Shown here: positions 1-51,394 of the stretch, piece by piece
Layout: each line of letters opens with the position of its first letter
Position numbering within the stretch: the first letter of the stretch is position 1
NCBI GenBank assembly: GCA_002839355.1
Contig: PGXW01000020.1
Coordinates: 1 to 51,394, forward strand
Reading direction: 5' to 3'
From: Spirochaetae bacterium HGW-Spirochaetae-2
Lineage (GTDB): Bacteria > Spirochaetota > Spirochaetia > Sphaerochaetales > Sphaerochaetaceae
Length of the DNA: 51,394 nt
Made by a program: the position numbers and the translations under genes
Notes under the pieces: generated by a model
Databases searched by the model: none
Seen by the model: only the letters and a program-made list of their open reading frames with translations
Told to the model about the DNA's origin: nothing

Positions 1-1
1 G

Positions 2-157
2 TATGGAACAGACTTCCCCTCTATCGCAGATGCGAAGCGCGAAGTCTTCCAGCAGCTGGAAATGTTCTACAACAGGAAGAGAATCTATTCTGCACTGAGT
101 TGTTTGCCACCAATGGAGCTCTTGCAGGTCACAAAAAATCCTAAACTTGATGTCTAG
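2..157 (+). pseudogene. IS3-family transposase C-terminal fragment
   Basis: The window opens inside a reading frame that ends with TAG at 155-157. The translated tail contains EVFQQLEMFYNRKRIYSAL followed by a proline-rich end, the usual C-terminus of the IS3/IS150 OrfB integrase core (the FYNrkRiHsaL segment). The catalytic DDE residues would lie upstream, outside the window, so I cannot say whether the gene is whole. It converges with a second, different IS3 fragment that ends at 196, so two insertion sequences appear to lie tail to tail here. Confidence 0.7.
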
Positions 158-195
158 TTTTTCTTGACCAGTCCAAAGATTCGAAAAGGATAGTT

Positions 196-490
196 TCAGA
201 TCGCCTGAACCAAATCCTTTGTGCCGAAGTACATCATGTTGGGAGTCAATCTTTCCAAAGAAGCGTGTGGCCTAATTGAGTTGTACTGTTCTATGAACAT
301 CCCGATCCATTGCCTCGCCTCTATCATCGATTCGTAATCGTTCAGATACACTTCATCGACTTTTAGGGTCCGCCATAACCTTTCAATAGCCTGATTGTCC
401 AAGGCCCTTAGTTTTCCGGTCATACTGATTTTCGTCCATATCATGTTGATTTTAGGTGGATTGGAGATTATGACACACAAGCCCATTGGC
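196..490 (-). pseudogene. Degenerate IS3-family transposase remnant
   Basis: The minus frame reads ISMTGKLRALDNQAIERLWRTLK, here split as ISMTGKLRALDN and QAIERLWRTLK, then DEVYL and EQYNSIRPHASL. These are C-terminal landmarks of the IS3 OrfB integrase domain, including the last acidic residue of DDE in the ERLWRTLK segment. Upstream, RKAGVRPMGL resembles the N-terminal MGL segment of OrfB but joins the C-terminal part directly, so the central catalytic region is deleted. It is a dead fragment. Its 5' part runs antisense to the remains of a TRAP permease gene, which suggests the element landed in that gene and then decayed. Confidence 0.65.
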
Positions 491-622
491 CGAACCCCAG
501 CTTTACGAATCAAGTATACCTGGGTCTATCTGGCAATGCCGCTCGGTGGGTCCTGCATGATTATTGAAATTATTATACGTATGTCTCGCAGGGTGAAAAA
601 TCTACATCGAAAAAGTTCCTGA
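430..622 (+). pseudogene. Truncated TRAP small permease (DctQ) C-terminus
   Basis: This frame encodes a hydrophobic helix, then TPALRIKYTWVYLAMPLGG and a last helix, the typical ending of DctQ proteins (TPAL-x-I-x-x-x-x-VYLA-x-P). About 60 residues remain of an expected 160 or so. The sequence to its left is IS3 DNA, and no DctP gene is visible before the window edge. The start given is the approximate junction with the insertion sequence. The downstream DctM gene begins 31 bases after the stop, so the remnant marks the middle of a Q-M operon that lost its upstream part. Confidence 0.65.
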
Positions 623-652
623 TTCTGACGGAATAGTAATGGGAGGAAGTAG

Positions 653-1942
653 ATGAGCATTGAATTGTCCGTCATGTTGGCTTTATTCGCGATCTTGATG
701 TTTTCGGGAACGCCGTTATCGTTTGCCATGTTGTTCAGTAGCGCAATGTATTTGTTGATGAGTGGGCAACCGCTGTACCTTTTGGCACATAGAATGTTTA
801 CTGGAATTGATACGTTCACGCTTATGGCGATCCCCTTTTTCATATTGGCTGCGGAACTCATGGTTATCTCCGGGACAGCTGAGAGGCTGCTAAAATTCAC
901 CAATGTCATGGTTGGAAGATTCCATGGTGGTTTGGCATATGTGAATGTGTTGGCCAGCATGTTGTTTGGCGGATGTTCTGGTTCCGCGATAGCTGACGTT
1001 GCCGGTCTCGGTATTCTGGAAATCGATATGATGGAAAAAGGTGGATACGATAGACCTTTCAGTACTGCGCTTACCATCAGCTCTTCTATACAAGGGCCGT
1101 TGATTCCTCCTAGCATTATGATGGTCTTGATTGGTGCGACTACCGGTACTTCTATCGGAGCCTTGTTGATCGGGGCTGCAATTCCGGGAATTTTAGTTGG
1201 TGTTGCGCAGATAACAGTTATTTTCGTCATGGGAAAGATAAAAGGATTTCCTGTCTCGAATATAAAGCTCTCCTCAATGGAGAAGTTCATATCATTCATG
1301 ACCGCTATACCATTTCTGTTGATGCCTTTGATCATCATCGGTGGAATTCTCGGCGGAATGGTCACTCCTACCGAAGCCTCTGCCGTTGCTGTTGCGTATG
1401 GTTTGCTGTTGGTCATTATCTATGGTCGGAAAACCGTCTCTTTTCGTGACATGGGAAAATTACTATACAATACGGTCATCGTAGCAGCCAGCATATTGCT
1501 GCTTTCCGGTGCCTCGAATATTTTCGGGTGGATATTATCGACCGAACAGGTCCCGAATATGATTTCAAAAGCATTGTTATCCCTTAGTGACAATAAGAAC
1601 ATCATCCTCATGATCATTACTGTTTTCTTATTGATTTGGGGAATGCTGATGGATAGTCTTCCGGCTATTTTGATCCTCTCGCCAATACTGTTTCCGATAG
1701 CTATGCGTATAGGTATTGAGCCAATTCACTTTGGGGTTCTGTTTGGATTCAATCTTATCGTAGGATTGATTACCCCTCCCTATGGTGCGGCATTATTTAC
1801 TGGCACAATAATCAGCGGCTTGCCAATGGAAAAGCTGACTAAAGCCATGACGCCCTTCATACTGGCAAGCATCAGCATACTGCTCTTGATCACATATGTG
1901 CCTTCAATAGTCATGTTTCTTCCTAGGTTATTGGGGTTATAG
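653..1942 (+). CDS. TRAP transporter large permease (DctM family)
   Basis: This 429-residue protein has about 12 hydrophobic segments throughout and typical DctM features: FTGIDTFTLMAIPFFILA near residue 50, GCSGSAIADVAGLG near 110, and GLITPPYGAALF in the C-terminal third. DctM is the inner-membrane channel that works with DctQ and a periplasmic binding protein to import carboxylates or similar solutes with sodium. GGAGG lies just before the ATG. The partner DctQ upstream is truncated by IS DNA and no DctP is visible, so this transporter may no longer work. The racemase gene follows after 12 bases, probably in the same operon, and hints at a 2-hydroxy acid as the original substrate. Confidence 0.9.
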   Translation: MSIELSVMLALFAILMFSGTPLSFAMLFSSAMYLLMSGQPLYLLAHRMFTGIDTFTLMAIPFFILAAELMVISGTAERLLKFTNVMVGRFHGGLAYVNVLASMLFGGCSGSAIADVAGLGILEIDMMEKGGYDRPFSTALTISSSIQGPLIPPSIMMVLIGATTGTSIGALLIGAAIPGILVGVAQITVIFVMGKIKGFPVSNIKLSSMEKFISFMTAIPFLLMPLIIIGGILGGMVTPTEASAVAVAYGLLLVIIYGRKTVSFRDMGKLLYNTVIVAASILLLSGASNIFGWILSTEQVPNMISKALLSLSDNKNIILMIITVFLLIWGMLMDSLPAILILSPILFPIAMRIGIEPIHFGVLFGFNLIVGLITPPYGAALFTGTIISGLPMEKLTKAMTPFILASISILLLITYVPSIVMFLPRLLGL

Positions 1943-1954
1943 GAGAATAAAATA

Positions 1955-3232
1955 ATGAATATCAAGTTAACATCAGGTTCCATGCTTCAGGAGATTGTCC
2001 TACCTGATGATCATATAGCCGGGTTTGTGCGCCCCGATAATTCGGTTGGTACCGATGTCTATTCTGATCAGATGATTATTGATTCAATCGACAATCCGAT
2101 TGGATGTAAAAAATTAAGTGAACGGATTCTTCCGAACCAAAGTATTGCCATTGTCGTGGATGATGCTACAAGACCAACTCCAACCAAACGGATACTGCCC
2201 ATGCTCCTATCCAAATTGGAGGCATTGGGAATAGACAAGTCAAAAATAACAATCACGATAGGAACAGGTCTGCATAGGTCCCCAACGGATCAGGAAAAGG
2301 AGAATATCCTTGGTTTCACTATTCTGAATTCCTATAACGTTGCTGACAACGATGCAAGAAATCCTGATTGTTTTGCCTTGGCTGGAAAGACTTCCGAAAC
2401 TACAAGTATTTATCTAAACAAAAGGGTGTTGGATGCTGACCATGTAATCACTATCGGGATGGTGAAATCCCATGCATTCGCAGGATTTACTGGTGGTGCG
2501 AAAAGTATCCTCCCTGCCGTAGCAAGTCAAAAGACAATACATGAAAACCATTGCTTCCATAATATCGAGTATCCCCGTGGAGTATTGGGGTCTTGTGAAA
2601 TGAGCGGAACCAGGAAAGGTATGGAAGCTGCCGCCAGGTTGGTGGATCCGTTTATCATTAATGTGGTTCTGAGTGGGAATGGAGAAATTATCTTTGTTGC
2701 AGCAGGCGATGTCGTCAAGGCACATAGGAAAGCCGTTGAAATCTATTCAAAAAGCGCTATGAGAACAGTACCTGAAGAAGTAGATATTGCTTTGGTCTTC
2801 GGGGGACATGCAGGTTCGGTAAATTTCTATCAGGCTCTCTTCGGCTGCAATGTTGTAAAGACTACACAAAGGCCGATATTGAAGAAAAATGGAACCGTAA
2901 TCCTGTTTGCGGAATGCAGGGAAGGATCAGGCTCAAAATTGTTTGAGAAGATGATGCCGGCATTTCCAACCCCAGAGGCAATACTGACGCATTTATCTAC
3001 AGGAGAAGTGGTCGATGACCAATGGGCGGTTCAATTCTTGGCAACATTTATTCGAGACATCAATGTGTTTGTGGTTTCGACAGGACTTACCAGGGAATTG
3101 GCGGAAATATTGCATGTCAATCTATTTGGCAGTGCAAAAGCAGCCTTTGACGAGGCTGTCAAACGGGCCCCCTCCGATTACCGCATTGCTATCATTGAGA
3201 ATCCCGATGTACTTGTTGTGAATAAAGAATGA
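1955..3232 (+). CDS. LarA-type nickel-pincer 2-hydroxyacid racemase
   Basis: This 425-residue protein belongs to the lactate racemase LarA family (DUF2088). Characteristic segments are DDATRPTP near residue 68, TGLHR with His near 106, KSHAFAGFTGGAKS with His near 173 and Lys near 183, and a following ENH with His near 198. In Lactiplantibacillus LarA the matching H108, H174, K184 and H200 carry and serve the nickel-pincer nucleotide, so all key positions appear present. It lies 12 bases behind the TRAP permease. The family racemizes or epimerizes lactate and other 2-hydroxy acids, and the true substrate cannot be read from sequence. No larB, larC or larE cofactor genes are in the window. Confidence 0.85.
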   Translation: MNIKLTSGSMLQEIVLPDDHIAGFVRPDNSVGTDVYSDQMIIDSIDNPIGCKKLSERILPNQSIAIVVDDATRPTPTKRILPMLLSKLEALGIDKSKITITIGTGLHRSPTDQEKENILGFTILNSYNVADNDARNPDCFALAGKTSETTSIYLNKRVLDADHVITIGMVKSHAFAGFTGGAKSILPAVASQKTIHENHCFHNIEYPRGVLGSCEMSGTRKGMEAAARLVDPFIINVVLSGNGEIIFVAAGDVVKAHRKAVEIYSKSAMRTVPEEVDIALVFGGHAGSVNFYQALFGCNVVKTTQRPILKKNGTVILFAECREGSGSKLFEKMMPAFPTPEAILTHLSTGEVVDDQWAVQFLATFIRDINVFVVSTGLTRELAEILHVNLFGSAKAAFDEAVKRAPSDYRIAIIENPDVLVVNKE

Positions 3233-3352
3233 TGGGAATCGAGTCTATAGCTTGCCGAAAAGTCCTGTGGGGCGTGCGATTCCTGTACGGACGTGCTCCC
3301 GGCCTATATTCAATGGGCGATGTGCTGAAATATATGCAGAGCGCACAAAACG

Positions 3353-3423
3353 AACCTGGTACCAATCGAACCTGGTACCAATTGATGATTTTGTATACAA
3401 AATCGAAATTCGGTGCCAGGCAC
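3353..3423. repeat. Palindromic gene-end repeat, copy 1 (short class, duplicated arm)
   Basis: The core GATTTTGTATACAAAATC at 3387-3404 is an exact palindrome. The right arm GGTGCCAGGCAC ends at 3423. The left arm ACCTGGTACC occurs twice in tandem (3354-3363 and 3370-3379), making this copy longer than the others. It lies between convergent larA-like and dehydrogenase genes and ends two bases from the dehydrogenase stop codon at 3425. Confidence 0.85.
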
Positions 3424-3424
3424 G

Positions 3425-4390
3425 CTAGTACTTCCTATCGAAATCCACCAGGTTTCTCATGTTCCTGTCGCCCAGGTAATGCGTCAGATTATTGAAAAAG
3501 ATATCGAACACCTTGTGGGGGTCGCTGGGCGAGAGACCGGAGGAGTGGGGTGTTATGAGCACATTGGGAAACGACCAGAGCTTCGATTCCTTCGGTAGCG
3601 GTTCCGGTTCGGTCACATCGAACCCCGCACCGGCCAAATGGCCGCTCTCGAGTGCCGCAACCACCGCATCCTGGTCGGCTAAGGACCCGCGGGCGACATT
3701 GATCAGATAAGAGCCTTGCTTCATGAGCCCGATCCGGCGGGAATCCATCAGATTCTCCGTCTGGGGAGTGGAAGCCGTACACAAAACCACATAATCTGCC
3801 TTTGGGAGCATTTCGTCCAACCGGTCGGTGGTATACAGTTCATCCACATAGTCGGGCTTGTCGGTGAGGGTGCGTTTGATCGCCACCACATGCATCTCGT
3901 GGGCTTTGGCCCGCTTGGCCACATTGGTGCCGATATCGCCGAGACCGATGAGCAGGATCGTACTCTCCCATAAATCGGTGACGGAAAAGTAGCGTTCCCA
4001 GCGTTTTTCCTTCATCTGGTCATGATAGGTGAGAAAAAGGTGGTTGAAGGCGATCACCATCCCCATGACATGGTCGCCGATCTGCCGTCCGTAGGTGCCG
4101 ACGGCGGACGTCAGCATGAAGTCGTCCTGTTGGTACAGGTTCCTGTCGACATACGGACCGACACCGGCACTCGGCGTCTGCAACCACTGCAGGTTCTTGG
4201 CTTTGGGCAAGTCCTTGGCCTTGGGAAATCCAACGATTATCTCAGCCGAAGCAAGTTGCTCGTCGGTATAGGCTTGCTCGTCGGTCACCGTCACATCGAG
4301 TTGTGGATACGATGCAGCCAGGCGACGCAGTTCGTCATCGGTGGGGTTGAAGTGGGAACAACGGAGGAACAGTGTATCAATCTTACGCAT
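3425..4390 (-). CDS. D-isomer-specific 2-hydroxyacid dehydrogenase
   Basis: This 321-residue NAD-dependent oxidoreductase has the phosphoglycerate dehydrogenase-like fold. The Rossmann motif GLGDIG lies near residue 148. The catalytic set is visible as the Arg in NVARGSL, the Glu in DVTEPEPL and the His in TPHSSG. The likely reaction is reversible reduction of a 2-keto acid to a D-2-hydroxy acid, with unknown substrate. The start ATG lies inside the last codons of the GntR/LacI regulator gene (8-base overlap), so the two are translationally coupled, with AAGGA about 8 bases upstream. Its stop codon is next to a palindromic repeat. Co-transcription with a regulator and an alcohol dehydrogenase suggests a role in the sugar or sugar-acid pathway encoded divergently. 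Confidence 0.88.
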   Translation of the reverse strand: MRKIDTLFLRCSHFNPTDDELRRLAASYPQLDVTVTDEQAYTDEQLASAEIIVGFPKAKDLPKAKNLQWLQTPSAGVGPYVDRNLYQQDDFMLTSAVGTYGRQIGDHVMGMVIAFNHLFLTYHDQMKEKRWERYFSVTDLWESTILLIGLGDIGTNVAKRAKAHEMHVVAIKRTLTDKPDYVDELYTTDRLDEMLPKADYVVLCTASTPQTENLMDSRRIGLMKQGSYLINVARGSLADQDAVVAALESGHLAGAGFDVTEPEPLPKESKLWSFPNVLITPHSSGLSPSDPHKVFDIFFNNLTHYLGDRNMRNLVDFDRKY

Positions 4391-5546
4391 CTTGCATTTC
4401 CTTGGCTTGAACTCGCAGTGGTTTTTTTATCCGGGGAACGACCGACGGAGGTACCGTGGCCGACTCGCGGAGCATGAGGGAGCAGGGGACATAGATTTTC
4501 AAGGTCTTGAGGTTGTCGGGTTCGTGCATCTGGGAGAATAGGCCTTGGATCGCACCGAGGGCCAGTTCCCGGATGCTGCTGTGCACGGTGGTAAGGGAAG
4601 GTATCGAGTAGCGGCTCTGTTCGATATCGTCGAAACCCACCACCGAGATGTCCTGCGGAACCCTGAGTCCCAACTCGTTCGCAGCCCGAAGGCACCCGAT
4701 GGCGATATTGTCGTTGAACCCGACAATCGCGGTCGGCAGCTCGTCGACACTGGTCAACAGTTCCTTGGTGATCTGGTAGGCGGTATCGGGTTCCCAATCG
4801 CAACTGACAATGTACGGGGCGGCGATGCGGTTCTTGAGGAACGAGTAGGTGCAACCGATCATGCGTTCGCGGGAAGTCAGATAGGTGCTGATACCTGTGA
4901 CCAGCGCGAACTTCCGGTGTCCCAACCCCACCAGGTAATCGCACATGTTGATCATGCCGGTCACATTGTCGGGCAGGTAGGAGAGGATGCCCGGATTGTG
5001 TTCGTTCACCAGCACGCAGGGAATCTTCGCTTGCAAGGCCATGTGGATGAACTTGTCGGCGGCATTGCTGACAAAGATGATCCCGTCGAAGTGCTGCCGT
5101 TCCAGCATGTTCTCGAAGTCATCGTTCTCATCGAGGGTGGAGTAGAAGCAAGCATAGCCTTTGGCCCGCGATTCCTTTTCGGTGTGGTAGAAGAGGGTGG
5201 AGTAGAACGGCTGGCTGATGCGGTCGGTGCGGTGCACGGATGGCGGTAGGAAAAAACCGATCGTGCCATGGGCCTTCTTTCGGGACTGTAGCGGCTGGGC
5301 TTCCTCCGCGAGCATGGAGGCCCCGCCATCGCGCACCACCTTGGTCCCGATCCCTGCAAGCTTGACCACAAGGCGATCGTCGACCAGCAGCTGCAATGCC
5401 TTGCGCACCGTCGTACGGTCGACACGGTGCTGTTCGCCGATCTCACGTTCGGACGGAAGCAATTCGCCGTCCTGGTACGTGCCGGAGAGGATCCCGGTCT
5501 TTATGGTGTCATAGACTTGTTCATACAACAGTTTGGTGTTGGCCAC
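4383..5546 (-). CDS. GntR-LacI hybrid transcriptional regulator (AraR type)
   Basis: This 387-residue protein has an N-terminal GntR winged helix (residues about 5-70; LLPSEREIGEQHRVDRTTVRKAL is seen as LLPSEREIGEQ plus VDRTTVRKAL) followed by a LacI/periplasmic-binding sensor domain (about 95-360; DGIIFVSN, SVVGFDDIEQSRYS, PSLTTV). This AraR-like architecture normally represses a sugar operon until a sugar or sugar derivative binds. I chose the GTG at 5546, since AGGAG lies about nine bases before it and no in-frame ATG precedes it. It is flanked by an iron alcohol dehydrogenase and a hydroxyacid dehydrogenase on the same strand, and its likely targets include the divergent TRAP promoter region. 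Confidence 0.88.
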   Translation of the reverse strand: MANTKLLYEQVYDTIKTGILSGTYQDGELLPSEREIGEQHRVDRTTVRKALQLLVDDRLVVKLAGIGTKVVRDGGASMLAEEAQPLQSRKKAHGTIGFFLPPSVHRTDRISQPFYSTLFYHTEKESRAKGYACFYSTLDENDDFENMLERQHFDGIIFVSNAADKFIHMALQAKIPCVLVNEHNPGILSYLPDNVTGMINMCDYLVGLGHRKFALVTGISTYLTSRERMIGCTYSFLKNRIAAPYIVSCDWEPDTAYQITKELLTSVDELPTAIVGFNDNIAIGCLRAANELGLRVPQDISVVGFDDIEQSRYSIPSLTTVHSSIRELALGAIQGLFSQMHEPDNLKTLKIYVPCSLMLRESATVPPSVVPRIKKPLRVQAKEMQDA

Positions 5547-5584
5547 TATGGTTCGCTCCTCTCAGAAAACTACCTCGTTATGCT

Positions 5585-6730
5585 CTATAATGCAAGATTG
5601 AATATCTGCTGGTATACATTCGCATCGACAGGACGTGGATTGCAGGTGATATGGCCAGTGGTCCGCTTGACGGTATCGAGCATGTGCTCCATATCGGTCG
5701 AAGCACCCTTCAGATAGGGTTTCAGCGAGTCCGGGGCACCGATTGCGGCGCGGATCCGCTTGACCTCCTCGACAGCCTTCCGTGCATTCGCTTCGTCGGT
5801 TGCGCTATGTTCGGCCACACCCAACGCTTCGGCGATCTGCGCATATTTCTTCGTGGCAAGGTCGAGGTTGAATTCCATTGCCAAGGGAAGGAATATCGAG
5901 CAGGCATCGCCATGGGGAATGTCATACATGGCTCCGATCGGCTGTGCCATGATATGGGCGATACCGATTCCCGCTGAAATCGCGCACCCTCCGAAGTAGC
6001 TGGCAACCAACAGGTCGCCCCTGGCTTCAAGGTTGGTGGGATTTTCGCATGCTTCGACCAGGGACTTGCCGATCAACCGGATTGCCTGCAGACCGTTCAT
6101 TTCAGATATGGGGGTCGCATTCAGCGATACATACGATTCGATCGCATGGCTGAGGGCATCCATTCCCGTAGCGGCAGTCAGGCGTTTGGGGAGACCAGCC
6201 GTGACAGACGGATCGAGAATGACGATATCGGCAATCATCGTATTGTGGTACAGGCTTTTCTTGAGCCCGTTGTAGTTGTTCTTGACAACCGAAACCTTTG
6301 TGGCCTCGGCACCGGTTCCCGCGGTGGTAGGAACGGCAATGAAGAACGGCGGAAGTTTGGTGACTTGCCGGCCCTGCATCTGGTAATCCTCGACCAGACC
6401 ACCATTTGTAGCCATCATCCCAATCGCCTTGGCTGCATCGATGACACTGCCTCCACCGATTGCGAGGGTGCAATCGCAAGCGCTCTCGACATAGAGGTCG
6501 CGCCCCTCGTTGATCACATGCAAGTCGGGTTCGCCCTTGACCTTCTGGTAGAGCACGTATCCTATGCCTTTCGCATCCAGCCCGGCGCAGACTCGCTCCC
6601 GGATCGACGGGTTTGCGTTGAAGCAGGCGAAAAAGACCTTCTTCAGACCATACCATTCCAATATTGCGGGGATCTCGTCGATTTTTCCTTCCCCGAACAG
6701 TATCCTTCTATTGTTTACCATTTCCCACAT
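5585..6730 (-). CDS. Iron-containing alcohol dehydrogenase
   Basis: This 381-residue protein belongs to the group III (Fe-ADH) family. NAD-binding and family motifs include GGGSVIDAAKAI near residue 95 and PTTAGTGAEAT near 138. Metal ligands are probably the Asp in VILDPSV and the His residues in DALSHAIE, GIAHIMAQP and DIPHGDA. It probably interconverts an aldehyde and an alcohol, for example lactaldehyde/propanediol or a similar C2-C4 product, but the substrate is unproven. I chose the ATG at 6730, seven bases after GGAGG; an in-frame TTG at 6736 overlaps the binding site. The regulator gene follows 38 bases downstream. Confidence 0.88.
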   Translation of the reverse strand: MWEMVNNRRILFGEGKIDEIPAILEWYGLKKVFFACFNANPSIRERVCAGLDAKGIGYVLYQKVKGEPDLHVINEGRDLYVESACDCTLAIGGGSVIDAAKAIGMMATNGGLVEDYQMQGRQVTKLPPFFIAVPTTAGTGAEATKVSVVKNNYNGLKKSLYHNTMIADIVILDPSVTAGLPKRLTAATGMDALSHAIESYVSLNATPISEMNGLQAIRLIGKSLVEACENPTNLEARGDLLVASYFGGCAISAGIGIAHIMAQPIGAMYDIPHGDACSIFLPLAMEFNLDLATKKYAQIAEALGVAEHSATDEANARKAVEEVKRIRAAIGAPDSLKPYLKGASTDMEHMLDTVKRTTGHITCNPRPVDANVYQQIFNLAL

Positions 6731-6815
6731 GTGCAAGCCTCCAGCTGTTGATTCCCTCTATGGATGTCGTACGAAATTCGTGCAATCGGCATGATACCAC
6801 CTGTAGCATACCTGT

Positions 6816-7117
6816 TGTTACTACTCTTGCATTGAAAATTCGAAAAGTCAATAAAAATACCGAATAATTCCACGTCCCCACAACAGGAGAAGCCATCGGT
6901 TGCGGTAGATTTTCCAGAATTTTCAGGTGATGCCAGAGCGCGAGATATGGAAATCGAATCAATTTATCCAGCTGAAATACAAATAAATACTTTTATATTA
7001 AAGGAATAAATTGAATCCACCAGTGTTGTTCCTCTGCTGCTGCCATTTCGCGAAAAAAACTGTTGCCAAAACAGAAACCTATGCTATGCTGTATGCAAAC
7101 ATGTAGTAACACATGTT
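6816..7117. promoter_or_regulatory. Divergent control region with shared GTAGTAACA sites
   Basis: The 438-base gap between the iron alcohol dehydrogenase and the TRAP operon holds no gene. The 9-mer GTAGTAACA occurs once towards each gene: on the minus strand at 6816-6824 and on the plus strand at 7103-7111. Both copies are preceded by TGCAA at slightly different spacing. The plus copy sits inside the inverted repeat AACATGT-N6-ACATGTT (7098-7117). These are plausible operators for the GntR-LacI regulator encoded next door, which is an inference. The rest of the gap is AT-rich and shows no further structure that I can name. Confidence 0.4.
7063..7090 (+). promoter_or_regulatory. Sigma-70-type promoter of the TRAP operon
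   Basis: TTGCCA (7063-7068) and TATGCT (7085-7090) are separated by 16 bases. The inverted repeat AACATGT-N6-ACATGTT starts eight bases downstream, where a repressor would cover the transcription start. The dctP start codon is about 70 bases further on. Confidence 0.5.
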
Positions 7118-7168
7118 GGTTCCCGAAAGTGGAGTTATGGATTTCACGAATCACAAAAGGAGAAGAAA

Positions 7169-8170
7169 ATGAAAAAAACGCTCGTGTTTTTACTGGTTCT
7201 CGGTCTTTTTTCGACCATGGTGTTCGCACAAGGCGGAAAAGAAGCCCCTGCGGCAGATGCGAAGGGACAATACGTCATCAAGATGGGTACTCCATCCAAC
7301 CCTGAGGACAACTGCGTAAAGGCATTCTTCGAGTTCGAGAAACTGGTCGAGGAACGGACGAATGGCCGGGTCGACGTACAGGTATTCCATAGCGCACAGC
7401 TCGGAGCCCACCGCGACTATATCGAACAGATGCAGATGGGAAGTCTTCAGGCAGCGGAAATCAATACCGCCGTACTTTCCGGCTTCGATTCCAAGTTCAT
7501 GGTATTCGACCTTCCCTACCTCTCAAGGAACGTCGAGCACTTGCAATCGGTCCTTGCAGGTGGATTGGAAACCAAACTCAACGCTTCATTGGAAGAGAGC
7601 ACCGGTTTGAAGATCCTCGGTTGGATGATCCGCTCACCCCGCAACATCTACAACTCGCGCAACGCCATCACCAAAGCCTCCGACTTCAACGGTATGAAGA
7701 TCCGTGTCATGGAAAGCCCGATCATGACCAGGACCTTCCAACTGCTCGGTGCGGTTCCCGTGCCCCTCTCGGCTGCTGAACGCTACATGGCTTTGCAGAC
7801 CGGAGTCGTGCATGGTGCCGAGAACTCGGTTGGTATCATAGTTTCCGAAAAGGAATATGAAGTCACCAAATATGTTTCACTTACCGCGCACAACATCACT
7901 CCGAACATCATCGCCTTCGACAAGAAGTATTTCGACAAGCTTCCCGCAGATATCCAGGCTGTCCTGGTGCAGGCAGGAAAAGAGGCTGGAGCTTTCGCAA
8001 CCAGACTCGATTCCGAGAGCCAACAGGCGACTTTGGACACCCTCAAGAGCCTTGGCATGCAGGTCAACGACATTGCCGACAAGTCTTCGTTCACCCAGGC
8101 CGTCTCTCCAATCTATGCACAGTACCGTGCAGAGATCGGTGGCGACATCATCGACGCATTCTTGAAATAA
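7169..8170 (+). CDS. TRAP transporter solute-binding protein (DctP family)
   Basis: This 333-residue protein begins with a signal peptide (MKKTLVFLLVLGLFSTMVFA, cleavage likely after VFA), so it is periplasmic. The DctP fold is supported by GRVDVQVFHSAQLGAHRDY, by FNGMKIRVMESP (carrying the Arg that normally binds a carboxylate) and by GVVHGAENS. The binding protein delivers solute to the DctQM membrane pair encoded just downstream. AAAGGAG lies about seven bases before the ATG. Co-transcribed catabolic genes (FucU, an IlvD/Edd dehydratase and a zinc alcohol dehydrogenase) suggest a sugar acid or related compound. Confidence 0.9.
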   Translation: MKKTLVFLLVLGLFSTMVFAQGGKEAPAADAKGQYVIKMGTPSNPEDNCVKAFFEFEKLVEERTNGRVDVQVFHSAQLGAHRDYIEQMQMGSLQAAEINTAVLSGFDSKFMVFDLPYLSRNVEHLQSVLAGGLETKLNASLEESTGLKILGWMIRSPRNIYNSRNAITKASDFNGMKIRVMESPIMTRTFQLLGAVPVPLSAAERYMALQTGVVHGAENSVGIIVSEKEYEVTKYVSLTAHNITPNIIAFDKKYFDKLPADIQAVLVQAGKEAGAFATRLDSESQQATLDTLKSLGMQVNDIADKSSFTQAVSPIYAQYRAEIGGDIIDAFLK

Positions 8171-8180
8171 ATTGCTTACG

Positions 8181-8213
8181 AAAAAGGGGATGGGTGTCAC
8201 CTGTCCCCTTTTT
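8181..8213 (+). terminator. Intercistronic hairpin between dctP and dctQ
   Basis: AAAAAGGGGA (8181-8190) pairs perfectly with TCCCCTTTTT (8204-8213), and the loop contains a second small palindrome GGTGTCACC. The hairpin ends in a run of T, so it could act as a partial terminator or a 3' stabilizer. Either would keep the binding protein more abundant than the permeases, a common arrangement in transport operons. Confidence 0.7.
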
Positions 8214-8234
8214 CAAATTCAAAGGAGTTGGGAA

Positions 8235-8744
8235 ATGGACAAGTTCATCCATGTCCTGTATGACTACATAGTCGAGTACGTCGTGCGCATCATAGGCGTG
8301 CTGTTGATCGTGACGGTTCTCATGCAGATATTTACCCGCATATTCTTCAAGGTCCCGTTTTCCTGGACAGACGAATTCGCCCGTTTTACTTTCATCTGGT
8401 ACTGCTTTTTAGGGAGTGTGTTGACCATGCATCGCAAGATGCACCTGGGTATCGACTACTTTGAAAGCAAGATGAAACCCAAGAACCAATTCGTGAACAG
8501 GATATTCGTCTATACGATGCAAATCGTTTTCGCAGGCCTTCTTGCCTACTATGGCTTCAGGTTGCTGGGAATCGTAGGTCGGCAGATTTCTCCGATCATG
8601 CGTGTGAAGATGCAGTACATCTACATGGTCCTACCGATAAGCGGGGTGCTTTATCTCATCTTGAGTTGCAACGAAATGCTCAAGCATGTAGTGCATGGAC
8701 GATCGCAGAGAACCGTTGAAACGAACGTGTCGCAGGGAAGGTGA
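8235..8744 (+). CDS. TRAP transporter small permease (DctQ family)
   Basis: This 169-residue membrane protein has four predicted helices. The DctQ hallmark FSWTDEFARFTFIWYCFLGS lies near residues 40-60, followed by the HLGIDYF-type segment (KMHLGIDYF). It pairs with DctM and the binding protein to form the import complex. I chose the ATG at 8235 because AAAGGAG (8222-8227) precedes it; a longer frame would run back through the intercistronic hairpin. The DctM start lies four bases after its stop. Confidence 0.9.
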   Translation: MDKFIHVLYDYIVEYVVRIIGVLLIVTVLMQIFTRIFFKVPFSWTDEFARFTFIWYCFLGSVLTMHRKMHLGIDYFESKMKPKNQFVNRIFVYTMQIVFAGLLAYYGFRLLGIVGRQISPIMRVKMQYIYMVLPISGVLYLILSCNEMLKHVVHGRSQRTVETNVSQGR

Positions 8745-8748
8745 GGAC

Positions 8749-10026
8749 ATGATAGCAGCAATCGTATTTGTCATAATGATCGGTTTGATGGTATTCAACG
8801 TGCCCATTGCCATCTGTACCGCGCTGGCCACCGTTGGCGGTATCGCCTACACCCAGGACGTTCCCATGATGGTGTTCGTCCAGCGTATGTTCACCGGTAT
8901 GGACACCTTCACCCTCATCGCGGTACCGTTGTTCATCCTGTGCGGTCGGTTCATGGCCCTGGGAGGCATCACCAACGACCTCATTTCCATGTCCCGGGTG
9001 ATGGTCGGGTACTTCAAGGGTGGTCTCGCCTATATCAATATCGTCGCGAGCATGCTGTTCGCCGGTATCACCGGGTCGGCGGCATCCGACACCTCGTCGG
9101 TCGGGGCAATCCTGATCCCGGCCATGGAGGAACGCGGGTTCGACAAGGACTTCTCCGTTGCCGTCACCGCCACCTCGTCCACCATCGGTGTCATGATTCC
9201 CCCATCCATCCCCATGGTCGTCTATGGCGCCTCCTCAGGTGCCTCGATCGGAAAGCTGTTCCTCGGGGGCATTGTTCCGGGAATAATCACCGGCATAGCG
9301 CTTATGATCCTTTCGGGCATCATCGCCCGACGACGTGATTATCCGAGAGATGCCTTTGTGGGAATCAAGAAGAGCATAATAATCACCCTCAAGGGTATTC
9401 CTGCCCTCATGACGGTCATCATTATCCTGGGAGGTATTGTCGGTGGTGTGTTCACGCCAACCGAGGCTGCTGGAATAGCGGCATTGTATGCCTTCCTGCT
9501 CGGAAAGTTCTACTACAGGGAACTGAAGTTCCGGGATATCCCCAAGATGCTGGCCGAGGTGGCACTGACTACCGGGCAGGTCGCCCTCATGATCGCCACG
9601 GCATCATCCCTTGCCTGGCTGTTCGCCCAGCAGGGCGTTCCCGGCATGATCGGTGGCTTCATCACTGGTATCACCACCAACAAGATTGCGTTGTTGTTGA
9701 TTATCAACGCCTTGCTACTGTTTGTCGGTACCTGGCTTGATTTGAGTCCCGCTGTCATCATCTTTACACCGATATTGTTGCCTATAGTAACCAGCATAGG
9801 TATCGATCCGGTTCACTTCGGGGTCATCATGGTCGTCAACCTGGCAATCGGGTTGTTCACGCCACCGGTGGGAGTCTGTCTGTTCGTATCATGCGGTATC
9901 GCCAAATGTTCGATCAGTTATGTGGTAAAGGCTTTCATACCATTTTTAATCGTAATGATCGGAGTCCTGCTGCTGATCACCTATGTGCCCGCATTGGTCA
10001 TGACAATCCCGAACCTGCTCATGTAG
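8749..10026 (+). CDS. TRAP transporter large permease (DctM family)
   Basis: This 425-residue protein is polytopic and carries the DctM signatures FTGMDTFTLIAVPLFIL, GITGSAASDTSSVG, MIPPSIPMVVYG and IGLFTPPVGVCLF. It forms the sodium-coupled channel with the preceding DctQ. The start at 8749 has GGTGAGG a few bases upstream, overlapping the DctQ stop. FucU follows after about 60 bases, and continuity of strand and spacing supports one long operon through to the zinc alcohol dehydrogenase. Confidence 0.92.
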   Translation: MIAAIVFVIMIGLMVFNVPIAICTALATVGGIAYTQDVPMMVFVQRMFTGMDTFTLIAVPLFILCGRFMALGGITNDLISMSRVMVGYFKGGLAYINIVASMLFAGITGSAASDTSSVGAILIPAMEERGFDKDFSVAVTATSSTIGVMIPPSIPMVVYGASSGASIGKLFLGGIVPGIITGIALMILSGIIARRRDYPRDAFVGIKKSIIITLKGIPALMTVIIILGGIVGGVFTPTEAAGIAALYAFLLGKFYYRELKFRDIPKMLAEVALTTGQVALMIATASSLAWLFAQQGVPGMIGGFITGITTNKIALLLIINALLLFVGTWLDLSPAVIIFTPILLPIVTSIGIDPVHFGVIMVVNLAIGLFTPPVGVCLFVSCGIAKCSISYVVKAFIPFLIVMIGVLLLITYVPALVMTIPNLLM

Positions 10027-10088
10027 CCGATCGTGGGGACCTTGCAATCGTACAGAAACGCAACGAAGCCTAGAGGAAGGAAACCACC

Positions 10089-10535
10089 ATGGTCTTGAAA
10101 CATTTGAACCCGCTGCTCTCTCCCGAACTGATGACCGTGCTCATGAGCATGGGGCATGGGGACGAGATAGTCTTCTCAGACCGCAATTTCCCTGCATCAT
10201 CGAATGCGAAACGCTTGATCAACTGCCAGGGAACGACGATCGAACCGTTGTTGCATGCCGTGCTCTACCATCTGCCGATCGACTATCTGGTGGAGCATCC
10301 TGTGCATATGATGCGTATCCCCTCCGATTCCGACTATACGGGAAACATCCTGGGCGATTACCAGCGGATGCTTGATGCCTACAACGGCAAGCCTACGAGT
10401 ATCGGCTTGTTGGACCGTCAGGATTTCTACGACCGGGCGGCACGCACGTATGCGATCGTGGTCACCGGTGAATCGGCCCGCTTCGCCAATGTCATCATTC
10501 GCAAAGGTATCGTGCGTATCGGCGAAGAACTGTAA
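10089..10535 (+). CDS. FucU/RbsD-family sugar mutarotase
   Basis: This 148-residue protein matches the FucU branch of the RbsD/FucU family. It begins LKHLNPLLSPELMTVLMSMGHGDEIVFSD (seen as LSPELMTVL and MGHGDEI) and ends with a GESARFANVIIRKG segment. FucU interconverts the alpha and beta anomers of fucose, and related members act on ribose or other sugars. Catalytic His in MGHGD is present. A mutarotase in front of a dehydratase and dehydrogenase suggests that a free sugar is oxidized at C1 in this operon, with L-fucose or a related deoxysugar as the first guess. Confidence 0.85.
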   Translation: MVLKHLNPLLSPELMTVLMSMGHGDEIVFSDRNFPASSNAKRLINCQGTTIEPLLHAVLYHLPIDYLVEHPVHMMRIPSDSDYTGNILGDYQRMLDAYNGKPTSIGLLDRQDFYDRAARTYAIVVTGESARFANVIIRKGIVRIGEEL

Positions 10536-10557
10536 GGATTTTGGTTTTCATGATGCG

Positions 10558-10569
10558 GAATTTAAATTC
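10558..10569. promoter_or_regulatory. 12-bp palindrome ahead of the dehydratase gene
   Basis: GAATTTAAATTC is an exact palindrome in the 123-base gap between FucU and IlvD, and it extends imperfectly to 18 bp (10556-10573). It could be an operator for an internal promoter or chance AT-rich symmetry. I did not find a second copy in the window. Confidence 0.25.
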
Positions 10570-10658
10570 TGCTGGTAGAATATCACGAATGTGTCCGAAG
10601 TTGTGCTGGAAGTCCTTTTGCTTGCGCGGCAGTGGATGCTTGCTATAGGAGGAATCTC

Positions 10659-12317
10659 ATGATTCGGCAATGGAATGAAGAATCGCTCGACCACCGCAAC
10701 GCGCTGTTGTATGCAATGGGAGTCACCGAGGACGATGCGAAACGTCCGGTGATCGGTATCATCAACTCATGGAACGAAATGAACCCCGGCCATTTTCCCT
10801 TCAAGGATGTGATCGCCGAATTGAAGCAGGAGATATACGATGCCGGCGCCCTGGCGCTCGAACTGCCGGCTTCGGGAATTTGCGATGGTATCTGTTCCAA
10901 TACCCCGGGCGACCGTTACACGCTCCCGGCTCGCGACTTGGTTTCCACCGAAGTGGAGACTCTTGCCGAATTGAATATGCTCGAGGGCATGTTGTTGCTC
11001 TCCACGTGCGACAAGGTGGTTCCCGGTATGATCATGGGTGCCATGCAGGTCAATATTCCCACTGTCATGTTCACCGGCGGCTATATGGCCGCGGGGCATT
11101 ACAATGGCGAGATGCTGACCCTTACCCATACCAAGCAGGCCTATGCCGCCTACATGGGCGGACAGATGTCTCAGCAGGACTACAAGGGGATCGTGCGCAA
11201 TGCATGTCCGACTCCCGGTGCCTGTCCGTTCATGGGAACCGCCAACACCATGTGCGCGACCGCCGAAATCCTCGGGCTCTCCCCGTTCGGCAACGCGAGT
11301 GTCCGTAGCCAGACCGAAGAATGGCACAAGCTGGCCAAGGAAGCTGCCCGCAAGATCGTTGAATTGGTGCGGGAGCAAGTTCGCCCGCTGGACCGCATCA
11401 CCAAGGACAATTTCGAAAATGTGGTCCGTTACATGATGGCCACCGGTGGTTCGACCAACTCCATCCTCCATATCCCTGCTATGGCGCACATGGCCGGTAT
11501 CGATATCGATCCCAAGTTTTTCGACGATATCAGTGCCGTCGTTCCCTGGATCAGTGCGATCTATCCCAACCACAAGACCTACACCATGGAGGAGTTCGAC
11601 CGCGCCGGTGGGCTCAATGCGGTTGTGGGGGAGATGCTTGCCTCCGGCAAGATCATAGTAACCGCAAAGGGTATGTTCGGTACTGTAGATGATATGGCGT
11701 TGGGCAGGCGCTCGACCGATCTCGATGTGATCCATACCTGTGACGAGCCCATCAACGCCCATGGTGGTCTCGCGGTGCTCAAGGGAAATATCGCTCCTGA
11801 AAGCTGTATCGTGAAGTTCGCGGCGATTCCGCGTGGTTTGTGGTCCTACTCCGGACCGGCGAAAGTGTACGAATCGCAGGACGATGCCTGGCATGCCATG
11901 CTCGATGACGAGATTGTCGCAGGCGATGTGGTTGTGATCCGCTACGAGGGGCCGAAGGGGTCCCCTGGCATGCCCCACATGGAGACCTTCATGGCTGCCG
12001 TGCTCGGCAAGAAGATGGGTTCGACCATCGCCTTGGTCTCCGACGGTCGGTTCTCCGGCGCTACCGGTGGGTTGGCAATCGGGCATGTGAGTCCCGAGGC
12101 ATTCGATGGCGGTCCGATCGCCTTTATCCGCAATGGCGATATGATCCATATCGATATCGAGCACCGCTCCCTCATGGTGGAGGTCAGCGAGCAGGAATTC
12201 GAGAAACGTAGGCACGGGTGGCAGCCGATAGTGAAACCGGCGAGCGGATATCTGGCGTTGTATCGCAAGATGACATCGTCTGCCCATCGTGGCGCTTCAA
12301 TCTATTGGGATTTGTAG
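10659..12317 (+). CDS. IlvD/Edd-family sugar-acid dehydratase
   Basis: This 552-residue protein belongs to the dihydroxy-acid/phosphogluconate dehydratase family, which uses an iron-sulfur cluster and magnesium. Cluster cysteines are plausibly those in STCDKVVPG and CPTPGACPFMGTANTMCATAE; CDGICSNTPGDRY and RFSGATGGLAIGHVSPEA are further family segments. Sugar-acid members remove water from arabinonate, xylonate, fuconate and similar aldonates to give 2-keto-3-deoxy acids. AGGAGGA at 10647-10653 fixes the start at 10659. With FucU upstream and an alcohol dehydrogenase seven bases downstream, a non-phosphorylative oxidative sugar route is likely, with unknown substrate. Confidence 0.88.
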   Translation: MIRQWNEESLDHRNALLYAMGVTEDDAKRPVIGIINSWNEMNPGHFPFKDVIAELKQEIYDAGALALELPASGICDGICSNTPGDRYTLPARDLVSTEVETLAELNMLEGMLLLSTCDKVVPGMIMGAMQVNIPTVMFTGGYMAAGHYNGEMLTLTHTKQAYAAYMGGQMSQQDYKGIVRNACPTPGACPFMGTANTMCATAEILGLSPFGNASVRSQTEEWHKLAKEAARKIVELVREQVRPLDRITKDNFENVVRYMMATGGSTNSILHIPAMAHMAGIDIDPKFFDDISAVVPWISAIYPNHKTYTMEEFDRAGGLNAVVGEMLASGKIIVTAKGMFGTVDDMALGRRSTDLDVIHTCDEPINAHGGLAVLKGNIAPESCIVKFAAIPRGLWSYSGPAKVYESQDDAWHAMLDDEIVAGDVVVIRYEGPKGSPGMPHMETFMAAVLGKKMGSTIALVSDGRFSGATGGLAIGHVSPEAFDGGPIAFIRNGDMIHIDIEHRSLMVEVSEQEFEKRRHGWQPIVKPASGYLALYRKMTSSAHRGASIYWDL

Positions 12318-12324
12318 GATACGT

Positions 12325-13368
12325 ATGGAACAGATTAACAGGCTCGGAAGGGTAGTGTCTCCAGGTGTCGTCGATTACATAGAGCGGCCGGTTGCGGCGT
12401 TGTCGGCGACCCAGGTGCGCATTGCCGTCAAGGCCAGTGCCATCTGCGGATCCGATTTGCATATTTTCAAGGGGATGCATCCCTTCTGCAAGCTGCCGGC
12501 GACGGTCGGCCACGAGTTCTCTGGAGTTGTAACCGAAGTCGGCAGTAGCGTCTCCCGGTGGAAAATCGGGGATCGGGTGACCGTCGAACCATGCATCACC
12601 TGTGGGGTGTGTGAAGAATGTCGCAGTGGGAGCTATAGCTATTGCGAGCACATCACGTTCCTCTATCGCAATGGCGATGGTGCCATGGCCGACCATGTGG
12701 TTGCCGAGGGCGACCATGTCTTCGCCTTGCCGGATACCCTCTCGTTCGAGGCTGGAGCACTGATCGAGCCGCTCGCTGTGGCTACCCATGCCGTGCGTCG
12801 GGCCGATATCGCTCTCGGCCATTCGGTGGTGATCGTCGGGGCCGGTGCGATCGGTGTCTTGGTTGCCGCCATGTGCCGGCACTCCGGGGTAAACAGGATC
12901 GCGGTGGTCGATACGGTCGATACTAGGTTGGATATGGCCCGAGCTTTCGGAGCCAGCCACACAATCAATGCGATGCTCGACGATGTCGAGCAAAAGATCC
13001 GCGAATTCGGTGGTTCTGCTGGTGTGGATCGGACATTCGAATGCGTCGGACGGCAAGAGACCTTCGTACAAGCCATGATGTGGCTGCGCAAGGGTGGGTT
13101 GGCGACGATGGTGGGCATTTTCGAGCAGACCGAGATCAGCATTCCGGTGACTCGTTTCGTTTCGCATGAGATCCACGTCCAAGGTGCGCAGGGGTACTGC
13201 TGGGATTTCCCGATAGCCATCGATGTCGCCAAGGAGCTGGACCTGGAACGGCTGGTCACCCATACGTTCCCCATGGATCGACTCCAAGAAGCATTCGATA
13301 TGGCCCTCGACCGATCCAAGGCTCCAATGAAAATCCTATTGGTACCAGGTACCAATATTGATAATTGA
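12325..13368 (+). CDS. Zinc-dependent medium-chain alcohol/sugar dehydrogenase
   Basis: This 347-residue MDR-family enzyme has the catalytic zinc region CGSDLHIF and GHEFSGVV, structural-zinc cysteines in CITCGVCEECRSG, and the NAD motif GAGAIG near residue 174. It probably oxidizes a sugar or polyol hydroxyl. It follows the dehydratase by seven bases. Its last residues (LVPGTNIDN) are encoded by palindromic repeat copy 2, which begins at 13341 and supplies the stop codon at 13366-13368, so the natural C-terminus has probably been replaced by a short repeat-derived tail. Confidence 0.88.
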   Translation: MEQINRLGRVVSPGVVDYIERPVAALSATQVRIAVKASAICGSDLHIFKGMHPFCKLPATVGHEFSGVVTEVGSSVSRWKIGDRVTVEPCITCGVCEECRSGSYSYCEHITFLYRNGDGAMADHVVAEGDHVFALPDTLSFEAGALIEPLAVATHAVRRADIALGHSVVIVGAGAIGVLVAAMCRHSGVNRIAVVDTVDTRLDMARAFGASHTINAMLDDVEQKIREFGGSAGVDRTFECVGRQETFVQAMMWLRKGGLATMVGIFEQTEISIPVTRFVSHEIHVQGAQGYCWDFPIAIDVAKELDLERLVTHTFPMDRLQEAFDMALDRSKAPMKILLVPGTNIDN

Positions 13369-13391
13369 ATACAAAATCTTCGGTCGGTGCC
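13341..13391. repeat. Palindromic gene-end repeat, copy 2 (degenerate)
   Basis: The left arm GGTACCAGGTACC (13341-13353) and right end GGTGCC (13386-13391) flank a decayed core AATACAAAA. It overlaps the 3' end of the zinc alcohol dehydrogenase gene and encodes its last eight residues and stop. Copy 3 lies 126 bases further on, so the two could be halves of one interrupted element. Confidence 0.65.
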
Positions 13392-13516
13392 ATTTTCGGT
13401 ATCATTTACGTAACAATTGTTGATCTTCTCCCAACGTAGCATCCTCACCTAATAGGGATAGTCGGACACGGCTATCCCACATTTCTATACCCCAATCGCA
13501 ACAAACAAGCAACCGC

Positions 13517-13574
13517 GGTGCCAGGTACCGAAAATGACTTTTGTATGCAAAACTGTAAACACGTGCCAGGCACC
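13517..13574. repeat. Palindromic gene-end repeat, copy 3 (short class)
   Basis: GGTGCCAGGTACC (13517-13529), core TTTTGTATGCAAAA (13539-13552) and GTGCCAGGCACC (13563-13574) give 58 bp in total. It lies just upstream of the promoter of the NagA operon, with about 15 bases between the element and the -35 box. Confidence 0.85.
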
Positions 13575-13588
13575 ATTGGAAATTTCTC

Positions 13589-13632
13589 TTGACGCGTGGT
13601 GATTCTGTGGTAAACTATCACTTGTCAGACAA
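13589..13632 (+). promoter_or_regulatory. Promoter and FadR-type operator of the NagA operon
   Basis: TTGACG (13589-13594), a 16-base spacer and TAAACT (13611-13616) form a good promoter. TTGTCAGACAA (13622-13632) follows at once and fits the TNGTNNNACNA consensus bound by the FadR subfamily of GntR regulators. Such a regulator is the second gene of this operon, so autorepression released by a pathway intermediate is a reasonable inference. Confidence 0.7.
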
Positions 13633-13663
13633 CTGATATTCAACAAGTCGGCAGGAGTGGGAC

Positions 13664-14827
13664 ATGGTACTGAAGGGAATCGACATATTTGAGAATCAAC
13701 CCGTTCGCATTACGGTGGAGAAGGGGACGATCGTTGCCAAGCAATCCATTCCCCATGAGGCGGACCTGCCCTTCGTCAGTCCTGGATTTTTCGATGTGCA
13801 AGTCAATGGGTACAAGGGACTGGATTATAGCAGCTTGGGGTTAACCGCGGCAGACGTCGAACAGATGGTCAGAAACCTCGCCCCATCGGGGACCACGCGC
13901 CATGTTCCCACCATCATCACCAACAGTCAGGAGCGGATCTGTCAAAACCTGGAAATCATCGCAAGGGCCGTGCGGGAACGGGCACTTGTGGCGGCGGCGA
14001 TTCCCGGTATCCATATCGAAGGCCCCTACATCTCTGCGGAAGACGGCCCCCGTGGAGCCCATGACCCGTCCTTCGTTCGCGATCCGTCGATCGCAGAATT
14101 GGACGAATGGATCGAAGCATCCCACAATCTGTTGCGTGTGGTCACGTTGGCTCCGGAACGTGCCAATGCGATTGCGTTCATCTCGTATGCGGTTTCCAAA
14201 GGTATCGTGGTATCGATCGGACACACGGCGGCCACACCTGAACAGATTAGGGAAGCGATAGCGGCAGGTGCCACACTCTCCACGCACTTGGGCAACGGCA
14301 GCCATGCCATGCTTCCCCGATTGCGCAATTACCTGTGGGAACAATTGGCGGATGAACACACCTGGGCTGGCATTATCGCTGACGGATACCATCTGCCGGA
14401 CAGCGTGATGAAGGTCTTTTCCAAAGCCAAGGGATTGGACCGCCTCGTGTTGGTGAGCGATGTCGCCTTTCTCGGTGGATCGGGACCCGGACGCTACAAG
14501 TGGGGCAATATCGCGGTCGAAGTGTATCCGGATGGGCATTTGGGCCTTGCAGACACCCCGTTCCTTGCCGGCTCCGGACATCTGCTCGACACCTGCATCC
14601 CCAGATTTGCCGCTGCGGCAGGCATCCCATTGGCACAATCTGTTGCCTTGGCTACCGGCAATCCCGAGAGGCTGCTCGGTCTTGGAGAGGGCAAACAGGC
14701 GATACGTGTCGGCTCCAGGGCGGATCTGGCGCTGTTCACCATCACAGGACCGAACGTTGCACTGAATATCGAACGGACTGTGCTCGCGGGAGAGACACTC
14801 TATGAACGGAAGGAGGCCAGGGCATGA
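13664..14827 (+). CDS. NagA-like N-acetylhexosamine-6-phosphate deacetylase
   Basis: This 387-residue amidohydrolase has NagA segments in order: SPGFFDVQVNGYKGLDYS near residue 40, IPGIHIEGPYIS and GPRGAHD near 110-125, SIGHTAATPEQI near 185, TLSTHLGNGSH near 205 and IIADGYHLP near 235. These carry the metal-binding Glu and His and the substrate-contacting residues of the family. The expected reaction is removal of an acetyl group from an N-acetylated amino-sugar phosphate. In this operon the substrate may be a derivative, because the transporter is a TRAP system and no kinase or PTS is seen. AGGAG precedes the ATG, and the next gene overlaps by four bases (ATGA). Confidence 0.82.
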   Translation: MVLKGIDIFENQPVRITVEKGTIVAKQSIPHEADLPFVSPGFFDVQVNGYKGLDYSSLGLTAADVEQMVRNLAPSGTTRHVPTIITNSQERICQNLEIIARAVRERALVAAAIPGIHIEGPYISAEDGPRGAHDPSFVRDPSIAELDEWIEASHNLLRVVTLAPERANAIAFISYAVSKGIVVSIGHTAATPEQIREAIAAGATLSTHLGNGSHAMLPRLRNYLWEQLADEHTWAGIIADGYHLPDSVMKVFSKAKGLDRLVLVSDVAFLGGSGPGRYKWGNIAVEVYPDGHLGLADTPFLAGSGHLLDTCIPRFAAAAGIPLAQSVALATGNPERLLGLGEGKQAIRVGSRADLALFTITGPNVALNIERTVLAGETLYERKEARA

Positions 14828-15558
14828 TTTCCAAGGAATATGGCAACGGCATGCAGCGGATAACCCATGATAAGATTTCCGAAACTGCCTTGCAGAGTAT
14901 AAAACTCTACATCCTGGACAACAATCTCAAGGCCGGGGACCTGCTGCCGTCCGAAACCGAGCTGTCGGGAACCTTGGGCATCAGCCGGGCATCAATCAGG
15001 GAGGCCTTCCGGTCGCTCGAGGCACTCGGCATCATCGTAACCGCCCAGGGCAAGGGACGGTATATCAGGGATTTCAATTATGAGGCGATGGTCGAGAATC
15101 TCAGTTATAACCTGAAGATCCATGTCGACGATTTTCGGCAGATCATCGACGTCCGTATGGCGTTGGAAGAATCGTTTCTCAAGAAATCCATGGAAGTGCT
15201 GACCGAAGACGACTTCAGGGAATTGGAACTGTTGCTGGAACGAATGCAGCGGCAAGTCGACGATAAGCTCTCCGAGGAAGAACTGGTCAAGACCCACACC
15301 CTGTTCCACCAAAAGCTCTATGCGAAACTGAACAACAATCTGTTGGAGAGTCTGATCGGCATGTTCTCCACATTCCAGCGGTTCCTGACGGTCATGAAAC
15401 GGTACAAGACCAGCAACTATATCGAATTCATCGCCTTGCACCGCGACCTGATCACCATGTTGCGCTCGCACGACCCGTCCCAGGTCCACGATTGCCTCAA
15501 GCGTCATTTCAAGGACGTCATCAATTGGAGTTCTGAACATCAGGATCACATGATCTGA
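14824..15558 (+). CDS. GntR/FadR-subfamily transcriptional regulator
   Basis: This 244-residue protein has an N-terminal winged helix (residues about 14-80; LLPSETELSGTLGISRASI, REAFRSLEALGII) and an all-helical FCD ligand domain (about 95-230; DVRMALEE, TLFHQKLY, HRDLITML). It starts within the NagA stop codon (ATGA). The operator-like TTGTCAGACAA just downstream of the operon -10 box is the probable binding site. FCD regulators usually sense an organic acid or sugar-acid intermediate. Confidence 0.88.
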   Translation: MISKEYGNGMQRITHDKISETALQSIKLYILDNNLKAGDLLPSETELSGTLGISRASIREAFRSLEALGIIVTAQGKGRYIRDFNYEAMVENLSYNLKIHVDDFRQIIDVRMALEESFLKKSMEVLTEDDFRELELLLERMQRQVDDKLSEEELVKTHTLFHQKLYAKLNNNLLESLIGMFSTFQRFLTVMKRYKTSNYIEFIALHRDLITMLRSHDPSQVHDCLKRHFKDVINWSSEHQDHMI

Positions 15559-15588
15559 TGCAGACAATATCACTAAGGAGGAATTGAG

Positions 15589-16584
15589 ATGAAAAGACTA
15601 CTACTTGTCATCTGCATGGTTGCCATCGCACTGACGATGGTGTTTGCACAAGCGCAAACGGAAAAGGCTATGACTATCAAACTCGGACACATCCGGGATG
15701 CCGAACACCCGACCCACAAGGGTGCGTTGCTGTTCGCCGACCTGGTGAAGGAGAAGTCCGACGGACGTATCACCGTGAATGTGTTTCCCAACAGCCAGTT
15801 GGGTGGAATCCAGGAAATGTTCGCCCAGATGAAGACCGGGGATCTCGAACTCGTATACGGTGGTATCAACACCCTCGCCTTCATAAAGGGTGGAGAAGCG
15901 TATGAGATCACGGCCATCCCGTTCTTGTACCGCGACTACGAACACATGCGAAAGGCTATGCTTTCCGATGCTTTCAAACCGATCATGGCCGAGGCTGAGA
16001 AGGCTACCGGGGTAAAGATTCTGAACATCACCGGCGACACCGCGCCACGCGGACTGACTGCCAACAAGAAGATCCTGAGCCCGGCGGATTTCAGGGGGTT
16101 GAAGATCAGGACCGCGGCTAGTGAAGTCGTGTTGCGTGTCATGAAGAAGCTTGGGGCACTCCCACAGCAAGTGCCGTTCGCCGACCTGTATGTCTCGTTG
16201 AAGACCGGTGTGGTGGATGCCCAGGAGAACGGAGCTATCACCGTAGCCAATACCAGCATGTTCGAAGTCCAGAAGTTCTACATGAAGACCGACTATATCC
16301 GTGATATCGAAACGTTCTACATGAGCCCTTCGTTCTACAATTCGATGACCGAAGCTGATCGCCGAATTCTGCTCGATGCGAGCGAAGAGGCAGGGAAACT
16401 GGTCACACGGTTGACCGCAGAGCAGTTGGCTACCGCATATGACAAGCTTGCCGAGCACATGACCGTGGTCACCGAACCCGAATTGCGCTTGAGTGAGATC
16501 CGCAATGCATTGGAAGGTGTTTTCGACGATTGGGAAGGCGTGAAGTGGCCCGTCGGACTGCTTGAGAAGATCCGGAACATGTAA
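15589..16584 (+). CDS. TRAP transporter solute-binding protein (DctP family)
   Basis: This 331-residue protein has a signal peptide ending in MVFA-QAQ. Family segments include IKLGHIRDAEHPTHKGALLF, GRITVNVFPNSQLGG, FRGLKIRTAASEVV (with the usual carboxylate-binding Arg) and TGVVDAQENG. It is periplasmic and feeds the DctM/DctQ pair that follows. AGGAGG lies before the ATG. Sitting between NagA/GntR and SIS/NagB-like genes, it probably binds an acidic or acetylated amino-sugar derivative, which is an inference from context. Confidence 0.9.
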   Translation: MKRLLLVICMVAIALTMVFAQAQTEKAMTIKLGHIRDAEHPTHKGALLFADLVKEKSDGRITVNVFPNSQLGGIQEMFAQMKTGDLELVYGGINTLAFIKGGEAYEITAIPFLYRDYEHMRKAMLSDAFKPIMAEAEKATGVKILNITGDTAPRGLTANKKILSPADFRGLKIRTAASEVVLRVMKKLGALPQQVPFADLYVSLKTGVVDAQENGAITVANTSMFEVQKFYMKTDYIRDIETFYMSPSFYNSMTEADRRILLDASEEAGKLVTRLTAEQLATAYDKLAEHMTVVTEPELRLSEIRNALEGVFDDWEGVKWPVGLLEKIRNM

Positions 16585-16602
16585 TGGTTGCATTGGGGGG
16601 AG

Positions 16603-16644
16603 CTGTGGGAACGAACGGTAACTTCTCCGAATTGTTTCCCGCAG
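16603..16644 (+). terminator. Imperfect intercistronic hairpin after dctP
   Basis: CTGTGGGAAC (16603-16612) can pair, with one bulge and one mismatch, with GTTTCCCGCAG (16634-16644) in the 89-base gap between dctP and dctM. There is no T-run, so an mRNA 3'-end stabilizer or attenuator is more likely than a full terminator. Confidence 0.4.
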
Positions 16645-16673
16645 TCCTCCATATCTTTCGATAGGGAGCCTGT

Positions 16674-17951
16674 ATGATTCTCATAATGTTTTTCCTTCTG
16701 TTCCTCATGATCGGATTCGGATTCAGCATCTGGTTCTCCATGGGTGCGAGCGGTGTGGCCTATCTGTTGATACGGGGAGATGTCTCGCTGCGGCTCATCG
16801 TCTCGCAAATGGTGGCGGGGGTCAACTCCGATACCTTGATAGCCATACCCTTCTTCATATTGGCCGGTAACCTCATGAGCGTGTCCGGAATCACCCGGAA
16901 ACTCACCGATTTCGCCGATTTCTTCGTGGGGCAGTTCAGGGCCGGCCTCGCGTACGTTTCGATTGTCGTGAGCATATTCATGGCCGGAATATCCGGTTCG
17001 GCGGTTTCCGATGCCAGCAGTACCTCAGCGGTCCTGCATCCCATAATGAAACGCCGTGGCTACGATGATACCTTCTCCGCCGCGATCAACTCGAGTTCCG
17101 CGGTGATCGGGCCCATCATCCCTCCGAGCATTCCCATGCTCCAGATCGGTATCATAAGTGGCATTTCGATCGGGAAGATGTTCATCGGAGGTTTCATCCC
17201 CGGCCTGCTCATCGCGGCGATCCTGTGGATCCTGGTGACATACCTAGCCAAGAAACGCGGGTACAAAGCGGTAGTTGTCGAGCGCTCCTGGCCAAAATTC
17301 AGGGGATTGGTCAAGGATACCATCCTGGCCTTGCTGGCCCCGCTTATCATAATCAGTGGAGTGGTGTTCGGTTTCGTCACCCTGGTGGAGGTCGCCGCGT
17401 TGTCGATCATCTATATCCTGGCCATTTCGGTATTCGTGTACAAGAGCATCACCGTGAAGTCCTTCTTCAAGACCATCACCGATACGGCGGTCTTTTGCTC
17501 GTCGATCATGGTGATTTTCGCCGTGGTGGGTATCTACCAGTACATCGTCTCCAGCGAACAGCTTGGACAACAACTGCTCGCGCTAATCCAGACGATGAAT
17601 CTGTCCAAGAATATGTTCCTGCTCGTCTCACTTATCTTTTTCCTGCTCATGGGTTGTATCCTGGATGCGGTTCCCGTCATGTTGATCTTTTTTCCTGTTT
17701 TATTGCCGGTCGCCATCGAATTGGGCATCGACCCGGTACATTACGGCGTGATCGTGGTGTTCAACCTGATGATAGGGTTGGTCACACCACCGGTTGGGGC
17801 GTTGCTGTTCATCCAGACAAAGATCGCGAAGGTCGGTATCAACGAGTTGATCAAGGAGATGTGGCCACACATCGGTGCCCTGGTTTTCGTGTTGGTCCTT
17901 ATCACCTATGTCCCCCAGCTGGTCACCTGGTTGCCCAGCTTGATATTCTAG
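16674..17951 (+). CDS. TRAP transporter large permease (DctM family)
   Basis: This 425-residue polytopic protein has the DctM segments GVNSDTLIAIPFFILAGNLM, GISGSAVSDASSTSAV, IIPPSIPMLQIG and IGLVTPPVGALLF. It is the channel subunit. DctM is encoded before DctQ here, whereas the other complete TRAP operons in the window place Q before M, so this transporter comes from a separate lineage. The DctQ start codon lies nine bases after its stop. Confidence 0.92.
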   Translation: MILIMFFLLFLMIGFGFSIWFSMGASGVAYLLIRGDVSLRLIVSQMVAGVNSDTLIAIPFFILAGNLMSVSGITRKLTDFADFFVGQFRAGLAYVSIVVSIFMAGISGSAVSDASSTSAVLHPIMKRRGYDDTFSAAINSSSAVIGPIIPPSIPMLQIGIISGISIGKMFIGGFIPGLLIAAILWILVTYLAKKRGYKAVVVERSWPKFRGLVKDTILALLAPLIIISGVVFGFVTLVEVAALSIIYILAISVFVYKSITVKSFFKTITDTAVFCSSIMVIFAVVGIYQYIVSSEQLGQQLLALIQTMNLSKNMFLLVSLIFFLLMGCILDAVPVMLIFFPVLLPVAIELGIDPVHYGVIVVFNLMIGLVTPPVGALLFIQTKIAKVGINELIKEMWPHIGALVFVLVLITYVPQLVTWLPSLIF

Positions 17952-17960
17952 GAGGTGCGC

Positions 17961-18431
17961 ATGTTCAGTCGAATACTAAAAAGATGCGAATCGATCATGA
18001 CCATGTACACTGGCGCGTTGTTTTTCGGCGTATTGTTGATAACCGTCACGAATATCGTGTTGCGCAACGTGTTGAGCGTTTCCTGGCTGTTCATGGATGG
18101 ATTGTTGCGGTTGTTGTTCATTTGGATGGTGTTTTCCGGCACCGCCGTGCTCTATTACCGCAACGACCACCTGGTCATGGATTTCTTTAGCGGCAAGTTC
18201 TCGCCCAAGATGGCCCGGAGGATCGACTTGATCCAACAGGTGTTGTTCCTGGTGTTCATGGTGATCCTGCTGTTCTACGGGATGCAGATAACGAAAGTCC
18301 GCATGGGAATTCCCTTCGAAACGTGGAATCTTCCGACCGGATACGCCTATGTGGCGGTTCCCGTGAATGCCCTGTTGATGGGTTTGTTCTGTATAGAGAA
18401 AATTATTACATTGAGAGGTAGCAAAGTATGA
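17961..18431 (+). CDS. TRAP transporter small permease (DctQ family)
   Basis: This protein of about 156 residues has four helices and the DctQ hallmark VSWLFMDGLLRLLFIWMVFSG near residue 35-55 (seen as SWLFMDGLLRLLFIW) and HLVMDFF. I chose the ATG at 17961, five bases after GGAGG; an in-frame GTG at 17955 overlaps that binding site. The stop codon overlaps the SIS gene start (ATGA). Confidence 0.88.
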   Translation: MFSRILKRCESIMTMYTGALFFGVLLITVTNIVLRNVLSVSWLFMDGLLRLLFIWMVFSGTAVLYYRNDHLVMDFFSGKFSPKMARRIDLIQQVLFLVFMVILLFYGMQITKVRMGIPFETWNLPTGYAYVAVPVNALLMGLFCIEKIITLRGSKV

Positions 18432-19186
18432 CCAAAGAGACACAAAAGTACCTGGAAACCACCAGTTCCTTGTTCCAGAAGATCGCAACCGACAATCCTC
18501 AGCTTGAGGCAGCCGGCAAGGTGATCGCAGACGAGATCGCCCGTGGCGGGTTGATCCACGTCATAGGACCGGGGGGGCACTCGAACATCGCCGTTGAAGA
18601 GGTCTTGTGGCGAGCCGGAGGATTGGTTCCCATCAATTCGATCCTCGATGCGGGAACAAACCTGATCCATGGGGCAAAACGCTCCAATTATGTCGAGCGG
18701 ACTGTCGGATACGCAAAACAGGTGCTGGACTCCTACAGGGTTGGACTCGAGCCGGGCGAGGTGATTGTCATCGTCAATGCGTATGGCATCAACCCCATGA
18801 CCATCGATACGGTGGAAGAGGCCCGCAAGCGCAAGATGAAGTCCATAGCCATCACATCGCGGTCCTTTGCCGATGCCTTGGCTCCCGACCATCCTTCCCG
18901 TCATCCGTCGGGCAAGAATCTCTACCAGGAAGCCGATTATTTCATCAACTGCCATCTGCCCTATGGCGATGCGGTCGTGGATGTCGATGGTGTCTCCCAG
19001 CGGGTAGGGCCGACAGCGACCCTCTGCAATGTATTCAGCATCAACCTGTTGATGATCGAGGCTATCCGGCAACTGGCACTCATGGGGATCGATCCTCCGT
19101 TGTGGATGAGCGCGAATCTTCCCGGCGGCGATGCGGCGAACAAAGCCAACGAAGAGGCCTATATGCCTCGAATAAAACATTTGTAA
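18428..19186 (+). CDS. SIS-domain sugar-phosphate-binding protein
   Basis: This 252-residue protein resembles the UPF0309/YjgR-type SIS family. GLIHVIGPGGHSNIAVEEV near residues 40-60 is the phosphosugar-binding entry of the fold, and IAITSRSFAD is the second nucleotide-like loop. SIS domains bind or isomerize sugar phosphates, and members of this family often accompany amino-sugar genes. Translation is probably coupled to DctQ (ATGA overlap), and the NagB-like gene follows 13 bases later. The exact reaction is unknown. Confidence 0.8.
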   Translation: MTKETQKYLETTSSLFQKIATDNPQLEAAGKVIADEIARGGLIHVIGPGGHSNIAVEEVLWRAGGLVPINSILDAGTNLIHGAKRSNYVERTVGYAKQVLDSYRVGLEPGEVIVIVNAYGINPMTIDTVEEARKRKMKSIAITSRSFADALAPDHPSRHPSGKNLYQEADYFINCHLPYGDAVVDVDGVSQRVGPTATLCNVFSINLLMIEAIRQLALMGIDPPLWMSANLPGGDAANKANEEAYMPRIKHL

Positions 19187-19199
19187 AGGTGGTAGGACC

Positions 19200-20174
19200 A
19201 TGGGCATGAAATCGGGTGGGACGAATCTCACCATAGTCGCCGACGAACAGGCGATGGGGCTCCAAAGTGCGGCATTGGCTGTCGCATCACTCAAGCAGGC
19301 GGTCGTTGCGGGAAAGCACCCGGTCATGTGGATGATGGCGGCTCCCAGCGGTTTTTCCTTCTACAAGGCATTCGCCAACGCTGCGAAGCACGATGAAAAG
19401 CTGCGGTCCATCCTGAAGGAGACGGAGTTCTACCAGTTCGACGACTATCCGGTTGGGCCTAATGATCCGCGGTTTCCGATAACGTTCCGCCATTTGCTAG
19501 AAACCAGCTTTTTCGGTCCCCTGGAGCAGTTGCTCGGTCCGTTGCCAGGCAAGCAGCTGTTGGACCTCCAAGGCGATGCGAACGACGACCAGGTTGCCCG
19601 CGACTACCAGGAGCGACTGCTGGCAGCATGCTCCGATCCGAAGCGTTATGTGCTGGAGATCAAGGGGATTGGGATGGATGGACACTGGGGATTCCATGGA
19701 AGCGAGACGCCTCTCGATGATCCAGCCGCGTATATGCGGGTGCCTATGAATGCCCTGAATGTGCAGCAGCAGATGCTCGATTGGCCGCAATACTTCCCGA
19801 CTGCCGAGTCTGTTCCGACGGAGGCGTACACGGCGAATGTGGCGCTGTTCATGCAGGCCGACATGGTGATCGACCTGGTGCCCCAAGCGGGCAAGGCGTT
19901 CGCTGTCCTGGCTTGTTATGGGCCCAAAGAGGTTTCCAACCTAGTGCCATCGTCGAAATTGAAAGACCACCCGAACTCGCATGCCTTCCTGACCGAAGCG
20001 GCTTCCTGGGCGCTCATGGAATACCGCCGGCAACAGAAGCTTGATCCGAAAGCGGTGGGGTTGGACAGCTCGATCGTCGAGCGGTTGCTGCCGATTTGGC
20101 GCAATCAGGAGAATGCCGCCTTGGAGGAGCATAACAAGAACGAGATGTTGGCAGTTCTTGGCAAGCTCTTCTGA
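19200..20174 (+). CDS. NagB-like glucosamine-6-phosphate deaminase family protein
   Basis: This 324-residue protein matches the glucosamine-6-phosphate isomerase/6-phosphogluconolactonase superfamily. Visible family features are the FYQFDDYPVG segment (normally FnlDEy), EIKGIGMDGHWGFHGS (normally GiG.DGHiaFnep) and ACYGPKEVSNLVPSS. It is longer than classical NagB (about 266). It ends a NagA, GntR, TRAP, SIS gene set, so isomerization and deamination of a released amino-sugar phosphate is the natural guess. Its stop codon TGA (20172-20174) lies in the loop of a perfect hairpin. An alternative ATG is at 19206. Confidence 0.78.
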   Translation: MGMKSGGTNLTIVADEQAMGLQSAALAVASLKQAVVAGKHPVMWMMAAPSGFSFYKAFANAAKHDEKLRSILKETEFYQFDDYPVGPNDPRFPITFRHLLETSFFGPLEQLLGPLPGKQLLDLQGDANDDQVARDYQERLLAACSDPKRYVLEIKGIGMDGHWGFHGSETPLDDPAAYMRVPMNALNVQQQMLDWPQYFPTAESVPTEAYTANVALFMQADMVIDLVPQAGKAFAVLACYGPKEVSNLVPSSKLKDHPNSHAFLTEAASWALMEYRRQQKLDPKAVGLDSSIVERLLPIWRNQENAALEEHNKNEMLAVLGKLF

Positions 20175-20189
20175 GGAAGAGCTTGCCAA
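20158..20189 (+). terminator. Perfect 14-bp hairpin with the stop codon in its loop
   Basis: TTGGCAAGCTCTTC (20158-20171) pairs perfectly with GAAGAGCTTGCCAA (20176-20189), leaving a four-base loop TGAG that contains the NagB-like stop codon. There is no T-run after it. It probably shapes the mRNA 3' end or affects release at the stop codon. Repeat copy 4 starts two bases later. Confidence 0.75.
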
Positions 20190-20190
20190 A

Positions 20191-20321
20191 GTGCCAGGTA
20201 CCATTTTTGAATTTTGTATACAGATTGAGCAATAGAATACCCCAAATCTACACCTGAAGGTGAATCTGGGGTATTTTTTTGGCGAATTTGTATACAAAAA
20301 CGAAAGTTGGTGCCAGGTACC
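20191..20321. repeat. Palindromic gene-end repeat, copy 4 (long class, contains terminator)
   Basis: The left unit runs from GTGCCAGGTACC (20191-20202) through TTTTGTATACA, and the right unit from TTTGTATACAAAAA to GGTGCCAGGTACC (20309-20321). A bidirectional terminator occupies the middle. Total length is 131 bp, close to copies 8-11. It lies between convergent genes and ends two bases before the M24 stop codon. Confidence 0.85.
20236..20280. terminator. Bidirectional rho-independent terminator
   Basis: AATACCCC (20236-20243) pairs with GGGGTATT (20268-20275), with an additional inner ACACC/GGTGA stem, and is followed by seven T on the plus strand. It separates the convergent NagB-like (plus) and M24-fold (minus) genes. 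It occupies the centre of repeat copy 4. Confidence 0.85.
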
Positions 20322-20323
20322 TA

Positions 20324-21430
20324 TTAATATTTTTCCCAGATATCGGGTCGGACGAACGATTTGTCGCCGATTGTCACGGTGTTGCTGGGAAATACGATAG
20401 GTCGGGTTATGAATTCGAATCCTTGCTTTCTGACGAGAATGGTGTCTTCACTCTTCGTCCCGGTTATCGAAGGATTCCAACAAAACGCCTGGTTATCCTG
20501 GATGGTTCCTCCGAGGTCGAAATCGACACGATAGTCACGATTCGCATATCCAATCGGACCGCCTTGGTGATGCTTGAGGAATTCATCCGATATCCCATAC
20601 TTGTCATACAGTGCCTTGGCCGCAAGCAATGGCTTTGCATAGGGCTGGCCCGGAATCGTGTTGACCATGAGCGTGCAATCGATCTCCTGGTTGATCCGGT
20701 ATTGTTTACGCAACTCGTCGGTGACCGGCACGAAATTCACATACCGTGTCAGGCATATGGTAAGCCCCCATTTGCGCATATTTCCGCCAATCTGGACCCG
20801 TTCCTTCATCCGATTGCCGGTTGGAATGGCATGCCGATACTTGTACAACCGTTCGTCAGCGGCGCACATGAGCGAAGTAAACTCCATTCCCTGGTCGAAC
20901 AGAGCACCCGAAATCCGCCTTATGGCATCGAGTTCCGTATCACCGGGTCGCAGCGATGCCGCGGCTTCCTCCAGCGCCAACGTCGCCATATAACCGACCT
21001 TGCGGATCCTGTCGATTTCGCTCTCTGTGAGTGAGAGACGCAACTTCTTTATCTCTCCATCGATGTTAGTCCCGAGCTTGCTGGGGAAGTCCACGCCGAT
21101 TTTTCCCGATGGAACCAGCGTCGCGAGCGTCTTCCGCTCAAAATCATTCTCATACCAGATTCCTGCATGGATGGAGAAGCCCATCTCTTCCAAACCTTCC
21201 TCATCGACCATCCGTTGCTTCTCGATCATATTTGTCACGGCATGGGTCTCGCTCTGTGTTACCAGCAGTCCGCAGTTGCCCATCTCTCCCCAGCCGAGGT
21301 AATTCTGTCCACCGCATGTCAGCCAAGCGAAATCATCCTGGCGTTTGAGGTAGACACCATCGACACCCAATTCGAGCATCATGGAACGGATCCGATCCAG
21401 TTTGATAGCAAGCTCTTCTTTTCTTGTCAT
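20324..21430 (-). CDS. M24-fold (Xaa-Pro peptidase/creatinase-like) protein, metal site degenerate
   Basis: This 368-residue protein has a creatinase-type N-terminal domain (GVDGVYLKRQDDFAWLT) and an M24 pita-bread C-terminal domain (LRPGDTELDAIRRISGAL, HHQGGPIGY, SEDTILVRKQG). True M24 peptidases hold two metals with Asp, Asp, His, Glu and Glu. Here the usual D-x-G...D segment reads GGNMRKWGLTICLTRYV and the first Glu region reads AFCWNPSI, so most ligands look lost. Creatinase also works without metals, so a non-peptidase hydrolase or binding role is possible. It is the last gene of the tctCBA operon, 23 bases after the LarA relative. Confidence 0.75.
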   Translation of the reverse strand: MTRKEELAIKLDRIRSMMLELGVDGVYLKRQDDFAWLTCGGQNYLGWGEMGNCGLLVTQSETHAVTNMIEKQRMVDEEGLEEMGFSIHAGIWYENDFERKTLATLVPSGKIGVDFPSKLGTNIDGEIKKLRLSLTESEIDRIRKVGYMATLALEEAAASLRPGDTELDAIRRISGALFDQGMEFTSLMCAADERLYKYRHAIPTGNRMKERVQIGGNMRKWGLTICLTRYVNFVPVTDELRKQYRINQEIDCTLMVNTIPGQPYAKPLLAAKALYDKYGISDEFLKHHQGGPIGYANRDYRVDFDLGGTIQDNQAFCWNPSITGTKSEDTILVRKQGFEFITRPIVFPSNTVTIGDKSFVRPDIWEKY

Positions 21431-21453
21431 TATTCACCACCTTATATGTTTAT

Positions 21454-22755
21454 CTAAAAAAGATTACCGTTTTCGTCGAATTGCAGTTCATAGGGTTCCC
21501 CGACAACCTCGAAGCGATCGTCGGTTGACAGCACCGGTATAAGATTCTCGGACACCTCGATATCTGTCAGGCACAGGGTATTGTGGATCCTGACTATCGT
21601 AGTGTCCTCCCAATTCTCGCGGGTACTTGTTTTCATGCAAGCTTGGATTGCTTGCCTGTCGTTGGGTAGCACCATGGGAATCTTGACGCCGCCGGTGAGT
21701 AGGGCGGTCAATGTGTTGGGGTAGGTCTGGGAGAAGTCGAATTTCTCCGCTGCACGGACCGTCGTGAAATCGGCCATACCCAAACCATTGCCATTCCCCT
21801 TCGATTCCTTCGAGATGTCGAGGATAGCGACCCGCTTGATGTCGGGCCCGCCACTGATCCAGGACGAGTGGTAACGCCCAACGATATTCGTATCGAATCC
21901 GGCTCCGCTGATGTTCTTGCCGATCTCATCGATTACCAACGCATCCAATCGGTCAAAGTGTAATTTTGGACAATAGCGTTTTGCGAGATCCAGCAACTCG
22001 GGTTCCCGTACGGGAATCTCGCTACCCGACATGACTTGGGCCACACAGGTCTCGTGGAAGGCGTTCTCAACGAATCCTACGGCAAACAGGACCTTCAGCT
22101 TCTTCAATGCTTCAAGGGCAATCATGGGAATGTGGTCCGGCATATGTCCGAAACCGAGATTATGTGCGATCTCGGCCCCTTTCTGCTTTCCCAATCCAAT
22201 GGTGATCATTTTCATGAGTCCACTCTCGTACCTGCCCCGGAAGCATACATGGGGCTTGATGCGGTTGAGAATGACCAGATGGTCCGCTTCATAACCGAAC
22301 CTGTCGGTCAGCACAGGCAGATTTTCCTCGGAGGTGCGGCCCAGTTCGACCGTATCCATGGTCGCACGAATCGGAGCACCGGTATTTTCTTCGGTGAATC
22401 CCATGCCCAGCAGCATGGCGGCCTGACCTTCGGCCGTTGCCCCGGCATGGCTTCCCATCGCGGGTATGATAAACGGGAGTCCCCCATGGTTGCGGATTAT
22501 GGTTACGATGGTGCGAACCGCCGTGACTTGATTTTCGATACCGCGGCTGCCCACAGCAATGGCCACCGAATCTCCACGCTGGAAATTGTCCCAGAATTGT
22601 GGAGCCTCGAGTTGCCGTTCGATTTCAATGGAGACGTCGATGGGCGCGGGATGGGGAAACTTCTGTTTGACACGTACCATACTGGGGATGCGAATGCCTT
22701 CCAAAAGGTTGTCGATAATATCCCAATTCCCAGCACCACCGGTGTGTATCAACAT
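21454..22755 (-). CDS. LarA-like (DUF2088) racemase/epimerase family protein
   Basis: This 433-residue protein is a divergent relative of nickel-dependent lactate racemase. Likely counterparts of the LarA cofactor residues are the His in MGSHAGAT, the His in RIKPHVCF and the Lys in SGLMKM; a further His lies in EIAHNLGFGHM. It lacks the GGAKS signature of the first LarA gene at 1955. The ATG at 22755 follows the TctA stop with one base between (TGACATG) and has a GGAAG site upstream. Being in an operon with a tripartite tricarboxylate transporter, it may epimerize the imported hydroxy acid. Function is inferred only. Confidence 0.72.
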   Translation of the reverse strand: MLIHTGGAGNWDIIDNLLEGIRIPSMVRVKQKFPHPAPIDVSIEIERQLEAPQFWDNFQRGDSVAIAVGSRGIENQVTAVRTIVTIIRNHGGLPFIIPAMGSHAGATAEGQAAMLLGMGFTEENTGAPIRATMDTVELGRTSEENLPVLTDRFGYEADHLVILNRIKPHVCFRGRYESGLMKMITIGLGKQKGAEIAHNLGFGHMPDHIPMIALEALKKLKVLFAVGFVENAFHETCVAQVMSGSEIPVREPELLDLAKRYCPKLHFDRLDALVIDEIGKNISGAGFDTNIVGRYHSSWISGGPDIKRVAILDISKESKGNGNGLGMADFTTVRAAEKFDFSQTYPNTLTALLTGGVKIPMVLPNDRQAIQACMKTSTRENWEDTTIVRIHNTLCLTDIEVSENLIPVLSTDDRFEVVGEPYELQFDENGNLF

Positions 22756-22756
22756 G

Positions 22757-24232
22757 TCAGGCTTCCTTTTTCCTCGCCGAATACACGGATATTCCAATCG
22801 AGATGGCTGCCAGGATCAGGAAGGTCAGCGATATCGGACGTTGGACCAGGACAGACCAGCTGTTGTTCGAAACCAGCAGAGCCCTGTTGAGGTTCTCCTC
22901 GGCCATAGGTCCAAGTATGATACCCAACACCAGCGGTGCTCCCGGATACCCCCAACGTTTGAGGAAGAATCCCAGGACGCCGAATCCAAGCGCGACAGTC
23001 ACATCGTAGAGGGCATTGTTCAACGAGAACGAACCGACCACGCACAATACCATGATAATAGGCATGAGCAACGTGTAGGGGACCTTGAGTATGAGCGGGG
23101 CGTACCGGGAACTGAGCAGTCCGAATCCCAGCATGAGGAATTGGATGATGATCATACCCGCGAAGATCGAATAGACGATATCGACATTCTCCACGAACAA
23201 CAGCGGGCCTGGACGCACCCCGATAAGGATCAGCGCACCAAGCATGACGCTGGTGACGACATCGCCGGGAACACCCAGGCACAACATCGGAATCAGTGCT
23301 CCGCCGGTTGTGGCGTTGTTGGCACTCTCGGGAGCAGCGACGCCGCTCAGGGCACCCTTTCCGAATAGATGCCGGTCCTTGGCGAATTTTTGCGCGATAT
23401 TGTAGGCAAGGAAACAGGCGATGGCCCCACCGGTACCGGGGATAATGCCGATGAATACGCCTAGCACGCCACCAACCAAGGCGGATGGCAAGATAGCCTT
23501 GATATCCAACCAGGTCGGTAACATGTTTGTCACAGCCTGGACGGATACGGGTGATTTGTCCTTGGAATTCTGGACCTGGGCCAATACTTCGGAGATGGCG
23601 AACACGCCGATCAGCACCGGCAACAGGGTGAATCCTCCGGCAAGATACATGTTGTTGAACGTCAAACGGTTCACACCCACAATGGTGTCGATACCTACAC
23701 AGGAGGCCAACAGTCCGATACAACCGGCGATAAGGCCCTTGACCACTTTCTTGCCGGAAGAGCTGGCCATGATGGTCAACCCGAATATCGAAAGTGAGAA
23801 ATAGTCGGCGGCCTGGAACTTCAGGGCGACCTTCGCAAGCTGGGGAGCGATGAGTATCAGACAGACCGTACTGATCAATCCACCGATGAATGACGAGATG
23901 GTGGAGATTCCCAGCGCCTTGCCGGCTTTGCCTTGCTCGCACAGGGGATAGCCGTCCAACAATGTCGCCGAGGCGGAGGGGGTGCCGGGTGTCTTCAGGA
24001 GTATGGCCGATATCGATCCTCCGTACATGCCTCCGCAGAACAATCCGCAAAGCATCACCAATGCCACATTCGCAGGCAACCGGTATACCAACGGCAACAA
24101 TAGGATGATGCCCATCGAAGCTGTCAGCCCCGGAAGGGCTCCGATAATAACGCCGACACCCACACCAAATACCATGAGTAGGAAGGTGAGGGGTTGGAAC
24201 ACCAATGCAAATCCAGCCATCAAGTTTGTCAT
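22757..24232 (-). CDS. tctA: Tripartite tricarboxylate transporter large subunit
   Basis: This 491-residue protein has 11-12 predicted helices and TctA signatures: GALPGLTASMGIILLLPL near residue 30, LKTPGTPSASATLLDGYP near 75, FIGIIPGTGGAIACFLAY near 265 and ESANNATTGGALIPMLCLG near 305. It forms the proton- or sodium-coupled channel of the Tct system with TctB and binding protein TctC. I chose the ATG at 24232, nine bases after AAGGGG; an earlier in-frame ATG at 24241 directly abuts that binding site. The system imports citrate or other carboxylates, and the associated LarA relative suggests a hydroxy acid. Confidence 0.92.
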   Translation of the reverse strand: MTNLMAGFALVFQPLTFLLMVFGVGVGVIIGALPGLTASMGIILLLPLVYRLPANVALVMLCGLFCGGMYGGSISAILLKTPGTPSASATLLDGYPLCEQGKAGKALGISTISSFIGGLISTVCLILIAPQLAKVALKFQAADYFSLSIFGLTIMASSSGKKVVKGLIAGCIGLLASCVGIDTIVGVNRLTFNNMYLAGGFTLLPVLIGVFAISEVLAQVQNSKDKSPVSVQAVTNMLPTWLDIKAILPSALVGGVLGVFIGIIPGTGGAIACFLAYNIAQKFAKDRHLFGKGALSGVAAPESANNATTGGALIPMLCLGVPGDVVTSVMLGALILIGVRPGPLLFVENVDIVYSIFAGMIIIQFLMLGFGLLSSRYAPLILKVPYTLLMPIIMVLCVVGSFSLNNALYDVTVALGFGVLGFFLKRWGYPGAPLVLGIILGPMAEENLNRALLVSNNSWSVLVQRPISLTFLILAAISIGISVYSARKKEA

Positions 24233-24245
24233 ACTTTCCATCCCC

Positions 24246-24701
24246 TTAAAAAATTCTTCCGACTGGAAGGAACACCATGAACACCACGTTGAACAAGAGG
24301 AAGATGACAGCGGTCGCACCAATACTGACTATGGCCGCGGTCCTCCTTTTCTTGTATCCGAACAATACGATGGTCGCGTACAGGAAGAACGGTGTGAGAA
24401 GGGGGAACCCGATGGGCTTGAGCAACCGTACATACACGAATGCCATGAGCGCCAGAAGCCCGGCACGACCAATTTGTTTCCATTGGACAGCAGCGGTTTG
24501 CTTGGGATATCCCTTGATGATATTGGATAGGAACTGCACCAGTCCAAGAATGAACAAGGTCGATGCAATGACCCGTGGATACTGCCCTGGCCCGATACCC
24601 CTTTTTGGAGTCGGTAAATTTGCAGTCAACACCCAAACCCCTATGCTGAGCACCATGAGTCCGACTCCCGTCCATACGTCAACTTGTCTTGTCTCTTTCA
24701 T
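24246..24701 (-). CDS. tctB: Tripartite tricarboxylate transporter small subunit
   Basis: This 151-residue protein has four hydrophobic segments and resembles TctB/DUF1468 (GIGPGQYPRVIASTLFILGL near residue 35). TctB is the poorly conserved small membrane partner of TctA. It stands in the normal C-B-A order, 13 bases ahead of TctA and about 90 bases after TctC. Confidence 0.82.
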   Translation of the reverse strand: MKETRQVDVWTGVGLMVLSIGVWVLTANLPTPKRGIGPGQYPRVIASTLFILGLVQFLSNIIKGYPKQTAAVQWKQIGRAGLLALMAFVYVRLLKPIGFPLLTPFFLYATIVLFGYKKRRTAAIVSIGATAVIFLLFNVVFMVFLPVGRIF

Positions 24702-24744
24702 GTCCGCATCCCCTGGTTACAGTCTGTTCCCACTGTCCTGTCAT

Positions 24745-24778
24745 GAAACTGCTCCAGGGATTTTCCTGGAGCAGCTCC
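24745..24778 (-). terminator. Intercistronic hairpin between tctC and tctB
   Basis: On the minus strand, AGCTGCTCCAGGAAAA and the following TCCCTGGAGCAG (24750-24778) give a stem CTGCTCCAGG/CCTGGAGCAG with small internal mismatches. It lies directly after the tctC stop. A partial terminator or 3' stabilizer that favours the binding protein is likely. Confidence 0.55.
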
Positions 24779-24789
24779 GTACGAATCGG

Positions 24790-25770
24790 CTATTTGGTGT
24801 ACTTGTCACCAAAACCGCCATCTTTCACGATCTTCTCGTAACGGGCGTCGTCGAATGCGACCAATTTGCCATAGTCGGCACTGTTCTTATACGTGGGAAT
24901 AGAACCAAGTTCCTGCATTTTCTTGATATAGGCAGGATCTTCTATACATTGCTTGAAGATGCTTTCAAGTTTGGCGACAATTGCTGGAGGTGTACCCTTG
25001 GGAACCACAACGCCTCTCCACTGCTCCAGAACAAGATCGACACCCTGTGCGACACCGGTCTTCGCAGGAATGGAGTCGAGTGCCTTGTCACTGAACACAC
25101 CGAGGACCTTCAGTTGTCCAGCCTGTACATTGGCGATGCCTTCCGGTGCATTGGCCATGACTGCATCACACTGGCCGCTCATGAGTCCGGTGATTGCCGG
25201 GCCGCCGCCTGAGAACGGAACATGGATGTAAGAAGTTCCCGTAGCTTGTTCGAACAGCAGGGCAGCCATATGGTTTCCACCACCGGTTCCGGCATTGCCA
25301 ATGGAAATCGATTCGGGTTTGGCCTTGGCATCTGCAAGGAATTCCGCCAATGTATTCCATTTTGCATTCGCATTCACCACCAGGTAGTTGTAGGATGCGA
25401 CAACCTGTAGCACCGGGGCGAATTCAGTTGCGGTGAAAGCGGTTTTTGTCATGTGGGTCTTGATGACGTGTGCGACGTTCCAGTGCAGAACGTTGTATCC
25501 GGTCGGTTCCGCTTTCATGAACTCGGTGATAGCCGGGACACCAGCTGCGGCTCCCTGGTTCTGGATCACCAACGGCTGACCGTTTGCATATTTCGGGAAA
25601 ACCTCTGCGATTGCCCTGAACACGATATCGGCTCCACCGCCTGCCGACCAACCGATAAGGGCTGTTACCGGCTTATTCGGGAACGTATCAACCGATTCTG
25701 CCGCTGCCTGTGCAAAAAGCGTGGTAGAAGCAATCAGTGCAATCATGAGAACCAACAATACCTTTTTCAT
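24790..25770 (-). CDS. tctC: Tripartite tricarboxylate transporter binding protein (TctC/Bug family)
   Basis: This 326-residue exported protein has a signal peptide MKKVLLVLMIALIASTTLFA. Bug-family segments are FPNKPVTALIGWSAGGGADI near residue 33, IGNAGTGGGNHMAALLFEQ near 150, IHVPFSGGGPAITGLMSGQCDA near 178 and VVVPKGTPP near 255. It captures a carboxylate in the periplasm for TctAB. The ATG at 25770 has AGGAGG upstream. Its promoter overlaps an inverted repeat that probably binds the divergently encoded ROK regulator. Confidence 0.92.
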   Translation of the reverse strand: MKKVLLVLMIALIASTTLFAQAAAESVDTFPNKPVTALIGWSAGGGADIVFRAIAEVFPKYANGQPLVIQNQGAAAGVPAITEFMKAEPTGYNVLHWNVAHVIKTHMTKTAFTATEFAPVLQVVASYNYLVVNANAKWNTLAEFLADAKAKPESISIGNAGTGGGNHMAALLFEQATGTSYIHVPFSGGGPAITGLMSGQCDAVMANAPEGIANVQAGQLKVLGVFSDKALDSIPAKTGVAQGVDLVLEQWRGVVVPKGTPPAIVAKLESIFKQCIEDPAYIKKMQELGSIPTYKNSADYGKLVAFDDARYEKIVKDGGFGDKYTK

Positions 25771-25848
25771 CCTTTCCTCCTGTTTTTTGTACCCATTCCG
25801 CTTGGCTTTTATGCAATATAAAAGTTCCATATCGTGGTACATGCTTAC

Positions 25849-25890
25849 ACAGTACCACACATTTTTGTTTTGTCAATCGGAATGACAAAA
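25849..25890 (-). promoter_or_regulatory. tctC promoter with likely ROK operator
   Basis: TTTTGTCA (25868-25875), a seven-base spacer and TGACAAAA (25883-25890) form a perfect inverted repeat. On the minus strand TTGACA (complement of 25871-25876), a 16-base spacer and TACTGT (complement of 25849-25854) make a good promoter whose -35 box lies in the operator. A second site with the same geometry stands before the Gfo/Idh gene (28359-28379). Confidence 0.65.
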
Positions 25891-25961
25891 TAATTCAAGC
25901 TGTATGTAATCGTGTATATTTGCCTTGCAAACGAGGAATTAATTCGCTACTATGGTGCAAT

Positions 25962-27152
25962 ATGCAAAATGATGATCTGGAATTTATCAATTGTAGGAAC
26001 GTACTCGACTGCATCGAAAGGGAACTTGACAAACCGTCCCGCGCGAAGGTTGCGAAGCATCTCGGGTTGAGTCGGACCGCGACATCCCTCATCGCCCAAA
26101 AGCTTATCCGGGTGGGTCTGATCAAGGAATTGGAGACTACCATCAAGGGCCGGGGCCGGCCTGGGACTCCCTTGGTCATGGACGATTCCCGTTGGCATGC
26201 GATCGGTGCCGCCTTCTATTCGGGCAGTTGGATATTCGTGATCATCAACCTCTGTGGAACCATAGTCGCCAAGCACCAGGTTCCGGTATTGTCGACCGAC
26301 AAGGATGTCATAATCGATACGTTGGTCGAAGGCCTGCTGTACATGCGTTCGGTATGTCCCGGCCAGATGATTCCAGGTTTCGGTATCGGCGCTCCTGGTC
26401 TGATCGACCACAAGAGTGGCGCAATCTACCGGGCCGACGATCTCGGTTGGAAGGAAGTCATCCCGTTTGGCTCGATCGTCGAACAGCGGACGGGTTTGAA
26501 GGCCTTCGTGATCAACCGCTACCGGGCAAACGGATTGGCCGAGATCCGTTACGGAAACCACAAGAATTCGCACAACATGGTCTACCTTGGTATCGGTACT
26601 GGTATCGCCGGATCCATTTACTTGGACAAGGTCTTGCAGAACAGTACGAAATATCGCTTGGGACACATGGTGATAGATCCCCACGGACCCGTGTGTGGAT
26701 GCGGGCAGGTCGGGTGCCTCCAGGCTATGGCTTCGGAAGGAGCCCTGCTGTCGTACGCGCGGTTGCAGATGGCGGAACATCCCGCTTTTCTGCATGCGGC
26801 AAAAGGGAAACCGCTGCAAGGCAAGCTGATCGTGTCATTGGCGGAGGAGGGTGATGCCGATGCCCGCGCATGTCTGGAACATATCGCCATTCCGTTGGCG
26901 ATCGGAATAAGTACCTTGGCGAATGTCATCGCACCCGATGAGATCATCATTGGTGGACCGCTTGGCGATACGAGCTCCTATCTTGTCGATTGCGTGCGCA
27001 AGGGGGTACACGACCACCTGCTGGATTGGCAAAATGAGGACATATCGATATCGCAGGGAACCCAAGGCGACTACGGGTCCGCGATCGGGGCCGCCACCTT
27101 CATGCTGGATCAGAAGATGGAACTCATTTTGGGTGAATCCTGTCCCGATTGA
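25962..27152 (+). CDS. ROK-family transcriptional regulator
   Basis: This 396-residue protein has an N-terminal helix-turn-helix (residues about 10-60; VAKHLGLSRTATSLIAQKL) and a ROK sugar-kinase-like domain (about 75-390). ROK markers are VYLGIGTGIAGSIYL near 210 and the zinc motif CGCGQVGCLQA near 245, with the preceding GHM/IDPHG segment. It is divergent from tctCBA and convergent with the Gfo/Idh gene. Two matching inverted repeats in front of those genes suggest it represses both. The ligand is probably a sugar or sugar derivative, although the target transporter is of the carboxylate type, which is unusual. Confidence 0.88.
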   Translation: MQNDDLEFINCRNVLDCIERELDKPSRAKVAKHLGLSRTATSLIAQKLIRVGLIKELETTIKGRGRPGTPLVMDDSRWHAIGAAFYSGSWIFVIINLCGTIVAKHQVPVLSTDKDVIIDTLVEGLLYMRSVCPGQMIPGFGIGAPGLIDHKSGAIYRADDLGWKEVIPFGSIVEQRTGLKAFVINRYRANGLAEIRYGNHKNSHNMVYLGIGTGIAGSIYLDKVLQNSTKYRLGHMVIDPHGPVCGCGQVGCLQAMASEGALLSYARLQMAEHPAFLHAAKGKPLQGKLIVSLAEEGDADARACLEHIAIPLAIGISTLANVIAPDEIIIGGPLGDTSSYLVDCVRKGVHDHLLDWQNEDISISQGTQGDYGSAIGAATFMLDQKMELILGESCPD

Positions 27153-27250
27153 ACTGGTGGACGACTGAACTGGCGAGCGGTGGACGAGAGCGGTAGACGA
27201 GGTGTGGCCGGAATATCCGAATATCCGTGACCACACCGACTATGCCATGC

Positions 27251-28300
27251 TTACAGGGGAAGATTCACCTTCGCTCCCGATTGGGCGCTCCTATAGATAC
27301 CTTCGATGATCTCGACCGCGTTTCGAGCCGATTCGCCCGAAATCTCCACCGCTGAATCGTTTCTGATCGAATCCACGATCGAACCGAAGAGCATGGTATG
27401 TCCATGGTGCCCGATTGCCTTCGGATCGGAAGCTCCACCACCGGTGCTTGTTCCATGGAAATATTTGGCACGGATAGCCTGGTCTTCGGGGAGTTCTTCC
27501 TCGAATTTCCATGCGATGATGCTCTCCTCCTCCATGACGACACTTCCCTTGGTCCCGAGGATTTCGATTTTCTTCAGGAATCCGGGATACGCGCTGGTGG
27601 TTCCCTCGATCACACCCATCGCCCCATTGGCGAATTTCAAGACCGCGACCGCGGTGTCCTCGACTTCGATCCGTTCGTGTGAAAGCGTGTCGGTGAATGC
27701 AAAGACTTCGGATACGTCTCCCATGAACCATTGCAGCAAGTCGATCGCATGGATCGACTGGTTCATCAACGCACCACCGCCATCGAATTTCCAGGTGCCC
27801 CGCCATGCCCCGCTATCGTAGTAGGCCTGAGTCCGAAACCACTTCACCTGGGCATCGGCCATGACTATCTTGCCGAACCGACCCTGCTCGATGGCTCGTT
27901 TGATCAGTTTGGGGGCTTCGTGGTACCGGGAAGGGAATACCCCGGCCAACTTGACGCCGTTGGCAGCACAGGCTGCTATGATCTGGTTGCACCGTTGTTT
28001 GGTTATCTCCAAAGGTTTTTCGACAATTACATGCTTCTTGGCTTCTGCGGCAGCGATCGCGCCTTCAAGATGCAAGCCCGACGGTGTTGCGATAGTCACG
28101 ATATCCAAATCGGGATCCGCGAGGAACTCGTCCAAGGATGTATAGGTGCGACAGCCGTAAGCTCTTCCAAATTGCACAGCCCGCTCCTCCGACGAGTCGA
28201 ACCCTGCTACAAGTCGACATCCGTTCATGTCCCCGATGGCTTTCGCATGTACTTCGGATATCATACCGAGCCCAATGACGCCAAATCCTAGTGTCTTCAT
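27251..28300 (-). CDS. Gfo/Idh/MocA-family oxidoreductase
   Basis: This 349-residue NAD(P)-dependent sugar dehydrogenase has GVIGLGMISEVHAKAI at the N-terminus (Rossmann fold), the family motif EKPLEI near residue 95, and GGGALMNQSIHAIDLLQWF near 175 carrying the catalytic His region. Family members act on glucose, myo-inositol, or related cyclic polyols and aldoses. The ATG at 28300 is preceded by GGAGGAATGT. Its promoter region contains an inverted repeat like that of tctC, so joint ROK control is likely. Confidence 0.9.
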   Translation of the reverse strand: MKTLGFGVIGLGMISEVHAKAIGDMNGCRLVAGFDSSEERAVQFGRAYGCRTYTSLDEFLADPDLDIVTIATPSGLHLEGAIAAAEAKKHVIVEKPLEITKQRCNQIIAACAANGVKLAGVFPSRYHEAPKLIKRAIEQGRFGKIVMADAQVKWFRTQAYYDSGAWRGTWKFDGGGALMNQSIHAIDLLQWFMGDVSEVFAFTDTLSHERIEVEDTAVAVLKFANGAMGVIEGTTSAYPGFLKKIEILGTKGSVVMEEESIIAWKFEEELPEDQAIRAKYFHGTSTGGGASDPKAIGHHGHTMLFGSIVDSIRNDSAVEISGESARNAVEIIEGIYRSAQSGAKVNLPL

Positions 28301-28346
28301 ACATTCCTCCGCATTGTAAACCCACGCTACCACCGAACGGAGCTAC

Positions 28347-28379
28347 TGTCAATTTTAATTTGTAAATTAGTATTACAAA
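28347..28379 (-). promoter_or_regulatory. Promoter and likely ROK operator of the Gfo/Idh gene
   Basis: TTTGTAA (28359-28365), seven bases and TTACAAA (28373-28379) form a perfect inverted repeat. On the minus strand TTGACA (complement of TGTCAA at 28347-28352) lies just downstream of it as a -35 box. Spacing and bases match the tctC operator (TTTGTnA-N7-TnACAAA). The repeat family copy 5 starts at 28381 directly beside it. Confidence 0.55.
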
Positions 28380-28380
28380 A

Positions 28381-28437
28381 GGTACCTGGCACCGATTTTC
28401 GTTTTTGTATACAAAATTACGTTTTGGTGCCAGGTAC
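28381..28437. repeat. Palindromic gene-end repeat, copy 5 (short class, 57 bp)
   Basis: GGTACCTGGCACC (28381-28393), core TTTTGTATACAAAA (28403-28416) and GGTGCCAGGTAC (28426-28437) make the clearest short copy: near-complete two-fold symmetry over 57 bp. It ends four bases from the SDR stop codon and separates that gene from the Gfo/Idh gene. Confidence 0.9.
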
Positions 28438-28441
28438 AGGC

Positions 28442-29242
28442 TTACCGACCGGTATACCCGCCATCGACGGGAATGGTGACACCATTGATGTAATCGGACC
28501 CCTTCGAGGCCAAGAACACTGCGATTCCCGCCATATCTTCCGGAGTTCCCCACCGGTTCGCAGGAATGCGGGCGGTGATCTCAGCGTATCTGACTGGATT
28601 CGCCAAGAGGGCGGTGTTCATCTCCGTCTGCATATAGCCGGGGGCGATTGCGTTGATATTCAGTCCCCGGGAAGCCCACTCGTTGGAGAACGCTTTGGTC
28701 AGCTGGGTGATGCCGCCCTTGCTCGCCGCATACGCCGGGATGGTGAATCCACCGAAGAAACTGAGCAGCGATGCGAAGTTGATGATCTTGCCATATCCCT
28801 TGGGAAGCATGACCTGCGCGGCCATTTGGCACAACTCGAACGTCGCGGTCAGGTTGATCTCAAGGACCGCATCCCAATCGTCGATGGGGAACTCCTCCGA
28901 CTTGTGCCGACGTTGGATTCCTGCCGCGTTGACCAGGATATCCAGGTCTCCACCGAGATGGGCGAGGGCTTCCCCGAATCCCCGGTTGCGGTCATCACGG
29001 TCACCCAAATCGGCGCTCACACCGTGACAAGGGAATCCTTCTGCTGCATATACCGCTGCGATATCGGCTGTTTTGGCACTCTGGGCAATAATCACCACCT
29101 CGGCACCCGCGGCAAGGAAAGCTTCGACCACCCCTTTGCCCAAGCCGCGGCTTCCCCCGGTGACGATCGCCTTCTTGTGTTCGATAGTAAAACTATCGAC
29201 CACGTACCTGGTACCAGTTTCCGATTTTGTATGCAAAATCAT
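28442..29242 (-). CDS. SDR-family oxidoreductase
   Basis: This classical short-chain dehydrogenase has about 250 residues. The cofactor motif TGGSRGLGKG, NAAG (in LVNAAGIQ), catalytic Ser in SLLSFFGG, YAASKGG (Tyr and Lys) and INAIAPGYMQTEMN are all visible. Gluconate 5-dehydrogenase or 2-deoxy-gluconate dehydrogenase-like activity is plausible. The start is uncertain: the ATG at 29242 overlaps the HIT stop (ATGA) but lies inside repeat copy 6 and would add a repeat-encoded peptide MILHTKSETGTRY; a GTG at 29203 would give a more normal N-terminus. A short hairpin (29181-29199) lies in the early codons. Confidence 0.82.
   Translation of the reverse strand: MILHTKSETGTRYVVDSFTIEHKKAIVTGGSRGLGKGVVEAFLAAGAEVVIIAQSAKTADIAAVYAAEGFPCHGVSADLGDRDDRNRGFGEALAHLGGDLDILVNAAGIQRRHKSEEFPIDDWDAVLEINLTATFELCQMAAQVMLPKGYGKIINFASLLSFFGGFTIPAYAASKGGITQLTKAFSNEWASRGLNINAIAPGYMQTEMNTALLANPVRYAEITARIPANRWGTPEDMAGIAVFLASKGSDYINGVTIPVDGGYTGR
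29181..29199. promoter_or_regulatory. Small hairpin in the first codons of the SDR gene
   Basis: TCGATAGT (29181-29188) and ACTATCGA (29192-29199) are perfect arms around AAA. In the SDR message this stem would form next to the GTG start candidate at 29203 and could influence initiation. Confidence 0.4.
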
Positions 29243-29260
29243 AGTTTCGTACCTGGCACC
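29204..29260. repeat. Palindromic gene-end repeat, copy 6 (short class, 57 bp)
   Basis: GTACCTGGTACC (29204-29215), core GATTTTGTATGCAAAATC (29223-29240) and GTACCTGGCACC (29249-29260) make 57 bp. It encodes the last residues and stop of the HIT gene (KVPGTKL) and possibly the start of the SDR gene. Confidence 0.88.
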
Positions 29261-29664
29261 TTGCGAAGCAACTCCACAACGTCTTGCCAATCGGTGGAGG
29301 GTTTGGACTCCGGGTTCAGCAGGAACGGCGACCCCCAATCCTTCGATTCCTTATATTTGGGAACGATATGCATGTGCACATGCCGGACCGTATCGCCATA
29401 CAGGGCATAGTTGATCTTGTCGGGGTGGAAAAGCTCCGAGATCGTTTGCGCCACCGTGCGGATTTCTGCCATGTAGCCGGCATAGACAGTGGGCTCGAGT
29501 TCGTGCAACTCCTCATAATGGCCGCGGGTAGCCAATACACACCGTCCACGATGGAATTGGTCCTTGAAAACGTACAGGTCGGAAAATTCGAGCGAACCGA
29601 CGAACGCCAGGACATCGGCCTTGCCGTCGGGTGGGGTGCAATACGCACATGATGCATTCTTCAT
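29239..29664 (-). CDS. HIT-family nucleotide hydrolase/transferase
   Basis: This 141-residue protein has the histidine triad HVHMHIVPKY near residue 98, with Cys-x2-Cys (CAYC) at the N-terminus as a possible zinc site. HIT proteins hydrolyse or transfer nucleoside monophosphates from dinucleotide or sugar-nucleotide substrates. I chose the ATG at 29664, four bases after GGAGGT; upstream codons come from repeat copy 7. The C-terminal KVPGTKL is translated from repeat copy 6. The gene stands between two 57-bp repeats like a cassette. Confidence 0.85.
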   Translation of the reverse strand: MKNASCAYCTPPDGKADVLAFVGSLEFSDLYVFKDQFHRGRCVLATRGHYEELHELEPTVYAGYMAEIRTVAQTISELFHPDKINYALYGDTVRHVHMHIVPKYKESKDWGSPFLLNPESKPSTDWQDVVELLRKVPGTKL

Positions 29665-29676
29665 GGGACCTCCGGT

Positions 29677-29733
29677 GGTACCTGGCACCAATTTTCAATT
29701 TTGCATACAAAATACAATTTTCGTACCTGGTAC
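29677..29733. repeat. Palindromic gene-end repeat, copy 7 (short class, 57 bp)
   Basis: GGTACCTGGCACC (29677-29689), core TTTTGCATACAAAA (29699-29712) and CGTACCTGGTAC (29722-29733) make 57 bp. It ends exactly at the stop codon of the DeoR/PBP fusion regulator (29734-29736, minus strand). Confidence 0.9.
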
Positions 29734-31602
29734 TTAGTTTGCTACCCATGTCAACTTGGTGTAGTTGCGTGGACTAACCTCCACATTCTCCAGCATTCGC
29801 ATGGCAAGGTCAATAATTTGTTCGCCGTAGGATTCGGGATTATAGTGAACACACCCGATGATAGGGGATTGGCCGACCTTCATGAGTTCCTCGAGTTGCT
29901 TGGTGTGGTTGTGTCCGACGATGATGGTATTCACACAGTTGCGGTATTGCACGATGAGCTCATGGGACGCAAGGAGGTGCCGGAGGTTGAAGGCCATGAT
30001 CAACATGCTCTCGTCCTGGGGAATCTCCTTGAGCAGGTGCACCAGTTCTTGGGTGGGATTCACCTCTGGATTTCCCCACTCGATCGAGTGGACAGCGTGC
30101 TTGTCCACCTGGATTTGCCGTTCGATATGCTCCAATGCGCTCGATATCCGCAGTTTTGTGACCGGTTCATGTCCGTATTTGCCCAACACCACCAACCGAT
30201 TCAATTTTCCGCCCCAGTGTTCCTTGATGTAGGTTGCCGCCCGCTCACCGGCAATTTTGCCTGCCAGCGCATTGTCGGCTCCGAAATAGATTGCTCCCGG
30301 TGCGACATAGTCGACCGAGATGAGTCGTACACCGCGCGAAAGACAGCGTTCGCCCACATACATGAGTGACTCCGTGCAGAGGCTGTAGTCGATTACCAGA
30401 TCTACCTTTTCATCGAGCAGGATATTCAGGTTGCCTACGGTCGAGGCATAGTCGCCGTCGCATTCCCGGATCACCAGCGAGATCGACTTGCTGATCGATG
30501 TGGCTTCCAACAGACTGTTGTGCACAGCCTGGACGAAATAGTTGCGGTCCTTGTTGACAAGGAACCCGATACGGTGCTGTTGCTTGCTGACATTGCGGTA
30601 GGTGAAGTCGTGCCCGCAGATCACCAGCGGATCCTGCCGGGAGAAGAGGATGCTTGAGCGGAAGCTGCCGATCCCGTCATCTATCAGGACCTCCTGGATC
30701 TTCGATTGGAATTGACGGTGGTCGAATCTTTTGGTGCCCTGCACATCCAGGTATTTGGAATCGAGGATGATATACACTTTGTTCGCCCGCCTGCATATGG
30801 CCTCGAGCGTCCACAGGTCCTCATGTTCCCCGACGAAATAGGTGTGGGTGGCATAGGAGCTGCAACAGATGAACGCCTTGTCGATCTGCATGGAATCGGG
30901 CAAGACTGCGCCGGTTTCCAACTGGATTCGGGCATCGTTCACCGCAACGAATGTGCCGGGGACTGACACCGGATAGGCATAGTTGCGCGAGCGGAGGACA
31001 TCGAGCGTTTCCAGGCTGGTGGTGACTATCGGAATGTTGGAATAGGGTGGGAGTGTGGATGCGACGAACCGGGATACTTCCCCGTCATCGAGGAAGATGG
31101 TCTCGCCCGGATTGATGTGCATCACCGTATGGTGGCCGAGGATTTTGATACGTGAGGAGAATTCGCCATTCGTATCGGTCGGCACCAGCTCCAGCGACGA
31201 TTCGAACAGTGCGACCGAGCCGTGTTTGCGGATCACCGCTCCTTCTAGTTCGAGGGCAGCCAGATCGTTGCGGACCGTAATTGCGGAAACACGCAATTTG
31301 TTGGCCAAGGTGGTTACACGCATCTCCTTGTCCTGTCCAAGCAGCTGGATGATGCGTTGCCGTCGTTGTTCCTTGGAGAGGATGCCGGATGATTCCAACC
31401 GCGAGGCATTGTCCACCGAATCGATATAGCGGATCCTGCCGCGTTCCCGCATCACCAAGCCCGCTTCTTCCAACGGCAGCAATTCCTTCCGTATGGTCTC
31501 CCGGCTCAACTTGAACTGCTCCGACAACTCCGCCATGGTACTGTGGGGTTTCCCCGCAATGCGCTTCAAAAGAGCCAACCGTCGTTGATTCATTTCGTCC
31601 AT
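29734..31602 (-). CDS. Fusion regulator: two DeoR helix-turn-helices, DeoR sensor and periplasmic-binding domain
   Basis: This 622-residue protein has four parts. Residues about 5-60 form one DeoR-type winged helix (MAELSEQFKLSRETIRKEL). Residues about 80-140 form a second (TTLANKLRVSAITVRNDLAAL, seen as ANKLRVSAITVRNDL, then VIRKHGSVAL). Residues about 155-330 resemble the DeoRC sugar-phosphate sensor (NPGETIFLDDG, VTTSLETLDVL, RRANKVYIILDSKYL). Residues about 350-615 resemble a sugar-binding periplasmic-binding-protein/LacI sensor (HRIGFLVNKDRNYFVQAVH, VDLVIDYSL, IYFGADNALAGKIAGERAA). It could read two ligands. I chose ATG 31602; ATG 31593 is possible. It is divergent from the isomerase/TRAP operon, its likely target. 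Confidence 0.82.
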   Translation of the reverse strand: MDEMNQRRLALLKRIAGKPHSTMAELSEQFKLSRETIRKELLPLEEAGLVMRERGRIRYIDSVDNASRLESSGILSKEQRRQRIIQLLGQDKEMRVTTLANKLRVSAITVRNDLAALELEGAVIRKHGSVALFESSLELVPTDTNGEFSSRIKILGHHTVMHINPGETIFLDDGEVSRFVASTLPPYSNIPIVTTSLETLDVLRSRNYAYPVSVPGTFVAVNDARIQLETGAVLPDSMQIDKAFICCSSYATHTYFVGEHEDLWTLEAICRRANKVYIILDSKYLDVQGTKRFDHRQFQSKIQEVLIDDGIGSFRSSILFSRQDPLVICGHDFTYRNVSKQQHRIGFLVNKDRNYFVQAVHNSLLEATSISKSISLVIRECDGDYASTVGNLNILLDEKVDLVIDYSLCTESLMYVGERCLSRGVRLISVDYVAPGAIYFGADNALAGKIAGERAATYIKEHWGGKLNRLVVLGKYGHEPVTKLRISSALEHIERQIQVDKHAVHSIEWGNPEVNPTQELVHLLKEIPQDESMLIMAFNLRHLLASHELIVQYRNCVNTIIVGHNHTKQLEELMKVGQSPIIGCVHYNPESYGEQIIDLAMRMLENVEVSPRNYTKLTWVAN

Positions 31603-31727
31603 GGCGCAATCGTAGCACGCCGCAAGTGTATTCGTAAAGCGAAAGTTTAAAGATATTATATAAATAAGTAAAATATATAAATATAAATATAATAAAAGAT
31701 TAATTATTAATAGATGCAAGAAAAATG

Positions 31728-31779
31728 CAATACTATTGTAGTAATATTGTTTGACTTATCGATTGGCGACCTTGATAAT
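31728..31779 (+). promoter_or_regulatory. Isomerase/TRAP operon promoter with candidate operator
   Basis: TTGACT (31751-31756), 17 bases and GATAAT (31774-31779) form a near-consensus promoter. Immediately upstream, CAATACTA-N6-TAATATTG (31728-31749) is an inverted repeat with one mismatch, a candidate operator for the divergent fusion regulator. The 31620-31727 stretch is very AT-rich and shows no gene. Confidence 0.55.
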
Positions 31780-31793
31780 GAAATGTGTCGGCA

Positions 31794-31830
31794 CCCCTGG
31801 TCAAGGGGAAGACCCAAGAGGCGTTGCCTC
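31794..31830 (+). promoter_or_regulatory. Two tandem hairpins in the isomerase leader
   Basis: CCCCT-N5-AGGGG (31794-31808) and GAGGC-GTT-GCCTC (31818-31830) lie 15-50 bases after the predicted -10 box, in a leader of roughly 190 bases before the isomerase start. The leader could stabilize the message or take part in regulation. I do not recognise a riboswitch class. Confidence 0.35.
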
Positions 31831-31979
31831 CTGGACCGTCCGAGGGGCGAGGTATGGGATTTGATGTTTCCAGCACTCGGTCGGGAGAGTTGCCAGCAAG
31901 CTGACTGCTTTCCGCTTGCTTCTTTTGGAATTGAATTTGAGGATGCCTGCCATCCTCTGGAACATGTGGAGGATTATCG

Positions 31980-33434
31980 ATGCGTATCAACCGGAGAAAG
32001 GAACTGACTGCGAACGTGGGACTATTGGGCGTAGGCCATGCAACCTATTGGCACCAGTTCGACGGATTGCTGCAGGTCATGCATGAGAAGCAACAGGTGT
32101 TGAAGGAAAAGCTCGAGACCCACACGGTCACCATCCACGATTTCGGCATGGTCGATACATCCGAAAAGGCCTATTCGGTCGTACGTAGGATCCAAGGGGC
32201 AGACTTGGATATGCTGTTCATAGATATGCTCACCTATGCCACCTCGGAGACCTTCGCCCCGTTGGTGAAAGCGTTGCAGATTCCCATGGTGCTGGTCGCA
32301 TTGCAGCCGCTACAAGCCATGGATTATGCCAACGGGACCACGTTCATCCAGCTGTGCAACGACGACATCTGCAGTGTGCCCGAATTCTGTTCCGTCGCCG
32401 TGCGCATGGGCAAGAATCCACCACCGGTGATTATAGGTACATTGGAAGGCGATGCCGAGGCCGATGCGGAAATCGCTTCCTGGTGCCGTATCGCCCACGT
32501 CATCCATGACCTGAAGAACGCACGTATCGGATTGATGGGCCATGTGCTCGAAACTATGTACGATATGCATGTCGACCCGGCGCTCATCACCCGGACCTTC
32601 GGGTGCCATGTGGTTCCTGTGGAACCCGACGATGTCATGAAGCACTACGTCAAGACACCGTCCGATGCGATCGATGCCATGAAAGGACGCATCCGCTCCT
32701 TCTTCGATACACCCGATCCGACCTCCGACAACATCACCTTCATGCTGCGGGAGGAGGACCTCGAACTCGCGGCCAAGGTGGCGGTATCGTTGGAGTCGAT
32801 GATCGACGAACGCAAACTCACCGGACTGGCCTACTACTACGAAGCCCTGGAGGGCTCGGAGATGCGCAAGATGGTGACAAATTTCATCGTCGGCAACTCC
32901 CTGTTGACCTCGGCCGGATTCCCCATGTGCGGCGAGTACGACCTGAAGACCCTCATGGCAATGCTTATCATGGACCGTCTGGAAATCGGTGGAAGCTTCG
33001 CGGAGTTCCATCCCATGGACTTCAAGCAAAACTCGATTCTCGTCGGACACGACGGACCGCATCACATAAACATAGCCCAGCGAAAGCCCGTGCTCCGTTC
33101 ATTGAGCAAATACCACGGCAAGCCGGGAAACGGTGCCGGTGTGGAGTTCAAGATTCAGGAAGGCCCGATCACCATGCTGGCTATCACGGTGGACATCAAG
33201 GGGGACTTGAAATTCATCGTGGCGGAAGGCGAGTCGGTGTCGGGAGCGATTCCCCCGACCGGAAATACCAACACCCACGGATTGTTCAAGCCCAACCTCA
33301 AGCAGTTCCTCCGCCGGTGGATGGCCGAAGGACCGACGCATCACTTCGCCCTGGGTATCGGGCACCATGCCAAGGAAATCGCCTATATCGCACAGACATT
33401 CGGCGTCTCGTGCGTTATCATCCCGACAGTCTGA
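31980..33434 (+). CDS. AraA/FucI-superfamily sugar isomerase
   Basis: This 484-residue protein resembles the L-arabinose isomerase branch of the L-fucose/L-arabinose isomerase superfamily. Putative manganese ligands are the Glu in MCGEYDLKT (near 319), the Glu in SFAEFHPMD (near 342), the His in LVGHDGPHH (near 357) and a His in GPTHHFALGIGHH (near 454), matching the order and spacing of E306, E333, H350 and H450 in the Escherichia coli enzyme. It should interconvert an aldose and a ketose, sugar unknown. GGAGG precedes the ATG. It heads an operon with a TRAP transporter, an uncommon partnership for a neutral-sugar isomerase. Confidence 0.8.
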   Translation: MRINRRKELTANVGLLGVGHATYWHQFDGLLQVMHEKQQVLKEKLETHTVTIHDFGMVDTSEKAYSVVRRIQGADLDMLFIDMLTYATSETFAPLVKALQIPMVLVALQPLQAMDYANGTTFIQLCNDDICSVPEFCSVAVRMGKNPPPVIIGTLEGDAEADAEIASWCRIAHVIHDLKNARIGLMGHVLETMYDMHVDPALITRTFGCHVVPVEPDDVMKHYVKTPSDAIDAMKGRIRSFFDTPDPTSDNITFMLREEDLELAAKVAVSLESMIDERKLTGLAYYYEALEGSEMRKMVTNFIVGNSLLTSAGFPMCGEYDLKTLMAMLIMDRLEIGGSFAEFHPMDFKQNSILVGHDGPHHINIAQRKPVLRSLSKYHGKPGNGAGVEFKIQEGPITMLAITVDIKGDLKFIVAEGESVSGAIPPTGNTNTHGLFKPNLKQFLRRWMAEGPTHHFALGIGHHAKEIAYIAQTFGVSCVIIPTV

Positions 33435-33464
33435 TGCTGTCGATGCAACAGTTGGGAGAATGAC

Positions 33465-34031
33465 ATGAGATTGATAAAACGGATGTTGGAGGAGATCATG
33501 CGGGTGGAAATCCTCATCGGTGCCTTCCTCATCATAACGATGGTCGTGATCATGGTGCTCGAGGTGGTGATGCGATATGTCTTCAACAACTCCATCATCT
33601 GGGTCCAGGAATTCGTTATCCTGGTCTTCATCTGGATAACCATGTTGGGTGGAAGTGCCGCCTCCATGACCAAGACACATGTGACGATCACCACCTTCAG
33701 CCAGTTCATCTCGGGCAAATGGAAGATCGGCCTGCAAATCTTGGTCTCCCTGGTGATTCTTGGCGTATTGGTCTACCTGGCCATGAACTTGCCCGCATCT
33801 ATCGCCATCCAAAACAAGACACGGACTTCTTCCATGCCGATCAACATCGCCAAGGGGCACTACTACTCGTCACCGCTGCTGTTCGCAGTGGTACTCATGC
33901 TCATCACCGAGGTGTATTACATCTATTACGAGGTCCGCTCACTGCTTGGAAAGGCGATTCCCGATGACTATGTCCTTGAGTTGCGAGGATTTCTGAGGAA
34001 GAGCACCGATGGGAAGGGGGGCGCCGTATGA
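33465..34031 (+). CDS. TRAP transporter small permease (DctQ family)
   Basis: This 188-residue protein has four helices, the DctQ hallmark IIWVQEFVILVFIWITMLGG near residues 45-65, and SSPLLFAVVLML near the C-terminal helix. It follows the isomerase after 30 bases with GGGAG before its ATG. The DctM gene overlaps its last codon (ATGA). Compared with the other DctQ proteins here it has a longer C-terminal tail. Confidence 0.9.
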   Translation: MRLIKRMLEEIMRVEILIGAFLIITMVVIMVLEVVMRYVFNNSIIWVQEFVILVFIWITMLGGSAASMTKTHVTITTFSQFISGKWKIGLQILVSLVILGVLVYLAMNLPASIAIQNKTRTSSMPINIAKGHYYSSPLLFAVVLMLITEVYYIYYEVRSLLGKAIPDDYVLELRGFLRKSTDGKGGAV

Positions 34032-35311
34032 ATTTTACCTGGATGATCGTGTTCATCTTTGTCGCGGTGTTCCTCGAAGTTCCGGTCGCTTTCTCGTTCA
34101 TCTTCGGAACGGTGGTGTACCTGATTATCGGCGATGTCTTCCCCATCACGGTGGTAGCCGGTCGTCTCGGACCCGGACTCGACAGTTTCCCGTTGTTGGC
34201 CCTGCCATTGTTCGTCTTTGCCGGGAACCTGCTGGGTGGCAGTGGCATAGCCAAGAGGATATTCGGATTTGCCAACAGTGCGGTCGGACATATTCCCGGC
34301 GGACTGGGACATGTGAACGTACTTTCCAGCATCGTGTTCGCGGGCATGTCGGGAGTGGCCATGGCTGATGCCGCAGGTCTGGGAAAGATCGAGATGGAGG
34401 AGATGCAGCGCCACGGGTACCCGATACCGTTTTCGGCTGCCATCACCGCCGCATCCGCAACCATCGGTCCGATCATCCCTCCAAGCGGGCAAATGGTGAT
34501 CATTGCGGTTCTCGCCAACATAGCGTTGGACAAGTTGTTCCTCGCGGGGTTTATCCCGGGGCTCATGTTGGGCGGGTTTCTCATGGTGACCATCTATATC
34601 ATGGTACGCACGGGGAGGGTGAACGTCTCGGTATTGCCCAAGGAACCCCTGTCTGTCAGGTTGTCCAATTTCGTCAAGGCGGCTCCGGCACTGGCAGTCC
34701 CGATCTTCCTGATTGTCGGATTGGTCACCGGGGTGGCTACCCCTACCGAACTAGGTGCGTTGACTTGTCTGTTCGCCATCATCCTGGGGTTTGTCTACAA
34801 GGACCTGACCTGGCGTTCCTTCTTCGGTTGTGCCATGGAGTCCGCCAAGACCACCGGCATCCTGGGGATGCTGCTTCTGGTTGCCAATCCCTTCACCTGG
34901 CTCATGGGTGTGGGCAATGTGGGAATGCAATTGCAGGTTTTCATGATGGAGCTCACCACCAACCCGATAGTATTTTTGTTGTTGGCCAATGTGGTGCTGC
35001 TGATCGCGGGGATGTTGATGGAAACCACGGTGGTCGTATTGATCGCGGCACCGATCATGTTTCCCATAGCCGCAAGCTACGGTATCGATTCGATTCACTT
35101 TGCCATGGTGCTGCTGATCAACCTGCTCATGGGTACGCTTACTCCGCCATTCGGTTCGCTGCTGTTCGTCATGATGAACCAGACGAAGCTCACCCTTGCA
35201 CAGATGTTCCGGGCAGTCGCGCCGTTCTATTTCCCGTACCTGGCGTTCTTGCTGTTGATCACATTCGTGCCGTCGATCACAACGTTCGTTCCGCGTCTCT
35301 TCGGGGCGTGA
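34028..35311 (+). CDS. TRAP transporter large permease (DctM family)
   Basis: This 427-residue polytopic protein shows LGPGLDSFPLLALPLFVFAG, GMSGVAMADAAGLGKIEMEE, IIPPSGQMVIIA and MGTLTPPFGSLLFV, all DctM landmarks. It forms the channel with the overlapping DctQ. A 37-base gap leads to the DctP gene, so here the order is Q-M-P, the third different arrangement in this window. Confidence 0.92.
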   Translation: MNFTWMIVFIFVAVFLEVPVAFSFIFGTVVYLIIGDVFPITVVAGRLGPGLDSFPLLALPLFVFAGNLLGGSGIAKRIFGFANSAVGHIPGGLGHVNVLSSIVFAGMSGVAMADAAGLGKIEMEEMQRHGYPIPFSAAITAASATIGPIIPPSGQMVIIAVLANIALDKLFLAGFIPGLMLGGFLMVTIYIMVRTGRVNVSVLPKEPLSVRLSNFVKAAPALAVPIFLIVGLVTGVATPTELGALTCLFAIILGFVYKDLTWRSFFGCAMESAKTTGILGMLLLVANPFTWLMGVGNVGMQLQVFMMELTTNPIVFLLLANVVLLIAGMLMETTVVVLIAAPIMFPIAASYGIDSIHFAMVLLINLLMGTLTPPFGSLLFVMMNQTKLTLAQMFRAVAPFYFPYLAFLLLITFVPSITTFVPRLFGA

Positions 35312-35348
35312 CCCCGTTATGCATATGCATCTTTTCAAGGAGGAATAT

Positions 35349-36347
35349 ATGAAAAGGATTTCTGTAGTACTGTTGATGCTCGTTTTGGTTACGGGCATGG
35401 TGTTCGCCGCCGCTTCAGCCGAGCAGCAGCAGGCCAAGACCATCACATTGGCAACTGGTGATGCCATCGGTTCATTGCGCAACCTCGCAGGCGAATATTT
35501 CAAGGCCGAGATCGAGAAGCGACCCGAATTGAATCTCAAGGTGAATCATGTGCAGGGTGCGGTTATCGGAACAGCCAGCCAGATCATGGACCAGGTGGTC
35601 GAAGGCAGTGTCCATCTCTTTGGCAACGATATCGCTTGGATTGTTCCCTATAATCCTGATTTCCAACCGATCAGTTTCGGTTTCATGTATCGCGATGTCG
35701 ACCACATGAATGCCTACTTCAAGAGCCGTGTGTTCCTTGACCTTGCCGACAAGGTTGCCCAGGACAGTGGTATGCGTATAATCGCTCCCGTTCCCATGGC
35801 TTCCCGCATGTTCTTCTCGGTCAAGCCGCTCACAACCGTGCAGGATTTCAAGGGCTTGAAGGTACGTGCTCCCGGGCTCGAGATGTTCGTGAAATCGTAT
35901 GAGGCCTACGGAGCCAGTCCGACCACTGTCGCTTGGAACGAGATTTTCCTTGCGCTCAAGACCAAGTTGGTTGAGGCTGCACATGGTCCGGTGGCCGACG
36001 TGATTGCCAACAAGTGGCATCTTGCCGCTCCCTATATCACCCGCACCGAAGACATGTACGCGGCAAACGCCTGGTATGTGAACGAACCGTTCTGGAAGGC
36101 TTTGAGCGATGCCCAGCGCAAGGGTATTCAGGAGGCGTTGGATGCAACCAACGTGTGGTCTTTCGAGCAGTCGAAGGCTTCGGAACAAAGTCTGATCGAT
36201 CAGATGGTATCCGAGGGAGCGATATACAACAGCTCGTTCGCCGACCGCGAGGCATTGCGTTCCCAGGCGATCGATGCGGTCAAGAAACTTGAGGCTTCCG
36301 GCAAATGGTCGTCGGGATTGGTGGACGCAATCCAGGCTATTAAATAA
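35349..36347 (+). CDS. TRAP transporter solute-binding protein (DctP family)
   Basis: This 332-residue protein has a signal peptide MKRISVVLLMLVLVTGMVFA. Segments typical of DctP are EGSVHLFGND, FKGLKVRAPGLEMFVKSYEA (with the substrate-binding Arg) and AWNEIFLALKTKLVEAAHGP, where the usual GVVDG is altered to KLVEA. AAGGAGGAA precedes the ATG. It ends the isomerase/TRAP operon and is followed by a terminator-like hairpin. Confidence 0.9.
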   Translation: MKRISVVLLMLVLVTGMVFAAASAEQQQAKTITLATGDAIGSLRNLAGEYFKAEIEKRPELNLKVNHVQGAVIGTASQIMDQVVEGSVHLFGNDIAWIVPYNPDFQPISFGFMYRDVDHMNAYFKSRVFLDLADKVAQDSGMRIIAPVPMASRMFFSVKPLTTVQDFKGLKVRAPGLEMFVKSYEAYGASPTTVAWNEIFLALKTKLVEAAHGPVADVIANKWHLAAPYITRTEDMYAANAWYVNEPFWKALSDAQRKGIQEALDATNVWSFEQSKASEQSLIDQMVSEGAIYNSSFADREALRSQAIDAVKKLEASGKWSSGLVDAIQAIK

Positions 36348-36371
36348 CCGGTTGACGATACGCAGCAACTT

Positions 36372-36402
36372 TGGGCTGTCGCGGGTAACACCGGGCAGCC
36401 CA
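36372..36402 (+). terminator. Terminator-like hairpin after the isomerase/TRAP operon
   Basis: TGGGCTG (36372-36378) pairs with CAGCCCA (36396-36402) across a 17-base loop, followed by TTTTC. It lies 25 bases after the dctP stop and 10 bases before repeat copy 8. Confidence 0.6.
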
Positions 36403-36411
36403 TTTTCAATC

Positions 36412-36540
36412 GTGCCTGGCACCAATCTTCAATTTTGCATACAAAAACGAAAATACGTACCCCTTTGAAGTGCTTTGGGCACGGAGAATTTACCTGAAAG
36501 CTCGAATTTGTATACAAAAACGTAAACGCGTACCTGGCAC
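36412..36540. repeat. Palindromic gene-end repeat, copy 8 (long class, 129 bp)
   Basis: GTGCCTGGCACC (36412-36423) and a first core TTTTGCATACAAAA are followed by a 50-base middle, a second core TTTGTATACAAAAA and GTACCTGGCAC (36530-36540). The stretch 36438-36531 (94 bases) is identical to 37565-37658 in copy 9. The following 36541-36766 shows no gene or clear signal apart from the upstream region of the phosphatase gene. Confidence 0.9.
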
Positions 36541-36766
36541 TTCACCATTGACAAGCGTAGTTGCGTTACCTATCATGGATATTGAAGTGGTCTCCATTTG
36601 TATGTGGCAGCCAGTATATGGCGGTATGGAAGTATCGCGGTATGCACGGTGAATCCACGGTATGCAAACTTGGAGGCCACTTCCTCGTATACGTCTGATC
36701 AGGCGCATGGGACGGTGCCAGCGATCGGGCATTGCCAAGCAAGAACAAGTGGAGGGGACAGCTGGT

Positions 36767-37558
36767 ATGGAGAACAGGGGAATCGAGCGCCGTCTGCAAG
36801 CCGCAATTGAAGCCGCACGTCTTGCAGGTGCATTGTTGGTCGCAGGCCCGAGCGACGGATTGCGAACGGAATCCAAAGGGAAAAGTGATTTTGTCACCGC
36901 CATGGACCTCGCTTCTGAGCAACTGGTCAAATCGTATCTGCACGAGCGATTTCCCAAGGACAACTTCCTTGGCGAGGAAACCGGCTATGAATGCCACGGG
37001 GACGGCGGAACCTGGGTGATCGACCCCATCGACGGAACCACCAACTATATCCATGGATTGTTCGGCTATACCATCAGCATCGCCTACGAGGAAACGTCCC
37101 CCGAGCCGTTGTTGGGCGTCGTGTACGTCCCCGAAATCCAGGAGTTGTTCCATGCAATCCAGGGAGGTGGGGCATTCTGCCAGGGCGTGGCTATACGCTG
37201 TTCGGAGGAGTCAGTTCCGGGTGATGCCGTGGCGATAGTCTCCCCGCCCATGCGCTACCCGGCCCGCATGTCCCGATATTTCAACCTGTATGAAGACATC
37301 TGCCCCCTGGTCGGGGAACTGCGCGACTACGGGTCGGCCGCACTCCATATGTGTCTGGTGGCCGCGGGGCGTGCGGAAGCCTTCATCGAATTCGGATTGA
37401 AATACCATGATATAGCAGCCGGCACCGTGATCCTCAAGGAAGCCGGCGGTCGGATGGCTCCCATCGAACAACACACCGAAGGATGGACGGGCGACATTAT
37501 CGCAACCAACGAACAGTTGCACCAATGGTTCACCGAACGTACCTGGCACCATTATTAA
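36767..37558 (+). CDS. Inositol-monophosphatase-family phosphatase
   Basis: This 263-residue protein has the IMPase metal motifs LGEETG near residue 65, DPIDGTTNYIHG near 84, and YHDIAAGTVILKEAGG near 210. Such enzymes hydrolyse phosphate from inositol phosphate, sugar phosphates, fructose bisphosphate or PAP. GGAGGGG at 36751-36757 supports the ATG at 36767. The last residues (TWHHY) and stop codon are encoded by repeat copy 9. Two nearly identical long repeats flank the gene in the same orientation, making it a possible mobile or duplicable unit. No direct operon partner is seen. Confidence 0.85.
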   Translation: MENRGIERRLQAAIEAARLAGALLVAGPSDGLRTESKGKSDFVTAMDLASEQLVKSYLHERFPKDNFLGEETGYECHGDGGTWVIDPIDGTTNYIHGLFGYTISIAYEETSPEPLLGVVYVPEIQELFHAIQGGGAFCQGVAIRCSEESVPGDAVAIVSPPMRYPARMSRYFNLYEDICPLVGELRDYGSAALHMCLVAAGRAEAFIEFGLKYHDIAAGTVILKEAGGRMAPIEQHTEGWTGDIIATNEQLHQWFTERTWHHY

Positions 37559-37667
37559 ATTTTACATACAAAAACGAAAATACGTACCCCTTTGAAGTGC
37601 TTTGGGCACGGAGAATTTACCTGAAAGCTCGAATTTGTATACAAAAACGTAAACGCGTGCCAGGCAC
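37539..37667. repeat. Palindromic gene-end repeat, copy 9 (long class, 129 bp)
   Basis: GTACCTGGCACC (37539-37550), two cores and GTGCCAGGCAC (37657-37667) make 129 bp, with a 94-base stretch identical to copy 8. It provides the end of the phosphatase gene and lies 12 bases from the convergent GlcD stop codon. Confidence 0.9.
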
Positions 37668-37678
37668 TTGCTATAGCA

Positions 37679-39112
37679 CTATACGATTTTCCCCGGGTTC
37701 AGTATGCCCTGCGGATCGAACGCCCGTTTGATCGCCTGCATGAGGCGGATCGTCGGCTCTTGCTCCGATGAAGCCAGGTACCGCATCTTCGCAAACCCGA
37801 TACCATGCTCGCCCGATACTTTGCCACCGATAGCATGCGCGCGGTCGTACATCGCCGCGAACACCGCCTCGACCCGGGTGGTCCACGTGGCTTCGTCCAA
37901 GTCATCGCGCAACGCATAGATATGGAGGTTCCCATCGCCGGCATGCCCGAAACTCATCAGACGCAGACCGTGTTTCGCCTGCAGTTCGTAGCTGAACGTT
38001 ATGAAGGAGGCGACCTCGTTGCGGGGCACCACGACATCGCATTCGTCGATCATCGAGGTGGAGGCTTTGATCGCCTCGAGGAACGTGCCGCGGGTACTCC
38101 ACACCGAAAGCTGGCGCTCGGGGGTATCGGCCAAGAACGCATCGATTGCACCGTGGCCCAAAGCGACCTGGGCGATTTCATCGACCGACTCGTCGACAAT
38201 CCTTCGCGTCGGCCCATCGCAGGAAACCAGCAGGTAGGCATCGGCGGAATTGTCGGGAAACGGTCTTCCCAGGTATTCGGAAGCCGCCTCGATGACCTCG
38301 CGTTGCATGAATTCGACAGCCGTCGGCACCTGGCGCACCTTCAGGATCGCCGGAACCGCTGAGATCGCCGCACCCAGATCCGGGAACGGAATGAGCAGCG
38401 AAACGGTCACCTTGGGTTGCCCGATGAGCTTCAACGTCGCCTTGGTGATGATTCCCAATGTCCCCTCGGACCCGATCATCAGATCCTTGATGCTGTAGCC
38501 CGACGAGTTCTTGGCGACCTTGCCACCGACCTCGACCACCTCCCCTGAAGCCAACACCACCTCGAGCGAGCGCACATAGTCACGGGTCACCCCGTATTTC
38601 ACCGCACGCATCCCGCCGGCATTGGTACTGATATTCCCCCCGATCGTCGCGCTCTTCTCCCCTGGATCGGGTGGATAGAACAAGCCGGTCGGAGCCAGGT
38701 ACTCGGCGATCTCCATGAGCAGCACCCCCGGCTCAACGGTAAGGAGCATATTCTCCACGTCGAGTTCGAGGAACTTGTTCATCTTCTGCAAGGATAGCAT
38801 GATGCCCCCATGCAACGAAACTGCCCCGCCGACAAGCCCGGTACCTTGGCCACGGGCTGTCACCGCGATCCCTTTTGCAGAAGCATAGCGCATGATCGCA
38901 GAGATCTCTGCGGTGGAGACCGCTTCGATGAGCACTTCTGGAGCATGTACAAGGGTGTGCAGCTCGTCATGGGAATAATCCTCATGGATGGCGTTGCCGA
39001 CGATGATCCGCTTGGGGTCGTCGACCAACGCACGCAGGTGCTCGATGTCGTGGCTTTCCAGCGTGCGCAACGCTAGGTTTCCGGTATTTGTTGTAACAGG
39101 TGTATCTGGCAT
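37679..39112 (-). CDS. lctD: FAD-linked lactate/glycolate dehydrogenase subunit (GlcD/LctD type)
   Basis: This 477-residue protein belongs to the FAD-binding oxidase/GlcD family. Flavin-binding segments include TARGQGTGLVGGAVS near residue 75 and ATIGGNISTNAGGMRAVKYG near 130; the C-terminus carries HAGDGNLHIY and SGEHGIGFAKM. Together with EtfB and EtfA just upstream it matches the Acetobacterium LctBCD complex, in which lactate oxidation by NAD is driven by co-oxidation of reduced ferredoxin (electron confurcation). The ATG at 39112 is one base after the EtfA stop (TGACATG) with GGGGAGG upstream. A different 2-hydroxy acid remains possible. Confidence 0.85.
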   Translation of the reverse strand: MPDTPVTTNTGNLALRTLESHDIEHLRALVDDPKRIIVGNAIHEDYSHDELHTLVHAPEVLIEAVSTAEISAIMRYASAKGIAVTARGQGTGLVGGAVSLHGGIMLSLQKMNKFLELDVENMLLTVEPGVLLMEIAEYLAPTGLFYPPDPGEKSATIGGNISTNAGGMRAVKYGVTRDYVRSLEVVLASGEVVEVGGKVAKNSSGYSIKDLMIGSEGTLGIITKATLKLIGQPKVTVSLLIPFPDLGAAISAVPAILKVRQVPTAVEFMQREVIEAASEYLGRPFPDNSADAYLLVSCDGPTRRIVDESVDEIAQVALGHGAIDAFLADTPERQLSVWSTRGTFLEAIKASTSMIDECDVVVPRNEVASFITFSYELQAKHGLRLMSFGHAGDGNLHIYALRDDLDEATWTTRVEAVFAAMYDRAHAIGGKVSGEHGIGFAKMRYLASSEQEPTIRLMQAIKRAFDPQGILNPGKIV

Positions 39113-39113
39113 G

Positions 39114-40346
39114 TCAGGACCTCCCCATGGGTGATGCGTTGGCGCTGGTGGCAACACGCTGGCTGTCGGACGCTATCCGCTCCAAAAGCGCGGGAACTAT
39201 GTCGAATATATCCCCGACAATACCGATATGGGCAGTCTTGAAGATGGGTGCATCCGTATCGGTGTTGATGGCTATGATGCGGTCCGAGCTTTTCATGCCG
39301 GCCGAGAACTGCACGGAGCCGGAGACTCCGCAGGTGATGATCAGCTTGGGTTTGACCGTTCTGCCCGACAATCCGATCTGCTTGCGCGGGTCCATCCACC
39401 CGTTCTCGACGAGGGGACGGGTGCATGCGATCTGCCCACCCAATGCAACGGCGAGTTGTTCGAAGAGACCGATGGCCGATTCCTTGCCGATGCCTTTTCC
39501 AATGGCTACGATCACCTGCGCATCCTCGATGAAGATTCCTGCGCCCTTGGGAATTTGGGATAGGACGCGGATCGCACTGACCAGCTTTTGCGGAGGCAAC
39601 GAACGAGATTCGACAGTACCCCGCTTGGAGTTCTTGTGGGCAGTTTCGAATATCTTGTAGCGTACGGTGGCGAATTGGGGGCGATGGTTCGGCGTGCGGA
39701 TATGGGCCATGATATTCCCCCCGAATGCCGGACGTATCTGGTCAAGGTCGGCTTGTTGCTGGATATCGAGGACCGTACAATCGGCGGTGAGTCCGGTATG
39801 CACGCGGGCCGCGGTACGGGGAGCCAGTGTCCTGCCGTTGTTCGTTCCCCCCACCAGCACCACTGCCGGATGCAGGTGTCCGATCGCATCCTCGAGTGCC
39901 GCGGTATAGGGCTCGATCCTGAAATCGGCGAACGCGGGGTCCTCATAGGCAAGGATCCTGTCGATGCCGTACGTGAGCAATTCACCCGTGACCATCGTCA
40001 AGGCATCACCCGCAACCATTGCGAAGACCGGTTGTCCGCACTTCGCACCAAGTTCGTGCGCCTTGCCGACCATCTCCAGCGATACCGGGTGGATATGGTT
40101 TCCGTGCTGTTCGATGTATACCAGGATTCCCTTCCAGCGGGTCTTGTCGATAAGTTCACGATTTTCGGCGGTTTCCTGCAACTCGAATACACCGTGCGGA
40201 CCTTTTTTTACGCACAGCAGGCACATGCGGCAGCCCGAGGTGATTTGCACATCGTCGTCGATCTCCACTATCGCTCCGAACGGGCACAGCTTGGGCATGC
40301 CGGCCGGGTCGGTTATCAGTTCGTTGTGTACCACTATGGTTTTCAT
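39114..40346 (-). CDS. lctC: Electron-transfer flavoprotein alpha subunit with ferredoxin-like N-terminus (LctC type)
   Basis: This 410-residue EtfA has an N-terminal extension (about 70 residues) with cysteines in KLCPFGAI and GCRMCLLC, able to hold one 4Fe-4S cluster, as in LctC. The FAD domain shows CGVSGSVQFSAGMKSSDRI and AINTDTDAPIF near the C-terminus. The start ATG overlaps the EtfB stop by one base (TGATG). The extra cluster is the hallmark of EtfA proteins that take electrons from ferredoxin in bifurcating complexes. Confidence 0.88.
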   Translation of the reverse strand: MKTIVVHNELITDPAGMPKLCPFGAIVEIDDDVQITSGCRMCLLCVKKGPHGVFELQETAENRELIDKTRWKGILVYIEQHGNHIHPVSLEMVGKAHELGAKCGQPVFAMVAGDALTMVTGELLTYGIDRILAYEDPAFADFRIEPYTAALEDAIGHLHPAVVLVGGTNNGRTLAPRTAARVHTGLTADCTVLDIQQQADLDQIRPAFGGNIMAHIRTPNHRPQFATVRYKIFETAHKNSKRGTVESRSLPPQKLVSAIRVLSQIPKGAGIFIEDAQVIVAIGKGIGKESAIGLFEQLAVALGGQIACTRPLVENGWMDPRKQIGLSGRTVKPKLIITCGVSGSVQFSAGMKSSDRIIAINTDTDAPIFKTAHIGIVGDIFDIVPALLERIASDSQRVATSANASPMGRS

Positions 40347-41140
40347 CACGCCAACTCCTGCAGGAACTTTTCTTTCTGAAGATACTCGTAGAGCCGTCCG
40401 GGGATATCCACGCCGGTCCACAAAGCGAAATCGGTGTTGCTTTCGGGCGGGAATATCTTGACGACTTGGGTGGGTGAGCCTTCAAGTCCATAATGGGTTC
40501 GGTCAGTATCGGGTAGGTCGGCCAGGGTGATGCGTCGCACCTGCCGTTTCTCCGTCTGCTTCATGCGCACATACGAGGGCAATCTCGGTTGATGGATGTC
40601 CTTGTCCACCGCGATCAATGCGGGCAGTTCGACACGGACGGTCATCAGCGTGGTACCCGTGTCGCTCGTCGCCGTTATCGAGGTTTCTGAGATCTCGAGC
40701 AATTGCTGTACTGCCGCGACACAGGGGATGCCGAGAAATTCGCTGACTTCCGCTCCGACCTGCCCAGTGTCGCCGTCGGTTGTCTGCTTGCCGGTGATGA
40801 TCAGGTCCACCTGTCCGAGTGTCCGTATGGCCTGCGAGAGGGCATGGGAGGTGGCCAGCACATCGGAACCGGCAAAGGCCCGGTCGGTGAGCAGGTATCC
40901 TTCGTCGAATCCCATGGCGAATGCTTCACGGACAACCGCTTCGGCTTGCGGGGGTCCCATCGTCAAGGCGATGGTCTTTCCACCGTGGGTTTGGGAAATC
41001 CGCAGGGCTGTCTCCAACGCGTACAGGTCGTAGGGGTTCATCTTCGTTTCCCCCGATTCGCGTTGTATGACGCCGGTTTTCGGGTCCAGCGCCACTTCCG
41101 ACGTCAGCGGAACTTGCTTGATCAGCGCGACAATAGTCAT
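40346..41140 (-). CDS. lctB: Electron-transfer flavoprotein beta subunit (LctB type)
   Basis: This 264-residue EtfB begins MTIVALIKQVPLTSEVALDP and contains MNPYDLYALETAL near residue 37 and the nucleotide-binding segment ITGKQTTDGDTGQVGAEVSE near 115, which in bifurcating forms binds FAD rather than AMP. I chose the ATG at 41140 because GGAGG stands five bases upstream; the GTG at 41152 is less likely. It is first in the operon behind a divergent promoter region shared with a FadR-type regulator. Confidence 0.9.
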   Translation of the reverse strand: MTIVALIKQVPLTSEVALDPKTGVIQRESGETKMNPYDLYALETALRISQTHGGKTIALTMGPPQAEAVVREAFAMGFDEGYLLTDRAFAGSDVLATSHALSQAIRTLGQVDLIITGKQTTDGDTGQVGAEVSEFLGIPCVAAVQQLLEISETSITATSDTGTTLMTVRVELPALIAVDKDIHQPRLPSYVRMKQTEKRQVRRITLADLPDTDRTHYGLEGSPTQVVKIFPPESNTDFALWTGVDIPGRLYEYLQKEKFLQELA

Positions 41141-41184
41141 GGGCACCTCCACGTATCCAGTACATGCATCACGTACCAGGTTCC

Positions 41185-41236
41185 ACTGTACGGGACGATT
41201 GGAGACCTGTCAACTGGTAATACCAGTTACTATAGT
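41185..41236. promoter_or_regulatory. Divergent etfBA-glcD/regulator promoter with perfect palindromic operator
   Basis: AACTGGTAATACCAGTT (41212-41228) is a perfect 17-bp palindrome whose centre fits TNGTNNNACNA of FadR-type regulators. On the minus strand TTGACA (complement of 41208-41213), 17 bases and TACAGT (complement of 41185-41190) give a near-ideal promoter for etfB. On the plus strand TATAGT (41231-41236) may be the -10 of the regulator gene. The operator overlaps both. Confidence 0.75.
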
Positions 41237-41292
41237 TGGAAAAGTATGCCCGGTTGTTGTTATTCTCGTTTTCCTCTGCTACAATTCCCCCA

Positions 41293-42015
41293 ATGGAAGA
41301 GCACAAGTCGAATACCAGTTTCAAACCCATAGCCACCCGCAAGATATACCAATATATCCTCGAGCAGTTCGTGCACCTGGTAAGTACCGGCGTCCTCAAG
41401 CCCGGCGACAAGATCCCCTCCGAACGCGAACTCGCCGAATCGTTCAAGGTTTCCCGTCCGTCGGTGCGCGAAGCATTGCGGGTGCTGGAGATCATCGGCT
41501 TGATCGATATCCAACCCGGGGGCGGAGCATACCTGAAGGAGATGGAGTTGGGGCCGTTCATCTCGGTCGTCGCTCCGCTCATGTTTTCCCGGGACCGGTT
41601 CGACCTCGAGCTCCTGGAGTTCCGCGAGTTGATCGAGATCCGCGCGATCGAACTATTGCCAAACCCCTTGTCGGCCGAGGCCTTGGAACCGATGGGTCGT
41701 GCTATCGGGGAGATGCGCCGGGCTTTGCAGGACAACGATGTCGAGGCGGGGGCGCTCGCCGACATCCAGTTCCACCGTTCGTTGTTGCTCGCATCGAACA
41801 GCTTCATCCTCCAAAAGGTGTTGGAACTGGTTGTTTCCCTTTTCGAACATGCGGTGCGCGGTGGGCGTTCGGTCGTGCTGGAGAAGCAGGAGGATGCCGC
41901 CCAGCTGCTGCATGACCACGAACGCATCTACCGGGAACTGGCCAGCGGCAACACCGACCAAGCCAAGAAGCTGCTCTCCTCGCACCTGATGATGGTACGT
42001 AGGTACCTCCGGTAA
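41293..42015 (+). CDS. GntR/FadR-subfamily regulator, LctA-like
   Basis: This 240-residue protein has a winged helix (residues about 12-80; KIPSERELAESFKVSRPSV, REALRVLEIIGLIDIQPGGG) and an FCD domain (about 95-230; ELLEFRELIEIRAIELL, FHRSLLLASNSFIL, HERIYREL). FCD proteins of this kind (LldR, LctA) sense lactate or similar hydroxy acids. It stands divergent from etfBA-glcD, with the palindromic operator between them. I chose the ATG at 41293, although no clear ribosome binding site precedes it. The TAA stop is directly joined to repeat copy 10. Confidence 0.88.
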   Translation: MEEHKSNTSFKPIATRKIYQYILEQFVHLVSTGVLKPGDKIPSERELAESFKVSRPSVREALRVLEIIGLIDIQPGGGAYLKEMELGPFISVVAPLMFSRDRFDLELLEFRELIEIRAIELLPNPLSAEALEPMGRAIGEMRRALQDNDVEAGALADIQFHRSLLLASNSFILQKVLELVVSLFEHAVRGGRSVVLEKQEDAAQLLHDHERIYRELASGNTDQAKKLLSSHLMMVRRYLR

Positions 42016-42144
42016 GTACCTGGTACCACTTTTCAATTTTGCATACAAAAACGAAATCACGTACCCCTAAGCTGTGCTCTGGGCACGGTATATCTTCCTA
42101 GACACTTGAATTTGTATACAAAAACGAAAACACGTACCAGGTAC
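42016..42144. repeat. Palindromic gene-end repeat, copy 10 (long class, 129 bp)
   Basis: GTACCTGGTACC starts on the base after the regulator stop codon TAA (42013-42015), and GTACCAGGTAC ends at 42144. Two cores, TTTTGCATACAAAA and TTTGTATACAAAAA, lie about 20-40 bases from the ends. The middle shares the GTGC-N5-GGGCACGG module with copies 8 and 9 and the right end with copy 11. Confidence 0.9.
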
Positions 42145-42266
42145 GTACCTTTGGTATACATTCGGTGGGTACCCGACTACCCACTTTTTCCTTCTCTTGA
42201 TCCAGACGTCTCCATGCCAGATGCGAAATTTTCCACGCAAAGCGGAAATCCATGCTACGTTGGCAA

Positions 42267-42283
42267 TTGGCACGCTTTGTGCA
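42267..42283 (+). promoter_or_regulatory. Sigma-54 promoter of the ABC sugar operon
   Basis: TTGGCACGCTTTGTGCA fits YTGGCACG-N4-TTGCW with one mismatch, and GG (42269-42270) and GC (42281-42282) are separated by the required ten bases. It lies 56 bases before the binding-protein start codon. A sigma-54-dependent response regulator is encoded at the end of the same operon. I saw no convincing upstream activator sites; an AGACGTCT palindrome at 42204-42211 is a weak candidate. Confidence 0.75.
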
Positions 42284-42338
42284 ATGTGATGGACGGTTGT
42301 CAACCTGTTTCTGTTCTCATCACAAAAAGGAGCATGTC

Positions 42339-43337
42339 ATGAAAAAGAGTATCATTGTCCTATTGGTTGTGCTGACCCTGCTAGGCAGCGCATCGATGCT
42401 TTTCGCGGCTGGAGCAAAGGAAGCCGCCGATGACGGCAAGATTTCCCTGCTGTTCATGCCTGGAGTGGCCGATCCGTTCTACTACACCATGGAAAAGGGT
42501 GTGCGGGCAAAAGCCGCCGAACTCGGCGTGGAAGTCGTGGTGGCCGAATATCCCAAGTCCTGGGGACCGGAAGCCCAGGTACCGATCCTCGAGGCAACCG
42601 CTGCCAAGCAGAACTTCGATGCCATCCTGATTGCACCGACTTCAAACGATGCCCTGATCGCACCGTTGAAGAAACTCTACGACAAGGGAATGGAGATCAT
42701 CACCGTCGACACCTTCCTGGGTGACGGGGATTATTCGAAACCCAGCGACTTCAGTTTCCCGCTCGCGTACATCGGATCGGACAACCGGCTCGGTGGTAAG
42801 ATGATGGCCGAGAAATTGGCCGAGATGCTCGGCGAGAAGGGTAAGGTGTTCTGTGAAGCGACCAACCCGGACGCATCGTCGGTCGCCGACCGCGTGAAGG
42901 GCTTCACCGCCGGTATCGCACAGTTCCCGGAAATGGAACTGGTCGGAGTCGAATGGTGCCTCGATGTCCAGCAGGTCGCCCAAGAACAGACACTTGCGGC
43001 ATTGCAAAAGAACAAGGATATCGTGGGAATCTTCGGTACCAACGTCTACAGTGCACAGGGATCCTACCAGGCAGTCGTGAATGCGGGACTCACCGGTGCC
43101 ATCAAGATCGCATCATGGGATGCCACCCAAGAGCTGATCGGCGCCTTGAAGAAGGGCCAAGTCGACCTGGTCTTGGCCCAAAAACCGGGAGAGATGGGCA
43201 CGCTCGGCGTCGAATGGGCCGTGAAGTACCTGAAGGACAACTCGGTCCAGGTTCCCAAGAAAGTCATTCCCGGATTCGAATTCTTCACCAAGGAGAATGT
43301 GAACGATCCGGCCATGGCCCAATACATCTACCAATAA
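42339..43337 (+). CDS. Sugar ABC transporter substrate-binding protein (RbsB-like)
   Basis: This 332-residue protein has a signal peptide (MKKSIIVLLVVLTLLGSASMLFA). The type I sugar-binding fold is indicated by ISLLFMPGVADPFYYTMEKG, FDAILIAPTSNDALIAPLKK near residue 95, and YIGSDNRLGGKMMAEKL near 145. It delivers a sugar or polyol to the two permeases encoded behind it. AAAAGGAG at 42325-42332 supports the start. Transcription probably begins at the sigma-54 promoter upstream. Confidence 0.9.
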   Translation: MKKSIIVLLVVLTLLGSASMLFAAGAKEAADDGKISLLFMPGVADPFYYTMEKGVRAKAAELGVEVVVAEYPKSWGPEAQVPILEATAAKQNFDAILIAPTSNDALIAPLKKLYDKGMEIITVDTFLGDGDYSKPSDFSFPLAYIGSDNRLGGKMMAEKLAEMLGEKGKVFCEATNPDASSVADRVKGFTAGIAQFPEMELVGVEWCLDVQQVAQEQTLAALQKNKDIVGIFGTNVYSAQGSYQAVVNAGLTGAIKIASWDATQELIGALKKGQVDLVLAQKPGEMGTLGVEWAVKYLKDNSVQVPKKVIPGFEFFTKENVNDPAMAQYIYQ

Positions 43338-43353
43338 CCGATTTTTCCAAAAT

Positions 43354-43389
43354 GACGGCTCTTCCCACATGGAAGGGGGGAGGGCCGTC
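43354..43389 (+). terminator. Intercistronic hairpin after the binding-protein gene
   Basis: GACGGC (43354-43359) pairs with GCCGTC (43384-43389), with further CTTCC/GGAAG pairing inside. It lies between the binding protein and permease genes without a T-run. It probably protects the upstream part of the message and favours binding-protein expression. Confidence 0.55.
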
Positions 43390-43430
43390 CTCCCGTTACG
43401 TTTGCGAACACCCCCCTTGGAGGATGCGCG

Positions 43431-44522
43431 ATGCCGAGACCGCTTATGCCACACGATACATCTACACCGTTTGTCCAGACCAATACCGGCAAGCTGCTGG
43501 GACGGCACTGGGCCCTCTTCTTCCTGTTGGGCATGATGGTGATCTTCGCCTTCACCGGCCCAGGGTTTTTCGAAGTCGTCAATTTCCAGAACATCATCCA
43601 TCTGGCCACCATCTCTATCCTGCTGGCGGTTGCCGAGACATTCGTCATCATCACCGGCGGTATCGACCTCTCGGTCGGTTTCGTCATGGGACTCTCCTCG
43701 ACCCTGGCCGCACGTATCATGGTGACACTCGGTTCCACGGGTATGGGCGAGCCGTTGCTCATCGTGCTCGGTACCCTTGCCGGACTGCTGGTCGCCTTTA
43801 TTCCCGGATTCATCAGCGGGACCCTTGTCGCCCGGTTCAAGGTACCGCCCTTCATTGCGACATTGGGCATGTGGGGCATCTGCAACGGCATCACACTACA
43901 CCTGTGCGACGGGTTCCTTCCCATCGCAGGATTGCCGTCCGTCCTCCCCCGATTGGGCAACGGCTACCTGTTCTATATCCACAAGGGCCAATCGTTCACC
44001 TTGTTCAAGAAACCCGATTATATTCCGGACGAGCGGGTGAGGGAACTGATACGGCTCGTTCCCTTCTCCTTCATCCTCATCGGAGCGGTTGTGCTCGTAT
44101 TCTGGTTTATCCTGCACAAGAGCAGGTTCGGCCAGCACACCTATGCCATCGGGGGAAATTTGGATGCTGCGATCAGGGCCGGAATCGATGTCGACCGGCA
44201 TCTAGTCAAGATATATATGCTCTCGTCGTTCCTCGCAGGTTTGGCCGGCGTCTTCAATGTGTTCCAGACCGGAATCGGCAACTATACCACCTTCAGTTCG
44301 ATGTACGAACTGTTCGCAGTGGCCGCGGTGGTCATTGGCGGAGCGAGCCTATTGGGAGGCAAGGGGAGGATTGTCGGATCCATGGTGGGCGTGCTGGTCC
44401 TGGCGGTCCTGAAGAACGGGTTGGCAATCTCGGGTGTCCAGCCGTTCGTTCGGTATATCGCGGTCGGCGTGCTGCTGACGTTCGCCGTCATCATCGACCA
44501 ATTGTTTCCCGACCTATTCTAG
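43431..44522 (+). CDS. Sugar ABC transporter permease (RbsC/XylH family), first of two
   Basis: This 363-residue membrane protein has about ten helices and the family motif VIITGGIDLSVGFVMGLS near residue 70, KVPPFIATLGMWGICNG near 140, FGQHTYAIGGNLDAAIRAGID near 235 and VVIGGASLLGGKGRIVGSM near 300. GGAGG precedes the ATG. The neighbouring permease is a paralogue, so the two probably form a heterodimeric channel. Confidence 0.92.
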   Translation: MPRPLMPHDTSTPFVQTNTGKLLGRHWALFFLLGMMVIFAFTGPGFFEVVNFQNIIHLATISILLAVAETFVIITGGIDLSVGFVMGLSSTLAARIMVTLGSTGMGEPLLIVLGTLAGLLVAFIPGFISGTLVARFKVPPFIATLGMWGICNGITLHLCDGFLPIAGLPSVLPRLGNGYLFYIHKGQSFTLFKKPDYIPDERVRELIRLVPFSFILIGAVVLVFWFILHKSRFGQHTYAIGGNLDAAIRAGIDVDRHLVKIYMLSSFLAGLAGVFNVFQTGIGNYTTFSSMYELFAVAAVVIGGASLLGGKGRIVGSMVGVLVLAVLKNGLAISGVQPFVRYIAVGVLLTFAVIIDQLFPDLF

Positions 44523-44534
44523 ACGGAGATGCCA

Positions 44535-45593
44535 ATGAATACACTCGTCGCGCAACGCAAACGAAACGCACTGGGTACGATCGGCCGGAACTGGGTTCTG
44601 GTTTTCCTAGCGTTGGAATTCGGTTACTTCGCAGTCCTGACCCGTGGTTTCGCGAGCCTGCACATCGTCCAGATGATACTCTTCTACGGCACGGAGGTAT
44701 TCCTCTTGGCGACCGCCGAACTGTTTGTGATCATCACCGGTGGCATCGACCTGTCGGTCGGGTACGTATTGGGGTTCGCCACCGTCATCTCATCCAAGCT
44801 CATGGTCGTTTTCGCATCCAGGGGTCTGTCCCCGCTGGGGGCGATTGTCACAAGCATACTCATCACGCTGTGTATCGGCCTGATTCCCGGTTTCGTGAAC
44901 GGGGTGCTGGTGGCAAAGTTGCGTGTACCGCCGTTCATCGCGACCTTCTCGATGCTGGGTGTCTGCCAAGGGGTATCGGAACTGCTCATGCAGGGCATTC
45001 CGGCAAAGAACCTGCCCCCGTTGGCAGGAACCATCGGCAACGGCCATTTCCTCTATATCGTTCCGGGTTCGGGAATCTCGTTCATGCAGCGGCCCGATGT
45101 CGCCCGGGGAGTGCGGGTGATCGAGATCATACCGAACGCGGTCGTCTTCGCACTCATCTTCATCGCCATATTCGCGTTCATACTCACCAAGACCCGCTTC
45201 GGCCAGCATATCTATGCGATCGGGGGGAATATCGATGCGGCGAGCAGGGCAGGGATCGATGTGAAGAAGCATATCATCGGCGTCTACATGATCTCGTCGT
45301 TCTTCGCCTCTCTGGCCGGCATCATCTATGTCATGAAATACATCACGGGAAAGGCCGATGCGGGAGCGGCTTCATTGCTCGATGCGATCGCGGCGGTGGT
45401 GATCGGCGGAGCAAGCATGTTCGGTGGTTCGGGAACCGTATGGCGGACAATCCTGGGATGCCTGGTGATCGCCACCTTGGAGACGGGACTGCGCATGCGG
45501 GGAACCCCGACCTTCGACAAATACATTCTGGTCGGTGTGATCCTGATCTTCACCGTCGTAATAGAACGGTTCTTCCCCGATTTCAAACGTTAG
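44535..45593 (+). CDS. Sugar ABC transporter permease (RbsC/XylH family), second of two
   Basis: This 352-residue protein is a paralogue of the preceding gene, with VIITGGIDLSVGYVLGF near residue 65, RVPPFIATFSMLGVCQG near 130, FGQHIYAIGGNIDAASRAGID near 225 and VVIGGASMFGGSGTVWRTI near 290. I chose the ATG at 44535, six bases after GGAG; the ATG at 44529 abuts that site. The pair suggests a tandem duplication followed by divergence. Confidence 0.9.
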   Translation: MNTLVAQRKRNALGTIGRNWVLVFLALEFGYFAVLTRGFASLHIVQMILFYGTEVFLLATAELFVIITGGIDLSVGYVLGFATVISSKLMVVFASRGLSPLGAIVTSILITLCIGLIPGFVNGVLVAKLRVPPFIATFSMLGVCQGVSELLMQGIPAKNLPPLAGTIGNGHFLYIVPGSGISFMQRPDVARGVRVIEIIPNAVVFALIFIAIFAFILTKTRFGQHIYAIGGNIDAASRAGIDVKKHIIGVYMISSFFASLAGIIYVMKYITGKADAGAASLLDAIAAVVIGGASMFGGSGTVWRTILGCLVIATLETGLRMRGTPTFDKYILVGVILIFTVVIERFFPDFKR

Positions 45594-45608
45594 GAGCAGG
45601 AGGACAGT

Positions 45609-46361
45609 ATGGGGTATATCATCGAAACCAGGGGCATCACCAAGCGCTTCGGCGGATTGACCGCGGTGGACAATGTGAGCATGGGAGTCAATGCGGGTGA
45701 AGTCGTCGCTATCCTTGGAGACAACGGAGCGGGCAAGTCGACACTCATAAAAATGATCAGCGGTGTGCACAAGCCCGATGAGGGAACGATCCTGCTCGAC
45801 GGCAAACCCATGAAGCTCGAGTCCCCTATGGATGCCTTGGCGAATGGGATCGAGACTATCTACCAGGACCTGGCCCTCGCCGAGAACCTCAACGTCTCGT
45901 CCAATATCTTTTTGGGACGGGAAAAGACGAAACGGTCGTTGGGCGTGCTCAACGTGCTCGACCACGAGTACATGCAGAAGGAATCGAGAAGCGTGCTCGA
46001 CCGACTGGAAATCGAGATCCCGTCGTTGAAGAATACCATCCGGACTCTCAGTGGTGGACAACGGCAGGCGGTGGCGATATCGCGTTCGATCTACTGGCAG
46101 GCGAAGGTCCTGATCATGGACGAACCGACCGCCGCACTGGGCATCGCCGAGCAGAAGAAGGTGCTCGACCTGGTGAAATCGCTTAAGACACAAGGAATTG
46201 GGATTATCATTATCAGCCACCAGATGTATGATGTATTCGAGGTCGCCGATCGGATCATCGTGATGCGCCGAGGTCAGAATGTCGCGACCCGTATGGTCTC
46301 GGAGACTACAGCCGATGAAATCGTCGGACTCATCGTAGGGTCGGAGACGGTGAAACGGTGA
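45609..46361 (+). CDS. Sugar ABC transporter ATP-binding protein (single domain)
   Basis: This 250-residue ATPase has Walker A GDNGAGKST near residue 39, Q-loop region ETIYQD, signature LSGGQRQAVAISR near 147, Walker B VLIMDEPTAALG near 170 and H-loop ISHQ near 203. Most ribose/xylose-type transporters use a two-domain ATPase of about 500 residues; a single-domain version, as in FrcA, fits a system with two permeases. AGGAGG precedes the ATG. Confidence 0.92.
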   Translation: MGYIIETRGITKRFGGLTAVDNVSMGVNAGEVVAILGDNGAGKSTLIKMISGVHKPDEGTILLDGKPMKLESPMDALANGIETIYQDLALAENLNVSSNIFLGREKTKRSLGVLNVLDHEYMQKESRSVLDRLEIEIPSLKNTIRTLSGGQRQAVAISRSIYWQAKVLIMDEPTAALGIAEQKKVLDLVKSLKTQGIGIIIISHQMYDVFEVADRIIVMRRGQNVATRMVSETTADEIVGLIVGSETVKR

Positions 46362-46392
46362 CACTGATACGGTAAAAAGGTGAACACGCGGC

Positions 46393-48498
46393 ATGAGGCT
46401 TTTTCAGAAGACGCTTCTTCTCTTCATCACCATCATCATCCTGTTGTCGGTATCGACCACAGTCTTCATCACCCGTGCCATCAACACCAACCAATCGGTC
46501 GACGCCTCGCGTGAATTGGCGCGAGAAGCCTCGGCGGTCTACGACAACTTCAACCATTGGAAACTCCTGTTGTGGCGCCATATAAACCTGCTTGCCGAGG
46601 AGAACCTGCCACTCTCCCATAACCCGACCAATTCGTTCGACAGCGACCTGGTGATGACTGTCCGACAGGCGGCTTCGCGTTCGGGAGTGGACTACGCGGT
46701 GTTGCGCCGCGAATCGGATAGCAGGCAGCTGCTGGTGCCCATCGAATCGGCCGATCGTCCGTTCCTCGATACCGAAGCCTTCAGGAACCGCAAGGTCCAT
46801 CCCTATATCGAGATCATCAAGCTGCACAATACCCTCTACTTCACGGCTGTGGTGCGCTTGGGTACGGAGGCGGATGGCACCGCGGTGGACGTGTTTTTGG
46901 TCAAGATGATCGATCGCCCCTTGTTGCAGCGTCTCAGCTCGAACCAACGCATCAAGGTGTTGGTCGCCAGCGCTTCGGGAGCCGTGGAAGGCACCATAGC
47001 GGTTGATGCGGTCCCGATGCCCTTACTCAATGGTGAAGCGGAGCAGGCCTATACGTCGGTCAAACATGTGGAGGTCGATGGACACAACTACCGTGCCATA
47101 ATCCAGCATTCGGGTTCGGTGGCTGTCGGTGACGATACCGAGATGCTCACGTTGGTGGTATTCCTTTCCCTGGCCGACTACGACCGGCAGGTCGTATTGG
47201 TGAATCGGGCGATCCTGACGGTCGCGTTGGTCGCCGCCCTGGTCACGATCCTGCTCAGCCTGATCTTCTCCAAGCATCTCAGCTCTCCGATCCACCGGGT
47301 CGTGCAAGCCATGCAGAAGATCAAGGAAGGCGATTATCGGGTCTCGATCCCGTCGCAGCACCGAGGGGAGATTGGCGAACTGCTCGACGGGTTCAACGAG
47401 ATGACCGAGCAGCTTGCCTTGGACAAACAGACCCGGGAGGAGTACCTGCAACAGATCATGCAGCTCAAGGGGTACAACGAGAGCATTATCAATGCCATGC
47501 CCGAGGGGCTGGTCGTAGTCAACAAGGATCTGAGGGTGGAAAAGGTCAACCGTGCCTGCCTGCAGTTCTTCTCCCTCTCGGAGCAGGAAGTTGCGGGCGC
47601 CGGCTTGGATACGCTTGCTGTCGAGATTCTCGATGCGTCGCTGGTAGACCGAATCCGAACCGTGTTGTCGGACGGGACGGCTCCAGATGCCGAATACAAG
47701 CGGGTGGTGGGTGAGCAGTCCTTCGAGGTGAAGCTCTATCCGCTGTTCGGTCAAGGGGACATCCATTGCATCGTGGTGATCGAGGATATCAGTGCGCGTA
47801 TCGCCTACGAGCAGAAGATATTCCAAGCCGAACGGCTGGCATCCATCAGCCTCATGACCGCGGGCATGGCCCATGAGATCAACAACCCGCTCAGTTCGAT
47901 CCTGTCGAATACGCAGAACCTTATCCATTCCGAGACCGATTCCCAACGTGCCGAGACATTGAGACTGGTCGAGCTGGAGACCAAGCGGATAGCCGGAATC
48001 GTGCGCGGATTGCTCGATTTCTCCACGACCGATTCGAACGCCGCGCTCGGAGCCCAGGTGAACCAGACGATTGGAGAAATTACCCGCCTGATCGGATACG
48101 GTATCGGACTCGAGCACAAGATCACGCTGCACACCGATTTCGATGATTCGTGTCCCCCGGTGGCCATCAGTACCGATGAGTTGAAGCAGGTGGTATTGAA
48201 TCTGGTGAGGAACGCCATGCAGTCGGTCGTCGATACCGGTACCATAACCATCGCTACCCGGTACCTTCTCCGGTCGGCATCGGTGGAGATCGCGGTGTCC
48301 GACGATGGCGTGGGGATCGCGCCACAACGCATCCAGCGGATATTCGACCCGTTCTACACGACCAAATCGGGAGATGTCGGAACAGGTTTGGGTTTGTCGG
48401 TGGTCTATGGTATAGTGAAGAAATATAAGGGCGAGATCTCGGTCAACAGTACGGTCGGCAAGGGAACGCGGATCGCCTTCCGGTTGCCGGTTGTCTAG
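46393..48498 (+). CDS. Membrane sensor histidine kinase (NtrB-like output)
   Basis: This 701-residue protein has one helix at residues 7-29, a periplasmic sensing region of about 240 residues, a second helix near 277-298, a HAMP domain (298-350), a PAS domain (about 365-470; NAMPEGLVVVNKDLRVEKVN), a HisKA dimerization domain with phospho-His in GMAHEINNPLSS near 493, and an ATPase domain with NLVRNAMQ, DDGVGIAP, DPFYTTKSGDVGTGLGLS. It lies 31 bases after the ABC ATPase and 9 bases before the response regulator. It probably senses the transported sugar or its binding protein, which is an inference from context. Confidence 0.9.
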   Translation: MRLFQKTLLLFITIIILLSVSTTVFITRAINTNQSVDASRELAREASAVYDNFNHWKLLLWRHINLLAEENLPLSHNPTNSFDSDLVMTVRQAASRSGVDYAVLRRESDSRQLLVPIESADRPFLDTEAFRNRKVHPYIEIIKLHNTLYFTAVVRLGTEADGTAVDVFLVKMIDRPLLQRLSSNQRIKVLVASASGAVEGTIAVDAVPMPLLNGEAEQAYTSVKHVEVDGHNYRAIIQHSGSVAVGDDTEMLTLVVFLSLADYDRQVVLVNRAILTVALVAALVTILLSLIFSKHLSSPIHRVVQAMQKIKEGDYRVSIPSQHRGEIGELLDGFNEMTEQLALDKQTREEYLQQIMQLKGYNESIINAMPEGLVVVNKDLRVEKVNRACLQFFSLSEQEVAGAGLDTLAVEILDASLVDRIRTVLSDGTAPDAEYKRVVGEQSFEVKLYPLFGQGDIHCIVVIEDISARIAYEQKIFQAERLASISLMTAGMAHEINNPLSSILSNTQNLIHSETDSQRAETLRLVELETKRIAGIVRGLLDFSTTDSNAALGAQVNQTIGEITRLIGYGIGLEHKITLHTDFDDSCPPVAISTDELKQVVLNLVRNAMQSVVDTGTITIATRYLLRSASVEIAVSDDGVGIAPQRIQRIFDPFYTTKSGDVGTGLGLSVVYGIVKKYKGEISVNSTVGKGTRIAFRLPVV

Positions 48499-48507
48499 GG
48501 GTGTGCA

Positions 48508-49902
48508 GTGGCTTGTGCGAATGGCTCCCATATTTTGATAGTCGATGATGAGGCAGGCATCCTCCGTGGTCTTTCGGATCTGTTCGGAACCGAAGGATTC
48601 ATCGTGCATGCCGAGCAGACCCTGCCCGGTGCCCTACGTGTCGCCGACGATTACGACCTCGATATCGCCATCGTGGATATCCGGCTGAAACATGCGGTGT
48701 CGGGGACAGCGTTGCTGGCGGCGTTGAAGGAGCGGGATCCCGAATTGCCTGTGCTCATGATCACCGGATACGGGAGCGTCGAGTCTGCGGTCGAGGCGAT
48801 GCATCTGGGTGCGGCCGACTATATCCTCAAACCGATCGACAATTCCCACATCCTGGACAAGGTTCGAAAACATATCGAGTTGGTGCGTCTGAAGCACGAC
48901 AACCTCTATCTTCATGGGGAGTTGCGTGAAAAATACTGCGCGTCGGACATTGTGACGGCGGACCCGGACATGCTGCACCAGTTGCAGGTGGCCGACAGGA
49001 TCAAGCAGAGCAACGCTCCGGTATTGCTTTGCGGAGAGAGTGGGACCGGCAAGGAGATCATGGCGCGGTACATCCACTTCACCAGCAACCGCAAGGACCG
49101 GCCGTTCGTCTGTGTCAACTGTGCGGCCCTATCCGAGTCGCTGCTGCTCAGTGAGCTGTTCGGACACGAGAAGGGGGCGTTCACCGGTGCGTTCGAGAAA
49201 CGGTTGGGCAAATTCGAGCTCGCCGATACGGGTACTCTGTTTCTTGACGAGATCGGCGACATGTCGCTGGAAGTGCAGGCAAAGTTGCTGCGGGTGCTGG
49301 AACAATCGTATTTCGAGCGTTTGGGCGGCTCACGCAGCGTATCGGTCGATATCCGCATCATCTCGGCGACCAACAAGCCGGTGGCACAGCTGGTTAAGGA
49401 GGGCAAGGTGCGTGCGGACCTCTACTATCGGATCAATGTGGTGCAGTTGATGCTTCCGCCCTTGCGACAGCGGCGTACCGATATCCCGCTGCTGGCCGAC
49501 CATTTTATCCGTCTGTACAACCGTCGCTACAACCGCAAGGTCATGGGTGTGTCGGATGCTGTCATGCGTGCATGGATGGCCTACCACTGGCCCGGCAACG
49601 TGCGCGAGTTGCAGAATGTGGTCAACCAGGGGGTGCTGTTGAGCGCGTCCGACCAGATCGAGCTGCTTGGTGTCGAGTATCCCGGTGGAAGCTCGCAAGC
49701 ACAACCGAAACGACTTTTCGATCCACAGCGGGACGAGTCGCTCCAGTCATTCGTCAAGCAGGCGGCTGGCGAAATCGAGAAGGCCTCCATAGAACAGGTT
49801 CTGAAGGAGAGCTCGTTCAACCAATCGAAAGCCGCCGCAATCCTCCGCATGACACGGAAAACCCTCGCAAAGAAAATCCAGGAATACCACATACCAAGGT
49901 AA
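48508..49902 (+). CDS. Sigma-54-dependent response regulator (NtrC family)
   Basis: This 464-residue protein has a receiver domain (residues 1-125; VDDEAGI, phospho-Asp in IAIVDIRL, Lys in YILKPIDN), an AAA+ domain (about 145-375; GESGTGKEIMARYIH, GAFTGAFE, LFLDEIGDMSLEVQAKLLR, VRADLYYRINV) and a Fis-type helix-turn-helix (about 425-462; SFNQSKAAAILRMTRKTLAKKI). The intact GAFTGA loop shows it can contact sigma-54. It starts with GTG at 48508, seven bases after AGGGG. A sigma-54 promoter lies in front of the ABC genes of the same operon. Its TAA stop is fused to repeat copy 11. Confidence 0.92.
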   Translation: MACANGSHILIVDDEAGILRGLSDLFGTEGFIVHAEQTLPGALRVADDYDLDIAIVDIRLKHAVSGTALLAALKERDPELPVLMITGYGSVESAVEAMHLGAADYILKPIDNSHILDKVRKHIELVRLKHDNLYLHGELREKYCASDIVTADPDMLHQLQVADRIKQSNAPVLLCGESGTGKEIMARYIHFTSNRKDRPFVCVNCAALSESLLLSELFGHEKGAFTGAFEKRLGKFELADTGTLFLDEIGDMSLEVQAKLLRVLEQSYFERLGGSRSVSVDIRIISATNKPVAQLVKEGKVRADLYYRINVVQLMLPPLRQRRTDIPLLADHFIRLYNRRYNRKVMGVSDAVMRAWMAYHWPGNVRELQNVVNQGVLLSASDQIELLGVEYPGGSSQAQPKRLFDPQRDESLQSFVKQAAGEIEKASIEQVLKESSFNQSKAAAILRMTRKTLAKKIQEYHIPR

Positions 49903-50032
49903 GTACCTGGCACCAACTTTCAATTTTGTATACAAAAACGAGCCATCATATCATCTTAACATGTTATTGGTAAGTAGAATTTACCTAGACACTTGAATTT
50001 GTATACAAAAACGAAAACACGTACCAGGTACC
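49903..50032. repeat. Palindromic gene-end repeat, copy 11 (long class, 130 bp)
   Basis: GTACCTGGCACC begins on the base after the response-regulator stop TAA (49900-49902); GTACCAGGTACC ends at 50032. Cores are TTTTGTATACAAAA and TTTGTATACAAAAA. The left part of the middle differs from copies 8-10, while the right 45 bases are nearly identical to copy 10. Confidence 0.9.
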
Positions 50033-50044
50033 TTCATGAATAAA

Positions 50045-50087
50045 AAACGACGGCGCCAAGAGGAGATTCCTCCCAACGCCATCGTTT
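50045..50087 (-). terminator. Rho-independent terminator of the ice-binding-type gene
   Basis: AAACGACGGCG (50045-50055) and CGCCATCGTTT (50077-50087) pair with one mismatch, and inside them GAGGA-GAT-TCCTC forms a second stem. Read on the minus strand the hairpin is followed by a T-run (complement of 50042-50047). It lies 53 bases after the stop codon of the minus-strand gene. Confidence 0.85.
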
Positions 50088-50139
50088 GATAAAAAGTTTT
50101 GCTACTCGTCATTCAGTATCGACGAGAATAATCATCCAT

Positions 50140-51394
50140 TTAAATGATAGGTACAAATATCGGATCAACGACTGTATTTGCGATAAGGGTGACGTTGGTT
50201 TGACCCAACAATTTACCCGTGATCGAAGCACTATCTGTAAGAGCTATCACACCCTCACCCAAGACAATTCCTTGCATCTTGGAATTGGCCAACAGACTGA
50301 CAGCTCCCGTAACCTGCCAGAATATATTTTCAGCCTTTGCTCCATTGAGCAATACGATCTCTACCTCTGCAGCCACATTCAAGGCACCAGTTATCTGGAA
50401 AACCCAAATAGCGTCTTCATTGCCCTCTCCATCAAGTGTCAGATTCAGAGCGAGGTCTACTGCAGGAATCGACTTGTAAAGTCCGGGGGTAAGAGTCGTA
50501 CCACCGGCAATAGGTTCAGATCTTGGGTCCGCCATCGCGATTATGTTGTTATACGCGGTTTCCATATCAGCAATTGCTGTGATCAGCATATCTGGAGTGG
50601 GGATGGCAAAGTCTGAAGCATAGATTTTCCCTCCATCCAATACAAGAGCTGATGTAGCAAACGTTCCATCCACAGAGAGAGTCTCTCCGAAACCGGTAAC
50701 TGTGGCACGCGCAGCAGGACTTATTCCCAGGTCTCCGGTGATTGCTGTTACTCCGGTGGTAGTAATCCCAGTTTTGGCCAGTATTACAAAATTATCCGCT
50801 GTTCCCATATCCACCCTAGTCAGGGGTACTATTGGAGCTGCTACTGTTGCGGGGAATACCGCAGTCACCACTCCGAGGTCGCTGTCGTTGGTCGCTGTAG
50901 CTCCATCAACAGTGAAGAAATTCTCTGCAACACCGGTCAGCGTATATCCAGTTGCAGGTGTCAAAGTGATCGTTGCTATATACACTGTATCCACTTCGTA
51001 TGTGCCTTCAGGTGCCAATACTGTGAGATCAGCCTTGGTCCATGTCACACTACTGCTGGTATACTCTTCGGTATTCGTTATTGCAATAACTGGGCTCTCA
51101 CCAGTTGCAGGTGCAGTTACACCAGTGATTGCATTGGCGCTGATAACCATCTCAGTTACTGTGATCCCCAATGTACCCACAATACCCGAACCATCATTAG
51201 CCGTCGCATTGACGGTGACCGTGCCCATGCCTGTTCCTGTGAGCAGACCTGTCGCACTGATAGTGGCTGTTCCTGTTCCGGCTACGACTGACCAGGTCAC
51301 ACTCATGTCGGTTGCATCGACGGGTAGCACAGTTGCTCCCATCTGTAATGTTGCACCATTGGCTACCGTGATTGCATCACCAGCTCCAGCGACA
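50140..51394 (-). CDS. Exported protein with Ig-like repeats and a DUF3494 ice-binding-type domain (5' end outside window)
   Basis: The frame stays open to the window edge, so the N-terminus is missing. Visible are a Big_2-type Ig-like domain (MGATVLPVDATDMSVTWSV, AND SGIVGTLGITV), an approximately 95-residue repeat with TLTPATGYTL and FFTVDGA, and a complete C-terminal DUF3494 domain (DNFVILAKTGITTTGVTAI, GDLGISPAA, TPDMLITAIADMETAYNNI, TLTPGLYKS, AIWVFQITGALN, NIFWQVTGAVSL, ITGKLLGQTNVTL). DUF3494 is the ice-binding fold, but many members are adhesins or surface proteins. It is probably secreted. Codon use looks more AT-rich than in the neighbouring operons. Confidence 0.85.
   Translation of the reverse strand, partial: VAGAGDAITVANGATLQMGATVLPVDATDMSVTWSVVAGTGTATISATGLLTGTGMGTVTVNATANDGSGIVGTLGITVTEMVISANAITGVTAPATGESPVIAITNTEEYTSSSVTWTKADLTVLAPEGTYEVDTVYIATITLTPATGYTLTGVAENFFTVDGATATNDSDLGVVTAVFPATVAAPIVPLTRVDMGTADNFVILAKTGITTTGVTAITGDLGISPAARATVTGFGETLSVDGTFATSALVLDGGKIYASDFAIPTPDMLITAIADMETAYNNIIAMADPRSEPIAGGTTLTPGLYKSIPAVDLALNLTLDGEGNEDAIWVFQITGALNVAAEVEIVLLNGAKAENIFWQVTGAVSLLANSKMQGIVLGEGVIALTDSASITGKLLGQTNVTLIANTVVDPIFVPII

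Follow-up and report, generated by a model that had tools for sequence, protein, structure and literature searches.

A DeoR-type regulator with two winged helices and a solute-binding-protein-like domain, encoded divergently from a sugar isomerase-TRAP transporter operon in Sphaerochaetaceae

In the window, i.e., the whole 51,394-nucleotide stretch of Spirochaetae bacterium HGW-Spirochaetae-2 DNA that was analyzed, we found a gene encoding a composite regulator, back to back with an operon for a sugar isomerase homolog and a TRAP transporter (Table 1). ORF analysis reproduced exactly the reading frame proposed in an earlier note on this DNA, and Pfam recovered the four domains that the note had read from it, in the order winged helix (wHTH), winged helix, DeoRC, and periplasmic-binding-protein-like (PBP) domain. 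All four exceed their cut-offs: HTH_DeoR (PF08220, cut-off 21 bits) at residues 7-62 (38.8 bits) and 80-135 (50.1 bits), DeoRC (PF00455, cut-off 31.8 bits) at residues 156-290 (49.9 bits), and Peripla_BP_4 (PF13407, cut-off 35.1 bits) at residues 345-605 (35.9 bits, or 39.0 bits when the C-terminal domain was scanned alone). An assembly or annotation artefact is ruled out, as five genomes share the open frame without stops. The architecture is regarded here as an uncommon composite of a duplicated DeoR winged helix, a remodeled and probably disabled DeoR sensor, and a captured solute-binding domain. The earlier note had known of no described family with this arrangement; keyword searches of open-access papers likewise found no published description, which lends that remark weak support, and searching was mostly confined to Spirochaetota.

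Table 1. Features of the regulator-operon locus, with positions in the window.
Feature	Coordinates	Strand	Basis
Composite regulator, 622 aa + stop	29734..31602	-	ATG start at 31602, stop at 29734-29736; ORF, Pfam, orthologs
Winged helix 1 (residues about 3-62)	31417..31602	-	HTH_DeoR 38.8-39.3 bits; AF2 wHTH + wing
Winged helix 2 (residues about 77-135)	31198..31374	-	HTH_DeoR 50.1-51 bits; AF2 wHTH + wing; VIA-align
DeoRC domain (about residues 156-312), inducer/phosphate site replaced (E175, V176, E267, Y284)	30667..31137	-	PF00455; residue comparison
Solute-binding-protein-like domain (residues 340-622)	29737..30585	-	PF13407; BLASTP; RbsB/AraF-type fold matches; tree
Predicted operator, three 11-bp-spaced repeats TGCAATACTAT / TGTAGTAATAT / TGTTTGACTTA	31726..31758	+	Five-locus conservation
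Sigma-70-type promoter TTGACT-17-GATAAT of the isomerase/TRAP operon	31751..31779	+	Scan; same hexamers in five loci
AraA/FucI-like sugar isomerase homolog, 484 aa	31980..33434	+	PF11762, PF02952
TRAP small permease DctQ	33465..34031	+	PF04290
TRAP large permease DctM	34028..35311	+	PF06808, TIGR00786
TRAP solute-binding protein DctP	35346..36347	+	PF03480; 85% conserved in Sphaerochaeta halotolerans

Full-length orthologs of the regulator are present in five of the 139 genomes of the order, the window genome included, with identities to the window protein of 96% (G123), 69% (Sphaerochaeta halotolerans, G093), 63% (G091), and 61% (G090). The survey of architecture and neighbors proposed in the earlier note gave the same answer in every case: all five orthologs have the four domains in the same order, and all five lie back to back with isomerase-DctQ-DctM-DctP. 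Across the four different genomic contexts, conservation is limited to the regulator and the four-gene operon; since the three ortholog loci outside the window's genus have nothing else nearby in common with the window, these genes form a five-gene unit. A five-sequence profile (E<=1e-20) found no further full-length matches outside the genus in 393 sampled Spirochaetota genomes, a sample whose list did not include the other three ortholog genomes. On plasmids, no place matched the architecture at more than 41% coverage, and a scan of 84,980 genomes used exact peptides, which reach close relatives only.

The linkage of regulator and operon is strict also in distribution, the isomerase clade (>75% identity) being confined to the same five of 139 genomes. 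The isomerase is remote from characterized enzymes (64 bits against the L-arabinose isomerase model, whose cut-off is 622), and it retains the aligned second glutamate of AraA (GEYD/GEGD) and the THH/AHH histidine, both of which are metal ligands in AraA. A kinase gene is absent from the operon. TRAP binding proteins usually bind carboxylates via the arginine of a GLK-[LV]-R motif, and the window DctP carries GLKVR. Candidates for the ligand of the system are a 6-deoxy sugar and a sugar acid. Distant relatives of the isomerase (31-42% identity) in other genomes of the family adjoin L-rhamnose genes: one AraA/FucI-like protein (L050, in G020) is next to L-rhamnose mutarotase, and two others (L051 in G075 and L053 in G050) are next to rhamnulokinase and rhamnulose-1-phosphate aldolase genes. 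These three proteins, of about 472-479 aa, are candidate non-orthologous L-rhamnose isomerases. As a named ligand of the present system, L-rhamnose is a lead only, since RhaD was not found above the cut-off in any of the five regulator genomes, and the rhamnulokinase homologs in these genomes score below the cut-off.

When the five intergenic regions were aligned, the one conserved block was a set of three repeats, idealized as TTGCAAATATA TTGTAAATATA TTGTTTGACTT, with a spacing of exactly 11 bp that is identical in all five loci. Among its 33 columns, 19 are invariant across four lineages, compared with a maximum of 12 and a mean of 9.9 in 40 dinucleotide-preserving shuffles. Searched with up to three mismatches, the operator pattern gave no second hit in the four genomes where it recovers the operator; in the fifth, S. 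halotolerans, the own site is too divergent for the search pattern. The repeat at 31728-31749, which the earlier note had singled out for binding tests, lies within this conserved operator, which is better described as a run of 11-bp direct repeats than as a dyad. The published sites of the DeoR-family regulator RhaR likewise consist of direct repeats of 10-11 bp, and RhaR of Chloroflexus aurantiacus occupies four tandem repeats spanning 38 bp, from which it is released by unphosphorylated L-rhamnulose (PMC3870299).

The regulator ATG and the first repeat are 121-123 bp apart in each of the five genomes, with diverged AT-rich sequence in between (31603-31726), and a constraint on spacing or on DNA bending is a possible explanation of this fixed distance. 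At 31603-31625 (-), four of the five genomes carry an extended -10-like TGnTAnnAT 6 nt before the start codon of the regulator; this proximity and the absence of a clear Shine-Dalgarno sequence suggest a leaderless regulator mRNA. On the other side, the isomerase leader is 200 nt long in the window (31780-31979), compared with 115 nt in the sister species and 38-50 nt in the remaining genomes. In the window, the extra sequence is GC-rich, and no structured RNA was detected in the leader at 31785-31979 by folding (z=-0.31) or by Rfam matching.

In all five loci, repeat 3 overlaps the -35 hexamer TTGACT of the isomerase promoter, with a spacer of 17-18 bp to a GATAAT-type -10. A local repressor is the simplest way to read the conserved operator, its overlap with the -35, the genomic linkage, and the RhaR-type repeats together. 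It is also conceivable that the protein acts from beside the -35 as a ligand-dependent activator, or as a combined repressor/activator, that recruits RNA polymerase, as two of the three repeats sit just upstream of the -35, in the position that activators use. This seems rather unlikely to us, because the promoter is already near consensus (10/12), repeat 3 overlaps the -35, and most DeoR-family regulators act as repressors.

The two winged helices were resolved by structure prediction as the earlier note had anticipated, each confidently in one of two shallow AlphaFold2 models. The first comprises H3-17/H23-30/H34-46/E50-53/E56-59, with a mean pLDDT of about 74-83 over residues 11-60, and the second comprises H77-90/E93-95/H96-103/H107-119/E123-126/E129-132, with a pLDDT of about 80-87. 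VIA-align places the second close to winged-helix regulators (Z about 10-11, rmsd 1.1-2.9 over 58-71 residues), and homology between the two copies is still detectable (15/57 identical, E=1e-6). The full-length AlphaFold2 model, built on a three-row alignment, is poor (mean pLDDT 46.8), so that lobe geometry and the pocket rest on sequence alignment; viral contigs searched for extra alignment rows contributed one usable DeoR protein.

The DeoRC domain was compared, residue by residue, between the five fusions and 15 single-wHTH DeoR proteins of related spirochaetes. The G-[ST]-T loop, which varies little or not at all among the comparators, is G-E-V in all fusions. Its threonine and the DxxK lysine are canonical in 15/15 comparators and replaced in 5/5 fusions, the lysine by Y/F. 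Two further inducer-site positions that hardly vary in the comparators have also changed in the same five proteins, the basic residue at 219 to V/L/A and the K/R at 267 to E. The fusions thus lack the G[ST]T loop and the DxxK lysine that characterize the inducer/phosphate site of DeoR/GlpR regulators. According to work cited in PMC10991401, the aspartate and the lysine of DxxK are necessary for inducer binding in LacR, as mutation showed for the lysine, and both take part in inducer binding in UlaR. The replacements in the fusions make it unlikely that the DeoRC domain senses a phosphosugar. E175, V176, and E267 are invariant among the fusions rather than drifting, and such replacements could accommodate a new ligand instead of none.

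The residue comparison bears directly on the earlier note's suggestion that the protein could combine two signals, in which case DeoRC would respond to a phosphorylated intermediate inside the cell and the PBP domain to a free sugar. In favor of this scheme, the DeoRC domain is kept at the family level (49.9 bits) and is about 54% identical between lineages. Nevertheless, none of the five fusions retains the G[ST]T loop, the lysine of DxxK, or the basic residues at positions 219 and 267; one of the replacements is acidic and sits in the phosphate loop, and the operon holds no kinase gene. We therefore regard the integration of two such signals as improbable. The phosphorylated-signal half of the suggestion is not supported by the DeoRC site, and the free-sugar half is supported by the C-terminal domain, as described below.

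Peripla_BP_4 is the sole Pfam match of the C-terminal domain. Its closest exported relative found is an RbsB-like protein of the sister species (L062; BLASTP E=9e-19 over 255 residues), and its best PDB profile match is the BT1754 sensor (2x7x, E=0.0017). Despite the poor whole-chain model, the structures that its C-terminal part matches are those of sugar-binding proteins and of PBP-type sensors, including 2ioy by Foldseek (E=4.8e-7) and, for one lobe, the arabinose-binding protein 4kzk by VIA-align (Z 13.4, rmsd 2.8 Å over 142 residues). For the binding-protein fold, the sequence evidence is stronger than the model evidence. The PBP domain is also the most conserved among the orthologs, with 70% mean pairwise identity and 57% invariant positions, against 54% and 34% for DeoRC; the winged helices have 55% (first) and 68% (second) mean pairwise identity. 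In the alignment to 2ioy, Asp89, Arg141, and Asn190 of ribose-binding protein, which are ribose ligands there, correspond to D431, R485, and N539, kept in all five orthologs (the 2ioy chain runs one residue ahead of the E. coli numbering after 141, and alignment positions were shifted by one column there). Other ribose contacts differ in the fusion domain (Arg90 to Tyr, Asp215 to Asn, Gln235 to Tyr), and because several such positions differ, ribose itself is unlikely as the ligand. On these aligned residues, the C-terminal domain is likely a free-sugar sensor. That this domain would merely serve structure or oligomerization, while a remodeled DeoRC senses a new unphosphorylated ligand, is very improbable: the replaced DeoRC residues are themselves invariant and free L-rhamnulose is known to act on one DeoR regulator (C. 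aurantiacus RhaR, PMC3870299), but it is the PBP domain that is most conserved and keeps the Asp/Arg/Asn sugar ligands.

The earlier note had described the C-terminal domain as LacI/periplasmic-binding-like, and it is the second of these affinities that stands. In a tree built with the exported binding proteins and the LacI- and GntR-type regulators of the window genome, the fusion domain falls within a clade (100/100) with the exported ABC-type binding proteins L062, L063, and L064. The LacI and GntR sensors form a separate clade (100/100), with one long-branch LacI-like row elsewhere. A LacI-type HTH (PF00356) is absent from the Pfam matches of the regulator, and its N-terminus has no hydrophobic stretch, i.e., none of the signal peptide expected of an exported solute-binding protein. 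The clade with exported binding proteins makes it probable that the transport side was the source of the captured sensor, in an event distinct from the origin of LacI-type regulators. At the L062 locus (G123:C43:4500-13000), the RbsB-like binding protein, an ABC ATPase, a permease, and a DeoR gene directly downstream form one operon. An origin of the regulator by fusion of this binding protein with the DeoR gene beside it was considered; the DeoR half of the regulator does not group there (on long branches), so a simple fusion of those neighbors is unsupported.

We infer that the protein is a local sugar-responsive repressor of the divergent operon, in which sensing has moved from DeoRC to the captured solute-binding domain, and we consider this reading reasonably probable as a whole. 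The protein would bind as an oligomer, each subunit contributing two winged helices, to the three helically phased repeats (31726-31758), thereby blocking the -35 of the isomerase-TRAP operon. DeoRC, having lost its inducer residues, would most likely serve oligomerization and transmission. The C-terminal domain would bind what is probably a free sugar or sugar acid, either imported by the TRAP transporter or produced by the isomerase, and closure of its two lobes around this ligand would release the operator. Repression, the oligomeric state, and the ligand thus all belong to the proposed part of this scheme. The evolutionary counterpart, to which we give an even chance, is a swap of sensors: the phosphosugar site was disabled and fixed in that state by selection, a solute-binding domain acquired from an ABC transporter assumed allosteric control, independently of the LacI origin, and the duplicated winged helix reads the three repeats.

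The composite regulator shares features with several known systems. Like the DeoR/GlpR repressors (GlpR, AgaR, LacR, UlaR, RhaR), it has a DeoR-type winged helix, a DeoRC domain, an 11-bp direct-repeat operator, and a local sugar operon. It differs from them in having two winged helices rather than one, a replaced inducer site, and an extra 280-residue solute-binding domain, and at 622 aa it is well outside their usual format of about 250 aa with one wHTH and one sensor. With the LacI/GalR family and the GntR-type AraR, it shares the combination of a DNA-binding domain and a PBP fold that would serve as a sugar-binding cytoplasmic sensor; by contrast, its winged helices are of DeoR type, it has no LacI HTH, and its PBP domain lies outside the LacI/GntR sensor clade. 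The same window also encodes, at 4383-5546 (-), a protein of AraR-like architecture, with a GntR-type HTH joined to a Peripla_BP_3 sensor. Cluster-B ABC sugar-binding proteins (RbsB; L062) are homologous to the C-terminal domain over its full length (E=9e-19), whereas the fusion domain is joined to a regulator, cytoplasmic, and without a signal peptide. The hybrid two-component sensor BT1754 (2x7x) likewise uses an RbsB-type domain as its sensor, but it is a periplasmic sensor kinase with no DeoR repressor fusion.

If our reading is correct, the regulator would independently, and apparently more recently, parallel the rise of LacI-type regulators, with a transport binding protein turned into the cytoplasmic sensor of a repressor. 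With the displaced DeoR sensor still in the same chain, the rewiring of allosteric control between unrelated domains would be directly testable. The composite would also be a practical architecture for building sugar sensors.
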